From positions 372,001 through 436,000 of the forward strand of contig NZ_JAAVTX010000001.1 in the NCBI RefSeq assembly GCF_012163145.1: a stretch of DNA of 64,000 nucleotides, in the 5' to 3' direction. The DNA comes from Falsiroseomonas frigidaquae. Lineage in GTDB: Bacteria > Pseudomonadota > Alphaproteobacteria > Acetobacterales > Acetobacteraceae. The stretch's first letter is position 1. Each line of letters opens with the position of its first letter. Below are positions 1 through 64,000 of the stretch, piece after piece. The translations under genes were made by a program, and so were the position numbers. A model generated the notes under the pieces. It was given only the letters and a program-made list of their open reading frames with translations, did not search any database and was not told the origin of the DNA.

Positions 1-2411
1 AAGTCGTACAACTCGCCCCGGCCGGCGGCGACGGCCTGCGCGCCGTCCCCGGCCACATCCACCGCCGCCCCGGCCCGGGACAGGATGGTCCGCATCACCA
101 GCTGGTTGGTCGGGTTGTCCTCCACCAGCAGGATGCGGACCTGCGGGCCCTCCGGCTCAGGCGCCGGCGGCGGCTCGGCCGGCACCGGTTCGGCGCGGCG
201 CGGCGCCAGCGCCAGCAGCAGCGCGTCGCGCAGCCGCGTCGGCAGGGCCGGCTTCAGCAGCAGCCCATCCAGCACCCCCTGGCCGGATGCCTGGCTACTT
301 CCCTGGGTGCTGCCTTGGGCGGCACGCGGATCGGCGGAGCCGGAGGCACACAGCAGCAGGCGCGGCTGGCCGAAGGCGTCCCATTCCTGGCGGATGCGCC
401 GCGCCAGGGCCAGGCCGTCGCCATCCGGCAATTGCCCGTCCAGGACCGCGGCCTCGAAGGGCCGGCCCTGGCTGGCGGCGGCGCGCAGCGCGGCCAGCGC
501 GGTGCCACCATCGGAGACAGCCGCCGCCTCCGCCCCCATGCCGGCCAGCTGGCGCACCAGGATCTCCCGGTTCAGCGGCAGGTCGTCCACCACCAGGATG
601 CGGCGACCGGCGAGGCCGGTCAGCGGCTGCTGGTCGCCCTCCACCCGGCCGATCTTGACGGTGAAGCGGAACACGCTGCCGCCGCCGTTGCGGACCCCGG
701 CCAGCCGCGGCACCGCCTCGATGCCGCCGCCCATCTCCTCCGCCAGCCGCTTGCAGATGGCGAGCCCCAGGCCGGTGCCGCCGTATTTGCGACGGATCGA
801 GGCATCGGCCTGGGTGAAGCGCTCGAACAGATGCGCGATCTTGTCGCGCTCGAGGCCGATCCCGGTATCGGAGACGGAGGCGCGAAGCCGCCAGTAATCC
901 AGCTCCGCCTCCACCGAGATCGCCACCTGGATCCAGCCGGTCTCGGTGAACTTCACCGCATTGCCGACCAGGTTGAACAGCATCTGCCGGATGCGGCCGG
1001 GGTCGCCCAGCACCCGCGAAGGCAGGTCGGGCGACAGCGCGCAGACCAGCTCCACCCCCTTGGCGGCGGCGCGCGGGGCGAAGAGCTCCACGATCGTGGC
1101 GATCTCGGCCTCGATGTTGAAGGGCACGGCTTCAAGCTGCAGCGCGCCGGCTTCCAGCTTGGAGAAGTCGAGGATGTCGTTCAGCACCATCATCAGGTGC
1201 TCGGCGGAGCCCTGGATGGTTTCCGCGTAGCGGCGCTGCAGCGGATCCAGCCGCGTATCCAGCAGCAGGCCGGTCATGCCGATCACGCCATTCATCGGCG
1301 TGCGGATCTCATGGCTCATCGAGGCCAGGAATTCCTCCTTGGCGCGGGAGGCGGCCACCGCGTGGCGTTCCGATTCGGCCAGCCGCTGGCCCTGCAGCTT
1401 CAGCGCCTGCGCCTGGCGCACCAGCAGCCACAGCGCCACCAGCGTGACCACTGCCGCGGCGGCGACGCCGGCGGCCAGCAGGGCGCCCAGTCGGTGCGCG
1501 CTGTCCAGCGCATCCTCCCGGTTGCGGGCCACCTCCACCACGAAGGCGCCCTGGCGGGTGACGGCGAAGGAGGCGACGACCTCCACCCGGTCCTGGTCGA
1601 GGCCGGACCAGGTGCCGCTTTCCCGCCGCGGCAGGAAGTCGCGGAACATCCAGGAGGAGGAGTTCAGCTCCCCCACCCCATCCGCGCGGCCGTCGGAGCG
1701 GGCCAGCAGCAGGCCCTGGAAGGAATGGATGCGGATGATGACGCCGAAGCTCTCGGCATGCCGGCGGGCCACGCCCACCAGGTAGTCCGGGTTGATGATG
1801 GCGACCACGGTGCCGAGGAATTCGCCCCGCGCGCCGCGCAGCGCCCTGGCATAGGGAATCGCGTAGAGGCCGCCGGCATGGCCGATCGCCCGCCCGGAGG
1901 GGCCGAGGTAGCGCCCCGCCTCCGGCGCGCCGAGCCGCACGGCCTGGCCGCCGAAGCGCAGCAGCCTGAACCATTCGCGGTCCGCCACCGAGGCTTCCCG
2001 CAGCCCGTCGACCGAGCTGGAGACGATGAAGCCCTGCGCATCCGTCACCAGCAGGGCGCGCATCTGCGGCACGTCACGGATGCGGCTGGCCACCTGACGG
2101 GCGACCGCGGCGGGATCCAGCTCCGTCAGCCGGTCGGTGGCGTCCAGCAGCACGAGGTCCACTGTCTGCATGGCGCGGGTGAGCTGGTCCGCCAAGCCGG
2201 CGGCACCACCTTGAGTCAAACGTTCCGCATCCGATAAGGCGTCCTGCTGGCCCCGGTGCATGAGGATGCTGTAGATGCCAAGGAGACATAGGGCCACTAG
2301 CCCGACAGCGGCCGCAAAAAGCAGCCATGGACGCGGCTCGGACGGGCGCGGAGCGCCTAGTCCGAGCGAACGCCGCAAGGCGGAACGGAGTTGGGTGATG
2401 CGAGGGACCAT
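1..2411 (-). CDS. hybrid sensor histidine kinase with Cache-like sensor and two receiver domains (3' end outside window)
   Basis: Inner-membrane hybrid kinase of the BarA/TorS type; at least 803 codons are visible and the C-terminus lies beyond base 1. The order seen is a TM segment (about residues 28-46), a periplasmic Cache-like region with motif [19 protein letters not shown], a second TM, HisKA with [10 protein letters not shown] (phospho-His367), HATPase_c with N-box [11 protein letters not shown] and [10 protein letters not shown], a first REC (VVDD; phospho-Asp658 in [10 protein letters not shown]), and a second REC beginning [11 protein letters not shown] that is cut by the edge. Start at ATG 2411 ([10 protein letters not shown]) keeps a short cytoplasmic N-terminus before TM1. 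This start overlaps the divergent binding-protein gene by 14 bp. The periplasmic sensor and neighbouring binding protein could share a ligand, which is inference. Confidence 0.9.
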
Positions 2412-3276
2412 CTTTTCGACAGCGCTTATCGTCTTTTTTGTCTTAATTTGCGAGCGCGGAGACGGGGCTCGGGCACAAATTCCATATCCGCGCCCGAATT
2501 TGTTGGACGAAGCACCCGTGATGCGGGTCCAGCTCACTCTCCCTTCCACCCAGACGGGACGCCTCCAGGCCATCCGGACGCGCGGCGAACTGCTGGTCTG
2601 TATCTGGCCGGAATATTTCGCCATCTCCTACCGGAACCCGCGCAACGGGGAGATGGAGGGACTCGACATCGACATGGCGCGGGCGCTGGCGACCCGACTC
2701 GAGGTCGGGCTCGGCTTCCATGAGACGAATTTCGGTGCGTTCATGGACCGGATCGAGGATGGCAGCTGCGACATCGCCATGATGGGGGTGGGCGTGACGC
2801 CGGCGCGCGCCCTGCGAGTCGCCTTCTCCAAGCCCTACATGGCCAGCGCCGTCTATGCGGTGACCACCCGCACCAACACCCGCATCCAGGCCTGGCGGGA
2901 CATCGACCAGCCGGGGACGGTGGTGGCGGTCGCCGCCGGCACGGTGATGGAACCGCTGATGCGCGAGACGCTGCGCAATGCGGAGCTGATGGTGGTGGCG
3001 CCGCCGCGCACCCGGGAAGGCGAGATCCTGTCCGGCCGCGCCGATGTCTTCATGTCGGACTACCCCTACACCCGCCGGATGGTGCTGATGCATGACTGGG
3101 CGCGGGTGATCGACCCGCCCGGCCGCTTCGGCGACACGCTCTATGCCTATGCGCTGCCGCGCAACGACCAGGCGTGGCTGAACGAGGTGAACGCCTTCCT
3201 CGAGCGGACCCGCGTCGATGGCAACCTGACGCGCGCGGCGGAACGGCATGGGCTGACCGCCATCATGCTGCCGTGA
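2398..3276 (+). CDS. periplasmic substrate-binding protein, SBP_bac_3 (amino-acid type) family
   Basis: A 292-residue exported protein of the amino-acid ABC binding-protein fold. The start is ATG 2398, with GGAG at 2387-2390 as ribosome site; the N-terminus [20 protein letters not shown] looks like a signal peptide ending near ARAQ. Family marks seen: [33 protein letters not shown], the [16 protein letters not shown] ligand-hinge region and [10 protein letters not shown]. No permease or ATPase gene adjoins it, so it may be an orphan solute receptor rather than part of a transporter. Its start lies inside the divergent histidine kinase gene, which suggests shared control or a joint sensing role (inference). 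The substrate cannot be read from sequence. Confidence 0.85.
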
Positions 3277-3304
3277 CCCGGGGCCTCGCGCCCCTCCACA
3301 TGTC

Positions 3305-3331
3305 AGCCGCCCTTACGCAGGGGCGGCTTTT
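3305..3331 (+). terminator. rho-independent terminator after the binding-protein gene
   Basis: Perfect 8-bp stem AGCCGCCC / GGGCGGCT (3305-3312 with 3321-3328), an 8-nt loop and a short T run. It ends about 20 bp before accA, so accA should have its own promoter or depend on read-through. Confidence 0.75.
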
Positions 3332-3350
3332 GGGCTAACCCGCCTTCGCC

Positions 3351-4307
3351 ATGCGCCAATTCCTGGATTTCGAAAAACCCATCGCCGAACTCGAAGGCAA
3401 GATCGAGGAGCTGCGCCGCACGACGGACGCCGGCGGCATCGACGTGGCCGAGGAGGTCGGCAAGCTGCGCGACAAGGCGCACAAGCTGCTCCAGACCACC
3501 TATGCCAAGCTGACGCCCTGGCAGAAGGCGCAGATCGCCCGCCACCCGGAACGCCCGCACACCAGCGACTACATCGCCGGCCTGATCGAGGACTTTCTTC
3601 CGCTGGCCGGCGACCGGGCCTTCGCCGATGACTCGGCCGTGCTCGGCGGCATGGGGCGGTTCCGCGGCCGGGCGGTGATGGTGATCGGCACGGAACGCGG
3701 GCACGACACCGAAAGCCGCGTGAAGCACAATTTCGGCATGGCGCGGCCGGAGGGCTACCGCAAGGCGCGCCGGCTGATGGAACTCGCCGGGCGCTTCGGC
3801 CTGCCGATCCTGTCCTTCGTCGATACCGCCGGCGCCTTCCCGGGAATCGAGGCGGAGGCGCGCGGCCAGGCGGAAGCCATCGCCCGCGCCATCGAGGCCG
3901 GGCTCGACGCCCCGGTGCCCTTCATCGCCACCATCATCGGCGAGGGCGGATCGGGCGGAGCCATCGCGCTGGCCGCGGCCGACCGCGTCCTGATGCTGGA
4001 GCATTCCATCTATTCCGTGATCTCGCCGGAGGGCTGCGCCAGCATCCTGTGGCGCGACGCCGCCCAGGCGGCGACGGCGGCCGAGGCGCTGCGCCTGACG
4101 GCGGAGGATCTGCGCAAGCTGGCATTGGTGGATGCCGTGGTGGCGGAGCCGCTGGGCGGCGCGCATCGCGATGCCCCGGCGATGCTGGCGGCCGTATCCC
4201 GCCAGGTCTGGGACAGCCTGGAGCCGCTGCTGGCGCTGGATGGCGCCACGCTGCGCGCACGTCGGCGCGAGAAGTTCCTCGAGATGGGCCGCGCGGGGGT
4301 CGTCTGA
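3351..4307 (+). CDS. accA: acetyl-CoA carboxylase carboxyltransferase subunit alpha
   Basis: With AccD it transfers carboxyl from biotin carboxyl carrier protein to acetyl-CoA, giving malonyl-CoA for fatty acid synthesis; cytosolic. The 318 aa match the family length. Recognised by the N-terminal MRQFLDFEKPIAELEGKIEE, then KLTPWQKAQIARHPERPHTSDYI, IGTERGHDT, NFGMARPEGYRKARRLMELA, SFVDTAGAFPGIEAEARGQA and the oxyanion region GEGGSGGAIALAAADRVLMLEHSIYSVISPEGCASILWRD. ATG 3351 gives the canonical N-terminus, though no clear Shine-Dalgarno precedes it. It is followed 30 bp later by an MFS exporter on the same strand. Confidence 0.97.
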   Translation: MRQFLDFEKPIAELEGKIEELRRTTDAGGIDVAEEVGKLRDKAHKLLQTTYAKLTPWQKAQIARHPERPHTSDYIAGLIEDFLPLAGDRAFADDSAVLGGMGRFRGRAVMVIGTERGHDTESRVKHNFGMARPEGYRKARRLMELAGRFGLPILSFVDTAGAFPGIEAEARGQAEAIARAIEAGLDAPVPFIATIIGEGGSGGAIALAAADRVLMLEHSIYSVISPEGCASILWRDAAQAATAAEALRLTAEDLRKLALVDAVVAEPLGGAHRDAPAMLAAVSRQVWDSLEPLLALDGATLRARRREKFLEMGRAGVV

Positions 4308-4337
4308 CCGCCCGGCCGGTGGTTTGATCGCCGGCAG

Positions 4338-5903
4338 ATGACGCCTCCCCCCGACAGCAGTTCCCCGCCGCCCGGCGCCAGCGGCGCCAGCGGCGCCAAG
4401 CCGCCAGACGCCCAGCCGCCCGCCACGACCGTCTCGCCGGCGGAGCTGCGGCGGCTGTTCTTCCGTGTCTTTCCCGCGGTGGCGCTGGCGATGTTCGGCG
4501 CCGCGCTGGACCAGACCATCGTCGCTGCATCGCTGCCCGCCATCGCCCGCAGCCTGGGCGATGTGGAGCGGATCTCCTGGGTGGTGGTGCTGTACCTGGT
4601 GGCCAACACCGTCGCCGCGCCGGTCTATGGGCGACTCGGCGATGCCTTCGGGCGGCAGCGCATGCTGCTGGTGGCGCTCGCCGTCTATGCCACCGGCGCC
4701 ACCCTGTGTGCCTTCGCCGGATCGCTTTCCACCCTGGCGGCCGCCCGCGTGGTGCAGGGCTTCGGCGGTGGCGGGCTGATCAGCCTGTCCGTCGCCCTGA
4801 TCGCGGAGGTGGTGCCGGCGCGCGAACGCGGGCGCTTCCAGGCCTACATAGCTGCCGTCTTCACCACCGCCAGCGCGCTCGGGCCGGTGCTGGGCGGGGT
4901 GATGGCGGAGTATTTCGGCTGGCGCAGCATCTTCATGCTGCAACTGCCACTCTCCTGCCTGGCGGCGTGGCTCGCGGTGACCCGGCTGGGCAATTCGGCG
5001 CGCGGATCCTCGAAGGGCTTCAGCTTCGACTGGTGGGGGCTGGTGCTGTTCGCCGTCTTCGTCGGCCCGGCCCTACTGGCGCTGGACCAGGCAAGGCGGC
5101 TTGCGGCCGGGCCGCTGGCGGTGGCCGCGGTGCTGGCCATGGTGGCGGGCCTGGCGCTGTGGCTGCTGCTGCGGCAGGAACGCCGGGCGCCGCACCCGCT
5201 GCTGCCGCTGAACCTGCTGGGCAACGCCACGGTCTGGCGCGCCAACCTCATGTCCTCCTGCGTCGCCGGCGCCTTCGTCGGCACCATCGCCTTCCTGCCG
5301 ATCTATTTCGTCGCGGTGCGCGGCCTGTCCGCGGCCTCCGCGGGGCTGGCGCTGCTGCCGCTATCGGCCTGCGCCGGCTTCGGGGCCATCACCTCCGGCA
5401 CGCTGCTGGCGCGCACCGGGCATCTGATGCGCTGGCCGGGCATCGGGCTGAGCATGTCGGGCACGCTGCTGGTGGTGGTGACGCTGGGGCTCGGGCAGTT
5501 GCCGCTGGTCGCCATGGCGGGGCTGCTCGGCCTTGTCTCGATGGGCTTCGGCATGTCCTTCCCCATGGTGCAGGTGGCGGTTCAGGTGGCGGCCGGGCCG
5601 AAGCTGCTGGGGTCTGCGACCGCCTCCGTGCAGTTCACCCGCTCGCTCGGCGCGGCGACCGGCACGGCGCTGCTGGGGGCGGTGCTGTTCGGCGCGCTGA
5701 CGCTGCAGGGCGAGGAGGCGACGCGGCTGTTCGTGGCGCTGGTGAACCAGGGGCCGGCGGCGCTGGCCACACTGGATCCGCTGGCGGAAGCGGTGTTCCG
5801 GGGGCAGATGACCACGGCCTTCCGGGCCAGCTTCGCGACGGCCGCCGCGCTGGTCCTGTTCGGCGCCTGGATGTCCACGCGGGTGCCGCTGCGGCGGGTG
5901 TGA
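4338..5903 (+). CDS. MFS drug-type exporter, DHA2 (EmrB/QacA) family
   Basis: A 521-residue inner-membrane proton antiporter with about 14 predicted hydrophobic segments, as expected for DHA2. Seen: LDQTIVAASLPAIAR in TM1, loop motif A GRLGDAFGRQRM, RVVQGFGGGGLISLSVALIAE, and antiporter motif C (GPVLGGVMAEYFGWRSIF). The first 45 residues are a Pro/Ser/Ala-rich cytoplasmic tail, so a later start is possible although no better start codon is evident. Likely exports toxic or antibiotic compounds; the substrate is unknown. It ends 6 bp from the convergent PAS histidine kinase. Confidence 0.9.
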   Translation: MTPPPDSSSPPPGASGASGAKPPDAQPPATTVSPAELRRLFFRVFPAVALAMFGAALDQTIVAASLPAIARSLGDVERISWVVVLYLVANTVAAPVYGRLGDAFGRQRMLLVALAVYATGATLCAFAGSLSTLAAARVVQGFGGGGLISLSVALIAEVVPARERGRFQAYIAAVFTTASALGPVLGGVMAEYFGWRSIFMLQLPLSCLAAWLAVTRLGNSARGSSKGFSFDWWGLVLFAVFVGPALLALDQARRLAAGPLAVAAVLAMVAGLALWLLLRQERRAPHPLLPLNLLGNATVWRANLMSSCVAGAFVGTIAFLPIYFVAVRGLSAASAGLALLPLSACAGFGAITSGTLLARTGHLMRWPGIGLSMSGTLLVVVTLGLGQLPLVAMAGLLGLVSMGFGMSFPMVQVAVQVAAGPKLLGSATASVQFTRSLGAATGTALLGAVLFGALTLQGEEATRLFVALVNQGPAALATLDPLAEAVFRGQMTTAFRASFATAAALVLFGAWMSTRVPLRRV

Positions 5904-5909
5904 CCGCCT

Positions 5910-8012
5910 TCACCGGCCGGATGGTTCTCCCAGAACGCGCCGCAACACGCGCCCCACCTCCTCCGCCGAGTAGGGCTTGTGGACCAGGGGGAAGCCGTGA
6001 TCGTTCTCCTGGACCAGGACATGGCTGTAGCCGGAGGTCAGCACCACCGGCAGGTCGGGAAGCTGGCTACGCAGGAGGCGGGCAAGCTCCACGCCTCCCA
6101 GACCCGGCATGACGACGTCCGAGAAAACGGCCTGGAAGCCATCTCCATCCTGGCCGAGACGTTCCAGAGCCTCCTCGGCCGAGGTCACCCAGATGGCCTT
6201 GTAGCCAAGGTCCTCCAGGATCTGCGTGCAGAACCCGCCGACTTCCAGATTGTCCTCCACCACAAGCACGGATTCGCCGAAGCCGGTCGGCGCGATGCTC
6301 GAGGCGTCCTGACGCTCGGCAAGTTGCGCGGGATTGACCTTCGGCAGGTAGAGGGTGAAGGTCGAACCTTTCCCGACCTCGCTCTGGACTTCCACGTCAC
6401 CGCCGGACTGCTTGGTGAAGCCGATCACCTGGGACAGGCCGAGACCCGTGCCCTTGCCCACGTCCTTGGTGGTGAAGAACGGTTCGAAGATGTGGTCGAT
6501 CACCTGGGGCGGGATGCCCGCACCGGTATCGATGACGGACACCGCGGCAAACCGCCTGGATGACCCCGCATGGCCCCGGATGGGTGGCAGGGATGCGCCG
6601 CAATGAAGACGCAGGATCACGCGCCCCTCGCCGTTCATTGCGTCGCGGGCGTTGACCACCAGGTTGACGAGTGCCGTCTCGAACTGGCTCAGATCAGCGC
6701 GCACGAAGCATGGCTGCTCAGGCAGTTCCAGCTCCACATGGATCCGCGAACCGGTGACGGTCCTGAGCATGTCCACGGTGCCCTGGAGCGTTGTACCGAC
6801 GTCGAAGACCTCCGGCGTGAGTGTCTGGCGCCGCGCGAAGGCGAGGAGCTGGCCGGTGATCCTGGAGGCGCGCTCCACGGTATCCGAAACCGCCTCGAGG
6901 TAACGGGCGCGCCGGTCCTCGGGCAGGCCAGGCCGGCGCAGGAAATCGACCGAGGACCGGATGATGGTGAGCATGTTGTTGAAGTCATGGGCCACGCCGC
7001 CCGTGAGCTGGCCCACCGCCTCCATCTTCTGGCTCTGCCGCAATGCCTCCTCGGCGGTCATGAGTTCGCGCGTGCGCGCGGCGACCTGTTCCTCCAGCGT
7101 CTCATTCAGCCGCTGCAGGGCGGCTTCGGCGTCGCGTCGTGCCGTGACGTCGCTGGCCGTGCCGAACCACTCGATGATGTCGCCCTGCTCGTCGAGCAGC
7201 GGCACGGCCCGCGACACTGTCCAGCCCACGCTGCCATCGGCGCGATAGACCCTGTGTTCCAGCTGGAAGAGGCCCTTCGTCCGGATCGCCGCTTCTATGG
7301 CGGCCCGTACGCGCGGTTGCTCATCCGCGGGGATGTACTGGGCGAGCCACTCCGGGTTGGTCGAGATGGAATCGGCCAGGAAGGAGCCCCCGGTCAGCTG
7401 GCGCATCTCCTTCCAGTCTGCGGTCATCGAGTACAGAACTTCGGAGGAGGCGCTGACCACCGCACGCAGCCGCGCCTCGCTCTCGCGCAGCGTGGTGTTC
7501 TGCTCGGCGAGGGACGCATTGGCCTGAAGCAGGTCGCGCTCGGCGATGACCTGGCGTGTCGTCTCCGTGACGACCAGGAAGATGCCGGCGATCCGGCCAT
7601 GATCGTCCCAGAGCGGGCTGTGACAATGGGTGAAGTAGGCCTCTCTCGGCGCCCCATCCCGGTCGGGGGTGTAGCGGGCATTCTCGACGGAGAAGGACCG
7701 GCCGGAGAGCACCTGGTCGAAGATGGGTACCAGCTGGTCCCACATCTCGGACCACCATTCCCGGGCCGGGCGGCCGAGATTGCCGGGGTGCTTGCGACCC
7801 AGGCTGGGCGCGTAGGCGTCGTTGTAGAAGGTGATCAGCTCCGGCCCCCAATGGACCATCATCGGAAACGCCGAGCTGAGCACGATCCGAACCGCTGTCT
7901 GCAAGGAAAGCGGCCAATTGCGTACCGGACCCAGCGGGTTGCTGGCCCAGTCGATGGCCCTCAGGTGCCTGCCAGCCTCGCCACCTTCCGCGAGGCAAGT
8001 CTCATCGAGCAT
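5910..8012 (-). CDS. soluble PAS-domain hybrid histidine kinase/response regulator
   Basis: A 700-residue cytosolic two-component protein with no TM segment or signal peptide. An N-terminal PAS-like domain ([19 protein letters not shown]..., about 20-160) is of the type common in alphaproteobacterial PAS kinases. A second PAS follows (about 175-300), then a short coiled coil ([20 protein letters not shown]), HisKA with [20 protein letters not shown] carrying the phospho-His, HATPase_c ([55 protein letters not shown]) and a C-terminal REC ([13 protein letters not shown], phospho-Asp in [11 protein letters not shown]). The AHDFNN H-box is shared with the kinase at 35.5-38.5 kb, so the two are paralogues. 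The stimulus is unknown. Confidence 0.92.
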
Positions 8013-8058
8013 CGATGCCTAGCCTTGCAATGAGCGAACTGACAGGGAGAAACCCGAT

Positions 8059-8096
8059 GGGTTGGCAGAGGAGGGCGCAGCCCTCTCTGCCAACCC
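8059..8096 (-). terminator. long hairpin between secA and the PAS kinase, probable terminator
   Basis: Near-perfect dyad: the right arm 8080-8096 is the complement of 8059-8076 with one bulged G, giving a 17-bp stem and a 3-nt loop. In the secA direction it is followed by a moderately T-rich stretch (ATCGGGTTTCTCC), so it probably ends secA transcription. Confidence 0.5.
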
Positions 8097-8233
8097 GCAC
8101 ACAGATGCGTAGTTCCTGCCTGCCGCCTGACTTTCGGCAGCTCACATTCGTCGCCTACGGGCTTCCTGGCCGCTGCGTGCCCACTTTGCTCGGCGCGCAG
8201 TGCTTTTGAAAACGCCGGGATGCCCGAGCCGCG

Positions 8234-10981
<2,748 letters not shown>

Positions 10982-11214
10982 CTGCGAAAGCTGTCTCCGA
11001 CCCGCACTGAGAAGACCAGCAGCGTCACGGGGATCGCGCCCGGGCGTCGGGGGCGCAAGGCCCAATTCGGGCTGGGGCGCGAGGCCGGAGAGATAGGCGC
11101 CCGGCCCTGCCGCGTCAACGAGAGCGGCCGGATTGCCCGCCGCGCCTGCTCCACCGCCTTGTGGCGCCCCCCTTCATCGGCCATCTTCGCGCGCCAATGA
11201 CGAGAATCCCCCCG

Positions 11215-12135
11215 ATGCGCCGCCCGGCCTCGCTGCTTGCAACCCTGCTGATTTCCACGGCGCTGGCCGGCTCGGCGCTGGCCCAGGCGCCCGCCGCGCC
11301 CGCGTCTCCCGCGGTTTCCGACCCGGTGCTGGCCCGCGTCGACGGTGCCGAGATCCGCATGTCGGAGCTGCAATCCGAGGCGCAGCGCCTGCCGGAGGAA
11401 TTGCGCGCCATGCCGGCGCCCATGCTGATGCCGCTGCTGCTGGACCAGCTCATCACCCAGAAGGCGATCACCGCCGCGGCCCGCGCCCAGGGCCTGGCGA
11501 ACGACCCGGAGGTGCAGGCCCGCCTGCGCCGGGCGGAGGATGAGGCGCTGCAGCAGGCCCTGATCACCCGCGCCGTGGCGCCGCGGATGACGGAGGAGGC
11601 GCTGCGCGCCCGCTACCAGACCGAGATCGCCGGCCGCCCGCCGGAGGAGGAGGTGCGCGCCCGCCACATCCTGGTGCCCACTGAGGCGGAGGCGCGCACC
11701 GCGCTGGCCGAGGCGCGCCGCCCGGATGCCGATTTCGCCGAGGTCGCCCGCCGCCGCTCCACCGGCCCGGGGTCCCGCGAAGGCGGCGACCTGGGCTTCT
11801 TCAAGCGCGCCGACATGATCCCGGAATTCGCCACCGCCGCCTTCGCCATGCAGCCCGGCCAGATCTCGGAAGCTCCGGTGCGGACCCAGTTCGGCTGGCA
11901 TGTCATCAAGGTCGAGGAACGCCGCGCCGCGCCGCCGCCGCCCTTCGAGGAAGCCCGCGAGGCCCTGCGCCAGCGCGCCTTCGAGGAAGCGGTGACCGCC
12001 GAGGTGGAGCGTATCCGTGGTGCCGCCAGCATCGAGCGCTTCGCCATGGACGGCAGCCCCCTGCCCGCCCCGGCCGCACCGTCCCTGCTGGATGGCGCCG
12101 CACCGCCCGCCGCCCCCGCTCAACCCCGCCGCTGA
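11215..12135 (+). CDS. periplasmic parvulin-type peptidyl-prolyl cis-trans isomerase
   Basis: Exported SurA/PpiC-like foldase of about 306 aa. The Sec signal MRRPASLLATLLISTALAGS ends near ALAQ. A SurA-N-like helical segment (DPVLARVDGAEIRMSELQSE... QKAITAAARAQGL) is followed by a parvulin core: EVRARHILVPTEAEA, DFAEVARRRSTGPGSREGGD, LGFFKRADMIPEFATAAF, and FGWHVIKVEERR. The C-terminus is Ala/Pro-rich. ATG 11215 starts right at the signal peptide; ATG 11197, six codons earlier, is an equal alternative. It ends 14 bp before argJ, so the two may be cotranscribed. Confidence 0.88.
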   Translation: MRRPASLLATLLISTALAGSALAQAPAAPASPAVSDPVLARVDGAEIRMSELQSEAQRLPEELRAMPAPMLMPLLLDQLITQKAITAAARAQGLANDPEVQARLRRAEDEALQQALITRAVAPRMTEEALRARYQTEIAGRPPEEEVRARHILVPTEAEARTALAEARRPDADFAEVARRRSTGPGSREGGDLGFFKRADMIPEFATAAFAMQPGQISEAPVRTQFGWHVIKVEERRAAPPPPFEEAREALRQRAFEEAVTAEVERIRGAASIERFAMDGSPLPAPAAPSLLDGAAPPAAPAQPRR

Positions 12136-12149
12136 AAAGACCACCGACC

Positions 12150-13388
12150 ATGGCTGGCAAGGATCTTCCCGTCTCCCCGCTCGCTCTGCCGCTGCCGGAG
12201 ATGCCCCCGGTGGCCGGGGTGCGCCTCGGCTCCGGTCGCGCCGAAATCCGCTACAAGGCGCGCGAGGATGTGACGATGATGGTCTTCCCCGCGGGGACCA
12301 GCGTGGCCGGCGTCTTCACCAAGAACAAATGCCCCGGCGCGCCGATCGACTGGTGCCGGGCCGCGCTGAAGGGCGGCAAGGCCCGCGCCCTGGTGGTCAC
12401 CGCCGGCAATTCCAACGTCTTCACGGGCAAGGCCGGCCGTCAGACCTGCAGCGACACCGCGAAGGCGATGGCGGAACTGGCCGGCTGCAAGCCGAACGAG
12501 GTCTTTCTGGCCTCCACCGGCGTCATTGGCGAAAAACTGCCGACCGAGAAGCTGGTCGCCGCCCTGCCGCCGCTGTTCGGCAAGCTGGACGACAATGGCT
12601 GGGCCGGCGCCGCCAGCGCCATCATGACCACCGACACCTTCCCGAAGGGCGCCACCCGCACGGCGCAGATCGGCGACACCACGGTGACGGTCAGCGGCAT
12701 CGCCAAGGGCAGCGGCATGATCGCCCCCGACATGGCGACCATGCTGTGCTTCCTGGCAACCGACGCCAAGGTGCCGGCCGCCGCCCTGCAGGCGATCCTC
12801 GCCAAGGGCAGCCAGAAATCCTTCAACTGCGTGACGGTGGATAGCGACACCTCCACCAGCGACACCGTGCTGCTGTTTGCCACCGGAAGCGCGAAGCACA
12901 AGCGCGTGCCGGCCGAGGGCGGGCCGGTGCTGAAGGATTTCACCCGCGCGGTGCATGAGGTTCTGATGGACCTGGCGCTGATGGTGGCCCGCGACGGCGA
13001 GGGCGCCCAGAAGCTGATCCGCATCGACGTGACCGGCGCCGTGTCCAACAAATCCGCGCACCGCATCGCGATGTGCATCGCCAATTCACCGCTGGTGAAG
13101 ACCGCGATCGCCGGCGAGGACGCCAATTGGGGCCGCATCGTCATGGCCGTGGGCAAGGCCGGCGAACCCGCCGACCGCGACCTGCTCTCGGTCGGCATCG
13201 GCGGCACCTGGATGGCGCGCGAAGGTGGCGTGGTGCCGGGCTATGACGAGACGCCCGTCATCGCCCATATGAAGGGGCGCGAGGTGGAAATCGCGGTGGA
13301 TTTGGCGCTCGGACGCGGCAAGGCGACCGCTTGGACCTGCGACCTGACGCATGGCTATATCGACATCAACGGTGCGTATCGTTCCTGA
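12150..13388 (+). CDS. argJ: bifunctional ornithine acetyltransferase / N-acetylglutamate synthase
   Basis: ArgJ moves acetyl from N-acetylornithine to glutamate (and can acetylate glutamate from acetyl-CoA), making arginine synthesis cyclic. 412 aa, typical length. Seen: [33 protein letters not shown], and the autoprocessing site [15 protein letters not shown], where cleavage before the Thr of ATML yields alpha and beta chains with that Thr as nucleophile; later [20 protein letters not shown] and the conserved tail [12 protein letters not shown]. argD and argF lie 13-15 kb away, so the arginine pathway is split here. Confidence 0.97.
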
Positions 13389-14400
13389 TTTCAGCAAAGA
13401 CACGCCCTTCGCGCCGCTACGAACCGACCGCCTGACGCTGCGGCCGCTGCGGCCGGAGGATGCGGCGGAACTGCACCGCCTGGTGAATGACTGGGAAGTG
13501 GCGAAGACCCTCGCCCGGGTGCCCTTCCCCTATCCGCGTGCGTTGGCCGATGAATGGATCGCCTCCACCCAGGCGCAGCTGGCCGATGGCAGCGCCTGGC
13601 ACCTGGCCATCACTGGCCTGGAGCAGGCCGGCGAACCGGCGGAGCGGGAGGTGCTGGTGGGCTGCATCGGCCTGACCCGTCACGCGACGAAGCGGGAGGC
13701 GGAGCTCGGCTACTGGATCGGCCGCCGCTACTGGGGCCATGGCGTCGGGCCAGAAGCCGCCGCGCGGCTTTCCAGCTGGGCGCTGGCCAATCTGGAGCTG
13801 GACCGGCTGGTCGCCTCCGCGCTGATCGAGAACACCCGCAGCCAGGCGGTGCTGAAGCGCATCGGCTTCCGCGAAACCGGGGAAGGCGTGCGGGATTTCG
13901 TGGCGCGCGGCGGCACCATGCCCGTCAAGCTGTTCGAGATGACCCGCGCCGACCTGCCCGCCACCATCGCCGAGGCCGCCCCGGTTCTCGAAGGCCCGGC
14001 ACGCCACATCCTGCTGGTCGCTGCATGCGCGCTGATCGACCCCGATGGCCGCGTGCTGCTGGCCCGCCGGCCGGAAGGCAAGCCGATGGCCGGGCTTTGG
14101 GAATTCCCCGGCGGCAAGGTGCATGCGGGGGAAACGCCGGAGGCCGCGCTGATCCGCGAATTGCGGGAGGAGCTGGGGATCGACGTGGCGGAAAGCTGCC
14201 TCGCGCCCTTCACCTTCGCCAGCCATCCGCTGGGCGAGCGCCACCTGGTGATGCCATTGTACCTGTGCCGCCGCTGGGAAGGCCGGGTGCAGCCGCTGGA
14301 GGGCCAGGCGCTGGCCTGGGTGCGTCCGGCCAAGCTGGCGGACTACGCCATGCCACCCGCCGACAAGCCGCTGGTCGCGCTGCTGCGGGATTTCCTGTAA
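13351..14400 (+). CDS. fusion of GNAT N-acetyltransferase and Nudix (MutT-like) hydrolase
   Basis: A two-domain cytosolic protein of up to 349 aa. Residues about 20-205 are a RimJ/RimL-type GNAT ([60 protein letters not shown]). Residues about 215-349 are a MutT-like Nudix domain with the box [20 protein letters not shown] followed by ELGI, matching GX5EX7REUXEEXGU, so a (d)NTP pyrophosphohydrolase such as 8-oxo-dGTP cleansing is plausible. The start overlaps argJ by 38 bp at ATG 13351; GTG 13372 is an alternative with 17 bp overlap. The acetyl acceptor is unknown. Translational coupling to argJ is likely. Confidence 0.88.
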
Positions 14401-14440
14401 CCGGCCAACCTGCATCCGCCACACGCTGGGACATCCGCCG

Positions 14441-15226
14441 ATGAACTCGCCCGATCCCGTGCCCAACCCCGGCCCCAACCCCATTGGCTGCCTGCTGGTG
14501 ATAGGCAACGAGGTGCTGTCCGGCCGCACCAAGGACGCCAACATCAACTTCCTGGCGACCCGCCTGGGCGAGATCGGCATTCCCCTGCGCGAGGTCCGCA
14601 TCATTCCCGATGTGCGCGCCACCATCATCGAGACGCTGAACGAGGTCCGGCAGAAATACGACCACGTCTTCACCACCGGCGGCATCGGCCCGACGCATGA
14701 CGACATCACCAGCGAATGCGTCGCCGCCGCCTTCGGCGTGCCCTGGGAACCGCAGCCGGAGGCCTGGGCGCGGATGGAACGGCACTACAAGCCGGGCGAT
14801 TTCAACGCTGCCCGGCAGCGCATGGCGACCATGCCGCGCGGCGCCACGCTGATCGACAACGCCATCTCCATCGCGCCGGGCTTCACCATCGGCAATGTCC
14901 ATGTGCTGGCCGGGGTGCCGCGGATCATGCAGGCGATGTTCGAATCCCTGGCGCCCACCCTGGCCGGCGGCCCGCCCATCGCGTCGCGCGCGGTGCATGC
15001 GGATGGCGTGATGGAAGGCCGCATCGCGGAAGGGCTGGCGGCGATCCAGGCGCGCTGGCCGCAGCTGGATATCGGCAGCTATCCCTATTACCGCATGGGC
15101 GGCGGCGGCGTGGCGCTGGTCGCCAAGGGGTCGGATGCCGATGCGGTGGAGGAGGCGGCGCGGGCCATCACCGTGCTGCTGCGTGCCATGGGCAGCCAGC
15201 CGGTGCAGGGTGAACCCCCGGTCTGA
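14441..15226 (+). CDS. CinA N-terminal-like / molybdopterin-binding (MoCF) domain protein
   Basis: 261 aa, a single MoCF_biosynth domain: CLLVIGNEVLSGRTKDANIN, GIPLREVRIIPDVRATIIET and FTTGGIGPTHDDITSE, then a CinA-type continuation (GNVHVLAGVPRIMQAMFESL). The C-terminal NMN deamidase domain of full CinA is absent, as in many alphaproteobacterial standalone homologues. The family hydrolyses ADP-ribose-like pyrophosphates in characterised members; here the role is unproven. It sits 40 bp downstream of the GNAT-Nudix gene on the same strand, so both may deal with nucleotide damage products (inference). Confidence 0.85.
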   Translation: MNSPDPVPNPGPNPIGCLLVIGNEVLSGRTKDANINFLATRLGEIGIPLREVRIIPDVRATIIETLNEVRQKYDHVFTTGGIGPTHDDITSECVAAAFGVPWEPQPEAWARMERHYKPGDFNAARQRMATMPRGATLIDNAISIAPGFTIGNVHVLAGVPRIMQAMFESLAPTLAGGPPIASRAVHADGVMEGRIAEGLAAIQARWPQLDIGSYPYYRMGGGGVALVAKGSDADAVEEAARAITVLLRAMGSQPVQGEPPV

Positions 15227-15385
15227 GGCGGCCTGCCCAATCAGCTCGATCCGACGGCGCACACACCATTGCGAGATTTCCGACCACACCCATCTGCCTT
15301 TCCAGCTTCCTGACCCTCCACAGGGCGCGACGATGCGGGGGCGGGATCGTCCCCGCCGCGTCGAGATGCCGATAGGAACCCAGCC

Positions 15386-16027
15386 TTGAACATCCAGACC
15401 CCCGCAAGCCGCCTCGGCCCCGTCCAACCCGGCAATACGCCCCGCCCGACGCGGGAGGAAGCCGAGGCCGCCGTGCGCACGCTGCTGCTCTGGGCCGGCG
15501 ACGATCCGACGCGCGAAGGCCTGGTGGACACCCCCGCCCGCGTCGCCCGGGCCTATGGCGAGTTCTTCTCGGGCTATGAGGTGGACCCGGTGGACCTGCT
15601 GGCGCGGTCCTTCGAGGAGACCGACGGCTACGACGAGATGGTGGTGCTGCGCGACATCCGCCTGGAAAGCCATTGCGAGCACCACCTGGTGCCGATCATC
15701 GGCAAGGCGCACATCGCCTACATCCCCGATGGCCGCGTCGTCGGCATCTCGAAGCTCGCCCGGGTGCTGGAATCCTACGCCAAGCGCCTGCAGATCCAGG
15801 AAAAGCTGACGGCGCAGGTGGCGAACACCATCGACCAGGTGCTGAAGCCGAAGGGCGTCGCCGTGGTGATCGAGGCGCAGCACCAGTGCATGACGACCCG
15901 CGGCATCCACAAGCCCGGCGTGTCCATGGTGACCAGCCGCATGCTCGGCGCCTTCCGCGACGATGCGGCGACGCGGCGCGAATTCATGGCGATGCTCGCT
16001 GCACCGCGCGCCAGCGCGGAGGCCTGA
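15386..16027 (+). CDS. folE: GTP cyclohydrolase I
   Basis: Converts GTP to 7,8-dihydroneopterin triphosphate, the first step of folate (and of some queuosine/pterin) synthesis; a cytosolic decamer. 213 aa. The zinc-site pattern is intact: Cys-His in [20 protein letters not shown] and a later Cys in [16 protein letters not shown]. Also seen: [19 protein letters not shown] and [20 protein letters not shown]. The start is TTG 15386, chosen because AGGA lies about 8 nt upstream and no in-frame ATG gives a full N-terminus; such a rare start suggests low translation. Confidence 0.96.
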
Positions 16028-16046
16028 GCGGCAGCCTCCTGCCCTG

Positions 16047-16119
16047 CGGCCGCCATTGGCGGCCGAGGCCGCGAATGCGGCCCGCCTGCAATCAGGCGAG
16101 CCAAGGCCCCGGCGGGGCC
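16047..16119. repeat. cluster of four consecutive short hairpins between convergent genes
   Basis: Four different perfect dyads lie one after another: CGGCCGCC/GGCGGCCG (16047-16065), GGCCGC/GCGGCC (16067-16082), CGCCTG/CAGGCG (16083-16098) and GGCCCC/GGGGCC (16105-16119), with loops of 3-4 nt. None has a T run. They lie between folE (+) and the RidA gene (-), so a bidirectional, non-canonical termination or mRNA-end protection role fits. Confidence 0.6.
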
Positions 16120-16144
16120 GCCCGGCGCTTGAGGGCAAGGCTAC

Positions 16145-16531
16145 TCAAGCAAAGGCTTCCGCCTCCACCTCGAAGACGAAGCGCGGGTCGGCCAGGCCGG
16201 CGACGATCAGCAGGGTGCTGCACGGGCAGATCGGCCCCATCACGGCATCCCGCTGCGCCCGGAAGGCCGGGATCAGCGCACGGTCTGTCAGGAACACGCC
16301 GAGCTTCACGATATGCTCCGGCGCCATGCCATGCGCCTCCAGGATCGCGCGCAGGTTGCGGAACGCCTGGGCGATCTGGTCCGCGCCTCCCGCGGCCACG
16401 GTGCCATCGGGGGCGACACCGATCTGGCCGGAGATCACCAGCCGCCGGCCGGGGCCTTCCACCACGGCGGAATGGGCGTAGCGGGCGCCGGGCGCGTGCA
16501 CGCCGGGCGGGTTGCTGAAGGTCAGGGTCAT
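16145..16531 (-). CDS. RidA (YjgF/YER057c/UK114) family protein
   Basis: 128 aa, one YjgF fold, cytosolic trimer in the family. Seen: VISGQIGVAPDGTVAAGGAD, QAFRNLRAILEAHGMAPEHI, VKLGVFLTDRALIPAFRAQR and the C-terminal VFEVEAEAFA. True RidA enamine/imine deaminases carry an Arg after PA near the C-terminal segment; here the corresponding stretch reads PCSTLLIVAGL with no Arg, so it probably belongs to another Rid subgroup and may not deaminate 2-aminoacrylate. The ATG overlaps the stop of the upstream lipoprotein gene by 4 bp, so the two are translationally coupled. Confidence 0.85.
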   Translation of the reverse strand: MTLTFSNPPGVHAPGARYAHSAVVEGPGRRLVISGQIGVAPDGTVAAGGADQIAQAFRNLRAILEAHGMAPEHIVKLGVFLTDRALIPAFRAQRDAVMGPICPCSTLLIVAGLADPRFVFEVEAEAFA

Positions 16532-17184
16532 GTGCGGGGGGTTGCTCCAGGCAGATCCTCGCGTTCGACCGGCACCGGGGCCGGCGCGGTCGGCGTGGAA
16601 CCTTCCGCCAGCCAGGCGCGCAGGGTGCGGCGAAGCTGGTATTCGAATTCCACGTTCATCTCCTGCATCGCCTGGCGCACCACATCCTCTGCCGCCTGGC
16701 GACGGGTGGCGGGGCTGGCGCCGTCGGCCACCGTCTGCAGGCGCTGCACCTGCGCCTCGACGAAGGCCACGCGGGTGTCGTCGCCGGTCAGGATCTCCAC
16801 CCGGCAGGCCAGTTCGCAGGTCAGGCGCTCGCCCGGCTCGCCGGCGAACATCCCGCTCAGCCCGCCCTGCTGCGGCAGGGATTGCCGGACGAATCGGGCA
16901 TTGGTGATGACGAAGCGGGCGCGGCCTTCCGTGCCGATTGGCACCAGCCGCTGTTCCGCCATGCGCCGCAATTCCACATCCGGCCGCACCGGCGCCGGCT
17001 CGATCACCTGGATGGCGCCCGGCACCGGCTCCCCGATGCGGATCTCCAGCACGTTCAGCCGTAGCGGAGTCAGGTGGCTGTAGCCGGTGACCAGCGGGCG
17101 CAGCGGCGGCAGCGGCTGTTCGGAGGTGGCGCAGGCGGCGGCCAGCAGCGGCAGGGCCTTCAGCAGGTGGCGGCGTTTCGGCAT
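16528..17184 (-). CDS. putative lipoprotein of unknown function
   Basis: 218 aa; the N-terminus MPKRRHLLKALPLLAAACAT has a Tat-like RR pair and a lipobox-like AAAC, so it is probably exported and lipidated. The mature part has no motif I recognise: a beta-rich first half (LRLNVLEIRIGEPVPGAIQV, ARFVITNARFVRQSLPQ) and a helical C-terminal region (RRQAAEDVVRQAMQEMNVEF) ending in a Pro/Thr-rich tail. It overlaps the RidA-family gene by 4 bp (ATGA), so they form a pair. Function cannot be named. Confidence 0.7.
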   Translation of the reverse strand: MPKRRHLLKALPLLAAACATSEQPLPPLRPLVTGYSHLTPLRLNVLEIRIGEPVPGAIQVIEPAPVRPDVELRRMAEQRLVPIGTEGRARFVITNARFVRQSLPQQGGLSGMFAGEPGERLTCELACRVEILTGDDTRVAFVEAQVQRLQTVADGASPATRRQAAEDVVRQAMQEMNVEFEYQLRRTLRAWLAEGSTPTAPAPVPVEREDLPGATPRT

Positions 17185-17263
17185 GGCAATCTTCCCTTCC
17201 GGCCCGCATCCCCGGTAATGCAGCCGGGGGCGCGGGTCCAGCGTCCAGATCAGGCCCGGCGGA

Positions 17264-18250
17264 TCAGGCCCGGCCGGCCTTGCCGTCCACCTCGTCGCGC
17301 TCGAAGCGGAATTCCACGGCGCAGAACTCGCAGGTCATGGTGATGGCCCCCGATTCCGCCATGTGATCCAGATCCTCGGGCCCGAAATTCTCCAGCACCG
17401 CGGCCAGCCGGGCGCGGGAGCAGCGGCAGCCATAGGACAGCGCGCGGGGCCGGTCGGTGGCCAGCCCCTCCGCGTGGAACAGGCGGTGCAGCAGGCGCTC
17501 CGCCGCCAGCTCGTCGTCCAGCAGCTCCTCCGCCTTCAGGGTGCCGACCAGCGCCTGGGCGGTGCGCCAGGCATCGTCCTGCTCCGCCTCATCCAGCTCG
17601 CCGATGCCGCCCTGGGTCGCGACTCGCTCGATCACCAGGGCGCTGGCGCGCCAGCCGGCCAGGCTGCGGCCGCAGGCCAGGCGGACCTCGGTCTGCAACT
17701 GCTCCGAGGTGCGGAAATAGGTGTCGGTCATCTGCGCCAGGGTATCGCCCTCGATCGCGACGATGCCCTGGTAGCGCTCCATGTCGTCGCCCTGGTCGCA
17801 GGTGAAGGCGAAATAGCCCTCCCCTAGAAGCTGGGCGGCGGTGGGCTGCGGATGCGTCACCAGCAGCGCCTCCAGCTTCTCCGGGTCCGCCTTGGCGTAG
17901 CCGCGCAGCGCGCCGCCATCCGTGCAATCGGCCAGCAGCATGGAGACGGGGCCATCGCCCTTCGCCTGCAGGCTGAAGGATCCCTTGTATTTCAATGCCG
18001 TGGCTAGCGCCGCGGTCAATGCCAGCGCCTCCCCCATCAGGCGCAGCACGGCAGGATGCTGGGAATGCCGGCCGATCAGCGCATCCGCCAGCGGGCCGAG
18101 CTTCACCAGCCGGCCGCGCACCGGGCGCTGGTCCAGGTGGAAGGGCACCACGCCGCGCGGCACCACGAGGTCCGGCACCGGCGGGCGGTCATGGTTGAGG
18201 AAGGCGGGGGTGGCGGAGGGCAGCGTCGGATCGGTCACGGGCGGAACCAT
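17264..18250 (-). CDS. hslO: redox-regulated holdase chaperone Hsp33
   Basis: Hsp33 is inactive when its C-terminal cysteines bind zinc, and becomes a holdase on oxidation and unfolding. 328 aa from ATG 18250; a longer in-frame upstream stretch lacks family similarity. Seen: the N-terminal core (RGRLVKLGPLADALIGRHSQ, LKYKGSFSLQAKGDGPVSML, GYFAFTCDQGDDMERYQGIV) and the zinc centre Cys-x-Cys in SYGCRCSRARLAAVLENFG with Cys-x-x-Cys in MTCEFCAVEFRF. All four Cys are present. It is transcribed apart from its neighbours, with a strong terminator 96 bp upstream. Confidence 0.95.
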   Translation of the reverse strand: MVPPVTDPTLPSATPAFLNHDRPPVPDLVVPRGVVPFHLDQRPVRGRLVKLGPLADALIGRHSQHPAVLRLMGEALALTAALATALKYKGSFSLQAKGDGPVSMLLADCTDGGALRGYAKADPEKLEALLVTHPQPTAAQLLGEGYFAFTCDQGDDMERYQGIVAIEGDTLAQMTDTYFRTSEQLQTEVRLACGRSLAGWRASALVIERVATQGGIGELDEAEQDDAWRTAQALVGTLKAEELLDDELAAERLLHRLFHAEGLATDRPRALSYGCRCSRARLAAVLENFGPEDLDHMAESGAITMTCEFCAVEFRFERDEVDGKAGRA

Positions 18251-18332
18251 GCTTGGGCGCAGCCCTGGTGCCGCTCGGACGGCCGGGGCGATGCGCGGCG
18301 AAGCTGCCGAGGTCCCGGCAGCAGGAGGATGG

Positions 18333-18371
18333 CAAACGAAAGAAACCGGGCGCGCCGTGAAGGGCGCCCGG
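18333..18371 (-). terminator. rho-independent terminator of the ileS-lspA-DUF3035 group
   Basis: Perfect 8-bp stem CCGGGCGC / GCGCCCGG (18346-18353 with 18364-18371). On the minus strand it is followed by the T-rich tail TTTCTTTCGTTTG (to about 18333). It lies between the DUF3035 lipoprotein stop and hslO. Confidence 0.75.
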
Positions 18372-18444
18372 CCGGAATGGCAGAGATAGGTACTGCAGGC
18401 GCCGCCGACCACCTTCCGGCGGCCGGCTTATGCCCGCGAGGTGG

Positions 18445-19002
18445 TCAGAACAGCCAGTCGAACAGGCTGCGGCGCGGCGGCTGGGCCACCGGGGTCACGC
18501 CTTCCGTGGTTTCCCGCCCCAGGGCGGCGTTCTCACGCAGGCGCTGCGCTTCCCGCTGCGGATCCACGGCGATGCCGGGCTGGGTGGCATCGTTGCGCCA
18601 GAACATCAGGCGGTCCACGACGCTGCGATCCGGGCGGTCCAGCCGCAGGCTCTCGGCATCGACGCGGGCGCGGATGTTGTCATCCACCGGCTGGCCGGCC
18701 TGGGCCAGCAGCGCGCGTTCGGCACCGGAGGGTGCGGCGGCCGGCGCCGCGGTACCGCCGAGGATGGCGGCGGCCGGCAGGCGCTGGTCCTGCGGACGGG
18801 GCGTGCCGGGGGTGGGCACCGGCAGATCAGCCAGCCGCGGCGGCACCGAGAGCGGCGCGCGGGTGGTGACCTGGAATTCGTCCGGCGGGTCCCGGGTGAA
18901 GCCGAGGGAGCGGGCGGTATCGCCACCGCAGCCCGCGAGCACCGCGAGGAGAGGCAGGCCGACCAGGAAGGCGCGGGGCAGGAATGGGCGGATCTGGGTC
19001 AT
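18445..19002 (-). CDS. DUF3035 family lipoprotein (BamF-like)
   Basis: 185 aa. The signal ends in a lipobox LAVLAGC (Cys near residue 25), so it is an outer-membrane or periplasm-facing lipoprotein. The family signature follows: DEFQVTTRAPLSVPPRLADL. The C-terminal part is polar (NIRARVDAESLRLDRPDRSV) and ends RRSLFDWLF. DUF3035 proteins of alphaproteobacteria are linked to the Bam outer-membrane assembly machine and are often encoded beside lspA, as here. Its ATG overlaps the lspA stop by 4 bp, so lspA, whose product matures this very lipoprotein, is coupled to it. Confidence 0.82.
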   Translation of the reverse strand: MTQIRPFLPRAFLVGLPLLAVLAGCGGDTARSLGFTRDPPDEFQVTTRAPLSVPPRLADLPVPTPGTPRPQDQRLPAAAILGGTAAPAAAPSGAERALLAQAGQPVDDNIRARVDAESLRLDRPDRSVVDRLMFWRNDATQPGIAVDPQREAQRLRENAALGRETTEGVTPVAQPPRRSLFDWLF

Positions 19003-19496
19003 GGCGTGGAACCCTTAGCCTTGGGTGAGGGCCGGAACAAGGCATCGGCAATCAGTGCCGCCACCCCAAGCACGATGGCGGCGTCGGCGGGGTTGAACAC
19101 ATACCAGTGCCAACCCCAGGCATGGGCATCGAAGAAATCCGCCACCGCGCCGAAGCGGAAGCGGTCGATCACGTTGCCGACCGCGCCGCCGACCACGGCG
19201 CCGAGCGCCAATGCCGTCAGCCGGTTCTCGGCCCGCGACATCCAGCGCAGCAGGAAGCCGGCGATGCCCAGCGCCAGCAACCCAAGTGCGGCCTGCGACC
19301 ATGCGCTGTCCCCGGCCAGCATCCCGAAGGTGACGCCGCGGTTCCAGACCATGGTGAGGTCAAAGCCCAAGGGGCCGAGGGCGACCAGCGGGATATGCCC
19401 GATGCTGGGCAGGTCCAGCATGAACAGCATGTAGTGCTTCGTCGCCTGGTCGAGGAGGAGGACGGCGAAAGCGAGGGCGAGGCCGATGCGGGTCAT
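18999..19496 (-). CDS. lspA: lipoprotein signal peptidase (SPase II)
   Basis: Inner-membrane aspartyl protease that cuts prolipoproteins before the lipidated Cys. 165 aa, four hydrophobic segments. Seen: LLLDQATKHYMLFML, VWNRGVTFGML (N-x-G-x-x-F), GAVGNVIDRFRFGAVADFFD with the first catalytic Asp, and YVFNPADAAIVLG with the second (FNxADxxI). The start ATG 19496 (MTRIGLALAFAVLLL) is the usual N-terminus. It follows ileS by 130 bp on the same strand, an arrangement widespread in Proteobacteria, and overlaps the DUF3035 gene by 4 bp. Confidence 0.96.
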   Translation of the reverse strand: MTRIGLALAFAVLLLDQATKHYMLFMLDLPSIGHIPLVALGPLGFDLTMVWNRGVTFGMLAGDSAWSQAALGLLALGIAGFLLRWMSRAENRLTALALGAVVGGAVGNVIDRFRFGAVADFFDAHAWGWHWYVFNPADAAIVLGVAALIADALFRPSPKAKGSTP

Positions 19497-19514
19497 GTTC
19501 GGTCGTCCGGCCCT

Positions 19515-19617
19515 TGCCCCCACCCCGACCCTCCCCCGTTGCCACGGGGGAGGGAGATAGGACAGCGCTCGAGGACTCTCTCCCCCGCAATTGCGGGGGA
19601 GGGTCGGGGTGGGGGCA
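19515..19617. repeat. palindromic repeat element with 23-bp perfect inverted arms
   Basis: The arm 19515-19537 (TGCCCCCACCCCGACCCTCC...) is exactly complementary to 19595-19617. Each side also holds its own small dyad (CTCCCCCGT/ACGGGGGAG at 19531-19552; CTCCCCCGC/GCGGGGGAG at 19580-19601), so the whole can fold as a clover. It lies between ileS and lspA and resembles dispersed REP-type elements of GC-rich Proteobacteria; copy number elsewhere cannot be seen here. Confidence 0.7.
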
Positions 19618-19626
19618 GGCGCGCCA

Positions 19627-22446
19627 TCAGCCCACCACCGACTCGCAGCGCCGGCAGAGCGTCGGATGAGCGAGCGAGAGCCCGACCTCCGGCAGCACGC
19701 GCCAGCAGCGGTCGCATTTCTGGCCTTCGGCCAGTGCAACAGTACTGAGTGTTTCCGCGCCTTCGCGCAGACTGACCTGAGAGACGATCAGCACCTCGGC
19801 CCATTTCTCCGCAGAAAGAACACTGGCTGGATCGGCAACAGGCAGCGCGACGGCCGCACTGGCCTGCAGCGAGGAGCCAATGGTGCCGGCTCGGCGCAGA
19901 TCCTCGATCGCAGCCGTGATGAACCCACGGAAGGAGCGGATGCCCAACCATTTCTCTGCCAGCGCCTCATCCCGCCATTCCGCCGGGATCACCGGCCAAT
20001 CGCGCAGATGGATGCTGTCCTTGTCGTCTGGGAAGCGGGCGAGCCAGCTTTCCTCCGCCGTCGCCACCAGTACAGGGGCCAGCCAGGCGGTCAGGCAGCG
20101 ATGCAGCTGGTCGATCACGGTCCGCGCAGCGCGCCGGCGCAAGCTCTCGGGCGCGTCGCAATACAGGCTGTCCTTGCGGACGTCGAAGTAGAAGGCCGAG
20201 AGGTCCGTCGCACAGAAGCGGTGGATGTCCGGGTAGACGCCGGTCCAGTCATGGTCCTTAACGGCCTGGCGCAGGCGGGCATCCAGTTCGGACAGCCGGT
20301 GCAGCACCCAGCGCTCCAGCTCCGGCAGCTCGGCGTAAGGCACGATCTCGCTCTCGTCGAAGCGGTCGAGGTTGCCGAGCAGCCAGCGCAGCGTGTTGCG
20401 GATGCGGCGGTACAGCTCGCTCTGCTGCTTCAGGATCTCCTTGCCGATCCGCTGGTCCTCGGTGACGTCGGTGTTCATCACCCACAGCCGCAGCAGGTCC
20501 GCGCCGTGATCCTTCACCACATCCTGCGGCGCCACCACATTGCCGAGCGACTTCGACATCTTGCGGCCCTGCTCATCGAGCACGAAGCCATGCGTCAGGA
20601 TCGCCTTGAAAGGCGCGACGCCGCGGGAGCCGACCGATTCCAGCAGCGAGGAATGGAACCAGCCGCGATGCTGGTCCGAGCCTTCCAGGTACAGATCCGC
20701 CGGGAAGGGCAGGCCGCGTTCCGGCGTCAGCACGAAGGCGTGGGTGGAGCCGGATTCGAACCAGACATCGACGATGTCCATCACCTGCTCATAACCCGCC
20801 GCATCGCGGCCCTCGCCCAGGAAGCGCTGCGCGGCGCCGGGCTGGTACCAGGCATCGGCGCCCTCGACGCGGAAGGCTTCGATGATGCGCTCCATCACCG
20901 CCGGGTCGCGCAGCGGCTCGCCGGTGGCCTTGTCGACGAAGACAGGAATCGGCACGCCCCAGGCGCGCTGGCGGCTGATGCACCAGTCGGGGCGGACGGA
21001 AACCATGCCGCCGATGCGGTTGCGGCCGATATCCGGCACGAAATGCGTGTCGGCAATCGCTTGCATCGCCTTGGCGCGAATCTCGTTCGCATCGTCCATC
21101 GCGATGAACCATTGCGGCGTGGCGCGGAAGATGACCGGCTTCTTGGAGCGCCAGCTATGCGGGTAGCTGTGCGTCAGCCTGGACTTCGCGACCAGCGTGC
21201 CCATGGCGATGCAGGCGGCATAGACCGCGTCATGCGCCTTGAAGACATGCTGGCCGGTGAAGCCCGGCGCCCAGCGCGTGAAGGTGCCGTCATCGCCCAC
21301 CGTCTCCGGCACCGGCAGCCCGTTGGTCTTGCCGAGGTTGAAGTCGTCCTCGCCATGGCCCGGGGCGATATGCACGAAACCGGTTCCAGCCTCCGTCGTC
21401 ACGAAATCGCCGGGCAGCAGCGGCACGTCGAAATCATAGCCGCCGGGCGCGCCGTCCCAGCCGGCCAGCGGATGCGCGGCGATGGCGCCCTCCAGCTCCG
21501 CGCCCTTCAGCAGGCGCTTCACGGAATGGGCGCCGAGGCCGGCATCCTTCTCGAATTGCGGCAGCAGCGGCAGGGCGACCAGCAGGAACTCGCCCGGCAC
21601 CAGGGCGCTGCCCTCGGCCACGCCCTCAACGTGCACCAGCGCGTAGTCGATCTCCGGGCCAAAGGCGACGGCGCGGTTGCCCGGGATGGTCCAGGGCGTG
21701 GTGGTCCAGATCACCACCGATGCACCGGCCAGGTCAGCCGCGCCGGCGGTCTTCACGCGGAAGCGCGCCCACAGCGTCGGCGAGACATGGTCGTGGTATT
21801 CGATCTCGGCTTCCGCCAGGGCGGTCTTCTCGACCGGGCTCCACATGACGGGGCGCAGGCCGCGATACAGCGACCCGTTCATCAGGAACTTGCCGATCTC
21901 GCCGGCGATCACCGCCTCGCTGGGGAAGTCCATGGTCGCGTAGCGGCCGTCCCAGTCGCCGAGCACGCCCAGGCGCTTGAACTCGTTGCGCTGCACATCC
22001 AGCCAATGCGTGGCATAGGCGCGGCATTCGGCCCGGAAATCCAGGATCGGCACGGCGTCCTTGTCCTGGCCCTTGGCGCGGTACTGCTCCTCGATCTTCC
22101 ACTCGATCGGCAGGCCGTGGCAGTCCCAGCCCGGGACGTAGTTGGCATCGAAGCCGGCCATCTGCGCGGCGCGGTTGATGACGTCCTTCAGGATCTTGTT
22201 CAGCGCCGTGCCGATATGCAGCGGGCCATTGGCGTAGGGCGGGCCGTCATGCAGCACGAAGGGTGGACGGCCCTTCGACTTCTCCCGCAGGCGGGACCAC
22301 AGCCGCGTCTCCTCCCACCGCGCCAGCCAGGCAGGCTCGCGCTTCGGCAGGTCGCCGCGCATGGGGAAATCGGTCTTCGGCAGGAAGACGGTGCCGCGAT
22401 AGTCGCGCGCGGGCTCGGTGGGGGCCACAGGGGGAGCGTCGTTCAT
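19627..22446 (-). CDS. ileS: isoleucyl-tRNA synthetase
   Basis: Class I synthetase charging tRNA-Ile. 939 aa from ATG 22446 ([20 protein letters not shown]); an upstream ATG adds five codons. Seen: the HIGH-type motif in [20 protein letters not shown], the editing domain CP1 ([19 protein letters not shown]), [14 protein letters not shown], the [14 protein letters not shown] region, KMSKS in [20 protein letters not shown], and a C-terminal zinc finger with two CxxC pairs (CDRCWRVL ... CRRCESVVG). Full length, no anomalies. A palindromic element separates it from lspA. Confidence 0.98.
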
Positions 22447-22618
22447 GGGGTGCGGTCTCAATCTGCCCTGCGAGGGGGGCCGGAAGGGGCGTGTATCGGG
22501 GCGTGCGCGGAAAACCCGGCCCTCAGAGGGCCGGGCGGGTAATTCGGAGGCCGGACATCCCGCGGAACATGCCGCGTATATGCGGATGCGGCCCGGTTTG
22601 GGTCAAGGACGCGGCTTT

Positions 22619-22678
22619 CATCCCCCCGGTCATCATCCCGCCGGTCATCATCCCCCCAGTCATCATCCCCCCAGCCCC
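22619..22678. repeat. four tandem 15-bp repeats at the 3' end of azlD
   Basis: Units CATCCCCCCGGTCAT, CATCCCGCCGGTCAT, CATCCCCCCAGTCAT and CATCCCCCCAGCCCC follow head to tail. The last unit overlaps the azlD stop codon and final residues; the others lie in the ileS-azlD gap. This is a slippage-type minisatellite that could vary between strains. Confidence 0.75.
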
Positions 22679-22977
22679 AGCGCCGCATGCAGCGCCCAGG
22701 TCACCCCGACCCCGCCCAGGATGGCGGCGCCGATGTTGCGGACGGCGATCTGCACCGCCACCACCACCACCGCCCCGGCCCAGACCGGCGCGCCCCCGGC
22801 CAGCAGCGGCGGCGTGACATAGGCCATGAACAGGCAGCCCGGCAGGTGGCGCAGCAGCGCCTGCACGAAGGGCGGCGGCCGCACCACGCGCAGCACGGCA
22901 TAGCCGCCGGCGCGGCTGGCATAGGTCACCGCGGCCATCCCGAGGATCGCCAGCAGCACATCCAGCCTCAGGTCCAC
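22663..22977 (-). CDS. azlD: AzlD-family branched-chain amino acid exporter small subunit
   Basis: 104 aa, about four hydrophobic segments: VLLAILGMAAVTYASRAGGY, LLRHLPGCLFMAYVTPPLLA, VWAGAVVVVAVQIAVRNIGA, LGGVGVTWALHAALGLGG. AzlD partners AzlC in branched-chain amino acid (and analogue) export. The start GTG 22977 sits 4 bp after the azlC stop; no ATG is available nearby. The last codons overlap a 15-bp tandem repeat, so the C-terminal GLGG tail may vary between strains. Confidence 0.85.
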   Translation of the reverse strand: MDLRLDVLLAILGMAAVTYASRAGGYAVLRVVRPPPFVQALLRHLPGCLFMAYVTPPLLAGGAPVWAGAVVVVAVQIAVRNIGAAILGGVGVTWALHAALGLGG

Positions 22978-22981
22978 GCGC

Positions 22982-23743
22982 TTATTTCCAACCCGGCGCT
23001 CCTCGCCCGCGCATCTCGATCCAGGCACCCAGCCCGGCGCCCGCGAAGGTGCCGAGCAGCAGCGGCAATGGCACCGGCCAGCCGGCCCGGTGCGCCGCCA
23101 GCGCCACCAGCCCCGCCACCACCCAGGGCAGCGCATCCACCCGCGCGCCGCGCCACAGCGGCACCAGGATGGACAGGAAGGCGGCGATCGAGGCGAAGAA
23201 CAATGGGTGCCCCGGCGGCACCTGCAGCAGGCCGCCGCCCAGATGCCCGGCCAGCACCGTCACCACCCAGGAGATCCAGATGCCGATCCCATTGCCGAGC
23301 AGATAGCCCGCGTCGCGCCCGCCGGCGCGCTGTTCGGCGATCGCCATGGCGAAGGAATGGTCCACCAGCGTCGCCAGGCTGCCCCACAGCCGCCAGCCGC
23401 GCAGCCGGTCCAGCCAGGGCGCCAGCGCCGCGCCCATCGGCGCCATGCGGATGTTCACCACCAGCGTGGCGACGGTGGCCGCCAGGATCGGCGCCGGATC
23501 GGCCCACATCTCCAATGCGACAAGCTGCGCGGAGCCGGCGAAGACGATGCTGGTCATCAGCGCCGTCTCGAGGAAGGACAGGCCCTTGGCGGCGGACAGC
23601 ACGCCGATCACCACCCCGAAGGGCAGCATGCCGACCCACAGCGGAATGCTGGCCACGAAGCCGCGCCACATGCCGGCGCGGGTGAAGACGACCCGGTTCG
23701 GCGGTGCGGCGCCGTTCGGGCCGGCGCCTGGAGGTACTGCCAC
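22982..23743 (-). CDS. azlC: AzlC-family branched-chain amino acid exporter large subunit
   Basis: 253 aa polytopic inner-membrane protein. Family marks: GFVASIPLWVGMLPFGVVIG, ALMTSIVFAGSAQLVALEMW, VVNIRMAPMGAALAPWL, DHSFAMAIAEQRAG, GNGIGIWISWVVTVLAGHLG. It acts with AzlD, encoded 4 bp downstream, to export branched-chain amino acids. It lies 4 bp after recX, forming a three-gene minus-strand operon recX-azlC-azlD; no functional tie between recX and azl is known to me. Confidence 0.92.
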   Translation of the reverse strand: MAVPPGAGPNGAAPPNRVVFTRAGMWRGFVASIPLWVGMLPFGVVIGVLSAAKGLSFLETALMTSIVFAGSAQLVALEMWADPAPILAATVATLVVNIRMAPMGAALAPWLDRLRGWRLWGSLATLVDHSFAMAIAEQRAGGRDAGYLLGNGIGIWISWVVTVLAGHLGGGLLQVPPGHPLFFASIAAFLSILVPLWRGARVDALPWVVAGLVALAAHRAGWPVPLPLLLGTFAGAGLGAWIEMRGRGAPGWK

Positions 23744-23747
23744 GCCC

Positions 23748-24398
23748 TCAGCCCCGCTTGAACGAAAGCAGGCGGCCCTCGGCCTCCTCCGGGTCCATCC
23801 GCAGGGCGGTCTCCGCCGTGCCGCGGCCGAAGCCGGCGCGGGCCAGTGTCGCCAGCGCCTTCAGCCGCGCCTCCGGCGACGCATCCGGGTCACCGAAGGG
23901 ACCGATGCGGCGGCGGCGGCACAGGGCGAGCGCGGCGTCGGTCTCGGCCGCCTCGCCCTCCGGCAGCGCGGCGGCGGCGGTCTCAGCATCCACCCCCTTC
24001 TGCGCCAGGTGGGCCAGGGCGGCACGGCGGGAACGGCCGCTTCGCAGCAGGCGGCGGGCACGGCTTTCGGCGAAGGTGGTGTCGTTCACCGTGCCGGCGA
24101 CGGCCATCTGCCGCGCCACCTCCGCCGCGGCCTGCTTCGCGGCGGCGATCAGCGGCGCCAGTTCCTGCATGCCGAAGGCTTCCGCGGCGCGCGCCCAGCG
24201 GTCCACGCGGCGCGCCAGAACCCGGCGCAGTCCGGCCTCCGTCGCCGCGTATCTGGCCAGATGCGCGGTCGCCGCTTCCCGCAACCTGGCCTCGCCGGGC
24301 GGCGGGCCGGGCGGGCGGGGCGGCGCGTTCGGGTCACGCGCTGTCCGGGCAGTGGTCCGGGCTGTGGGCCTGGTTGTGGGCCGGGAATGCTGTCTCAT
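23748..24398 (-). CDS. recX: RecX-family regulatory protein
   Basis: 216 aa. RecX binds RecA filaments and blocks their extension. It is built of three-helix repeats; seen: REAATAHLARYAATEAGLRR, VARQMAVAGTVNDTTFAESR, ARRLLRSGRSRRAALAHLAQ, KGVDAETAAAALPEGEAAET and a last repeat DASPEARLKALATLARAGFG followed by GTAETAL. The first 40 residues are a low-complexity Arg/Thr/Pro tail, so the true start could be later than ATG 24398. recA is not in the window; recX leads the azl operon instead. Confidence 0.8.
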   Translation of the reverse strand: MRQHSRPTTRPTARTTARTARDPNAPPRPPGPPPGEARLREAATAHLARYAATEAGLRRVLARRVDRWARAAEAFGMQELAPLIAAAKQAAAEVARQMAVAGTVNDTTFAESRARRLLRSGRSRRAALAHLAQKGVDAETAAAALPEGEAAETDAALALCRRRRIGPFGDPDASPEARLKALATLARAGFGRGTAETALRMDPEEAEGRLLSFKRG

Positions 24399-24594
24399 CA
24401 CCCGCCATCCTCGCATGCCCGCGAGGCCAATGGCGACCCGTTGCGGACGCGATGCCGCGCTGCGCCGGAACCGCGGCGCCCCGGCTGCCGGACCAGAAAC
24501 AAGCACCGCAGCCGCAACCTTTCCCCGCTTGCCGGCGTTGGGGAGGCAGGCACGGAGCGCCCCAGCGCACCGGCCACTAGAAGGAGACAGCCCA

Positions 24595-25290
24595 ATGCTG
24601 AACAGCAAGACTTTCCTGTCGATGTCGACCGCCGCCGCCATCGTCGTCGCCCCGATGCTCGCCTTCGGCCAGACCGCCGCCGTCCCGAACGACGCGCGCG
24701 GTGGCATGACGGCGCAGGCGCCCGCGGACGGCACCCCGGGCAACCCGCCCTCGACGGCGACGCAGCGTGCACTGGACAGCGTGACGGGCAACCGTACCTC
24801 CCCGGACGGCACCGGCAACAACCCGCCCGGCACCGCCGCCGGCCGCGCGATCGACCGCGCCACCACGCCGGACACCGCGAACACGAACCGCGGCCCGATG
24901 GGCACCACCGCGACCGGTACCGCTGCAACCGGCACCACTGCGACCGGCACCACCGCGACCGGCGCGACCACGCCGAGCCTGTCCGTCGACAGCATGAGCC
25001 TGCGCGAGAGCCGCCGTGCCAGCGAGATCATCGGCTCCAACATCTACAACGAGGAAAACAACAGCATCGGTGAGGTCGACGACCTGATCGTGCCGCAGGC
25101 CGGCGCCGCGCCGGTGGCCGTGATCTCGGTCGGTGGCTTCCTCGGCATCGGCGCCAAGCTGGTCGCCATCCCGTATGAGCGCCTGACCCATGACAGCGAG
25201 CGCAACCGCTGGGTGCTGCGCGGTGCGACCAAGGAGAGCCTGGAAGGCCTGCCCTCCTTCTCCTACGACAACGCCGCTCGTCGCGGCTGA
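24595..25290 (+). CDS. exported PRC-barrel domain protein with Ala/Thr-rich repeat linker
   Basis: 231 aa. AAGGAG at 24581-24586 sits about 8 nt before ATG 24595. The signal peptide (MLNSKTFLSMSTAAAIVVAP..., cleavage near AFGQ) is followed by two copies of a motif GNPPSTATQRALDSVTG / GNNPPGTAAGRAIDRATTP, then a TGTTATGTTATG low-complexity linker, then a PRC-barrel (about 145-225: SEIIGSNIYNEENNSIGEVD, AVISVGGFLGIGAKLVAIPY, ERLTHDSERNRWVLRGATKE). PRC-barrels serve as binding modules; in alphaproteobacteria many are periplasmic stress-related proteins. It shares its motif with the next gene. Exact function unknown. Confidence 0.82.
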   Translation: MLNSKTFLSMSTAAAIVVAPMLAFGQTAAVPNDARGGMTAQAPADGTPGNPPSTATQRALDSVTGNRTSPDGTGNNPPGTAAGRAIDRATTPDTANTNRGPMGTTATGTAATGTTATGTTATGATTPSLSVDSMSLRESRRASEIIGSNIYNEENNSIGEVDDLIVPQAGAAPVAVISVGGFLGIGAKLVAIPYERLTHDSERNRWVLRGATKESLEGLPSFSYDNAARRG

Positions 25291-25319
25291 TTGAACAAGA
25301 CCAAGGAAAGGCGGCCGAT

Positions 25320-25679
25320 ATGAAGAAGTCCCTGTTCGTGATGGCGGCGCTGCTGCCCATCGTTGCCTGCGCCGACAACACGCCGCGCGACGGCGTGGCG
25401 GGCAACCCGCCCTCGACCGCGACCCAGCGGGCCTATGACAGCGCCACCGGAAGCCCGCGCACCAGCCCGGACGGCACCGGAAACAACCCGACCGGTACGG
25501 CGGCGGAGCGCGCGCTGGATCGCGCGGCGGGGACCAACACTTCGGGCGCCTTCCCGCGCCAGTCCGATGGCCGGCCGGGCAACCCGCCGGGCACGGCGGC
25601 GGAGCGCACCTATGACCGCGCCACCGGGTCAAACACCTCCGGCGCCTACCCGTCCAACAGCGGCGGCGTGCGGCAGTAA
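25320..25679 (+). CDS. small repeat lipoprotein paired with the PRC-barrel protein
   Basis: 119 aa. The signal MKKSLFVMAALLPIVACADN has lipobox IVAC. Nearly all of the mature chain is three copies of a motif of about 30 residues: GNPPSTATQRAYDSATGSPR, GNNPTGTAAERALDRAAGTN and GNPPGTAAERTYDRATGSNT, spaced by S/T/P-rich links. The same motif occurs twice in the gene 30 bp upstream, so the pair probably arose by duplication and works together at the envelope. AAAGG precedes the start. I do not know a function for this motif. Confidence 0.75.
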   Translation: MKKSLFVMAALLPIVACADNTPRDGVAGNPPSTATQRAYDSATGSPRTSPDGTGNNPTGTAAERALDRAAGTNTSGAFPRQSDGRPGNPPGTAAERTYDRATGSNTSGAYPSNSGGVRQ

Positions 25680-25702
25680 GTTCGCCAGGCGCATGACTTC
25701 GG

Positions 25703-25729
25703 AAACGGCCGGGCCTGTCCCGGCCGTTT
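25703..25729 (+). terminator. rho-independent terminator after the repeat lipoprotein gene
   Basis: Perfect 11-bp stem AAACGGCCGGG / CCCGGCCGTTT with a 5-nt loop and T's in the descending arm. It ends the two-gene PRC-barrel/lipoprotein unit. Confidence 0.85.
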
Positions 25730-25773
25730 CTGCGTTTGGACGTCTGCTTCGCCCCGGCGATCCGGTGGCGTGG

Positions 25774-26223
25774 TCAGGGACCCGGATCCAGCAGCGCAGG
25801 GCCCACATAATCCCCCTTCAGCACCACCACCTTGTCCACCGACCGGTAGAACAGGTTGGCAGGCGGCACCGCCGCCACCAGCAGGGCGCCGGGAATCCGC
25901 ACTGTCAGCGGCGCCTTCTGCACGTTCATGCGGCGCTGCCAGGTACCCGGCTCGCCGAGGAACAGGTACAGGTACCGGCCACGATCGGCGGGCGACAGGG
26001 CGGCGGGGTCCCAGACGCTGACGTCCCGGATGAACTTCCAGAAATCGAGCTGCCAGCCGGACGGCGCGGAAAGCCTGATCCGGGCATTCGGCTGCCCCGG
26101 CCCGCCCGCCAGTTTCGCCTCGGTGATCTGCCGCGGGGTCGCCTTGCTGAAATGCCAGGCCTCCCCGGCCTCGATCGCAGTCCGCTCCGCCGCCGTCGCC
26201 GGCGTGACCAGCAGCAATCCCAT
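25774..26223 (-). CDS. hypothetical protein
   Basis: 149 aa from ATG 26223, chosen because GGAGG lies about 7 nt upstream on the minus strand; a longer in-frame start exists. No signal peptide or TM segment is evident. Seen: MGLLLVTPATAAERTAIEAG, QPNARIRLSAPSGWQLDFWK, a Trp/Tyr-rich centre (FIRDVSVWDPAALSPADRGR) and NVQKAPLTVRIPGALLVAAV. I recognise no family. It is divergent from argD and convergent with the PRC-barrel unit; the composition matches the genome. Confidence 0.6.
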   Translation of the reverse strand: MGLLLVTPATAAERTAIEAGEAWHFSKATPRQITEAKLAGGPGQPNARIRLSAPSGWQLDFWKFIRDVSVWDPAALSPADRGRYLYLFLGEPGTWQRRMNVQKAPLTVRIPGALLVAAVPPANLFYRSVDKVVVLKGDYVGPALLDPGP

Positions 26224-26435
26224 CCTCGCCCCTCCCAGTTCCGGTGCATCCTGGCGGCGCATGCTAGCGGCGGGCGCCCCGGCGGGGTGGGTTGGCGAAA
26301 CGGCCTGAAACACGGACGCGGCACCCCGCCGCGGCGTGCTTTGACCGCCCGCTCGGAATCGTGCACTTTCCGTCGCTTCCGCGCTCGCCTTGGCGAATGG
26401 CGCCTGGCCGCGCGGCGTGACGGAGGATGGATCGC

Positions 26436-27638
26436 GTGATCCCCGCCCTGATGCCGACCTACAACCGTGCCGACCTTGCTTTCGAGCGGGGCGAAGGCGC
26501 CTGGCTGTGGACTGCGGATGGGCGACGATTCCTCGATTTCGGCGCCGGCATCGCCACCAGCAGCCTCGGCCACGGCCATCCGCATCTGACCAAGGTCATC
26601 GCGGAGCAGGCGGCGAAGGTGATGCACGTCTCGAACCTGTACCGCGTGCCGCAGGCCGAGGAGCTCGCTGCGCGGCATGTCGCGGCGTCCTTCGCCGACA
26701 GCGTCTTCTTCTGCAACTCGGGCGCCGAGGCGAATGAAGGCATGGTGAAGGCGGTCCGCAAATACCATGCGGAAACCGGCCATCCCGAGCGCTTCCACAT
26801 GATCTGCTTCGAGGGTGCCTTCCACGGCCGCACCCTCGCCATGCTCTCCGCCACGGGCAACGAGAAGTACCTGGCCGGCTTCGGCCCGCCGGTGCAGGGC
26901 TTCGACCATGTGCCCTTCGGCAACATGAACGCGGTGCGCGATGCCATCGGCCCGCAGACCGCCGGCATCATGATCGAGCCGGTGCAGGGCGAGGGCGGCG
27001 TGCGCCCGGCCGACCTCCGCTTCCTGCGCGAACTCCGCGCCGTCTGCGACGAGTTCGGCCTGCTGCTGGCCCTCGATGAGGTGCAGACCGGCATGGGCCG
27101 CAGCGGCAAGCTCTGGGCGCACCAATGGGCCGGGATCGAGCCGGATGTGATGTCCTCGGCCAAGGGCATCGGCGGCGGCTTCCCGCTGGGCGCGATCCTG
27201 GCGAAGGAGAAGGTGGCGCAGTACCTCAAGCCCGGCACGCATGGCACCACCTATGGCGGCGGCCCGCTGGCCTGCGCCGCCGGCAATGCGGTGCTGGACG
27301 TGGTGCTGGCCCCCGGCTTCCTGGAGCAGGTCGATGGCGTCGCGCGCCTGCTGTGGCGCGGCCTGCTGGACCTGGCGCAGAAACACCCGAAGGTGATCGA
27401 GGGCGTGCAGGGCGCCGGGCTGCTGCTCGGCCTGAAGCTGCGGCCGGAGGTCAACAACGGCGAGATGCAGGCCGCCGCCGTGGCGGAAGGCCTGCTGACG
27501 GTCGCCGCCGGCATGAACGTGCTGCGCCTCGCGCCGCCGCTGATCATCACCGAGGCCGAGGTGGCGGAGGCGCTGCGCCTGCTCGACCGCACCTGCCTGC
27601 GGATGACGCCGAGCGCCGCCCAGGCCGCGGCGCAATGA
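26436..27638 (+). CDS. argD: acetylornithine aminotransferase
   Basis: PLP enzyme converting N-acetylglutamate semialdehyde to N-acetylornithine in arginine synthesis. 400 aa. The start GTG 26436 is preferred over ATG 26427: GGAGG ends at 26426, which leaves no spacer for the ATG but 9 nt for the GTG, and the resulting [20 protein letters not shown] matches the family N-terminus. Seen: [60 protein letters not shown] and the Schiff-base Lys in [15 protein letters not shown]. It overlaps argF by 4 bp (ATGA), so they form an operon. Confidence 0.95.
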
Positions 27639-28588
27639 GCGCGGCGCTGAAATCCGTGGCGGGAGGGGGCAGCCCCTCCCCCCGGCATTTTCTAGAATTG
27701 ATGGACCTGGATGCGGCCACTTTGCGCCGCATGCTGGAACTCGGCGTGCAGGCCAAGCGCGGGCAGGTGCCGGGCAAGCCGCTGGCCGGCAAATCCGTCG
27801 CGCTGATCTTCGAGAAGCCCTCCACCCGCACCCGCGTCAGCTTCGAGGTGGGGATCCGGCAACTGGGTGGCGACGCCATCGTGCTGTCGTCGAAGGACAT
27901 GCAGCTCGGCCGCGGCGAAACCCCGGCCGATACGGCGCGCGTGCTGTCCCGCTATGTCGATGCCATCATGCTGCGGACCGACAATGTGGCGAAGATCCGG
28001 GAGCTGGCGGAACATGCCACCATCCCGGTGATCAACGGCCTGACCGATGTCTCCCATCCCTGCCAGTTGATGGCTGACATCATGACCTTCGAGGAACATC
28101 GCGGCCCGATCGCCGGGCAGGTGGTGGCCTGGACCGGCGACGGCAACAACGTGGCGCAGTCCTTCATCCAGGCCGCCGCCCGCTTCGGCTTCACCCTGCG
28201 CCTGGCCACCCCGCCCGAACTCGCGCCGCCCGCCGAACTCATCGCCTGGGCGCGCGCCGAGGGCGCCAAAATCGAGCTGACCACGGACCCGCACGCGGCG
28301 GTGGCCGGGGCGCGCTGCGTGGTGACGGATACCTGGGTCTCGATGTCCGACGAGACGGCGCAGGAGAAGGTGAACCGCCACAACCTGCTGGCCCCCTACC
28401 AGGTGAACGAGGCGCTGCTGAAGCACGCCGCGCCGGATGCGGTGGTGATGCACTGCCTGCCGGCGCATCGCGGGGAGGAGATCACCGATGCGGTGATCGA
28501 CGGCCCGCAGAGCGTGGTGTTCGACGAGGCCGAGAACCGCCTGCACGCGCAGAAGGGCGTGCTGCTCTGGGCGCTGGGGCAGGCCTGA
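27635..28588 (+). CDS. argF: ornithine carbamoyltransferase
   Basis: Makes citrulline from ornithine and carbamoyl phosphate. 317 aa. Carbamoyl-phosphate site in [24 protein letters not shown] in [20 protein letters not shown], ornithine-binding [12 protein letters not shown], and the [20 protein letters not shown] loop. ATG 27635 overlaps the argD stop (ATGA), giving coupled argD-argF translation, as in many alphaproteobacteria. With argJ in the window, three of the arginine genes are seen, on two loci. Confidence 0.97.
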
Positions 28589-28626
28589 CGCAGGGATAGA
28601 ATTCAGCGGGTGTTCATCCGCCGCCG

Positions 28627-28647
28627 GTAACTTCGTCGTGAAGTTAC
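28627..28647. repeat. short inverted repeat in the argF-chemoreceptor gap
   Basis: GTAACTTC / GAAGTTAC with a 5-nt loop. No T run follows, so it is a weak terminator at best. The surrounding 28600-28690 is clearly less GC-rich than its flanks and immediately precedes the broken 5' end of the chemoreceptor gene. Confidence 0.5.
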
Positions 28648-28736
28648 AGGTAGGCAAGCCATGAGAAACACCTTGTTGACCAGAACCGGCCGTCGCGCAG
28701 CAGCTCGAACGCAACCTGACGCTGCTGCGGACCCTG

Positions 28737-30239
28737 GTGGATGATCTCGGCCAGGGCTGGCGGCTGCAGGGCGAGACCGCCCTGTTCATCGGCAGCGTGG
28801 CGCTGGCCGGCCGCAGCGACCTGGCGGATCGCGTCAAGGCGATCGGCGGCGGCGTCGCCACCGTCTTCGGCGCGGAGACCCGCATCGCCACCAGCGTCGC
28901 CCGCCCGGATGGCAGCCGCGCCACCGGCACCATCCTCGGCCCGGGCGCGGCGCGGGACGCGGTGCGGCGCGGCGAGACCTTCCGCGGCGAGGCCAACATC
29001 CTCGGCCTGCCCTACCTGACCATCTATGAGCCGGTGCGCGATGCCGCCGGCCGCCAAGTGGGCATCCTGTTCGTCGGCCTCGACCTGGTGACCGCCCAGG
29101 CGCAGATCGCATCCGCCACCCGGCAGGCCTTGCTGACCGGAACCGGGCTGATCCTCGGCACCGGCCTGGTGCTGCTGGTGGCGCTGCGCCGGATGCTGCG
29201 GCCGCTCGGCGGCCTGGCCATCGCGCTGCGGGCGATGGGTGCCGGGCGCCTCGACACCGAGGTCCCGGCCACCGGGCGCGGCGACGAGCTGGGCGAGATC
29301 GCCCGCGCCGTGGTGGCGCTGCGCGATTCCACCCTGGCGGCGCAGGCCCAGCAGGCGGCGGCCGAGGCCGACCGGATGGAGGCGCAGCAGGCCCGCGCCA
29401 CGCAGCGCCGCGCCACTGCGGACCAGATCGAATCCAGCATCGGCGGCATCGCGAAGACCCTCGGCGGGGCGGCGGAGGCGCTGCTGCGCAATGCCGACGC
29501 GGTGGGCGAGGCCGGCCATCGGAGCACCGCGCGGGCCGAGCTGGGCGCCACCCGCGTCGAACAGGCGGCGGGCAATGTGCAGGCCGTCGCCGCCGCGGCG
29601 GAACAGCTCGCCACCTCGGTCGCGGAGATCACCCGGCAGGTCGATGAAAGCGCCCGCCGTGCCCAGGAAGCCGCCACCGCGGCGCGCGATTCCGACCGCA
29701 ACGTGAACGGGCTGTCGGAGGCGGCGACGCGGATCGGCGATGTGGTGAAGCTGATCGCCGACATCGCGGCCCAGACCAACCTGCTCGCCCTGAACGCGAC
29801 CATCGAGGCTGCCCGCGCCGGGGAAGCCGGCAAGGGCTTCGCCGTGGTGGCGAGCGAGGTGAAGACCCTGGCGGCGCAGACCGCCAAGGCGACGGAGGAG
29901 ATCTCGGCCCAGATCGGCGCCATGCGCGGCGCGACCGAACTGGCCGTGGGCAGCGTGCGCGGCATCGCCGAGGCGGTCGGCCGGATGGAGGAAGTCTCCA
30001 CCGCCATCGCCGCCGCCGTGGAGCAGCAGGGCGCGGCGACCCGGGAGATCGCCCGCAATGCCATGCAGGCCTCGGCCGGGACGGCGGCCGCGACCGAGGA
30101 GATGCGCGGCCTGTCGGACGAGATCGCCGCCGCCGCGGCCGGCATCGCCACCCTGCGCGAGGCCGGGGTGGAGGTCGGCGGCCAGGGCGCGACGCTGCGG
30201 CAGGAAGTGGCCGGCTTCGCGGCGGCCCTGCGGGCCTGA
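28737..30239 (+). CDS. methyl-accepting chemotaxis protein lacking its N-terminus (probable 5' disruption)
   Basis: 500 residues from GTG 28737. Sensor residues about 1-125 resemble a Cache domain ([51 protein letters not shown]), then TM2 ([20 protein letters not shown]), HAMP, and a full signalling domain with hairpin tip [20 protein letters not shown]. The expected start and first TM helix are missing: the coding frame runs upstream only to a TGA around 28678 ([20 protein letters not shown] is still family-like), with no ATG. ATG 28661 is in another frame and hits a stop. Without TM1 the sensor would not reach the periplasm, so this may be a pseudogene or a sequence error. Confidence 0.8.
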
Positions 30240-30246
30240 CGCAGGC

Positions 30247-31716
30247 TCAGCCCGGGCGGACCCGCCCTGCCAGCAGCACGCGCCACCCGGCCAGGCCGAG
30301 CAAGGCGACCAGCGGCACGATCGGCAGCAGGTAGCGCTGCTCCAGATGCACCGGCAGGTGGACGCCGAAATAGCCGCCCACCACCAGCCAGGCGCCCAGC
30401 ACCGGCCAGGCCCGTGCATCCCCGGCGCGGGCCAGCAGCAGCGGCGCCAGCAGCGCCCCCGCCGCCAGCGCGAAGCCGATGGCGCGGCTGGCCAGCAGCA
30501 GCGCCAGCAGCAGCAGCGCGACCGGTGAGCCATCACGCCACAGCGCGCCCGGCTGGCCGAACCAGGGGCGCGGCGCGCCGGCCTGGCGGTGCAGCTCCGC
30601 CACCATGTCCACCGGCATGAAGCCCAGGCCGAACATCTTCACCGGCAGCCGCACCACCATGGCGCGCAGCATCTCCGCCGGATGGCGGCGCCAGGTGCGG
30701 GCGTAGCGGTCGCTGGCGAGGGCGGCGATCTCGGGCGCCGACAGGCCAGCCTCGAACAGCGCGGCGTTCAGCCGGTCGATGCCGGCATAGCCGTCCTGGC
30801 CCACGGTCTGCCGCGCCATGCGGTCGAACAGGTCCGCACCGTCGAAGACCGGCACGCCGCGGGCCAGCAGCGGCAGCACCGCCTGCACCATGACGATCTG
30901 CCGGCTGGTGGACAGCAGGGCGGTGCCGCTGCGGCGGTGGTTGTCCGCCGCCAGCAGCACCGCCACCGCCAGCACCGGCGCCAGCAGCAGCGCCATGGCG
31001 GCCAGCGCGCGGGCCCCGCACCGGCGCGGTGCGGCCCGGTTCTCGGCGATCGCGCCGGCCCCAATCGCACCGGCCCCAATCGCGCCGGCCCCAATCACAG
31101 CGGCCCCAATCACAGCGGCCGGCAGATAGGCCAGGGCGAGGTAGACCGTCGCCTCCCGCACCAGGGTCGCGGCCGCGAGCAGGAGACCCGCCAGCAGCAC
31201 CGGCCACAGGCCGCGCCCGCGCAGCACGCCCCACAGCAGCAGCAGTGCCGCGCCGCCGGCCAGGGCGGCATGCAGCGCATCCGTCATCACCGAGATCTGC
31301 GCCAGCATGGCATGGCCGCTCGCCGGCAACAGCGCCGCCAGCAGCGCCATGCGGGACCCCAGGCCGAGCGCCAAGCCGGTGCGATGCGCCAGCGCCGCCA
31401 GCCCGGCCTGCGCCGCCATCTGCACCGCCACCAGCCAGCCCAGCCAGCCGGCCGGCGCCACCGCCTGCAGCGCGGCCAGCAGGGCGGGGTAGCCCGGGGT
31501 GCGGAACAGCGTGGCTGGCGCCGGGGCGGCGCGCAGCAGCGCATCACCCACGGGCAGCGGGCCGGCGCGCAGCGCCTCGGCAAAGGCGAGGTAGGTCGGG
31601 CTGTCCGGCGTGATCATCACGCCGAAGCCCCACAGGGCCAGCAGCGCCGGAAGGCCAGACAGCGCCGCCGCCAGCACCGTCGCGCCCCAGCCTTGCCACC
31701 TCGATGATGCTGGCAT
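30247..31716 (-). CDS. polytopic GT-C-like membrane protein (glycosyltransferase 39/ArnT-like, tentative)
   Basis: 489 aa with roughly 10-12 hydrophobic segments. The N-terminal loop after TM1 carries MITPDSPTYLAFAEALRAGP, with an acidic residue placed like the catalytic Asp of GT-C lipid-sugar transferases; then TLFRTPGYPALLAALQAVAP and MTDALHAALAGG. These resemble dolichyl/polyprenyl-phosphate mannosyltransferase-like proteins. A slippage-prone run (AAVIGAGAIGAGAIGAGAIA, about 31050-31115) lies inside one TM region. The C-terminus has EQRYLLPIVPLVALLGLAGW. Envelope glycosylation is a guess; the donor and acceptor are unknown. Divergent from the M16 pair. Confidence 0.65.
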   Translation of the reverse strand: MPASSRWQGWGATVLAAALSGLPALLALWGFGVMITPDSPTYLAFAEALRAGPLPVGDALLRAAPAPATLFRTPGYPALLAALQAVAPAGWLGWLVAVQMAAQAGLAALAHRTGLALGLGSRMALLAALLPASGHAMLAQISVMTDALHAALAGGAALLLLWGVLRGRGLWPVLLAGLLLAAATLVREATVYLALAYLPAAVIGAAVIGAGAIGAGAIGAGAIAENRAAPRRCGARALAAMALLLAPVLAVAVLLAADNHRRSGTALLSTSRQIVMVQAVLPLLARGVPVFDGADLFDRMARQTVGQDGYAGIDRLNAALFEAGLSAPEIAALASDRYARTWRRHPAEMLRAMVVRLPVKMFGLGFMPVDMVAELHRQAGAPRPWFGQPGALWRDGSPVALLLLALLLASRAIGFALAAGALLAPLLLARAGDARAWPVLGAWLVVGGYFGVHLPVHLEQRYLLPIVPLVALLGLAGWRVLLAGRVRPG

Positions 31717-31827
31717 GCCGAATGTTCCGATATCGAAGCATGACCGCTACCACCCGGCGCGGCGTCGGGTCGAGGCCGGTCAAAGGGACGCTTTGCCATT
31801 CGCTCCGGCGGGCCCATGTAGGGGCGC

Positions 31828-33249
31828 ATGACACCCCTCACCCGTCGCGCGGCCCTGCAGGCCGCCGCCCTCGCCGCAGCCGCGGGCACCGTGCCCGAAG
31901 TCCTGGCCCAGTCCCCGGGGGGTGCACCTCCCCTGGCTGACCTCGCCGACCGGCCGCTGTTCGGCGCCACGCTCCGCACCCTGCCGAACGGGCTGCGGGT
32001 GGCGCATGTGGAACAGCGTCGCGCCCCGGTCGTCGCGCATTACGCCTTTGTCGCGGCCGGCGGCGGGGAAGACCCGCCGGGGCTGTCCGGCATCGCGCAT
32101 TTCCTCGAACACATGCTGTTCAAGGGCAGCGCCAACGTCGCTTCCGGCGAATTCTCCCGCCGCGTGGCGCGGGAGGGGGGCAACGACAACGCCTTCACCT
32201 CGCGGGACGTCACCGGCTATTTCCAGCATGTCGAGGCCAGCCGGCTGGACCTCGTGGCGATGATGGAATCGGACCGCTTCGCCAGCGCGCTGATCCCGGA
32301 AGCCGAGCTGGAATCGGAGCGTCAGGTGATCCTGGAGGAGCGTTCCCAGCGCACCGGCTCCTCCCCCCGCGCGCTGTTCTTCGAGGAATTCACCGCCGCC
32401 ATGTGGGGCCGCCAGCACTGGCACGGCCGCCCGATCATCGGCTGGGAGGATGAGATCCGCGCCATCCGGCACGAGGACCTGATGGCGTTCTTCCGCGCCC
32501 GCTACGCCCCCGGCAATGCGGTGCTGGTGGTGGCCGGCGCGGTCAGTGGCGATGCGTTCTGGGACGAGATCACGGATCGATGGGGCGCCGTGCCCGCCGG
32601 CCCCGCCGTGCCGCGCGACCGGGCACCGCCGCCCACCGAGATTCCGCAACCCCGCCTGGTGAAGAACGACCCGCGGCTGCGTGGGGAGGCGACTTTCGTG
32701 CGGTCCTGGCAGGCGCCGTCGCTGACCGCCGGCGCCACCCAGCACGCCGACCCGCTGGAAGTGCTGCGCCACCTGCTCGGCGGCGGCCAGGGTTCCCGGC
32801 TGTACCGGGCGCTGGTGGAAAGCGGCCTCGCGGTCGGCGTGGGTGCCAGCTACGACGGCGAGACCGCGAGCTGGGCCGATTTCGACATCGCCGTGACGCC
32901 GCGGCGGGACGTGGCGCCGGAACGGGTGGAAGAGGTGGCCATGGCCGAGGTGAAGCGACTGCTGGACGAGGGCGGGCCGACCGAGGCGGAGGTGGCGCGC
33001 AGCATCCGGCAGATGTCGGCCGGCGCGCTGCTGGCGCTCGATGGCCTGGGCGCCGCGCCGCGGATGATCGGCGGTGCGCTGGCCGTGGGCCTGCCGATCG
33101 AGACGGTGGAATACTGGCCGCGCCGGCTGCGCGCCGTGACGCGGGACCAGGTGGCGGCAGCCGCCACGGCCGTGCTCGGCCAGGGTCTTTCCGCCAGCGG
33201 CTGGCTGCTGCCCGAAGGCGTCGCCGCGCCGGCGGAGGTGCGGCTGTGA
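31828..33249 (+). CDS. M16 family zinc metallopeptidase, catalytic subunit
   Basis: 473 aa, exported: the N-terminus has a Tat-like TRRAALQAAALAAAAGTVPE ending near LAQ. The inverted zinc motif HxxEH is present in GIAHFLEHMLFKGSANVASG (His-Phe-Leu-Glu-His), with the distal Glu in ALIPEAELESERQVILEERS, and NDNAFTSRDVTGYFQ is typical of the PqqL/pitrilysin group. The C-terminal half is the non-catalytic M16_C domain (YAPGNAVLVVAGAVSGDAFW). It works as a heterodimer with the next gene, whose GTG overlaps this stop. Periplasmic peptide degradation is the likely role. Confidence 0.93.
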   Translation: MTPLTRRAALQAAALAAAAGTVPEVLAQSPGGAPPLADLADRPLFGATLRTLPNGLRVAHVEQRRAPVVAHYAFVAAGGGEDPPGLSGIAHFLEHMLFKGSANVASGEFSRRVAREGGNDNAFTSRDVTGYFQHVEASRLDLVAMMESDRFASALIPEAELESERQVILEERSQRTGSSPRALFFEEFTAAMWGRQHWHGRPIIGWEDEIRAIRHEDLMAFFRARYAPGNAVLVVAGAVSGDAFWDEITDRWGAVPAGPAVPRDRAPPPTEIPQPRLVKNDPRLRGEATFVRSWQAPSLTAGATQHADPLEVLRHLLGGGQGSRLYRALVESGLAVGVGASYDGETASWADFDIAVTPRRDVAPERVEEVAMAEVKRLLDEGGPTEAEVARSIRQMSAGALLALDGLGAAPRMIGGALAVGLPIETVEYWPRRLRAVTRDQVAAAATAVLGQGLSASGWLLPEGVAAPAEVRL

Positions 33250-34502
33250 GCGGCAATTTCCAGGTCGAGATCCAGCAGGTCACCGCCGCCGGCGGCCAGA
33301 CCGCCTGGCTGATCGAGGATCATTCGGTGCCGGTCGTCTCCCTCGCCTGGGGCTGGGGCGGCGGTGCCGCGCTGGACGCGCCGGAACATGGCGGCGCCCT
33401 GGCCATGGGCGCGGCCCTGCTGACGGAAGGCGCAGGGGACCTGGATGCGCTGGCCTTCGCCGATGCGCTGCGCGATTCCGCCATCGGGCTGGGCTTCGGC
33501 GCCCAGCGCGACGGCTTCGAGGGTTCGCTGCGCGCCCTGGTGCCGGCGCTGCCGGAAGCGGTGCGGCTGGCCAATCTGGCAATGCACGCCCCGCGGCTGG
33601 AAGCCAGCGCCATCGCGCGGGTGCGTGCCCGCGCCGTCGCCAGCGCCCGTGCGGCGCTGGAGACGCCGCGTGGCCAAGTGGGCCGCGCCTTCTGGGCCGC
33701 CGCCTACCCGGACCACCCCGCCGGCCGGCCGACCTCCGGCACGGTGGAGACGCTGACCGCCCTGCCCGAGCAGGCGATCCGCGATGCGCTGTCCCGCCAG
33801 CTTCGCGCCAGTGGTGTGCTGGTGGCGGCCAGTGGCGCCATCACCGCGGCGGAACTGGCCGAGATCCTGCCGCAGCTCTTCGCCGGGCTGTCGGCGGAGG
33901 CTCCCCCGGCCGCGCCGCCGCTGCCCGCCTTCCGCAGCTATCCGACGCTGGTGGTGCCGGTTCCGGCGCCGCAATCGGCGATCCAGTTCGGCCAGGCCGG
34001 CCTGCCGGTGAACGACCCGGATTGGGAGGCCTTCCAGGTGGTGCTCCGCATCCTGGCCGGCGGCGGCTTCACCTCCCGCCTCATGGAAGCGGTGCGGGTG
34101 CAGCGCGGCCTGGCCTATGGCATCGGCGGCGGGCTGGACACGCTGTTCGGCCGGGGTGTCGTCGTCGGCTCCTCCGCCACCGACAATGCACGGGTGGCGG
34201 AGACGCTGGAGGTGATGCGGGCCGAATGGGCGCGCATGGCCGCCGAAGGCCCAACCCAGGCGGAGCTGGAGGATGCGGTGGCGTTCCTCACCGGCAACCT
34301 GCCGCTGCAATTCACCGATTCCCGGCGCATCGCCGGCACGCTGCTGGCCCTGCAGCGCAACGGCAGGCCGATCGACTGGCTGGAGGGCCGCAACGCCCGG
34401 CTGCGCGCCCTGACGCGGGACGGGACCACTCAGGTGGCGGCGCGGCTGCTGCGGCCCGACGGGCTTTCGGTGGCGGTGGCGGGGCAGCCGGCGGGGCTAT
34501 AA
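33246..34502 (+). CDS. M16 family peptidase, non-catalytic partner subunit
   Basis: 418 aa starting at GTG 33246, which overlaps the TGA of the catalytic subunit by 4 bp (GTGA). M16 fold with SVPVVSLAWGWGGGAALDAP in the place of the zinc site: HxxEH is absent, as expected for the partner subunit. The R/Y pair of M16_C is kept (FTSRLMEAVRVQRGLAYGIG). No signal peptide is visible at this start, unlike its partner, so how it reaches the periplasm is unclear; co-export with the Tat-like partner would be one answer (inference). Confidence 0.9.
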   Translation: MSGNFQVEIQQVTAAGGQTAWLIEDHSVPVVSLAWGWGGGAALDAPEHGGALAMGAALLTEGAGDLDALAFADALRDSAIGLGFGAQRDGFEGSLRALVPALPEAVRLANLAMHAPRLEASAIARVRARAVASARAALETPRGQVGRAFWAAAYPDHPAGRPTSGTVETLTALPEQAIRDALSRQLRASGVLVAASGAITAAELAEILPQLFAGLSAEAPPAAPPLPAFRSYPTLVVPVPAPQSAIQFGQAGLPVNDPDWEAFQVVLRILAGGGFTSRLMEAVRVQRGLAYGIGGGLDTLFGRGVVVGSSATDNARVAETLEVMRAEWARMAAEGPTQAELEDAVAFLTGNLPLQFTDSRRIAGTLLALQRNGRPIDWLEGRNARLRALTRDGTTQVAARLLRPDGLSVAVAGQPAGL

Positions 34503-34512
34503 CCCGCCAGCT

Positions 34513-35490
34513 TCAGGCGACGGGCCGCAGCGCCACCAGCCCCTCCGTCCGCGCCCGCACCTGCGGCGCGGCGAGGCAGCTTGCCACGGCCTCATAGCCC
34601 GGTGCGCCCGGGCAGGGCGTGACCAGGCGCGGCGGGGCGTGGTTGGCGGGGCAGAACAGGATCGCCTCACCCGGCCCCGCCGCCTCCAGGTCCAGCATGG
34701 CGCTGGACCGGGTCATCAGGAACAGCGGCCGCCCGGCGCGGGCGGTGCGGCGCAGATGCGCGGACAGCGCCAGTTGCGCCGGCTCGTCCAGCCCCTGTTC
34801 CACCATGTCCACCACCAGCGCCCCCTCCCCCGCCAGCCCCGCCAGCAGGGCGCGCAGCGCGGGCGTATCGGTGGCGCCGTCCTCGACCAGCCAGGCCAGG
34901 GCGGGCGGCATCCCGGCGGGGTCCGCGCGGCGGTCCAGGCCAAGGAAGGTGCCACCGGGCAGGGCCTCCGCCAGCCGCCTGGCCAGGCGCGTCTTGCCGC
35001 TGCCGAGCGGCCCGACGATCCAGGTCAGCGGCGCCACCTCCGGCAATTCGAAGGCCTCGCCGCCCCAGGGCCAGGGCAGCTCGAAGCCGACCGAAAGCCT
35101 CGGCCGGGCCAGCAGCCGCGCAACCTCACCCACCGACGGCGCCTGGCCCTGCGCCAGGCCGGCGCGCAGGCCGCGCAACCTGCCCACCGCCTCCGCCAGC
35201 AAGCGGATCCGGTCTTCCAGCGCCGCCTGGTGCGCCGCCAGCGCCGGCTCCAGCCCGGCGGCCTCCCCCTCCAGCACGCGGGCGATCTGCGCCAGGCTGA
35301 GGCCGAGCGCCCGCAGCGCCACCACCTCCGCCGCGCGGGCCATGCCGGCCGGGCCATAGGCGCGCCAACCGGCGGCGGACCGTGCCGGGCGGAGCAGGCC
35401 GCGCGCCTCGTAGAGGCGCAGCGCCTTGGTGCTGACGCCAAGCCGGCCGGCGGCCTCGGCGGCGGTGAACATGCGGTCGGGCTGGGACAT
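34513..35490 (-). CDS. MerR-family regulator fused to a P-loop ATPase-like domain
   Basis: 325 aa. Residues 7-75 are a MerR winged helix (MFTAAEAAGRLGVSTKALRL, YEARGLLRPARSAAGWRAYG) followed by a short dimer helix (about 85-112). The second half holds a Walker A motif GPLGSGKTRLARRLAEALPG (residues 160-179) and a hydrophobic strand ALVVDMVEQGLDEP that could be Walker B. This is not the usual effector domain of MerR proteins, so DNA binding may be tied to nucleotide hydrolysis. A target promoter was not identified. It is on the same strand as the upstream hybrid kinase, 53 bp away. Confidence 0.75.
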   Translation of the reverse strand: MSQPDRMFTAAEAAGRLGVSTKALRLYEARGLLRPARSAAGWRAYGPAGMARAAEVVALRALGLSLAQIARVLEGEAAGLEPALAAHQAALEDRIRLLAEAVGRLRGLRAGLAQGQAPSVGEVARLLARPRLSVGFELPWPWGGEAFELPEVAPLTWIVGPLGSGKTRLARRLAEALPGGTFLGLDRRADPAGMPPALAWLVEDGATDTPALRALLAGLAGEGALVVDMVEQGLDEPAQLALSAHLRRTARAGRPLFLMTRSSAMLDLEAAGPGEAILFCPANHAPPRLVTPCPGAPGYEAVASCLAAPQVRARTEGLVALRPVA

Positions 35491-35543
35491 GCGGCACCTT
35501 TCTGCGGGTCGCCTGTCTTATCGGGGCGGCCCCAGGGACCGGG

Positions 35544-38540
35544 TCAATAGGGGTTGCGCCCGGCCAGTGCCGCCGCCAGGGCATCGGCGATCTGCAACTG
35601 GGTATAGGGCTTGCCGAGGCGCGGCGTGCGCTCGCCATCCGGCCAGGGGCCGGCATGGCCGGTGGCCAGGATCACCGGCAGGCCGGGCCGGTCCTGCGCC
35701 AGCCGCGCGGCCAGCATGGCACCGGTCATGCCGGGCATGGCGTGGTCGGTCACCACCGCGACCGGCCTGGCGCCGTCCCGCAGCGCCGCCAGCGCCGCCT
35801 CGCCGGAATCGGCCGTCACCACCTCATAGCCCAGGTCGCCGATCAGCGCGGCGGTGCTTTCCAGCACCAGCGGCTCGTCATCCACCAGCAGCACCAGGCC
35901 GTTGCCGCGCGGGGCCTCCGCCTCCCGCCCCGCCACCGCGGCCACCGGCGCCTCGGCGGAAACCGGCAGCCACAACGCCGCCACGGTGCCGCATCCCGGC
36001 TCGCTTTCGATCTGCAGGGCGCCGCCCGATTGATGCGCCAGGCCGTGCACCATCGACAGGCCGAGCCCGGTGCCCTGGCCCGGGCCCTTGGTGGAGAAGA
36101 ACGGCTCGATCGCACGCTGCAGCGTGGCGGCATCCATGCCGGTGCCGGTATCCTCCACCCCGATCCACAGGTAGTGGCCGGGCGCCAGCCCCGCCGGGAC
36201 GGGAGGCATGCCCTCCGGGAGGGGCGCCGGCGGCACCCGCCGCGCATCCAGCCGCACCACGATGCGGCCGCCCTCGGGCATGGCGTCGCGGGCGTTCACC
36301 ACCAGGTTCATCAGCGCCAGTTCCAGCGCATGCGGGTCCACCAGTGCCGGCGGCAGGCCGGAAGGCCGCTCCACCGCCACCTCCACGCGCGGGCCGGCGG
36401 AACGGCCGAGCAATTCGCCGAGCCCGGCCAGCAGCTCGCCGAGATCCACCGGCCGGGGGTTCAGATCCTGCCGCCGGGCGAAGGCCAGCAGCCGTTGCGT
36501 GAGCTGCGCGCCGCGCTCCGCCCCCAGCGCCGCTGAATCCAGGTGGCGCAGCAATTGCGGCGTGGCGGCATCCCCCAGCCGCTTGCGGGCGAGCGAGAGG
36601 TTGCCCAGCACGGTCATCAGCAGGTTGTTGAAATCATGCGCCACGCCGCCGGTCAGGCGGCCCAGCAGCTCCATCTTCTGGGCCTCCAGAAGCTGCGCCT
36701 CCGCCGCCTTCAGGGCGGAGACGTCGCGCGCCTCCGGCACCAGCAGGGACACCATGCCATCCTCGTCCCGCACCGGCTTGACCGAGAAATCGATCGCCAC
36801 CGTGCTGCCCCCGGGCCCGCGCATCGCCAGTTCGCGACGGATGAAATGGCCGGCGGCGGCCTGGGCGACGGCGTCGCGCACCGCGGCCCGCAGCGTCGCA
36901 TCCTCCGGCCACCAGGGTGCTTCCCAATAGGGCCGGCCGATCACCTCCTCCGCCGCGACCTCGCCCAGCTTCAGCATGGCCCGGTTGGCCTCCAGCAGCG
37001 TGCCGTCCGGGGACAGCAGGCCGATGAACTGGAAGGTGGCATCGAAGATGCCGCGGAAGCGTGCCTCGCCTTCGCGCAGCCGGGCATTGGCATCGGCCAG
37101 CGCGCCGGTGCGTTCGGCGACGCGGCGTTCCAGCGTGGCATTGGCCTCGGCCAGCGCCTGCGCCTTGCGGCGGCGGTCCGTCACGTCCAGTGCGATGCCG
37201 AGCATGCGGCGCGGCTGGCCATCCACCCCGCGCCGCACCTCCGCCCGCACGCCGATCCAGCGTTCCGGCCGGCTATGGGCCAGGCGGAACTCGGCCTCCA
37301 GCGGCACCTCCCCGCGCACCGCTGCGGTCAGCGCGGCGGCCAGGGCCAGCCGGTCCTCCGCCTGCACGCCACGCAGCGCGGCACGGGCGGTGATGCGGCG
37401 GCGGGACCGCAGGCGCCATTCGGTGAAGACGTCACCGATCAGCGCCAGCCTGCCGTCGCGCAGGTCCCAGTCCCATAGCCCGATCCGCCCGGCCTGTTCC
37501 GCCAGCCGCAGCCGCGCCTCGCCTTCCTGCACGGAGGCGAGCAGTTCCTCGCGCTCCGCCAGGGCGGTGGCCAGGGCGGCGCCGCGTTCCTCGGCGGAGA
37601 GCCGTGCCGCGCGTTCCCGCCGGTCCGACCGCAGCGCCGCCACCGACAGGATGCCGGCGAGTGCCGCCGCCAGCGCGAAGATCAGGCTGTTGCGCAGCAG
37701 GCGCTGCCGGAAGGGCGCCAGCACCTGGGCCCGTGACAGCGCGACGGAGGCCACCACCGGCAGGGCTGGCGCCCGGCGCCAGGCCAGCATCCGCTGCATG
37801 CCGTTCTCGTCCAGCACCTCCCGCGCGCCGGATTCTTCGGGCAAGGGCCCGATCGTGGCGTGGGTGTTGCCGACCACCGCAAGCGGCCAGCGCGTCACCA
37901 ATGTGCCGTCCAGGCGGTCGAGCTGCAGCAGCGCCGCCCGCCCCCCGGTCAGATCCTCCGCCACCCCGCCGAATTCCTCCGCCGCGATCGCCGCCAGCAC
38001 GGCGCCGCGGAACTGGCCATCCGGGCCGCGCAGCGGCCGCCCCCAGGCGAAGTGCCAGCCGCCGCCGGGGCCGCCATGCAGCAGGCCGGTGACATGGCCG
38101 GTCTCGCCGGCCCGAAGCGGCTGGAAATAGGGCGCGGTGGCCAGCGGCAGGCCGAAGATGCGGCGGTCCCGGCTGGTCGCCACCAGCCGCCCGGCGGCAT
38201 CGGTCACCCAGATCGCCTGCACCTCCGGCGTGCTGGTGGCGATCTCCTCCAGCTCCGGCCAGTTCGGGCCGCGCAGGTCCTCAAGGTCGATGCGGTCCGC
38301 CATCTGGGCCACGCGGGCCGTGGTCAGCTCCGCGATGCGGAGCAGGCGGTTGGCCTGCTGGGCGAGCAGCGCCGCGGTATTCTCCGCATCCGTCCAGCCC
38401 TGTTCGAGCGTGGCACGACGGTCCGCCAGGCTGGCCACCAGGAACAGCCATGCCGCGATCAGCGCGAAGGCAGCCAGACTGAGTGCGAGCCATCTTCCGG
38501 CACCATCGCCGTTGCCACCACGATCCGACGCCAGCCTCAT
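35544..38540 (-). CDS. membrane hybrid histidine kinase with Cache-like sensor, two PAS domains and receiver
   Basis: 998 aa from ATG 38540; GGGGAA precedes it, and an upstream in-frame ATG gives a poor N-terminus. TM1 (LALSLAAFALIAAWLFLVAS), a periplasmic Cache-like region (AIWVTDAAGRLVATSRDRRI, GHVTGLLHGGPGGG), TM2 (LLRNSLIFALAAALAGILSV), a coiled coil, PAS1 (GRIGLWDWDLRDGRLALIGD), PAS2 (FQFIGLLSPDGTLLEANRAM), HisKA ([20 protein letters not shown]), HATPase ([35 protein letters not shown]) and REC (LVLLVDDEPLVLESTAALIG, Asp in VTDHAMPGMTG). Domain order after the coiled coil matches the kinase at 5.9-8.0 kb. Stimulus unknown. Confidence 0.93.
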   Translation of the reverse strand: MRLASDRGGNGDGAGRWLALSLAAFALIAAWLFLVASLADRRATLEQGWTDAENTAALLAQQANRLLRIAELTTARVAQMADRIDLEDLRGPNWPELEEIATSTPEVQAIWVTDAAGRLVATSRDRRIFGLPLATAPYFQPLRAGETGHVTGLLHGGPGGGWHFAWGRPLRGPDGQFRGAVLAAIAAEEFGGVAEDLTGGRAALLQLDRLDGTLVTRWPLAVVGNTHATIGPLPEESGAREVLDENGMQRMLAWRRAPALPVVASVALSRAQVLAPFRQRLLRNSLIFALAAALAGILSVAALRSDRRERAARLSAEERGAALATALAEREELLASVQEGEARLRLAEQAGRIGLWDWDLRDGRLALIGDVFTEWRLRSRRRITARAALRGVQAEDRLALAAALTAAVRGEVPLEAEFRLAHSRPERWIGVRAEVRRGVDGQPRRMLGIALDVTDRRRKAQALAEANATLERRVAERTGALADANARLREGEARFRGIFDATFQFIGLLSPDGTLLEANRAMLKLGEVAAEEVIGRPYWEAPWWPEDATLRAAVRDAVAQAAAGHFIRRELAMRGPGGSTVAIDFSVKPVRDEDGMVSLLVPEARDVSALKAAEAQLLEAQKMELLGRLTGGVAHDFNNLLMTVLGNLSLARKRLGDAATPQLLRHLDSAALGAERGAQLTQRLLAFARRQDLNPRPVDLGELLAGLGELLGRSAGPRVEVAVERPSGLPPALVDPHALELALMNLVVNARDAMPEGGRIVVRLDARRVPPAPLPEGMPPVPAGLAPGHYLWIGVEDTGTGMDAATLQRAIEPFFSTKGPGQGTGLGLSMVHGLAHQSGGALQIESEPGCGTVAALWLPVSAEAPVAAVAGREAEAPRGNGLVLLVDDEPLVLESTAALIGDLGYEVVTADSGEAALAALRDGARPVAVVTDHAMPGMTGAMLAARLAQDRPGLPVILATGHAGPWPDGERTPRLGKPYTQLQIADALAAALAGRNPY

Positions 38541-38874
38541 CCGTTCCCCTTTGCGGCCCTGGGCGCCGCCGCCCTGCGCACCTTTGCGCGCAACTTGGGG
38601 ACCGTCCTGGTCCGCTGCGATTCCATCGTCCACCGAAATGCTTTAACCCGCGCTTGGGGCCGGAGCCGAGCGGCGATGGAACCAACGGTGTCACCGAACG
38701 GTTCACGGATCCTGGGCGGTGCCCCGCGGCGTTTCGTCAACAGGCTAGCCCAGTGCGACAGGCAAGGTGTTTCGCGACTGTTGCGTGGCAGCGAATAAGG
38801 GCAGCCCTGCGGCGGAATCTGGCCGGCACGGCGAAACCGGGCCGCCGGGCGCGATCGAGTTTGGGGGGAAAGCA
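38541..38874. other. divergent intergenic region before pgi
   Basis: 334 bp between the hybrid kinase and pgi starts. It must hold both promoters, but I see no convincing -35/-10 pair, riboswitch or repeat; only a small dyad GGACC/GGTCC near 38600. Confidence 0.4.
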
Positions 38875-40503
38875 ATGACCGAGGCTGGATGTGCGGCATG
38901 GGATGCGGTGGCGGCGCTGGCCCGCGAGCCCGGGGCTTCCGACATCCGCCGGCTGCTGGACGCGGACCCGTCCCGCGCCCGGCGCTTCGGCTTCCGTGCC
39001 GCCGGGCTGCTGCTGGACCTGTCCCGCACCTCGCTGACCGATCCGGTGCTGGCGGCGCTGCTGGCGCTGGGGCAGGCGCGCGGCGTGGCGCGGTTCCGCG
39101 ATGCGATGGCGGCCGGGCGGCCGGTGAACGGCACGGAAGGCCGCGCCGCGCTGCACATGGCGCTGCGCGCGCCCGCCGGCGGCTTCCAGGTGGGGGATGA
39201 GAACGCCTCCGCCACCGTGCATGGAACGCTGGATGCCATGGCGGGCTTCGTGCGGGGCGTGCATGGCGGGCAGATCCTGGGTGCCGGCGGGGACCGCTTC
39301 ACCGATGTGGTGAATATCGGCATCGGCGGCTCCGACCTCGGCCCGGCCATGGTGACCCGCGCCTTGTGGCGGCCGGGCATGCCGATGCGGGCGCATTACC
39401 TGGCCAATGTCGATGCCCATGCGTGGGAGGCGCTGCGCCCCCGCCTCGACCCGCGGCGCACCCTGGTGCTGGTGGCGTCGAAGACCTTCACGACCCAGGA
39501 AACCATGACCAATGCGCAGCTGGTGCGCGACTGGCTGGCCAGGGCGCTGGGCCACAGCGCGGTGCCGGGGCATCTGGCCGCGCTGTCCACCAACCTGAAG
39601 GGAACCGCCGCCTTCGGCATCGCCCCGGACCGGGTGTTCGGCTTCCGCGACTGGGTCGGCGGGCGGTTCAGCCTGTGGTCGGCGGTGGGGCTTTCCATCG
39701 CGCTGGCCTGCGGGCTGGATGCCTTCGCGGGCCTGCTGGCCGGGGCGCGGGAGATGGACGACCACTTCCTGGCCGCCCCGCCGGAAGCCAACCTGCCGAT
39801 GCTGCTGGCCGCCACCGAGGTCTGGCATGTGAATTTTTGCGGCTACGGCGCCCGCGCCGTACTGCCCTACGATGAACGCCTGTCCCGCTTCGCCGCGCAT
39901 CTGCAGCAGCTGGAGATGGAAAGCCTTGGCAAACGGGTGACCAATGCGGGGCTGCCGGTGCGCCATGCCACCGGCCCGGTGGTGTTCGGCGAGCCGGGCA
40001 CCAACGCCCAGCATTCCTTCCTGCAGCTGATCCACCAGGGCACCACGCCGGTGCCGGTGGATTTCGTGCTGGTGGCGCGGCCGGACCACGGCCACCCGGC
40101 CAGCCACCGCATCCTGCTGGCCAATGCGCTGGCCCAGGCCGAGGCGCTGGCACGCGGCCGCACCGAGGCCGAGGCGCGGGCGGAGATGGCCCGTGCCGGC
40201 CTGCCGGCAGCCGAGATCGACCGCCTGGCGCCGCACCGCACCTTCCCCGGCAACCGCCCCAGCACCAGCATCCTGCTGCCGGCGCTGACACCTGCCACGC
40301 TCGGCGCGCTGGTGGCGCTGTATGAGCACAAGGTCGCCTGCCTTGGCGCATACTGGGACATCAACCCCTTCGACCAGTGGGGCGTCGAGCTGGGCAAGCA
40401 GCTTGCCGGCGGCATCCTGCCGGCGCTGGAGGGCGGCGCCACCGCGCCGGATGCCGCCACCGCGGCGATGATCGGCGAGATCCGGCGGTTGCAGGAAGGC
40501 TGA
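38875..40503 (+). CDS. pgi: glucose-6-phosphate isomerase
   Basis: Interconverts glucose-6-phosphate and fructose-6-phosphate. 542 aa; ATG 38875 (MTEAGCAAWDAVAALAREPG) follows a GGGGGGAA ribosome site. Signatures: VVNIGIGGSDLGPAMVTRAL, VASKTFTTQETMTNAQLVRD, FRDWVGGRFSLWSAVGLSIA, GEPGTNAQHSFLQLIHQG and the catalytic-Lys region WDINPFDQWGVELGKQLAGG. Full-length and intact. It ends 8 bp from the convergent flgD. Confidence 0.97.
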   Translation: MTEAGCAAWDAVAALAREPGASDIRRLLDADPSRARRFGFRAAGLLLDLSRTSLTDPVLAALLALGQARGVARFRDAMAAGRPVNGTEGRAALHMALRAPAGGFQVGDENASATVHGTLDAMAGFVRGVHGGQILGAGGDRFTDVVNIGIGGSDLGPAMVTRALWRPGMPMRAHYLANVDAHAWEALRPRLDPRRTLVLVASKTFTTQETMTNAQLVRDWLARALGHSAVPGHLAALSTNLKGTAAFGIAPDRVFGFRDWVGGRFSLWSAVGLSIALACGLDAFAGLLAGAREMDDHFLAAPPEANLPMLLAATEVWHVNFCGYGARAVLPYDERLSRFAAHLQQLEMESLGKRVTNAGLPVRHATGPVVFGEPGTNAQHSFLQLIHQGTTPVPVDFVLVARPDHGHPASHRILLANALAQAEALARGRTEAEARAEMARAGLPAAEIDRLAPHRTFPGNRPSTSILLPALTPATLGALVALYEHKVACLGAYWDINPFDQWGVELGKQLAGGILPALEGGATAPDAATAAMIGEIRRLQEG

Positions 40504-40511
40504 GGCGGGGA

Positions 40512-41180
40512 TCAGACTCCGAGGTCGCGCAGGCTGTCGTAGCCGACGTTCAGGCTGCCCATCCGCACCGTTACCGCGCCATTGTCGCGCACCGCGCCGG
40601 TGACCAGCCCGGTGACGGTGAAGCCCAGCGGCACCGCTGCGCCATCGCCGTCCCGCCCGCTGACGGTGATGCGGTAGGTGCCATCGGGGCGCTGCGTGCC
40701 GTTGGTGGCCTTGCCGTCCCAGTTCCAGGCCATCGGCGCCGTGCCCAGGGTTACGTCGCTGGTGCGGACCAGCAGGTTGCTGGCGTCCCGCACCTCGATC
40801 CGCGCGATGCGGGCGGTGGCGGCGGCCGGCAGGTTCACCGTGGCACTGCCGGATTGCAGCGGCAGGCGGTCCGTCTCCACCGCCACGCGCTGGCCGACCA
40901 GACCTGCCGCCTCGCCCAGCTGGCTGGCCTGCTGCAGGGACAGCAGCTGCTGCAGGGTGTTGTTGGTGTTGATCTGCTGCTCCACCGTGGAGAACTGCAC
41001 GAGCTGCTGGGTCAGCTGGTCCGCATCCATCGGCGCGGTCGGGTCCTGGTTCTGCAGCTGCGTGGTCAGCAGCTTCAGGAAGGTGTCGAGGTCGCCGGAC
41101 AGCCGGGTGCCGGCGGAGGTGCCGCCGCTGGTGGCGCCGGTGATGGAAGCGCCGGTGACCGAGGTTATCGAGCCGCTCAT
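40512..41180 (-). CDS. flgD: flagellar hook assembly scaffold FlgD
   Basis: 222 aa; FlgD caps the growing hook and is discarded when the filament starts. The N-terminal export/assembly part holds the hallmark FLKLLTTQLQNQDPTAPMDA and QLTQQLVQFSTVEQQINTNN. The C-terminal part is the FlgD Ig/tudor-like hook cap (MAWNWDGKATNGTQRPDGTY, ITVSGRDGDGAA). ATG 41180 has GGAG upstream. It lies 13 bp after fliK on the same strand, so flgD and fliK are one operon, presumably from the sigma-54 promoter at 43.23 kb. Confidence 0.95.
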   Translation of the reverse strand: MSGSITSVTGASITGATSGGTSAGTRLSGDLDTFLKLLTTQLQNQDPTAPMDADQLTQQLVQFSTVEQQINTNNTLQQLLSLQQASQLGEAAGLVGQRVAVETDRLPLQSGSATVNLPAAATARIARIEVRDASNLLVRTSDVTLGTAPMAWNWDGKATNGTQRPDGTYRITVSGRDGDGAAVPLGFTVTGLVTGAVRDNGAVTVRMGSLNVGYDSLRDLGV

Positions 41181-41193
41181 GGTGGGTGCTCCG

Positions 41194-43209
41194 TCAGACT
41201 GCGAGATCGATGAGGCCGGGATGCATGCTGCGGCGGGGCGGCAGGGCGCGCAGCGCGGCGTCATTCGCCGCCTGGCGGCGTGCCTCGCCACGCGGCGCCT
41301 GGGCCTGGGTGCCGCCGGATTGGTCGGGGCGGCCCTGGTCGGGCTGGCCCTGGTTCGGGTTGCCCTGGCTCAGGGAAAAGGACAGCGTCGGGCCGCGCTC
41401 GCCGGCGTTCCGATCTCCGTTCCGATCTGTGGATGCCCGGTCGCCGAAGCCGGCATCGGCCAAGGCACGCTCCAGTTCCCGCGCATCGCGTTGCAGCAGG
41501 GCCAGGGTCTCGGGGCGCTCGGCGGTGATGCGGATCGCGGCCTCGCCGCGGCTGCGGTCGATCGCCACCTCGACCCGGCCGAGTTCCACCGGGTCCAGCG
41601 TCAGGGTCAGGCTGGCATCGGGGCCGAGCGCCAGGGCCACCGCGAAGGGCGCCACCTGCCGCGCCGGCCAGGCCACCTGCACGGGCGCTGCGGCGCGGGC
41701 CGGTGGCGGCGGGCGGGCCGCCAGTTCCGTGCTGGCGGCGGCGGCCGGCGAGTCGGGGCGCGCGCCAGGCTCCGTGGCCAGGGTTTTGGTGACCAGGCGT
41801 TCGGTGGCCGAATGCTCGGCGACCAGGCGCTCGGCGAGCAGGATTTCGGCGGCACGAGGCAGGGCGGCGCGGGCCGCCTCGGCTTCGACGGCCTCGGCAG
41901 CGGGATCATCCACGAAGGTGGCTTCCGCGGCCGCATCGGTGGCGGTGGCGGAGGCAGGTTCCACGACGGCCGCCCCCTCACCCGCCGCCGCCCGCGCCCG
42001 CGCCGAAGCGCCTGGCGGGGCGGCCGGCGGTAGGTTGGCGGCGGTGCCCCGCCCGGTCGCGACCGCCTCGGCCGAGCCGGCAGGCGCCCTGTCGCCTGGC
42101 CGGATGGCCGCAGCGGAGACAGGCTGTGCCGTGACCGCGGCGGAGGCCGGGGCGGCCGGCTCCGGCATGGCCGGGGCTGCGGCGGCAGGGGCGGGCTGCG
42201 CCGCGGAGGGTGGCGCCAGAACCTCCACCACCGGGACGCCGCCGGCCGGCCCGATAGCGGCCTGGCGCGCCGCGGTAGATGACGCGCCCGGAACCGGCGG
42301 GGGCTGATCCGGCATCGGTAGGGTGTCCGTGCGCGGCGCAGCAGTTTGAGGGGCCGACGCCACCGGTGAGGCTGGGCCGGACAGGGCGGAAGGCAGCGGC
42401 TCGGCTGTCGCCTGCCGGGAGGCTGGCGCGCGTGTGGCGGGCGATGCCGGCGCGGACACGCCGGCGGATGGGGGCGCCGTGGATGCCGGCGCCGGGGATC
42501 TCGGGGCGGGGGATGCCAAGCCGGACGATGCCGGCTCGTCAGATTCCGGACTGGCAGATTCAGGGCTGGTGAACTCCGGGCCGGTGAACTCCGGGCCGGT
42601 GGCTTCCGGGCCGGTGGCTTCCGGGCTGGCGGATCCCGGACCGGAGAACAGCCTCCCGGGCCGCAACGGGTCGGGCGGTCCCGGCGCGGCGGGCTCATCG
42701 GCAGCCGGCTCGGGCGGTGCCGACCCAGCCCCCACCTGCGCCGACGCCCCCTGTGCCGGCGCCACCTGTGCCGATGATGGCCGTGCCGATGAATCCTGTG
42801 CGGGCGCCGCCGTGCCGGGCGCGGGTGCGACCACCCGCTGCGGCACGGCAAGTACCGGGACCACCTGCGGCGGGGCGGGCTGGGCATCGGCCTGCGGAGC
42901 GACCGGCGCTGGCGGGACCTCGGCCATGCCGGCCGGTTCCGGCGGCGTTTCGCCCGCGCTGGGCGGCTCCGCCGGGGCCGGCACATCCGGTGCCTCGATT
43001 GCCGCCGAAATCTCGGCGGCGGGTTCAGCGACGGCCTGCTCCGCGGCCGGCGCAGGCTCCGCCGCCCCGGGCGCCGCCGCCGCCACGCCCACGGCGCGGT
43101 CCAGCAGCGCCGCGAAATCGCCGCCCGTGGCGGCGGCAGTGCCCGGGATGGTCCCGATGGCGGCGGCTTGTGGTGCCGGGGCGGGCCGGGCGGCGGGCTG
43201 GATCTGCAT
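41194..43209 (-). CDS. fliK: flagellar hook-length control protein FliK
   Basis: 671 aa from ATG 43209. FliK is secreted as a ruler and switches the export apparatus from hook to filament substrates. It has the expected layout: a long Pro/Ala-rich, poorly conserved N-terminal arm, with 5-residue repeats (ATGPE/FTGPE, about 42540-42640), and a C-terminal Flg_hook domain (LTLTLDPVELGRVEVAIDRS, AIRITAERPETLALLQRDAR, ELERALADAGF) near residues 500-600, then a Gln/Gly tail. A GTG at 43242 is in frame, but lies upstream of the predicted sigma-54 transcription start, so ATG 43209 is preferred; the mRNA would be almost leaderless. Confidence 0.9.
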   Translation of the reverse strand: MQIQPAARPAPAPQAAAIGTIPGTAAATGGDFAALLDRAVGVAAAAPGAAEPAPAAEQAVAEPAAEISAAIEAPDVPAPAEPPSAGETPPEPAGMAEVPPAPVAPQADAQPAPPQVVPVLAVPQRVVAPAPGTAAPAQDSSARPSSAQVAPAQGASAQVGAGSAPPEPAADEPAAPGPPDPLRPGRLFSGPGSASPEATGPEATGPEFTGPEFTSPESASPESDEPASSGLASPAPRSPAPASTAPPSAGVSAPASPATRAPASRQATAEPLPSALSGPASPVASAPQTAAPRTDTLPMPDQPPPVPGASSTAARQAAIGPAGGVPVVEVLAPPSAAQPAPAAAAPAMPEPAAPASAAVTAQPVSAAAIRPGDRAPAGSAEAVATGRGTAANLPPAAPPGASARARAAAGEGAAVVEPASATATDAAAEATFVDDPAAEAVEAEAARAALPRAAEILLAERLVAEHSATERLVTKTLATEPGARPDSPAAAASTELAARPPPPARAAAPVQVAWPARQVAPFAVALALGPDASLTLTLDPVELGRVEVAIDRSRGEAAIRITAERPETLALLQRDARELERALADAGFGDRASTDRNGDRNAGERGPTLSFSLSQGNPNQGQPDQGRPDQSGGTQAQAPRGEARRQAANDAALRALPPRRSMHPGLIDLAV

Positions 43210-43222
43210 GGCCGGCGTAAGG

Positions 43223-43237
43223 GCAACGACCGTGCCA
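43223..43237 (-). promoter_or_regulatory. sigma-54 promoter for fliK-flgD
   Basis: Read on the minus strand: TGGCACGGTCGTTGC, a match to TGGCACG-N4-TTGC with the -24 GG and -12 GC correctly 10 bp apart. Predicted transcription start near 43212, only about 3 nt before ATG 43209. It faces away from the flgE promoter. Confidence 0.72.
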
Positions 43238-43331
43238 GCCACGGGACGGCGCCGCCCGGCAGGGACGGGTCAGGCTACGGCAGCTTTTGCCCCCACCCGG
43301 CAGGACCGGCCGCGCGGAAGCCGTGCGGGGC

Positions 43332-43346
43332 TGGCACGCGGGTTGC
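43332..43346 (+). promoter_or_regulatory. sigma-54 promoter for flgE-flgK-flgL
   Basis: TGGCACGCGGGTTGC, again TGGCACG-N4-TTGC with correct 10-bp GG/GC spacing. Predicted start near 43358, giving a leader of about 53 nt before flgE. Together with the minus-strand copy 95 bp away, it makes an outward-facing pair, consistent with sigma-54 control of hook genes in alphaproteobacteria. Confidence 0.78.
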
Positions 43347-43410
43347 GTTTCAGCCGGCAAACCCTCTCGCGGCGCAACCGGCCGCCCGCCCCCATCGGAG
43401 ACCCCGCCCC

Positions 43411-44772
43411 ATGTCGCTGCTCGGCTCGATGACCACCGCCATCAGCGGCCTCGCCGCCCAGTCGCGGGCGCTTGGCCATGTGTCCGACAATGTCGCCAAC
43501 AGCCAGACCGTCGGCTTCAAGCGCGTCGATACCAACTTCACCAGCTGGCTCACCCGCTCCAACCTGCGGCTGCACATGCCGGGCTCGGTGGAGGCGCGGC
43601 CGGACTACACCAACACCGTGCAGGGCACGGTGGAGCAGGTGGAGAACCCGCTGGCCATGGCAATCGCGGGCCAGGGCTTCTTTTCCGTCGCCCAGGCGCG
43701 CGGCGGCCAGGGCGACGACGTGGTGTTCGACGACCGGCAGTTCTTCACCCGTGCCGGCGATTTCGCGATGGATCGCGACGGCTACATGGTGAACGGATCG
43801 GGCTACTACCTCGAAGGCTGGCAGATCCAGCAGAATGGCGAGCCGGACCGCACCAACCTGGGGCCGATCCGGATCAGCGAGCTGGTCTACAACCCGCAGC
43901 CCACCTCCGGCATCGACCTGGCCGCGAACCTGCCGGCGAATGTCGCGACGGTGGCCGCCGTGCCCGGCGCCGCGCCCTGGGCGCCGACCGAGGAACCGGT
44001 CAGCAGCGTCATCCAGATCTTCGACGACCTCGGCAACCAGCAGCAGGTGACGCTGGATTGGTGGCGGCTGGATGTCGATACCTGGCGGCTGCGGATCACG
44101 CCGGATGGCGACACCATCGCGCCGGTGGACGGCATCTTCGCCGACATCGATTTCGGCGGCCAGATCACCGCCGGCCCACCGGCCGTGGATGCCCCGGCTG
44201 GCACCATCTCCGCCATCACCCCGCTCAGCGCCACCACCGGCACGGTGCCGATCAATGAGGGCGAACCGGCTGAACTCGGCTTCACCGCCAATTACGGCTA
44301 TGGCGACCAGACCATCTCCATCGGCCTCGGCGGCTTCGGCCTGCCCACTGGGCTGACCAGCTATTCGGGCACCGAGTACAGCGTGCGCGACCTGAGCCAG
44401 GACGGCGTGCCGCTCGGTTCCTTCTCCGGCGTGACGGTGCGGGAGAATGGCGATGTCGCGGTGAACTACGACAATGGCCAGACACGCGTCGTGGCGCGCG
44501 TGCCTGTCGTGGCCTTCAACGACCCGGACAAGCTGCAGCGGCTGGACGGCCAGGCCTTCATGCGCACGGTTGAAAGCGGCGAGGCACGGGTGACGGATGC
44601 GGCGACCAATGGCGTGGGCAAGCTGGTCACCGGGTCGATCGAGCGTTCGAATGTCGATATCGCCGCCGAATTCTCCAAGCTGATCCTGGCGCAGCGGGCC
44701 TATACCTCGAACACCCGGATCGTGACCGCAGCGGATGAGATGCTGCAGGACACGATCAACATGAAGCGCTGA
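43411..44772 (+). CDS. flgE: flagellar hook protein FlgE
   Basis: 453 aa; polymerises into the hook. N-terminal rod/hook motif SLLGSMTTAISGLAAQSRAL followed by HVSDNVANSQTVGFKRVDTN; FlgE core PLAMAIAGQGFFSV and FTRAGDFAMDRDGYMVNGSG; C-terminal D0 coiled-coil segment SNVDIAAEFSKLILAQRAYT and ITVAADEMLQ-type end (TAADEMLQDTINMKR). CGGAG sits 10 nt before ATG 43411. It is first in flgE-flgK-flgL, with flgK 6 bp downstream and a sigma-54 promoter upstream. Confidence 0.95.
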   Translation: MSLLGSMTTAISGLAAQSRALGHVSDNVANSQTVGFKRVDTNFTSWLTRSNLRLHMPGSVEARPDYTNTVQGTVEQVENPLAMAIAGQGFFSVAQARGGQGDDVVFDDRQFFTRAGDFAMDRDGYMVNGSGYYLEGWQIQQNGEPDRTNLGPIRISELVYNPQPTSGIDLAANLPANVATVAAVPGAAPWAPTEEPVSSVIQIFDDLGNQQQVTLDWWRLDVDTWRLRITPDGDTIAPVDGIFADIDFGGQITAGPPAVDAPAGTISAITPLSATTGTVPINEGEPAELGFTANYGYGDQTISIGLGGFGLPTGLTSYSGTEYSVRDLSQDGVPLGSFSGVTVRENGDVAVNYDNGQTRVVARVPVVAFNDPDKLQRLDGQAFMRTVESGEARVTDAATNGVGKLVTGSIERSNVDIAAEFSKLILAQRAYTSNTRIVTAADEMLQDTINMKR

Positions 44773-44778
44773 CGGTAG

Positions 44779-46308
44779 ATGAGCCTCGACCTCGCGCTTT
44801 CGGTCGCCACCAGCGGGCTGCGCCTGCTGGACCGCCAGATGGCGCGGGCGGCGGATGACATCGCCAATGCCGGCACGCTGGGCCACACCCGCAAGGCGCT
44901 GGAGGGCAACGCCCTCACCGTCGCCGGTGACGGCCAGGGCGTGCGGGCGCGGGTCATCACGCGCGACGTGGATTTCGCGGTGCAGGCGGCGCAGCAGCGT
45001 GCCGGCGGCGATGCGGCGGCGGCCGGGCTGCGCGAACGCCTGCTTGGCGGCGTGGAGGCAGCGCACGGCACGCCGGAACTCGGCGACAGCCTGGGCGGGC
45101 TGGTCACCAGCCTGCAATCCGCCTTCATCGAGCTGCGCGAGGCCCCCGCCGACCCGGTGCGCCGCAATGCGGTGGTGACGCAGGCCAATACGCTGGCCGG
45201 CCGGCTGAACCAGGTCTCCGATGCGCTCGGCGCCGCGCGGCAGGGCGCGCATGACGCGCTGCGGACGGAGGTGGCGGCGGTGAATGCCGGACTGTCCGAC
45301 GTGGCGCGGCTGAACACCGCGATCAAGCGCGAGATCGCCGCCGGCCGCAGCTCCGCCTCGCTGGAGGATGAACGGGATCTCGCGATCGGCCAGCTCGCCG
45401 GCGCGCTGGACCTGTCGGTGATCCGCGGCAATGCGGGCGATGTCACGCTGGTGGCGCGCGGCGGCATCGTGCTGCCGCTGGTGGAAGGCAGCACGCCCTT
45501 CTCGCTGGAGGATGCGACCGTCGGCACCGGCGCCTTCCATGGCGGCGCCGGCACCCTGCCCGGCGTCATGCTGAATGGTCGCGACGTGACGCGGCAGCTT
45601 GCCGGTGGGCGCATGGGCGCGGCGGCGGAGCTGCGCGACGCGACGCTGCCGCGGATGCAGGCGGAGCTGGATGTGGCCGCGTCCCAGCTGGCCTACCGGC
45701 TGGAATCGCAGGGCTTGCGGCTGTTCACGGATGCCGCCGGCACGGTGCCCGATCCCACCCTGCCCTATGCCGGCAGCGCCATGATCGGCTTCGCCGGCGC
45801 CATCCGCGTGAACACCGCGGTGGCCGATGACCCGACGCTGCTGCGCGACGGCACGCATGACGTGGCGGGCGACCCGGCTGGCCCCACCGCCTTCACCACC
45901 AACCCGGAGACCGGCCCCGCGGGCTTCGAGACGCTGCTGAACCGGGTGCTGGATTTCAGCTTCGGCGCGGAACAGGCCACCGGCGTGGCGCAGCCGGCTT
46001 TCGCCACCGGCGGGCTGGGACCGGATGGCACGCTGTCCTCGCCGCTGTCGGGGCTGCGGACGCTGGCTGACTACGGCGCCGCGCTGGTCGCCGAGCAGAC
46101 CGGCGCGCGCGCCGCCGCGACGGAAGCCGCCGGGCGCGCCACCAGCCTGCAGGACCTGCTGGCCAGCCGGATGAGCGAACGCTCCGGCGTCGATGTCGAT
46201 GCGGAGGTCGCGGCCATGGTGCAGTTGCAGACCACCTACGGCGTCAATGCGCGCGTCATCTCCACCATCCAGGCGATGTGGGACGCGCTGTTCAGCGCGG
46301 TCCGCTGA
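44779..46308 (+). CDS. flgK: hook-filament junction protein FlgK (HAP1)
   Basis: 509 aa. N-terminal SLDLALSVATSGLRLLDRQM and DDIANAGTLGHTRKALE resemble the FlgK D0 segment; the middle has ALGAARQGAHDALRTEVAAV and NAGLSDVARLNTAIKREIAA; the C-terminus RSGVDVDAEVAAMVQLQTTY, NARVISTIQAMWDAL is the matching D0 helix. Usual FlgK is about this length or slightly longer. It starts 6 bp after flgE and ends 14 bp before flgL, so the three are one operon. Confidence 0.9.
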   Translation: MSLDLALSVATSGLRLLDRQMARAADDIANAGTLGHTRKALEGNALTVAGDGQGVRARVITRDVDFAVQAAQQRAGGDAAAAGLRERLLGGVEAAHGTPELGDSLGGLVTSLQSAFIELREAPADPVRRNAVVTQANTLAGRLNQVSDALGAARQGAHDALRTEVAAVNAGLSDVARLNTAIKREIAAGRSSASLEDERDLAIGQLAGALDLSVIRGNAGDVTLVARGGIVLPLVEGSTPFSLEDATVGTGAFHGGAGTLPGVMLNGRDVTRQLAGGRMGAAAELRDATLPRMQAELDVAASQLAYRLESQGLRLFTDAAGTVPDPTLPYAGSAMIGFAGAIRVNTAVADDPTLLRDGTHDVAGDPAGPTAFTTNPETGPAGFETLLNRVLDFSFGAEQATGVAQPAFATGGLGPDGTLSSPLSGLRTLADYGAALVAEQTGARAAATEAAGRATSLQDLLASRMSERSGVDVDAEVAAMVQLQTTYGVNARVISTIQAMWDALFSAVR

Positions 46309-46322
46309 GCGGAGGCCAGCCA

Positions 46323-47363
46323 TTGTCCATCATCGGCAGCATCGGCAATCTCGCGGTGGACCAGGCGGCGCTGCGGCTGCGCCTGGACAATGCCTCCCGC
46401 CAGGTCTCCACCGGACAGAAGGCGGAGGTGTTCGGCGACCTGCGGCCGGAGGCACGGCGCGCCATCGACCTGCGCGGCGAGGTGGCGCGGCGGGAGGCCT
46501 ATTCCAACGCCGCCGACCGCGCGCTGGCGCGGGCAGATGCGGCGCAGACCGTGCTGACACGGCTGCAGGATATCGCGGCGACGGTGGGGGCGGAGGCGCT
46601 GCGCGCCAAGACCATGTCCTCCACCGGCGCCGAGGCCCTGGCCCGCACCGCCTTCGCGGCGCTGGAGGAAGTGGCCGCGCTGCTGAACACGCGGCATGGC
46701 GGCGAATACCTGTTCGGCGGATCGGACGTGACCTCGCCACCTGTGCCGGATGCCGAGAATGTCGCCAGCGGGCCGATGGCCACCGCCATCGCCGATGCCG
46801 TCGCCACGTTGGATGCGACCAACGCCGCGACCGTACTGGCGGATACGGTGACGGCGGCAACCGCTGCCGCGACCACGCCCTTCTCCGCCTTCCTGGAAGG
46901 CCCCGGGACCACGGAGGCGACCCGCGCGGTGCAGGTGGCGGATGGCGAGCGGGTGCAGATCGGCGTCTTCGCCAATCGCGACCAGGAGGGCGAGGTGGTG
47001 GCGAGCTGGGGCCGCGAATTGCTGCGGAACCTGGCGGTGATGGCCTCGGTGACTCCGGCCCTGGCGGTGGAAGGCGGCGGCTGGTCCGGGCTGATGGATG
47101 GCGTCGCCGATGCGATGGGACAGGCGGCGACCAGCCTGGCCAATGAACAGGCGATGCTGGGTTCCGCGGAACAGCGGATCGGCGCGGTGCGCGACCGGCA
47201 CCAGGACACGCTGGTGGCGCTGCGGACCCAGCTTGGATCCGTGGAGGAGGTGGACCTGGCGCAGGCCGCGGCCGATCTCAGCCAGCTCAAGTCGCGGCTG
47301 GAGGCGTCCTATGAGGCGACCGGCCTGCTGTCCCGGCTTTCGCTCGCGGCGCTGCTCGGCTGA
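46323..47363 (+). CDS. flgL: hook-filament junction protein FlgL (HAP3), flagellin-like
   Basis: 346 aa starting at TTG 46323: GGAGG at 46311-46315 lies 7 nt upstream, and the resulting MSIIGSIGNLAVDQAALRLR fits the flagellin-type N-terminus, whereas no ATG does. Features: LDNASRQVSTGQKAEVFGDL, LLNTRHGGEYLFGGSDVTSP (the FlgL hallmark GGxYLFGG) and C-terminal DLAQAAADLSQLKSRLEASY. It follows flgK by 14 bp. The TTG start may keep this low-copy junction protein scarce. Confidence 0.9.
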   Translation: MSIIGSIGNLAVDQAALRLRLDNASRQVSTGQKAEVFGDLRPEARRAIDLRGEVARREAYSNAADRALARADAAQTVLTRLQDIAATVGAEALRAKTMSSTGAEALARTAFAALEEVAALLNTRHGGEYLFGGSDVTSPPVPDAENVASGPMATAIADAVATLDATNAATVLADTVTAATAAATTPFSAFLEGPGTTEATRAVQVADGERVQIGVFANRDQEGEVVASWGRELLRNLAVMASVTPALAVEGGGWSGLMDGVADAMGQAATSLANEQAMLGSAEQRIGAVRDRHQDTLVALRTQLGSVEEVDLAQAAADLSQLKSRLEASYEATGLLSRLSLAALLG

Positions 47364-47611
47364 TGGCGCGACGCCGCGCGCCCTCTCCTCAAGCCCTGGC
47401 CTTCAACCCTGGTTAATGCCGATGCGCCATGATGCAGGGGCGTGGTGTGGACCAGAATGGGACGGGGCCGCACCACGCATCCTCGAAGGATCGAGCCCGT
47501 GGCGCAGGCCGCGTGGTGGCGAAAGATTCGCGAAGGTCGGCATTCGCCGGCACCCCGGAATGGCGGAAGTTCTTCCCCCCGCCGCCATGCCGACAGACTT
47601 GGGAGAGTGGC

Positions 47612-48088
47612 ATGTCCACGTTGGTGCTCGAGATGCGGGCCGGCGAGTTGATGGTGGTAAACGGCGCCTCGCTGCGCTTTCGCAGCCGGACCCGGGTCGA
47701 GCTGGTGGCGAAGGCGCGGTTCCTGTTCGGCAAGCAGGTGATGTCGCCCGAAGGGGCGAACACACCCTCGCGCCGGATCTACTTCGCGCTGCAATGCGCC
47801 TATGTCGGGCCGGAGGAGGAGCGCGAGACGGCGATGGCCGACGCGCACCGCCTGGTGGCCGAGTTCCAGGAGGCGACGACGTCCGACATGGCGCGGCAGT
47901 TGCTGGAGCGTTCGCTGGCGCTGGCCGAGCAGGATGAATGGTACCAGGCGCTGCGCCTGGTGCGGCATGTGATGCGGCACGAGGCAACGGTGCTGGGGCT
48001 GGATGTGCTGACCGGCCTGCCCGTGCCGGTGGCCGGGCTGGCCGCGGCGGCCGCCGCGCAGGCAGCATTGCGGCCGCATCTGGACTGA
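47612..48088 (+). CDS. flbT: flagellin mRNA regulator FlbT
   Basis: 158 aa from ATG 47612, GGGAGAG upstream. FlbT post-transcriptionally represses flagellin by acting on the 5' leader of its mRNA in Caulobacter. Features: STLVLEMRAGELMVVNGASL, RVELVAKARFLFGKQVMSPE, SRRIYFALQCAYVGPEEERE and YQALRLVRHVMRHEATVLGL. It lies directly upstream of flagellin, with a structured 204-bp gap. The 249-bp stretch before it (47364-47611) has no sigma-54 match that I can defend. Confidence 0.93.
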   Translation: MSTLVLEMRAGELMVVNGASLRFRSRTRVELVAKARFLFGKQVMSPEGANTPSRRIYFALQCAYVGPEEERETAMADAHRLVAEFQEATTSDMARQLLERSLALAEQDEWYQALRLVRHVMRHEATVLGLDVLTGLPVPVAGLAAAAAAQAALRPHLD

Positions 48089-48292
48089 GGTTTCACGAAT
48101 TTCCTGCCCCGGCGGCGCCGGGCTTTACCGCCCGTTCATGCAGGCGGGGCAGGATGCCAGGGAAAGGTCCACAAGCTTCGGACCTCTGGCCGACGGGAAC
48201 GGCGCCGCAGGCGGCGCCACCCCACCGGCCCCGCGAACGGGAGGCAAAATGCCGCCCCGGGCGCGGAACGCCTTTCGAAGGAGATGGGGACA
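48089..48292 (+). promoter_or_regulatory. structured leader region upstream of flagellin, candidate FlbT target
   Basis: 204 bp with three dyads: CCTGCCCC/GGGGCAGG (48103-48153), AGGTCC/GGACCT (48165-48185) and GGCGCC/GGCGCC (48201-48218). The ribosome site AAGGAG is at 48278-48283. FlbT is encoded directly upstream and is known to act on flagellin leaders, so this is the natural place to look; binding here is inference. Confidence 0.45.
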
Positions 48293-49483
48293 ATGTCCTC
48301 CGTCAACACCAATGCCGCCGCCATGGCGGCCATTCGCTCGCTGAACATGATCGGCAAGGACCTGGGCAAGACCCAGCAGCGGATCGAGACCAACCTGCGC
48401 ATCAGCAAGGCCGATGACGACCCCGCCGTGTTCGCCATCGCGCAGAACATGCGTGCCGACCTCAACGGCATGACCGCGGTCAAGGACAGCCTGAAGTTCG
48501 GCAAATCCGCGCTGACCGTGGCGCGCGACGCGGCGACGCAGATCTCGGATGAGCTGGGCCGGCTGAAGCAGACCATGACGCAGGGCCAGCAGCAGGGCCT
48601 GGATGCGGAGCAGATCAACAACCAGATCACCAACGCGCTGCAGAACATCGACGCCTTCGCCAATTCCGCCACCTTCAACGGCGTGAACCTGCTGGTCTCC
48701 GGCCGCACGGTGGACGGCGTCACCAACACCACCGTGGACATCGTGCGTGACATCCAGGGCGCGGTCACCACGGTGGAGGGCACCGACAGCACCTCCGACG
48801 GCCTCGACCTCACCGGCCTGTCCGTCACCTCCGCCGCGCGCACCGTCACCTTCGACGATACGCTGGCGCCGGCGAATGGCGAGATCCTGACCGTGACCGT
48901 GCAGCGCGACGTCGATGGCGACCCGGACACCGATCTCGAGGATGTCGAGATGGTGTTCGAGTTCAGCGACGGCACCGCGGCGCTGGGCACCACGCCGTCC
49001 GAGACCAGCCGTGTCTATGACGTGCAGTTCGTGGACGACGACAGCCCGCTGACCCGCATCACCACCCTGGTCACCCGCATGAAGGAAGCCGGGATCGATG
49101 CCGGCCTGAATGCGGAGGGTGAGCTGTACATCCGCGGCAACTCGCAGGACGTGACCACCGACATCACCGGCGCGACGGTGGAGGATGCGCCGGCGGACGG
49201 CACCGGCCAGGACGAGGCGATCGCGCTGGTGGAAGGCGCCATCGACCTGATGGGCACGCGGCTGGCCAATCTCGGCGCCAATATCCGCCAGGTCGATGGC
49301 CTGACGACCTTCACCACGCAGCTCAGCGACTCGATCAAGGAAGGCCTCGGCGCGCTGGTCGATGCGGACCTGGCGGAGGAAAGCGCACGGCTGACCAGCC
49401 TGCAGACCAAGCAGCAGCTGGCGACGCAGTCGCTGTCCATCGCCAATGAACAGAGCCAGTCGCTGCTCAGCCTGTTCCGGTAA
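48293..49483 (+). CDS. fliC: flagellin
   Basis: 396 aa, the filament subunit. ATG 48293 is preferred over ATG 48284 because AAGGAG (48278-48283) abuts the earlier ATG with no spacer but gives 9 nt to this one. Conserved N-terminal D0/D1 (SSVNTNAAAMAAIRSLNMIG, KTQQRIETNLRISKADDDPA, DELGRLKQTMTQGQQQGLDA) and C-terminal D1/D0 (TFTTQLSDSIKEGLGALVDA, DLAEESARLTSLQTKQQLAT, SLSIANEQSQSLLSLFR). The central D2-like region (residues about 140-290) is acidic and specific to this lineage. A strong hairpin follows the stop. Confidence 0.96.
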   Translation: MSSVNTNAAAMAAIRSLNMIGKDLGKTQQRIETNLRISKADDDPAVFAIAQNMRADLNGMTAVKDSLKFGKSALTVARDAATQISDELGRLKQTMTQGQQQGLDAEQINNQITNALQNIDAFANSATFNGVNLLVSGRTVDGVTNTTVDIVRDIQGAVTTVEGTDSTSDGLDLTGLSVTSAARTVTFDDTLAPANGEILTVTVQRDVDGDPDTDLEDVEMVFEFSDGTAALGTTPSETSRVYDVQFVDDDSPLTRITTLVTRMKEAGIDAGLNAEGELYIRGNSQDVTTDITGATVEDAPADGTGQDEAIALVEGAIDLMGTRLANLGANIRQVDGLTTFTTQLSDSIKEGLGALVDADLAEESARLTSLQTKQQLATQSLSIANEQSQSLLSLFR

Positions 49484-49492
49484 GCCCGGATA

Positions 49493-49526
49493 GCGGGCGC
49501 CCCGGCCCTGGCGCCGGGGCGCCCGC
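49493..49526 (+). terminator. GC-rich terminator hairpin after flagellin
   Basis: Perfect 14-bp stem GCGGGCGCCCCGGC / GCCGGGGCGCCCGC with a 6-nt loop, starting 10 nt after the flagellin stop. No T run, so it may act mostly as mRNA-end protection. A second small dyad GCCGTCT/AGACGGC follows (49534-49559). Confidence 0.65.
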
Positions 49527-49652
49527 ACCCGGAGCCGTCTCACCGAAACCGAAGACGGCGAAACGGCTCAAGCTATTTCATTCGCGCATTTTCCGCGTCG
49601 CCTTGCGAAGCCGCAGGGCTTGAAGATGCCTCAGTTCCGCGCCGGAGGATCC

Positions 49653-50045
49653 ATGAGCGCTTCGCGCTACGCCGCCACCCAGAATGCCGTCGCCTCCCCT
49701 CGCGAGATCGAGCTGCGCGCCTTCCGCTACGTCAACGGGCTGATGGCCGCGGCGCGCGATACGCGGTCCCGTGCCGTGGCGCTGGAGAAGGTGCACCGGA
49801 TGTGGTCGATCCTGATCAACGACCTTGGCTCGCCCGGCAACAAGCTGCCGGCGGAGCTGCGCGGCCGGCTGATCTCGCTCGGTCTCTGGGCGCAGAAGCA
49901 GACCGACCTGCGGCTCGATGATGGCGGCAGCCTGGAGCCGCTGATGGCGCTGCATCGCGACATGATCGAGGCGCTGGAAAGCCAGCGCGGCGTCGCCGCA
50001 CCCATGCCATCCACCGTCCAGGCCTTCATCGCCCGGGTCGCCTGA
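49653..50045 (+). CDS. flaF: flagellin synthesis/secretion regulator FlaF
   Basis: 130 aa. FlaF works opposite FlbT: it is needed for flagellin synthesis or secretion in Caulobacter and Brucella. ATG 49653 with GGAGG 6 nt upstream; an earlier in-frame ATG lacks a site. Seen: NAVASPREIELRAFRYVNGL, KVHRMWSILINDLGSPGNKL, PAELRGRLISLGLWAQKQTD. It is 2 bp from the downstream DUF1217 gene, so they are coexpressed. Confidence 0.92.
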   Translation: MSASRYAATQNAVASPREIELRAFRYVNGLMAAARDTRSRAVALEKVHRMWSILINDLGSPGNKLPAELRGRLISLGLWAQKQTDLRLDDGGSLEPLMALHRDMIEALESQRGVAAPMPSTVQAFIARVA

Positions 50046-50046
50046 G

Positions 50047-51336
50047 ATGCTGCCGGGCCTCGGCGCGCTGACCGCATTGGCCGTTGCCCAGCGAGAGGGG
50101 GCCAATCTGCAGGCACGCTTCGGCGCCCGGACCGACAATGCGGCGGCAATGGAGCGCTTCCGTGGGGCCGCGACGCAGCATGAGGATGTGGAATCGCTGC
50201 TGAAGGACCGCCGCACCCTGCAGGTGGTGCTGGAGGCCTTTCAGCTCGAGGGTGAGATCGACAAGCGCGGCATCCTGCGCAAGATCCTGACGGAGGACCC
50301 CGCCGCCGAGGGCAGCCTGGCCAACAGGCTGACCGACCGTCGCTGGCGCGAGCTGGCCAAGGCCTTCGCAGCGCGCGAGGCCTCGACCCAGACGGCGACC
50401 GAGATCGCGGCGCTGTCCACCACCGCGATCGGCGAGGTCTCGCTCGCCCGCATGGCGGGGCTGACCACGGAGCAGGTCAAGGCCCTGACCGCCGCGCAGG
50501 TGCAGGTGCTGGACACCGCGCAGATCCGCGCCATCGGCAGCAGCGAGATCGCCGCGCTGGATGTGGGCGATGTGCGGGCGCTGGATTCGGCGCAGGTCGC
50601 GGCGCTGCGGCCTTCCCAGCTTGCGGCGCTCGGCACCGCGCAGCTTGCCGCGATCGAGGCTTCGGAATTCGCCGGGCTCGGCGTGGCGCAGCTGCGCGCG
50701 CTGGCGACGAGCCAGATCGCGGCGCTCGGCACCAGCCAGCTCGCGGCGCTCGGCACCGAACAGCTTGCCGCCTTCTCGGGCAGCCAGGCGCGCGCGCTGG
50801 ATACGGCGCAGCGCGCGGCGCTCGGAACGGCGCAGCTGCGCGCGCTCGGCACATCGGGCCCGCCCACGGCGGCGGAGGAAGCGGCGGCGGCGGCGCTGGA
50901 GGTGCGGAGCCCCTTCACCGATGCGGCGCTGCTCGATCGCGTGGTCGCCGATGCGATGACCAACCGCTACGAAAAATCCATGGGCGATGCCAATGCGGGG
51001 CTGCGGGAAGCGCTGTACTTCATGCGCAACGCGGACAAGATCACCTCCATCGCGGAGCTGATGACCGACAAGGCCATGACCGCGGTGCTGCGCGGCGCGC
51101 TCGGCCTGCCGGAGAGTTTCGGCGTGCTGGAATTCGACCAGCAGAAGGCGATCCTGACGGAACGGGTGGATCTGGAATCGCTGAAGGATCCGAAGGAGGT
51201 GGCAAAGCTGGCGCAGCGCTACCTGGCGCTGGCGGCGCCCTCGCAATCGGTGAGCAATCCGGTCCTGGCGCTGTTCGGCGGCAGCGGTACGTCGCTCAAC
51301 AGCCTGATCGGCAGCGGCATTTCGCTCAGCGCCTGA
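50047..51336 (+). CDS. DUF1217 flagellar-cluster protein interrupted by an octapeptide-repeat insert
   Basis: 429 aa, no signal peptide. N-terminal (residues 1-120; TQHEDVESLLKDRRTLQVVL, GEIDKRGILRKILTEDPAAE, DRRWRELAKAFAA) and C-terminal (285-429; VADAMTNRYEKSMGDANAGL, REALYFMRNADKITSIAELM) parts match DUF1217, a family found in alphaproteobacterial flagellar clusters and probably exported with the flagellum. Between them, residues 123-270 are about 18 octads of pattern LxTxQLAA. Most DUF1217 proteins lack such an insert. It starts 2 bp after flaF. Function unknown; a surface or hook-associated role is inferred from position. Confidence 0.8.
   Translation: MLPGLGALTALAVAQREGANLQARFGARTDNAAAMERFRGAATQHEDVESLLKDRRTLQVVLEAFQLEGEIDKRGILRKILTEDPAAEGSLANRLTDRRWRELAKAFAAREASTQTATEIAALSTTAIGEVSLARMAGLTTEQVKALTAAQVQVLDTAQIRAIGSSEIAALDVGDVRALDSAQVAALRPSQLAALGTAQLAAIEASEFAGLGVAQLRALATSQIAALGTSQLAALGTEQLAAFSGSQARALDTAQRAALGTAQLRALGTSGPPTAAEEAAAAALEVRSPFTDAALLDRVVADAMTNRYEKSMGDANAGLREALYFMRNADKITSIAELMTDKAMTAVLRGALGLPESFGVLEFDQQKAILTERVDLESLKDPKEVAKLAQRYLALAAPSQSVSNPVLALFGGSGTSLNSLIGSGISLSA
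50413..50856 (+). repeat. 24-bp coding repeat array (octapeptide LxTxQLAA)
   Basis: About 18 successive 8-residue units within the DUF1217 gene, for example LDTAQIRA, LDSAQVAA, LGTAQLAA, LATSQIAA, LGTSQLAA, LGTEQLAA; positions 1 (Leu/Ile), 5 (Gln) and 8 (Ala) are most constant. The units are degenerate at DNA level, so the array is old and kept by selection rather than fresh slippage. Confidence 0.85.
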
Positions 51337-51390
51337 CGTGCCGGCCGGCGCCGCGCCTCCGGGCCATACTGGCCCGGCACGGCACGCGGC

Positions 51391-51726
51391 TCAGCCGTTG
51401 AGGTCGAGCTTGGGGTCCGGCGAGGGCAGCGGCGGGTTGCGATAGGCGTCGATCTCGCGCGGCGTCGGGATCGACTGGCGCATCTCCCCATCCGGCGAGC
51501 GGAATTCCACCACGACCAGGCTCAGCGCGGTCTCGATGCGAAGCTGGGTGGAGGGCGCCGGCGCGGCGACGGGGCGGCTTGCCCCAGTTGAACTGGCTAC
51601 CGAGGGACGTGCGACCGGAGGGCTCGCTACCGGCGTACTGGCTACCGGCGGCCCAGCCGCAGGCAGGCTGCGTGGCGGATCGGCGGCAGGGCGTGAGGCT
51701 GCGACGGGAAGGGTGGCACTCAGCAT
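51391..51726 (-). CDS. small hypothetical protein, possibly FlaG-like
   Basis: 111 aa from ATG 51726, with GGGAG about 8 nt upstream on the minus strand. The first 60 residues are Pro/Ala/Val-rich low complexity (ASTPVASPPVARPSVASSTG). The C-terminal LRIETALSLVVVEFRSPDGE, MRQSIPTPREIDAYRNPP looks like the strand-turn-strand plus I-P-x-E ending of FlaG proteins, which limit filament length; this likeness is weak. It closes the flagellar block, convergent with the DUF1217 gene, which supports a flagellar link. Confidence 0.6.
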   Translation of the reverse strand: MLSATLPVAASRPAADPPRSLPAAGPPVASTPVASPPVARPSVASSTGASRPVAAPAPSTQLRIETALSLVVVEFRSPDGEMRQSIPTPREIDAYRNPPLPSPDPKLDLNG

Positions 51727-51875
51727 GACGGGACTCCCACAGGAATAAGAGACAACGCCTCATCTAGCGGGACAGTGCTTGAGGAAGCATGAATCCCGCA
51801 TCGCGGAATGGCCCATGGCGGGGTTTGACCCCGGCGGCGGCTGGGTCGATGCTGTGCTGCACAAGATTTGGCACA

Positions 51876-52934
51876 GTGACGACCATTCCCGCCCCCTCCC
51901 CGCCGCTTTCCGCGCATCTCCTCACCGCCCTGGTGGCAACCGGGGGCGGCGCCATCGCCTGGCTGCTGCATATCCCGCTGCCCTGGATGCTGGGCGCCAT
52001 GGCGGCCACCGGCGCGCTGGCCTGGAATGATCGCGCCGTGGTTTCGGCGCCGGTGCGGCCGGTGGCGCTGCTGTGCCTCGGCCTCGGCCTGGGGCAGACC
52101 TTCACCACGCCGGTGCTCGCGGCGCTGGCCGGCGCCCTGCCCTGGCTGCTGGTGGCGGCGCTGGTCAGCATCATCGTCGGCGCCCTGGTGGCGCGGCTAT
52201 TCGCCCGCATGGCCGGGACCGATGCACGCACCGGCTATTTCTCGGCGGTACCGGGCGGCGTCATCGTCATGGCGGTGCTGGCGCAGCGGGCGGGCGTTTC
52301 CGTGCCGGCGGTGACGCTGGCGCAGACCATCCGCGTGATGGTGGTGGTGGTGATCTTCCCGCCGCTGATCACCTGGCTGGCGCCGCGCGGCGGCGCCGGC
52401 GCCTTCTTCGCCGAACGGCCACCGGTGGACCTGGCCGGGCTGGCGGTGCTGATGGTTGCCGGGCTGGGCGTGGCGCTGCTGATCCGGCTGCTGAAGCTGG
52501 CCAATCCCTGGATGCTCGGCCCCTGCGCGCTGGTCATCACGCTCTCGGCCTTCGAGATGCTGCCCTCCGGCGTGCCGCTATGGATGATCGATGCGGCGCA
52601 GGTCGGCATGGGGGCCGGGCTGGGCCAGCGGATGAGCCGGCGCTTCCTGCTGAGTTCGCGGCGCCTGGCACTGGCCTCCGTCGGCTCCACCATCCTGCTC
52701 TCGGCGCTGATGGCGGCGCTCGGCATCGGGCTCGGGCTGATTTCCGGCCTGCCGGCGACGGCGGTGGTGCTGGGCATGGCGCCGGGCGGGATGCCGGAGA
52801 TGACGATCACCGCCAAGGCGCTGGACCTGGCGGTGCCGCTGGTGCTCGGCTTCCACCTGGTCCGCACCGTGGCGTGCAACCTGCTGGTCGGCCCGGTCTG
52901 GAGCGTGGCGGAGCGGCTGGGCCTGGGGAAGTAG
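51876..52934 (+). CDS. AbrB-family (putative ammonia monooxygenase-annotated) membrane protein
   Basis: About 352 aa, two AbrB-type repeats of hydrophobic helices: LLTALVATGGGAIAWLLHIP and LPWMLGAMAATGALAWNDRA, then GYFSAVPGGVIVMAVLAQRA and again at the C-terminus GLPATAVVLGMAPGGMPEMT. The paired PGG motifs are typical of the family, which is often misnamed ammonia monooxygenase and is probably a transporter. The start is uncertain: GTG 51876, ATG 51849 and ATG 51789 are all in frame. It faces a TctC/Bug-like binding protein, so the two may serve uptake of an organic acid (inference). Confidence 0.8.
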   Translation: MTTIPAPSPPLSAHLLTALVATGGGAIAWLLHIPLPWMLGAMAATGALAWNDRAVVSAPVRPVALLCLGLGLGQTFTTPVLAALAGALPWLLVAALVSIIVGALVARLFARMAGTDARTGYFSAVPGGVIVMAVLAQRAGVSVPAVTLAQTIRVMVVVVIFPPLITWLAPRGGAGAFFAERPPVDLAGLAVLMVAGLGVALLIRLLKLANPWMLGPCALVITLSAFEMLPSGVPLWMIDAAQVGMGAGLGQRMSRRFLLSSRRLALASVGSTILLSALMAALGIGLGLISGLPATAVVLGMAPGGMPEMTITAKALDLAVPLVLGFHLVRTVACNLLVGPVWSVAERLGLGK

Positions 52935-52967
52935 GGCTGGCCCGCCAGGCTCAGCCAGTTCGGTAGC

Positions 52968-54014
52968 TCAGCTGGATCGGTAGTTCAGCCGGCGCAGCAG
53001 CCACAGGCGGTAGGCCAGCGCCACATCCGGCGGCGGGCACAGCGTGCCGAGCAGCAGCGTGGTCTCGCCCGGCCCGATGCGCCGCGTGCCGGCTTCCGGC
53101 GCCTCCGGCGCTTCCTCGGGCCAGGTTCGCGCCGCACCGCGCCACAGCGCCACGACATCGGCCGAGGTCAGCGCGGGCAGCACCAGCAGCGCCCGGGCGC
53201 GCAGCGCGGCCGCGGCGGCACGGGTGGCCGCCAGCAGGTCCGGCTGCGCCGTCTCCGGCAGCAATTCGCCAAGCGCCGGCACGTTCGGCAGCGCCGGGTC
53301 CCGCGCATGGCCGGCGCCATCGAAGGCAAAGACGGGAATGAGGCCGAGCTCGGCGGCCCGCGCCTCCGCCCGGGTGCCGGACAGCACCAGCCCATCGGCC
53401 ACCCCCTGTTGCACCGCGGCCTCGGTCGCCACATGGCGCCGGCTGGCATCGGGCGGCGGGCAGAACACCGGCGCATTGGCGCGGCCCAGCAGGTCCAGCG
53501 CCAGCAGGGCGGCCGCTTCCGGCGCCGCGGCGGAGGGCAGCGCGACGCGCAGCGGGGCATTGAGCGGCGCGCCCGGCCGCAGCGCCAGCAGGCTGGGCTG
53601 CACGCTGCCACAGATGCCGGGCCAGTGGCGCGGCTCATATCGGGCGCGCGGGTCGCCGACCAGCTGCGCCTGGACAGCGAGGCCCGGCAGCATCAGCAGC
53701 ACCGGGCCGTCGCGCAGGGTGGAGGAGGCGAAGCGGTTGGCCGCCGTGATGCCATCGGCACCGCCCAGGACGGAGACGCGCAGCGCCGCCGCCCGCACCA
53801 GGCCACGCGCCAGCGCCGCCGCGGCACGCGTCGCCAGCCGCTCCGCCATGCCACCCTCGGGGCCCGGCGCCAGCAGCGTCACGGCCTCGGGCACCAGGCT
53901 GGTGGTGGAGCGGGCGGCGCCCGGCCATGCCAAGGCCGCGAGTGCCGTGGCCGAGAGCAGTCGGCAGGCTACCCGGCGGGTCGGACGGAGCGGTCCCATC
54001 CCTACGGCGTTCAT
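52968..54014 (-). CDS. exported TctC/Bug-like substrate-binding protein (tentative)
   Basis: 348 aa. N-terminal basic patch and hydrophobic stretch (RRVACRLLSATALAALAWPG) form a signal peptide; ATG 53999 is an alternative start. The mature chain begins VTLLAPGPEGGMAERLATRA, like the pyrophosphate-like loop of Bug receptors, and continues with VLLMLPGLAVQAQLVGDPRA and LRVALPSAAAPEAAALLALD. TctC-type solute receptors serve tripartite tricarboxylate transporters; the TctA/TctB partners are not here, but an AbrB-type membrane protein faces it. Divergence from the family is considerable, hence the modest confidence. Confidence 0.6.
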   Translation of the reverse strand: MNAVGMGPLRPTRRVACRLLSATALAALAWPGAARSTTSLVPEAVTLLAPGPEGGMAERLATRAAAALARGLVRAAALRVSVLGGADGITAANRFASSTLRDGPVLLMLPGLAVQAQLVGDPRARYEPRHWPGICGSVQPSLLALRPGAPLNAPLRVALPSAAAPEAAALLALDLLGRANAPVFCPPPDASRRHVATEAAVQQGVADGLVLSGTRAEARAAELGLIPVFAFDGAGHARDPALPNVPALGELLPETAQPDLLAATRAAAAALRARALLVLPALTSADVVALWRGAARTWPEEAPEAPEAGTRRIGPGETTLLLGTLCPPPDVALAYRLWLLRRLNYRSS

Positions 54015-54135
54015 GTCGGCGCGCAGCTAGCCGCCCGAATGGGGCAGAAACGTGGCAATGGCTCGGTTGGCCATGGCCCGGCGCGCCGCAAGCGTTGTCC
54101 GCACATCCAGGCGTTTCCGCCTGCGTCCACCAGGT

Positions 54136-54693
54136 TCAGCTATCGTACTGCACCAGCGACTCGAAGGGCACGTCCAGCCGCTTGCGGCCGCCGAGGAAGC
54201 TCAGCTCGATCAGCGTGGCAGCGCAGGGCACCTCCGCCCCCGCCTGGCGCAGCAGGGAGATTCCGGCCGCCAGCGTGCCGCCGGTGGCCAGCAGATCGTC
54301 CAGCACCACCACGCGGTTGCCCTTCTGCACCGCATCGGCCTGCATCTCGATGCGGTCGGTGCCGTATTCCAGCGCGTAGTTCAGGCCGATGGTCAGGCCG
54401 GGCAGCTTGCGCGGCTTGCGCAGCATGACGAAGCCGAGGCCGAGTTCCAGGGCGAGCGGCGCCGCCACCAGGAAGCCGCGGCTCTCGATGCCGGCCAGCA
54501 TGTCGGGCTTGTGCGGGCGAATCACATCCGCCAGCCGCGCCATGGCGGTGCGCCAGGCGGCGCCATGCCGCAGCAGGGTCGAGATGTCGTAGAACAGGAT
54601 GCCGGGCTTCGGGAAATCGGGAATGCCGCGGATGTGGTCCTTGATGTCGATGCTGGGGTCGACGGCGAGGCGGTCGGAATCGGGATCGGCCAT
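54136..54693 (-). CDS. apt: adenine phosphoribosyltransferase
   Basis: Salvages adenine to AMP using PRPP. 185 aa from ATG 54693 ([20 protein letters not shown]); a longer in-frame N-terminus would run through a repeat array and is rejected. Seen: [60 protein letters not shown], and the PRPP loop [21 protein letters not shown] 33-bp tandem repeat lies 130 bp upstream and could be in its leader or promoter. Confidence 0.96.
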
Positions 54694-54825
54694 GCTGCGG
54701 GTCGGATGCTCCTGCCGCGGTGCGACGCGCCTTGCCACCTGGTGGGCCGGGCCGCGCTTGCCGCGCGGGCGGAAGCTACGCCGGCGCGGCCGGTTGCCGC
54801 AACCTTGGGTGCAGCAGGCTGACCC

Positions 54826-54970
54826 TGGCGGGTGCCGCACCGCGGGTGCGGCTGGGCTTGGCGAGTGCCGCACCGCGGGTGCGGCGGGGCTTGGCGGGTG
54901 CCGCACCCCGGGTGCGGCGGGGCTTGGCGGGTGCTTCACCCCGGGTGCGGCGGGGCTTGGCGGATGCCGC
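54826..54970. repeat. 33-bp tandem repeat array with a hairpin in each unit
   Basis: Four full units starting at 54826, 54859, 54892 and 54925, and a partial one at 54958. Units begin TGGCGGGTGCCGCACC and carry the dyad CCGCACC-N3-GGTGCGG (7-bp stem, 3-nt loop); the fourth has a two-base change that breaks it (CTTCACC). The array lies between the divergent apt and DUF2842 starts and ends 21 bp before the latter. There are no spacers, so it is not CRISPR. Confidence 0.85.
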
Positions 54971-54991
54971 GGGCTGGGCCACATCCGCCCC

Positions 54992-55186
54992 ATGCCGCGC
55001 ACAACCATCGCCCTGCTGGGCGGACTCCTCGGGTTCCTGCTGTACGTGATGGCCGTGGTGGCGCTGGCCGACCATGTGCTGGGGCTGCACTGGCTGGTGC
55101 AGTTCGCCTATTTCACCGTGGCCGGCATCGCCTGGGCCTGCCCCGCGAAATGGCTGATGTTCTGGGCGGCGCGCAGCCGGGGGTGA
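54992..55186 (+). CDS. DUF2842 family small membrane protein
   Basis: 64 aa with two TM helices: [20 protein letters not shown] and [20 protein letters not shown], ending [10 protein letters not shown]. The GIAW-x-x-PAKWLM-x-W motif is characteristic of DUF2842, a small alphaproteobacterial family without known function. Start ATG 54992 lies 21 bp after the 33-bp repeat array; a longer reading frame upstream is only the repeat. No clear ribosome site. Confidence 0.78.
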
Positions 55187-55228
55187 CCGGCCTGCCGCAG
55201 GCACACCGCGCCAAACGCAACGGCCATG

Positions 55229-55261
55229 AAAAAGGCGGCGCCCCCCGCAGGGAACGCCGCC
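55229..55261 (-). terminator. rho-independent terminator of the porin-like gene
   Basis: Minus-strand stem GGCGGCG / CGCCGCC (55255-55261 with 55234-55240), followed by TTTTT (complement of 55229-55233). It lies 17 bp after the porin-like stop. Confidence 0.8.
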
Positions 55262-55277
55262 CGGGATTGAGGCCGGT

Positions 55278-56063
55278 TCAGAACGGACGGCTGAGAGCGA
55301 ACATCACGCGGTTGTCGCAGATCTTGGAGCCGCCGAAGCAATCGGCGCGCTCATCGAGCGAGGTGAACACGACCGAAACCGTGCCGATCACGCCGCCGAT
55401 GATCTCCCGCGACGCGAAGAGCGACACGTTCAGGTAATCCTCCGCCCCGAAGGCTCCCTCGTTGCGGCCGGCGGTGGCGAAGTTCCGCTCCACCCACTGG
55501 TAGCCGACGCGGCCGCCGACGGTGAAGCCGAAATCCAGCGCCATGTCGAAGCCGCCTTCGACATAGATGCCGAGGCCGGATTCACCGGTGAAGTCCGGCG
55601 AGACGGCGGCGAGGCCGACGAACTTGACCGGCGCGATCTCGTAGCTCGCGCGCAGGGCGAATTCGTAGAAGTTCAGCTCATAGCCGCCGGTCGGCGCGTC
55701 ATAGCCCGGATAGGCATAGTAGGTCGCGCCGAGGTCCAGCTTCACGCCGGCCAGTTCCATCCGGTAGCCGGCGTTCAGGTCGACTTCCTGACGGGCATTG
55801 GTGCCGGCGAAGGCGACGTTGCTGACGAAGGCGCCGACATAGAGGCCGGTGCTGTGCTCGACATCCACGGTGACCTGCGCCGCCGGACGGTTCCGGGTCT
55901 GGCTCAGGCCGCGGAAGGAGTAGTCGGAGCTGATCACCGGGGTGGTGGCGATGGTCAGCCCGGCGGACTCGATGGTCTGCTGCGCGTGAACTGCGCCAGA
56001 ACCAGCCAGAATGCCTCCAATTAGGGCAGTGGAGGCGAGGATTGTTGAGCGAATCGTAGGCAT
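55278..56063 (-). CDS. TorF-family putative outer membrane porin
   Basis: 261 aa; signal MPTIRSTILASTALIGGILA to VHAQ, then a beta-barrel with alternating strands: VISSDYSFRGLSQTRNRPAA, the TorF hallmark SDYxFRGxSQT, LYVGAFVSNVAFAGTNARQE, VDLNAGYRMELAGVKLDLGA, TYYAYPGYDAPTGGYELNFY, and terminal aromatic (RVMFALSRPF), as needed for outer-membrane insertion. Start ATG 56063 is set by the signal peptide. Substrate unknown. Two Cys (ADCFGGSKICDN) form a likely disulfide loop in the last extracellular turn. Confidence 0.85.
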   Translation of the reverse strand: MPTIRSTILASTALIGGILAGSGAVHAQQTIESAGLTIATTPVISSDYSFRGLSQTRNRPAAQVTVDVEHSTGLYVGAFVSNVAFAGTNARQEVDLNAGYRMELAGVKLDLGATYYAYPGYDAPTGGYELNFYEFALRASYEIAPVKFVGLAAVSPDFTGESGLGIYVEGGFDMALDFGFTVGGRVGYQWVERNFATAGRNEGAFGAEDYLNVSLFASREIIGGVIGTVSVVFTSLDERADCFGGSKICDNRVMFALSRPF

Positions 56064-56218
56064 ATCTCGCGACTCCGTTGCGACTGCGTGGTTTTCAAGC
56101 AGTAGCAGGCTGCGCGCCGCACGAAAGCGCTTTGTCACGAATTTCGTATAATCTGCATCGCCTGTTGCAACTTTGCATCGCATGCACAGCCGGGACGCGG
56201 CGCCATGCCGCGGACACG

Positions 56219-56250
56219 AAAAACCCCGCCAGGACGTTGTCCTGGCGGGG
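56219..56250 (-). terminator. rho-independent terminator of tRNA-Pro
   Basis: Minus-strand perfect 12-bp stem CCCCGCCAGGAC / GTCCTGGCGGGG with a 3-nt loop and a following TTTTT. It lies 21 bp after the tRNA 3' end. Confidence 0.9.
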
Positions 56251-56270
56251 TGATGCCCACCGCTTCCGAT

Positions 56271-56347
56271 TGGTCGGAGTGAGAGGATTCGAACCTCCGG
56301 CCCCTGCGTCCCGAACACAGTGCTCTACCAGGCTGAGCTACACTCCG
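56271..56347 (-). tRNA. tRNA-Pro, anticodon CGG
   Basis: 77 nt with an encoded CCA. Acceptor stem CGGAGTG / CACTCCG, D-arm GCTCAGCCTGGTAGAGC, anticodon stem CTGTG/CGCAG with loop TTCGGGA (anticodon CGG, reads CCG), T-arm GGAGGTTCGAATCCTC. One G-C to non-pair in the anticodon stem is tolerated. It has its own promoter and terminator. Confidence 0.95.
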
Positions 56348-56368
56348 GCGGGTCGCGGTGAGGCGTGC

Positions 56369-56397
56369 GCTATAGCGAAGCCCCCGCCGCCCGGCAA
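56369..56397 (-). promoter_or_regulatory. sigma-70-type promoter of tRNA-Pro
   Basis: On the minus strand, TTGCCG (56397-56392), a 17-bp spacer and TATAGC (56374-56369), about 22 bp upstream of the mature tRNA 5' end. Confidence 0.55.
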
Positions 56398-56878
56398 GCG
56401 GGGGTGGACGCACCAGGCATGCGATTTCTGCCTGCGCCACTTACGCGCCGTGCTGCCCGGGGTCTGGCTGGCCCTGACAATCAGCTTTCCAGGCGGCACA
56501 TCGCTGCCGGAATCCGCATTCCAGGACTTGACTGGACCGCAGCCACATGACGGGGAACGACATCGGCCGCAGGCCTCGCTGAGCGGCGCCGCCGGGGCAC
56601 CAGCCCGATAGCTCCGCAAGGTGCACGGCCGCTTGACCGGACATTCAATCGCCTGCCGGAGCAATCGAGGCAGGCCGGCTCGTTTGTCCCATTGCGTCAT
56701 CGTCTCATGCGTCGCACGGTATGGGCACGATCCCCGCTGGAGACACGGCCATGACCCACCGGAGCGGCAGCCTGCGAAGGCGCCCGTCCCGTCGCTTGCG
56801 TGGGCATCCGCTCGTTCCGGCCGGCGCCGGACCATCTGGCGGCCGAACCGGCCGCCCGCCGCGGCGCCTCCGGGGACA
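56398..56878. other. intergenic region upstream of the alpha/beta hydrolase
   Basis: About 480 bp between the tRNA-Pro promoter and the hydrolase start. Open frames here lack family similarity, ribosome sites and consistent coding bias. I see no repeat, riboswitch or RNA gene. Confidence 0.4.
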
Positions 56879-57889
56879 ATGACGCATCCGCGTGACGCGG
56901 GCATGCTGGTGTTCTGGCTGGCCTTGGCAGGGCTGGGGCTGCTGTCGCTTGCCGGCATGGGGTGGGAAGCCTGGCAGTCGGCGCGGGAGCGTCGGCGCAT
57001 CGCGCAGCCCGGGGCTCTCGTCGAGATTGGTGAGACGCGGCTGCACGCAGTGCTGCAAGGCCGCCGGCGCAGCGTCGAGCACCCCGTGCTGGTATTCGAT
57101 GGCGGCCTGACCAATGGCAGCCTCGCCTGGCCCGCCGCGGTCGCGGCACTGGGGCCGGAATGGCTGACCCTGTCCTTCGACCGGGCGGGACACCTGTGGA
57201 GCGACCGCGCCCTCGGCCCACGCGATGCGGAGGCCAGCTTGGCAGACCAGCGCGCCCTGCTGGCCGCGCTGCACCTGGCCCCGCCCTGGGTGCTGGTGGC
57301 GCATTCCTGCTCCGGCCACATTGCGCGGCTGCACGCGTCCCGCCACCCGGAGGATGTCGCAGGCCTCGTGCTGGTGGAGACGATTCCGGCGGAACTGGCC
57401 GGCGCAATCACGCAATCCAGCTTCGCACGGTCGCTGTGGTGGAAGGTTCCGGCGGCGCGACTGGGCCTGTGGCGGCTGCGGCGCCTGCTGCAGGGGCTGC
57501 CGCGGCGGCCGGACCGGGTGACGCCGGCCAGCATGCAGGCGGCCTGGACCCGGCTTTCCCAGACGCCCAGGGGCCTGGAGGCAACGCGCGCCGAACTGGC
57601 TTGCCTGGTGGCGGATACCCAGGCGGTCGACGCCGCGCCGCCGCCGCCGCAGCCCTGCATCGTGCTTGCCTCCACGCGGGGCGCCGTGGTGGTGCCGCGC
57701 GGCATGACCGAGGCGGCAGCACATGAACAGGCGCTGCGGGCGCAGCGCAATCTGGCGGCCCGCCTGCCGGGCGCGGAGCTGCGCGTCACCGACGCCGGCA
57801 ACCACGAGCTCCCCTGGCAGGCGCCGGAGGAGGTCGCCCAGGCGATCCAGGACCTTGCGGCGCGACTGCAGGCCGGGCGAGCAGGCTGA
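56879..57889 (+). CDS. membrane-anchored alpha/beta hydrolase
   Basis: 336 aa from ATG 56879. One N-terminal TM helix (MLVFWLALAGLGLLSLAGMG), then an alpha/beta fold: oxyanion loop DGGLTNGSLAWPAAVAALGP, first acid region FDRAGHLWSDRALGP, nucleophile elbow LVAHSCSGHIARLHASRHPE (Ser in AHSCS, with Ala in place of the usual first Gly), and terminal His in TDAGNHELPWQAPEEVAQ. It resembles small-molecule esterases/hydrolases anchored to the inner membrane; the substrate is unknown. A 17-bp duplication straddles its stop codon. The DsbD-like gene follows after 81 bp. Confidence 0.82.
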   Translation: MTHPRDAGMLVFWLALAGLGLLSLAGMGWEAWQSARERRRIAQPGALVEIGETRLHAVLQGRRRSVEHPVLVFDGGLTNGSLAWPAAVAALGPEWLTLSFDRAGHLWSDRALGPRDAEASLADQRALLAALHLAPPWVLVAHSCSGHIARLHASRHPEDVAGLVLVETIPAELAGAITQSSFARSLWWKVPAARLGLWRLRRLLQGLPRRPDRVTPASMQAAWTRLSQTPRGLEATRAELACLVADTQAVDAAPPPPQPCIVLASTRGAVVVPRGMTEAAAHEQALRAQRNLAARLPGAELRVTDAGNHELPWQAPEEVAQAIQDLAARLQAGRAG

Positions 57890-57912
57890 ACCGGCGAGCA
57901 GGCTGAACCGGC
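57879..57912. repeat. 17-bp perfect tandem duplication over a stop codon
   Basis: GAGCAGGCTGAACCGGC occurs twice in a row (57879-57895, 57896-57912). The first copy contains the TGA that ends the hydrolase; a recent slippage event. Confidence 0.85.
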
Positions 57913-57970
57913 GCCTCATCGAACTGGCGACAGGACGCGCAAAATCGCCGCGGCATGCTATCTAGGCGGG

Positions 57971-60040
57971 ATGCTGCGCCGCACCGCCCTCCTGCTCGGC
58001 CTGAGCCTTGCCATCCCCGCGATCGGCGCGGCCCTGGCGCCCGCCCGCGCCATGGAAAGCGCCGCCATCCAATCCTCCCGCGCCACGGTGACGCTGGTGG
58101 CGGATGTGGCGGCGGTGGCGCCGGGGCAGGATTTCCAGGCCGGGCTGCGGCTGCGGCTGGCGCCGGGCTGGCACAGCTACTGGAAGAATGCCGGCGATGC
58201 CGGCGCCGCGCCGGAACTGGCCCTGGCGCTGCCCGAGGGTGCCAGCGCCGGGCCGATCGCCTGGCCGGCGCCGGAGCGCATCCCCTACGGCCCGCTTGTG
58301 AATTACGGCTATACCGGCGAGGTGCTGCTGCCGGTACGCGTCAGCCCACCAGCCAGCCTGGCGCCGGGCGAGGTGCTGACGCTGCGGGCCGAGGCTACCT
58401 GGCTGGTCTGCGCCGATGTCTGCATCCCGGAGGAAGGCAGCTTCAGCCTGACCCTGCCGGTGGCGGACACAGCTGTCCCCTCCCCCCTCGGCGCGCCGCT
58501 GTTCGAGGCGACGGAGGCCCAACTGCCGCGCGCGCTGCCCTGGGCGGCGCGCGCCGGCGGCGAGGCCGGGCGGGCCAGCCTGACGCTCGCCGGCACCGGA
58601 CTGGCCGGTGCGGCGGTGCGCGAGGCGTTCTTCTTCCCGGCCGAGCCGGGCGTGCTGGACAACACCGCGCCGCAGCCGATGCAGCTGCGCGACGGCAGCC
58701 TGACGCTGGACCTGACCCTGCTGCCCGATGCCGCGCCCGCGGCACTGGCGGGTACGCTGGTGCTGCAGGATGGCGGCGGCCAGCGCGCCGCCTTCGATCT
58801 CGCCGTGCCGCTCTCCGGCCCCGTGGAGGCCGCCGGGACCCTGCCGCTATGGCACGCGCTGCTGCTGGCGCTGGCAGGCGGGCTGGTGCTCAACCTGATG
58901 CCCTGCGTCTTCCCGGTGCTGGCGATGAAGGCGATGGCGCTGGCCCGCATGGGTGGCGCGGCGCGCGGCGAGATTCGCCTGCATGCCGCGGCCTATACCG
59001 CCGGCGTACTGGCCAGCTTCGCGGCCATCGGCGGGCTGCTGGTGGCATTGCGGGCGGCGGGCATGGCGGCCGGCTGGGGCTTCCAGTTCACCGAGCCGGC
59101 CTTCGTGGCAGCCATGGCCTGGCTGGTGCTGGCGGTGGGGCTGAACCTGTCGGGTGTCTTCGCCCTGGGGCGGACGGTGGGCGCCGGACAGGCGCTGGCC
59201 GGGCGAGGCGGCGCGCTGGGCGCCTTCGCCACCGGCGGGCTGGCCGTGCTGCTCGCCACGCCCTGCACGGCCCCCTTCATGGCCGCGGCGCTGGGCGCCG
59301 CGCTGGTGATGCCGCCGGCCGCCACCATGGCGGTGTTCCTGGCGCTCGGGCTGGGGCTTGCGGCACCCTATGCGCTGCTCGGGCTGTTGCCGGGGCTGGC
59401 GCGGGCGCTGCCACGGCCGGGGCCCTGGATGGAAAGGCTGCGCCAGGCGCTCTCCTTCCCGATGTATGCGACGGCCGCCTGGCTGATCTGGGTGCTGGCG
59501 GTGCAGGCGGGGCCGGATGGGGTGCTGTTCGGCCTGGCCGGCGCCGTGGTGCTGGCCGCCGGGCTGTGGGGGCTGGGCCTCGCGCAGCGCGCCGGCGCGC
59601 GGATCGCCGGTGTGACAGCGGCCGGGCTGGCCGTGCTGGTGGCGCTGGCGCTGCTGCCGCGGCTTTCCGCGGCACCGGCCGTGGCCGCCGCCGCCGATGC
59701 ACAGGCGGAGGCCTGGTCTGCCGCCCGCGTGGCGGAGCTGCGCGCCGCGGGGCGACCTGTCTTCGTCAATGCCACCGCCGCCTGGTGCATCACCTGCCAG
59801 GTGAACGAACGCGTGGCGCTGCGCGCGGCCGCCGTGCAGGATGCCTTCGCGGCGCAGGGGGTGGCCTATCTCAAGGCTGACTGGACCCGCGGCGACCCGG
59901 CGATTTCCGCCCTGCTGCGTGACCAGGGGCGGGACGGGGTGCCGCTGTACCTGTTCTGGGCGCCCGGCGCCGCGACCCCCCGCGTGCTGCCGCAGATCCT
60001 GACCGAGGATGTGGTGCTGCAGGCGCTGGCCGGCGCCTGA
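57971..60040 (+). CDS. DsbD/ScsB-like membrane thiol-disulfide reductase
   Basis: 689 aa; passes electrons from cytosolic thioredoxin across the inner membrane to periplasmic partners. Signal peptide to PARA. N-terminal periplasmic domain with CADVC (Cys147, Cys151), more like ScsB than classic DsbD. An eight-TM core with the Cys pair in LMPCVFPVLAMKA (Cys312) and ATPCTAPFMAAALG (Cys432). A C-terminal thioredoxin-like domain has WCITCQ (Cys606, Cys609). All three redox pairs are complete. A small Cys-rich exported protein is encoded 43 bp downstream and could be a client (inference). Confidence 0.92.
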   Translation: MLRRTALLLGLSLAIPAIGAALAPARAMESAAIQSSRATVTLVADVAAVAPGQDFQAGLRLRLAPGWHSYWKNAGDAGAAPELALALPEGASAGPIAWPAPERIPYGPLVNYGYTGEVLLPVRVSPPASLAPGEVLTLRAEATWLVCADVCIPEEGSFSLTLPVADTAVPSPLGAPLFEATEAQLPRALPWAARAGGEAGRASLTLAGTGLAGAAVREAFFFPAEPGVLDNTAPQPMQLRDGSLTLDLTLLPDAAPAALAGTLVLQDGGGQRAAFDLAVPLSGPVEAAGTLPLWHALLLALAGGLVLNLMPCVFPVLAMKAMALARMGGAARGEIRLHAAAYTAGVLASFAAIGGLLVALRAAGMAAGWGFQFTEPAFVAAMAWLVLAVGLNLSGVFALGRTVGAGQALAGRGGALGAFATGGLAVLLATPCTAPFMAAALGAALVMPPAATMAVFLALGLGLAAPYALLGLLPGLARALPRPGPWMERLRQALSFPMYATAAWLIWVLAVQAGPDGVLFGLAGAVVLAAGLWGLGLAQRAGARIAGVTAAGLAVLVALALLPRLSAAPAVAAAADAQAEAWSAARVAELRAAGRPVFVNATAAWCITCQVNERVALRAAAVQDAFAAQGVAYLKADWTRGDPAISALLRDQGRDGVPLYLFWAPGAATPRVLPQILTEDVVLQALAGA

Positions 60041-60083
60041 CGCCGTCAACAACTGGTTCACAGGCGGCGGCGCAGGATGGGGC

Positions 60084-60431
60084 ATGCGCCTGATCCTGCC
60101 CCTGCTGATGCTGCTCCTGCTGCCGCTCGCGGGCCTGGGGCCCGCGCAGGCGCAGGACCCACCGGCCTGCACCTCGGCGCAGGAGGGGGCAGTGGCCTGC
60201 CTTGCCGGGCGCCTCTGCACCTGCCGCTTCACCCGGGGTGGCAGCATGACCGGGCGGCCGGACCGGCACGCCTGGGATTGCGGCATATTGCGCCCGGCCT
60301 GCGGCGCCGGCCGGGTACCGCCCTCCATGCCGCCGGCACCAATGCCGGAAATCCTGCTGCAGCCCAACATCCAGCCCGGCTACGGCTACTCCCCGCAGAT
60401 GGGTCTGAAGCCGCAGGGGGGTGGCCGCTGA
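60084..60431 (+). CDS. small Cys-rich exported protein
   Basis: 115 aa; ATG 60084 with AGGATGGGG upstream. Signal MRLILPLLMLLLLPLAGLGP to AQAQ. The mature part has six Cys (PACTSAQEGAVACLAGRLCT, CRFTRGG, AWDCGILRPACGAG) in its first half, so three disulfides are likely, then a Pro/Gly/Gln-rich tail with PEILLQPNIQPGYGYSPQMG. No family recognised. Its place right after a DsbD/ScsB-like reductase suggests dependence on periplasmic thiol exchange. Convergent with the DUF3126 gene, 4 bp apart. Confidence 0.72.
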   Translation: MRLILPLLMLLLLPLAGLGPAQAQDPPACTSAQEGAVACLAGRLCTCRFTRGGSMTGRPDRHAWDCGILRPACGAGRVPPSMPPAPMPEILLQPNIQPGYGYSPQMGLKPQGGGR

Positions 60432-60435
60432 GGTC

Positions 60436-60684
60436 TCAGCGGCGGCCGCGTGGCGGCGTCGCGGGGGCGGAGGCGGGCGGCAGGTCTTCCTCCAGCACCG
60501 TCAGCATCACGGAGTAGGACACCTCGCCCTCCTCATCGTCGCGGTGCACCGTGCCGATCACCTCATCCTGCACCGAAACCTCGACGGAAAGTCCGGGGCG
60601 GGCGGGGGCCAGCAGGGTGATGCGGTCGGTGGCCAGCAGGCGGCGCAGATAGGCCTGCACGCGTGCGATGTCGGATGGCTTCAT
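60436..60684 (-). CDS. DUF3126 family protein
   Basis: 82 aa, cytosolic. Seen: MKPSDIARVQAYLRRLLATD, VEVSVQDEVIGTVHRDDEEG and EVSYSVMLTVLEEDL, matching DUF3126, a short alphaproteobacterial family of unknown function. The C-terminal tail (PPASAPATPPRGRR) is disordered and specific to this genome. Monocistronic. Confidence 0.82.
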   Translation of the reverse strand: MKPSDIARVQAYLRRLLATDRITLLAPARPGLSVEVSVQDEVIGTVHRDDEEGEVSYSVMLTVLEEDLPPASAPATPPRGRR

Positions 60685-60777
60685 CCGTGGGGAACTCCAG
60701 TGTCATGCAAGTCGCCCCCTATGCACCGGGCGGCGGCACAGGTCGAGGCCAAGTGTTGCAGGAAGTGGCGCCGCGGC

Positions 60778-61101
60778 TCAGGGGGCACCGCCGGTCATCC
60801 GGGCGAAGACCTGACGGTCCCGGTTGTCCTGCATCAGCATGGTAAAGCCGGTGATGCTGTCGAGTCCGAGGCCGATGGGCAGGCCGGTGTCGGGGTCCGG
60901 CTGGATCTTGCCATAGGCGGCGCCGGTCATCTTTTCCCACTTTCCGGCCGGCTTCTTCACCTCGACATGCGCGACCGTCGCCTTCAGCACCAGGCGGACG
61001 ATGGCTTCCTTGGGTGCGCGCGGCTTGGTCAGGCTGGGGTGGCCCGCCAGCATCTGCCAGCCATTGGCCAGCGCCCAGGCGGTCAGTTCATCCTTGTCCA
61101 T
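60778..61101 (-). CDS. hypothetical protein
   Basis: 107 aa from ATG 61101 (MDKDELTAWALANGWQMLAG). No signal or TM. Seen: HPSLTKPRAPKEAIVRLVLK, ATVAHVEVKKPAGKWEKMTG, IQPDPDTGLPIGLGLDSITG and FTMLMQDNRDRQVFARMTGG. Composition and codon use match the chromosome, so it predates the nearby island. Family not recognised. The 93-bp gap to DUF3126 holds nothing clear. Confidence 0.65.
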   Translation of the reverse strand: MDKDELTAWALANGWQMLAGHPSLTKPRAPKEAIVRLVLKATVAHVEVKKPAGKWEKMTGAAYGKIQPDPDTGLPIGLGLDSITGFTMLMQDNRDRQVFARMTGGAP

Positions 61102-61213
61102 GCCGCAGATCCCCCTTCCGCCGCCGGAGCGGCCCAACGCCCAAGGCTATGGGCGCCCCTGCGGGCGCTGGCAACGCCGAGCCGCAAAATCCACCAAGGT
61201 GCCGGTGGCGGGG

Positions 61214-61241
61214 TTGCGGCGCGCGAGGCGTCTGGTAGATA
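61214..61241 (+). promoter_or_regulatory. possible promoter of tRNA-Ser
   Basis: TTGCGG (61214-61219), 16-bp spacer, TAGATA (61236-61241), about 15 bp before the mature tRNA 5' end. Confidence 0.45.
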
Positions 61242-61255
61242 GCCCGCCTTGCGCG

Positions 61256-61345
61256 GGACGGGTGGCCGAGTGGTCGATGGCGCACGCCTGGAAAGTGTGT
61301 AGACGTGAAAGCGTCTCGTGGGTTCGAATCCCACCCCGTCCGCCA
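61256..61345 (+). tRNA. tRNA-Ser, anticodon GGA
   Basis: 90 nt with an encoded CCA. Acceptor GGACGGG / CCCGTCC, D-arm GCCGAGTGGTCGATGGC, anticodon stem CACGC/GTGTG with loop CTGGAAA (anticodon GGA, reads UCC/UCU), the long variable arm typical of Ser (TAGACGTGAAAGCGTCT) and T-arm GTGGGTTCGAATCCCAC. Its 3' end is the likely integration site of the downstream island. Confidence 0.96.
61318..61345 (+). other. probable attachment site (attL) in tRNA-Ser 3' end
   Basis: The T-arm/acceptor 3' half of tRNA-Ser directly abuts an integrase gene on the same strand. P4-type integrases recombine into tRNA 3' ends and rebuild the gene. The matching attR would lie beyond the window, so the exact core is unproven. 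Confidence 0.5.
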
Positions 61346-61521
61346 GACCTCATTCCTAAGAGCCCCTGTTTGCCGCGTATCTAAGCCAGAATCCTTGCCT
61401 ATCTGGCGCTGCCGATCCTATTTTGCGCCCAGGGGTTTCCCATACGTTCCCGTGCAAGCCCGAGAAATTTCGGGCCATTGACCGGGCCACGGATGCGCGA
61501 GACCGGGCCACGGGGGATGGC

Positions 61522-62826
61522 ATGCTGACGGATCGGGAAATCCGCGCTCTCACGCCGCGCGAGAAACCATACAAGGTTCGCGACGGACTCGGCCTGGTGC
61601 TGGTCGTCATGCCCAGCGGCAGCCGACTCTGGAACTACCGGTACGAGATCGCTGGCAAGGAGAAAAAGCTGTCCATCGGGCAGTACCCGGAGATCTCCCT
61701 GGCAGAGGCACGGAAGGCGCGCGACGTGGCGAGGGAGCAGCTTCGCGCCGGTCGGGACCCCAGCGTGGAAAAGCGGGTCCAGCGCTTAGCGGCCCAGGCC
61801 TCTCTCGGCACCACCTTCGAGGTCATTGCCAGGGCCTGGCACGAGGAACAGAAGGCGCGCTGGACGGCCACGCACGCCGCCGACGTGCTGAGTAGCCTCG
61901 AGGCCTCCGTGATCCCCTCGCTCGGCCGCCTGCCCATCAGTGAGATCACGCCGCCGCTCGTTCTGGTGGTGCTGCGCGATGTCGAGCGGCGCGGTGCGAT
62001 CGAGACGGCGCATCGAATTCGGCAGCGGATCAGTGCCGTCTTTCAGCATTCCATCGCCCATGGCTGGGTGAGCATCGATCCCGCGGCCCAGGTTCAGCGT
62101 CTGCTGAAGCCGGTTCAGCGCGGCCGCCAGCCTGCGATCACCGATGTGGAGCGCCTGCGGCAGATGCTGCGCGATGCGGAGAAGATGCCGGCGCAGCCGG
62201 TGACCAAGCTGGCGCTTCGCTTCCTCGCACTGACCGTTGTTCGACCGGGCGACGAGCTGCTGGGGGCCTATCTACAGGAGATTGAGGATCTCGAGGGACC
62301 CGCGCCGATGTGGCATGTCCCTGCCGCCCGCATGAAGGTGAAGAGCGCCGGCGACCACCTAGTCCCCCTGGCACCACAGGCGGTGGAAATCGTGCGCGCC
62401 CTGCGGCGCTTTATCGGGCCAAGCGGCCTGATGTTTCCGACGGCTCGCACCACGCGCCGGGCGATCAGCAACAACGCGATCGGCTATCTGCTGAACCGTG
62501 CCGGGTATCATGGCCTGCATGTGCCGCACGGATGGCGCGCGGCCTTTTCGACCATCATGAACGAGCGCCATCGCGCCGATCGCGCCGTCATCGACCTGAT
62601 GCTGGCGCATACCCCAAAGGACAAGGTGGAGGCGGCCTATAACCGCGCCCGGCACCTGGAGCGGCGGCGGGAATTGGCGGAGGAATGGGCCAATCTACTG
62701 CTGGACGGCCTGCCCTCCGCCAGCGAGCTGACGGAGGGGCCCAGGCGCCCGCTCAAGCGCCGCGACGAGCCTTCGGAGGACGCCCCCGTGGCGAGCCTTC
62801 CGGGGCGCTCTCGCCGCGCAGCTTAG
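61522..62826 (+). CDS. P4-type tyrosine integrase
   Basis: 434 aa from ATG 61522. N-terminal DUF4102 arm-binding domain ([60 protein letters not shown]), a core-binding helical domain ([20 protein letters not shown]), and a catalytic domain with Arg241 ([11 protein letters not shown]), His336-x-x-Arg339 (HGWRAAF), His363 (LAHTPKD) and the nucleophile Tyr373 (AYNRA). All catalytic residues are present. It integrates the element into tRNA-Ser. Its last 74 bp overlap the convergent AlpA-like gene. Confidence 0.95.
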
Positions 62827-63079
62827 GGGGCACGGGCGGCCGCGCGGCCTTCCATGCCTGGATCTCCGAGAGAACCCAGCGCACCACGCCACCACCCAGA
62901 TCACGCGGCAATGGAAAGCTGCCGGCATCCATGCGGCGGTAGATGGTGGACCGGCCGAGGCCCACTTCCGCTTCGACGCGCGAGATCCCGATCCAGGGAT
63001 CGACAGGCGGGACGAGCGGGCCATCGGGTGGTGCCGCGGCCGTGGCCACCGAGGCCGCCTTGAGCGTCGGCTCAGCCAT
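62753..63079 (-). CDS. AlpA-like excisionase/regulator
   Basis: 108 aa from ATG 63079. Winged-helix signature: [56 protein letters not shown]. AlpA/Xis-like proteins bind att or promoter DNA and steer integrase expression or excision. The N-terminal 40 residues and the C-terminal tail ([12 protein letters not shown]) are disordered. Its 3' end overlaps the integrase gene by 74 bp on the other strand, so transcription of the two may interfere. Confidence 0.82.
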
Positions 63080-63404
63080 TGAGGTGCCTCCGCATCCGCT
63101 GCATCGGCGCCTTGGACTCGGCCAGCAGAAGGGCGGCGCGGGCCATCGCCACGCCATTGGGATGGTGCACCACCAGGTTCTCCAGCATGCGGGCGCAGAA
63201 CAGCGCGAAGTCGGCGCAACTGGGGTTCGTGTCGATCGCTGCCATGTTCATGGCGTCGACCAGCCGGTTCGTCTTCTCGTCCCGCGCCAGCGCCAGCACG
63301 CTCCGCAAGGTGCAGGGCGCGCAGGTGGACCTGTCGCCGGTGCAGTCCAGAACGGCTTTGCCGTTGAAGGGCTGCAGCAGCGCAGCCGAATCGTCATCAG
63401 CCAT
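63072..63404 (-). CDS. hypothetical island protein
   Basis: 110 aa. It overlaps the AlpA-like gene start by 8 bp. Five Cys are scattered, two as CAPC in DCTGDRSTCAPCTLRSVLAL, the rest in NPSCADFALFCARMLENLVV. The C-terminal helix MARAALLLAESKAPMQRMRR is basic. No family recognised. Position suggests an early or regulatory island gene. Confidence 0.6.
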   Translation of the reverse strand: MADDDSAALLQPFNGKAVLDCTGDRSTCAPCTLRSVLALARDEKTNRLVDAMNMAAIDTNPSCADFALFCARMLENLVVHHPNGVAMARAALLLAESKAPMQRMRRHLNG

Positions 63405-63672
63405 GGGGGTGGTCTCCGTGGAGTAGAGAGGAGGAAGGGCCGGCGCCGAGGGCTTCGATCAGGGCGTCGCGCAGATGCGGCGGCAGCCGCAGCATGCCCG
63501 GCAGCATCTCCCGCGCCTGCACCAGGCCGCGCGTGGCGGCATAGGCCGCCAGCTGCTGCTTGGTGGAGCGCGGCCTGCGAGGAAAGCTGGCGTCATGCTG
63601 GTGGGCGAAGGCCCAGGCGAGCGCCCATTCGCATTCGCTCGGTGCCTCGACTGGTGGGGTGCGTTCATCCAT
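63397..63672 (-). CDS. hypothetical island protein
   Basis: 91 aa from ATG 63672, which overlaps the methyltransferase stop by 8 bp. Seen: ECEWALAWAFAHQHDASFPR, RPRSTKQQLAAYAATRGLVQ, AREMLPGMLRLPPHLRDALI. Mostly helical, no TM. Its stop overlaps the next gene by 8 bp, so the whole cassette is translationally coupled. No family recognised; a longer in-frame start is possible but lies inside the methyltransferase. Confidence 0.6.
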   Translation of the reverse strand: MDERTPPVEAPSECEWALAWAFAHQHDASFPRRPRSTKQQLAAYAATRGLVQAREMLPGMLRLPPHLRDALIEALGAGPSSSLLHGDHPHG

Positions 63673-64000
63673 GGCTGACGGCAGCCGCGAAGGCACTGAA
63701 CTTGCCGGTCTCGTTGCCCCAGCTGTCCCAGCCCGGCGCAGCCTCTCGCGCAAACAGCTCGCAGCGCGGACCGGGCAGCAGTCGCTTGATCGCGGTGCGC
63801 AGCAGGTCGGGTTTGCGGGAATGCTCCCGGGTGGGGGCGACGACCAGGTTGCGGATGTTCCGCGCGCCGAGCTCGGGCCTGCCGCGCATGCCGACCAGGA
63901 AGAACTCGGCAGCGGAGCGGAAGACATAGCCGGTGCCGAAGGCCCAGGCCTTGCCGCTGCGCGACTGCTTCGCCCAGGCGCCCATGGTGGAGTAGCGGAA
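63665..64000 (-). CDS. MT-A70 family adenine methyltransferase, C-terminal part (5' end outside window)
   Basis: The last 111 residues are seen; the frame is open to the window edge (FRYSTMGAWAKQSRSGKAWA). MT-A70 marks: FGTGYVFRSAAEFFLVGMRG, RNIRNLVVAPTREHSRKPDL, LLPGPRCELFAREAAPGWDS followed by WGNE. The SAM/catalytic DPPW motif would lie upstream. Phage and island members methylate DNA adenine to evade restriction. It leads a coupled operon with the two unknowns and the AlpA-like gene. Confidence 0.85.
   Translation of the reverse strand, partial: FRYSTMGAWAKQSRSGKAWAFGTGYVFRSAAEFFLVGMRGRPELGARNIRNLVVAPTREHSRKPDLLRTAIKRLLPGPRCELFAREAAPGWDSWGNETGKFSAFAAAVSHG

Follow-up and report, generated by a model that had tools for sequence, protein, structure and literature searches.

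An octapeptide array of constant length at the hinge of a flagellar-cluster DUF1217 protein in Falsiroseomonas, and a tentative late role for DUF1217 in FlaF-type flagella

In the 64,000-nucleotide stretch of Falsiroseomonas frigidaquae DNA analysed here (the window), a gene of the flagellar cluster encodes a DUF1217 protein whose two conserved halves are separated by 18 octapeptide units. The octads are real and constrained but dispensable, and what is new is their combination with DUF1217, in a slot that hook D2 domains fill in some relatives. Both DUF1217 (PF06748) and the octad family ALTTAQ_rpt (PF20080) are known families for which no function was found in the literature. We propose, with confidence just short of even, that DUF1217 is an exported, FliD-like protein acting late in the assembly of FlaF-type flagella, with its two halves as the core and its hinge as a slot that in Falsiroseomonas would hold a rigid, outward-pointing octad screw. 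A domain without function would thus gain a testable role as a late exported part of FliD-less flagella, and synteny connects it with a gene already reported as essential, the product of which had been described as specific to one order. DUF1217 is moreover a flagellar protein whose slot accepts interchangeable inserts of at least five unrelated kinds, among them an octad array of fixed length.

Table 1. Features of the flagellar cluster in the window (positions of the 64,000-nucleotide stretch).
Feature	Position	Strand	Basis
flgK	44779..46308	+	FlgK_D1 9.4e-32
flgL-like gene	46326..47363	+	Flagellin_N + Flagellin_C
flbT	47612..48088	+	PF07378 4.4e-28; start codon inferred
Flagellin gene fliC	48284..49483	+	
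flaF	49653..50045	+	PF07309 4.7e-21; start codon inferred
DUF1217 protein gene with octad insert, 429 aa	50047..51336	+	ORF translation, Pfam
N-terminal half of DUF1217, about residues 1-112	50047..50382	+	Pfam profile 1-62 match = 50236-50421, slightly inside first octad
18 octads L-x-T-x-Q-(L/I/V)-x-A, residues 123-266, ALTTAQ repeat	50413..50844	+	Pfam, register
Linker 3' of array, about residues 267-288	50845..50910	+	Orthologue alignment
C-terminal half of DUF1217, about residues 289-429	50911..51333	+	Pfam profile 58-149

The genes of the window run in the order flgK-flgL-flbT-fliC-flaF-DUF1217 (Table 1), and the stop codon of flaF and the start codon of the DUF1217 gene are separated by one base rather than by the 2 bp given in the preliminary description. 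The 429-aa protein matched DUF1217 in two stretches (E 2.8e-37, 128.6 bits vs a gathering score of 22.9) and ALTTAQ_rpt in six (E 9.3e-32, 108.9 bits vs a gathering score of 26.4). Both flanks of the array matched the Agrobacterium DUF1217 protein AGR_C_984p (PDB 2o8s), on whose chain one match stops at residue 173 and the other starts at residue 182, and hence 2o8s has no comparable insert. Neither FliD_N nor FliD_C was among the three Pfam families matched by the window protein at E up to 1, and a profile search of the source genome gave no FliD_N match. In PHROGs, weak matches fell in the repeat part and one in the C-terminal half, the best at 1.2e-6.

The octads had been placed between two DUF1217 halves from the outset, and Pfam and the register of 18 units agree with this, but the array ends at residue 266 (nucleotide 50844) and not at residue 270. 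Across residues 123-266, identity at lags of 8, 16, 24 and 32 lies 9-11 s.d. above that of shuffled sequences; this periodicity, the Pfam match and the conservation among orthologues rule out chance or a compositional artefact as the source of the octads. Glutamine, previously assigned to position 5 of the unit in general, occupies it in 13 of the 18 window units and is missing there from units 1, 2, 6, 7 and 11. Over the 216 units of 12 orthologues it is found in 163, and at 11 of the 18 units it is invariant. In the same 216 units, a hydrophobic residue fills position 1 in 212, position 6 carries a hydrophobic residue or alanine in 201 and position 8 a small residue in 187; position 3 holds 38 of the 44 prolines, and S, T, D, G or N occupies position 2 in 183. 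The bias at positions 2 and 3 amounts to a helix-start pattern every eight residues and favours a helix over a strand ladder, so that a screw of short helices is the better-fitting prediction for the array. The earlier proposal that a regular array is kept by selection thus stands, with a helical form favoured by inference from sequence. Also borne out was the statement that the units differ at the DNA level while selection keeps the pattern, as unit-to-unit DNA identity in the window averages 54% (maximum 88%) and dN/dS among orthologues is low (see below).

The repeat is not undescribed, since the Pfam family PF20080 exists and the array matches HeliScrew4 (PDB 9zem), which, judging from its name, is probably a designed protein. 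The match is gapless over 110 residues (E 1.3e-13, or 3.8e-26 with a profile, scores that are inflated by the repeats). Compared by sequence, HeliScrew4 is, like the array, a chain of octads (120 residues), but it stands alone, whereas the window array lies inside a flagellar protein. In the same way, the window array has the octad pattern in common with the ALTTAQ family, yet it is limited to 18 units within a flagellar protein, whereas the two other repeat proteins of the source genome are almost pure repeat. These two comprise 1,099 residues as scanned (L054:2500-6030 on G000:C13; PF20080 E 3.6e-223) and 1,239 residues (L055:2506-6264 on G000:C15; 5e-151). The former is much richer in threonine, with units such as LTTTQLAA, and is back to back with a gene on the minus strand for a TPR and glycosyltransferase family 41 protein (L054:648-2699). 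The names ALTTAQ and HeliScrew were not found in use in the literature, where octad and solenoid topics gave nothing relevant.

DUF1217 is present in all 16 genomes of the genus. The preliminary description had considered that the repeat might be missing from all close relatives, which did not occur: the orthologue carries the octad insert in 12 of the 16 genomes and lacks it in four. All 12 inserted orthologues have 18 units, with no indel in the units down to 50% whole-protein identity, and length variation within the insert is confined to the linker that follows the array. Over nine orthologue pairs, dN/dS was 0.25-0.57 for the array, 0.14-0.32 for the N-terminal half and 0.23-0.41 for the C-terminal half, and the array value exceeded that of the N-terminal half in eight of the nine; the octad pattern is therefore under purifying selection, though looser than that on the N-terminal half. 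For all 11 orthologues compared, the best alignment of the whole arrays involved no unit shift, which together with the constant unit number rules out a young tandem expansion. Taken singly, 10-15 of the 18 units found their own counterpart in the eight nearer orthologues and 5-9 of 18 in the three most distant. A tree of the flanks has two changes of insert state, with one inserted protein (G129) on a long branch, and a single clade of inserted proteins was not rejected (p-AU 0.285); since one such clade is compatible with the tree, multiple origins of the insert are unneeded. The constant length, the absence of unit shifts and the low dN/dS indicate an array that is old, fixed in length and selected, yet dispensable in some relatives.

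The hinge that holds the octads takes other inserts elsewhere. Among 299 Acetobacterales genomes, 223 of which have DUF1217, the halves are separated by at least 110 inserted residues in at least 42 of the 223, among the matches listed and with G220, G237 and G337 looked at in addition; five belong to Falsiroseomonas and 37 lie outside it (one of the 37, in G279, is a protein read in two frames). The survey covers inserts that split the Pfam DUF1217 domain. The split site is nearly constant, with the N-terminal half ending at HMM positions 106-133 and the C-terminal half starting at 102-121, and across it the alignments of the two halves overlap in the octad proteins. An all-against-all BLAST of 46 inserts (including two plasmid genes and seven of the 12 proteins from the genus, and excluding G279) returned five groups, of 12, 6, 14, 7 and 7 members, with no links between them at 1e-4. 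In the group of 12, FlgE_D2 (PF07559), a domain of the hook protein, scored above the Pfam cut-off in 11 members, and one DUF1217 protein of this group has five FlgE_D2 stretches. Thus, hook D2 occupies in these proteins the slot that the octads occupy in Falsiroseomonas, although the two inserts are unrelated by BLAST. PF20080 matched none of 25 scanned hinge-insert proteins from other genera (E up to 1, but up to 0.001 for seven of them; 6/7, 10/10, 7/10 and 2/5 of four scanned sets), which rules out the idea that octads are typical of DUF1217 proteins at large. Besides the hinge inserts, parts of DUF1217 are repeated, or present as two tandem copies, at L140:561-2708 (G171) and L049:1242-2906 (G061). 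Open frames of 834-981 residues in other families also contain DUF1217 (G366:C1:63644-67004 and G447:C23:153728-154156), nearly whole in one match, so that their additional length comes from outside the domain.

In this group of bacteria, DUF1217 is linked to the filament genes. FliC and FlaF lie upstream of it in 21 of 21 named loci, joined by FlgL and FlbT in 17. Across the 299 Acetobacterales genomes, which are related and whose counts are uncorrected for kinship, so that p-values computed from them are too strong, FlaF occurs in 223 and together with DUF1217 in 221 of the 225 that have either. FliD_N was found in 17 genomes (in one, G186, as a match below the cut-off that contains a stop), none of which has DUF1217 or FlaF; 57 genomes have none of the three. 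It may be that this exclusion simply marks two inherited types of flagellar system. Among 106 genomes sampled across the class, DUF1217 occurs in 11, FlaF in 36 and FliD in 23, with nine genomes having DUF1217 and FlaF and two having FlaF and FliD; none of the 11 DUF1217 genomes has FliD, an overlap of zero that is not significant (p 0.12). As 27 of the 36 FlaF genomes gave no DUF1217 match, DUF1217 is either no universal cap or too diverged there. The two genes lie within 1.5 kb of each other in five of the nine class-wide genomes having both, and in some Acetobacterales genomes, G262 and G180 for example, they sit on separate contigs; linkage to flaF is therefore not general.

The cysteine content of the family bears on its location. 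Among the DUF1217 proteins counted, a set leaving out those without the N-terminal half, 116 of 117 distinct proteins have no cysteine, and a single cysteine occurs in 44,524 residues. At the rate of the other flagellar proteins of Escherichia coli K-12, 171 would be expected, a figure uncorrected for kinship. In E. coli K-12, cysteine is absent from 14 of 14 flagellar export substrates (labels that we take from established knowledge) and from 10 of 20 other flagellar proteins. At the named loci it is lacking in FliC (21/21), FlgL (17/17), FlaF (18/21) and FlbT (1/17). FlaF is regarded as a cytoplasmic protein and, to our knowledge, not one that is exported. Given that FlaF is mostly cysteine-free, as are half of the E. 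coli non-substrates, the lack of cysteine is not specific and does not prove export; it is a strong sign for the DUF1217 family and a weak one for any single protein. We nevertheless consider export of DUF1217 likely. The literature gave nothing on cysteine in axial proteins. A relationship of DUF1217 to flagellin or FlgL was rejected, as there was no profile signal (hhalign probability 0.1 and 0.2). The earlier suggestion that the protein is a structural part exported through the flagellum is thus supported indirectly, by the cysteine-free family, by hook D2 in the slot of relatives and by the flgK-flgL-flbT-fliC-flaF neighbourhood.

A functional clue could come from Rhodobacterales, in which a study of Phaeobacter inhibens (PMC11974857, in print as PMC12363192) gives the name CP1 to the protein whose gene follows fliC-flaF-flbT. 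On the 124-kb plasmid pA of Cereibacter sphaeroides 2.4.1, the order is flagellin-flaF-flbT-DUF1217. We therefore identify CP1 with DUF1217 by synteny in C. sphaeroides rather than from the Phaeobacter inhibens gene itself; going by the available text of PMC12363192, the place after fliC-flaF-flbT is the same, and the C. sphaeroides gene encodes DUF1217, but as a protein of 262 aa without an insert. The available portions of PMC11974857 report that the P. inhibens CP1 mutant is immotile and shows no flagella by electron microscopy, some cells having an undefined polar structure, although only few wild-type cells were flagellated in the same images. They also report that most flagellar exoproteins, including the flagellin FliC, are still secreted by the mutant, and in their discussion the authors include rod, hook and filament proteins in the set that is kept (PMC11974857). 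According to the same portions, FliD is absent (PMC11974857; PMC12363192). CP1-4 are said, in the available text, to occur only in the fla1 system of Rhodobacterales (PMC12363192); if CP1 is DUF1217, the matches outside that order contradict this specificity at the family level. The string 'DUF' does not appear in the main text of either version of the study as available (PMC11974857; PMC12363192), and nothing was found in the literature that joins CP1 with DUF1217, on which the sources in their accessible parts offered single table rows only.

The reading that we prefer is a protein that would leave the cell, free of cysteine, by the secretion channel of FlaF-type alphaproteobacterial flagella and would act late, at filament assembly, as the FliD cap that is missing there does elsewhere. 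The two conserved halves would form the core and the hinge would be a slot for outer domains, as the central region is in flagellin and hook proteins. In Falsiroseomonas, the 18 fixed octads could fill this slot as a rigid helical screw with one short helix per octad, in which L1, Q5, V/I/L6 and A8 would face inside and the whole would point outward as a spacer or surface. The likeness to the FliD cap lies in a late step of assembly, by analogy, and in a presence mutually exclusive with that of DUF1217 in the 299 genomes; the difference, at the level of sequence, is that the DUF1217 protein has no FliD_N or FliD_C match. A cap-like role is plausible. Several facts count against this reading: CP1 was not detected in the P. 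inhibens exoproteome (PMC11974857), DUF1217 shows no profile similarity to flagellin or FlgL, most FlaF genomes of the class-wide sample gave no DUF1217 match, linkage to flaF is not general (a Brucella table puts the gene between motA and flgF), FlaF too is mostly cysteine-free, and four genus orthologues manage without the insert. We advance with more doubt than belief the specific version in which FlaF-type flagella without FliD have DUF1217 as their filament cap, or as a cap-like assembly factor, with its hinge as a modular slot for hook D2, beta and helical domains and for the 18-rung octad screw, which would decorate the tip or a junction.

The same evidence can be read in other ways. 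It is somewhat unlikely that DUF1217 is exported and axial without being a cap, as a junction subunit or a hook or rod accessory near FlgK, FlgL or FlgF whose outer domain would be the octads. Such a position would suit the hook D2 domains in some relatives, the cysteine-free family and the flgK and flgL genes upstream in the window, as well as the Marinovum DUF1217 copy annotated FlgF and the Brucella DUF1217 gene that the accessible part of a table places between motA and flgF; it agrees less well with the absence of a profile match between DUF1217 and FlgL, and the rod, hook and filament exoproteins kept in the CP1 mutant, as described in the available text, point to a step after the hook (PMC11974857). 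By the same account, flagellin is secreted without CP1 (PMC11974857), which also speaks against a cytoplasmic or periplasmic assembly factor for the filament, a chaperone or export regulator with the inserts as binding modules. We regard this second possibility as unlikely, considering also that 117 DUF1217 proteins are nearly devoid of cysteine, unlike FlbT, and that the slot holds hook D2 domains, which are otherwise external. It does draw on the linkage to flaF and flbT, on the scarcity of cysteine in FlaF itself and, from the accessible portions of the P. inhibens study, on the failure to find CP1 in the exoproteome and the chaperone-like roles that its authors considered (PMC11974857).

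Finally, the octads could be a neutral passenger, with only the DUF1217 core of importance. Their absence from four of 16 genus orthologues and from a paralogue, and the looser constraint on the array than on the N-terminal half in eight of nine pairs, would fit this. An array without a role would, we infer, be expected to change in length, whereas 18 units are kept without indel in 12 species down to 50% identity, with dN/dS of 0.25-0.57 and an unvarying Q5 at 11 of the 18 units, and a passenger is accordingly quite improbable.

The source genome also has a second flagellin-FlaF-FlbT set with its own DUF1217 paralogue, which is the one without an insert (L053:191-2837; G000:C9:183500-188500). 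This set adjoins ParA/MinD-type and SRP54-type GTPase genes, which are presumably FlhG- and FlhF-like. In the window itself, positions 54826-54970 hold a tandem repeat with a 33-base unit in 4.4 copies (91% matches).
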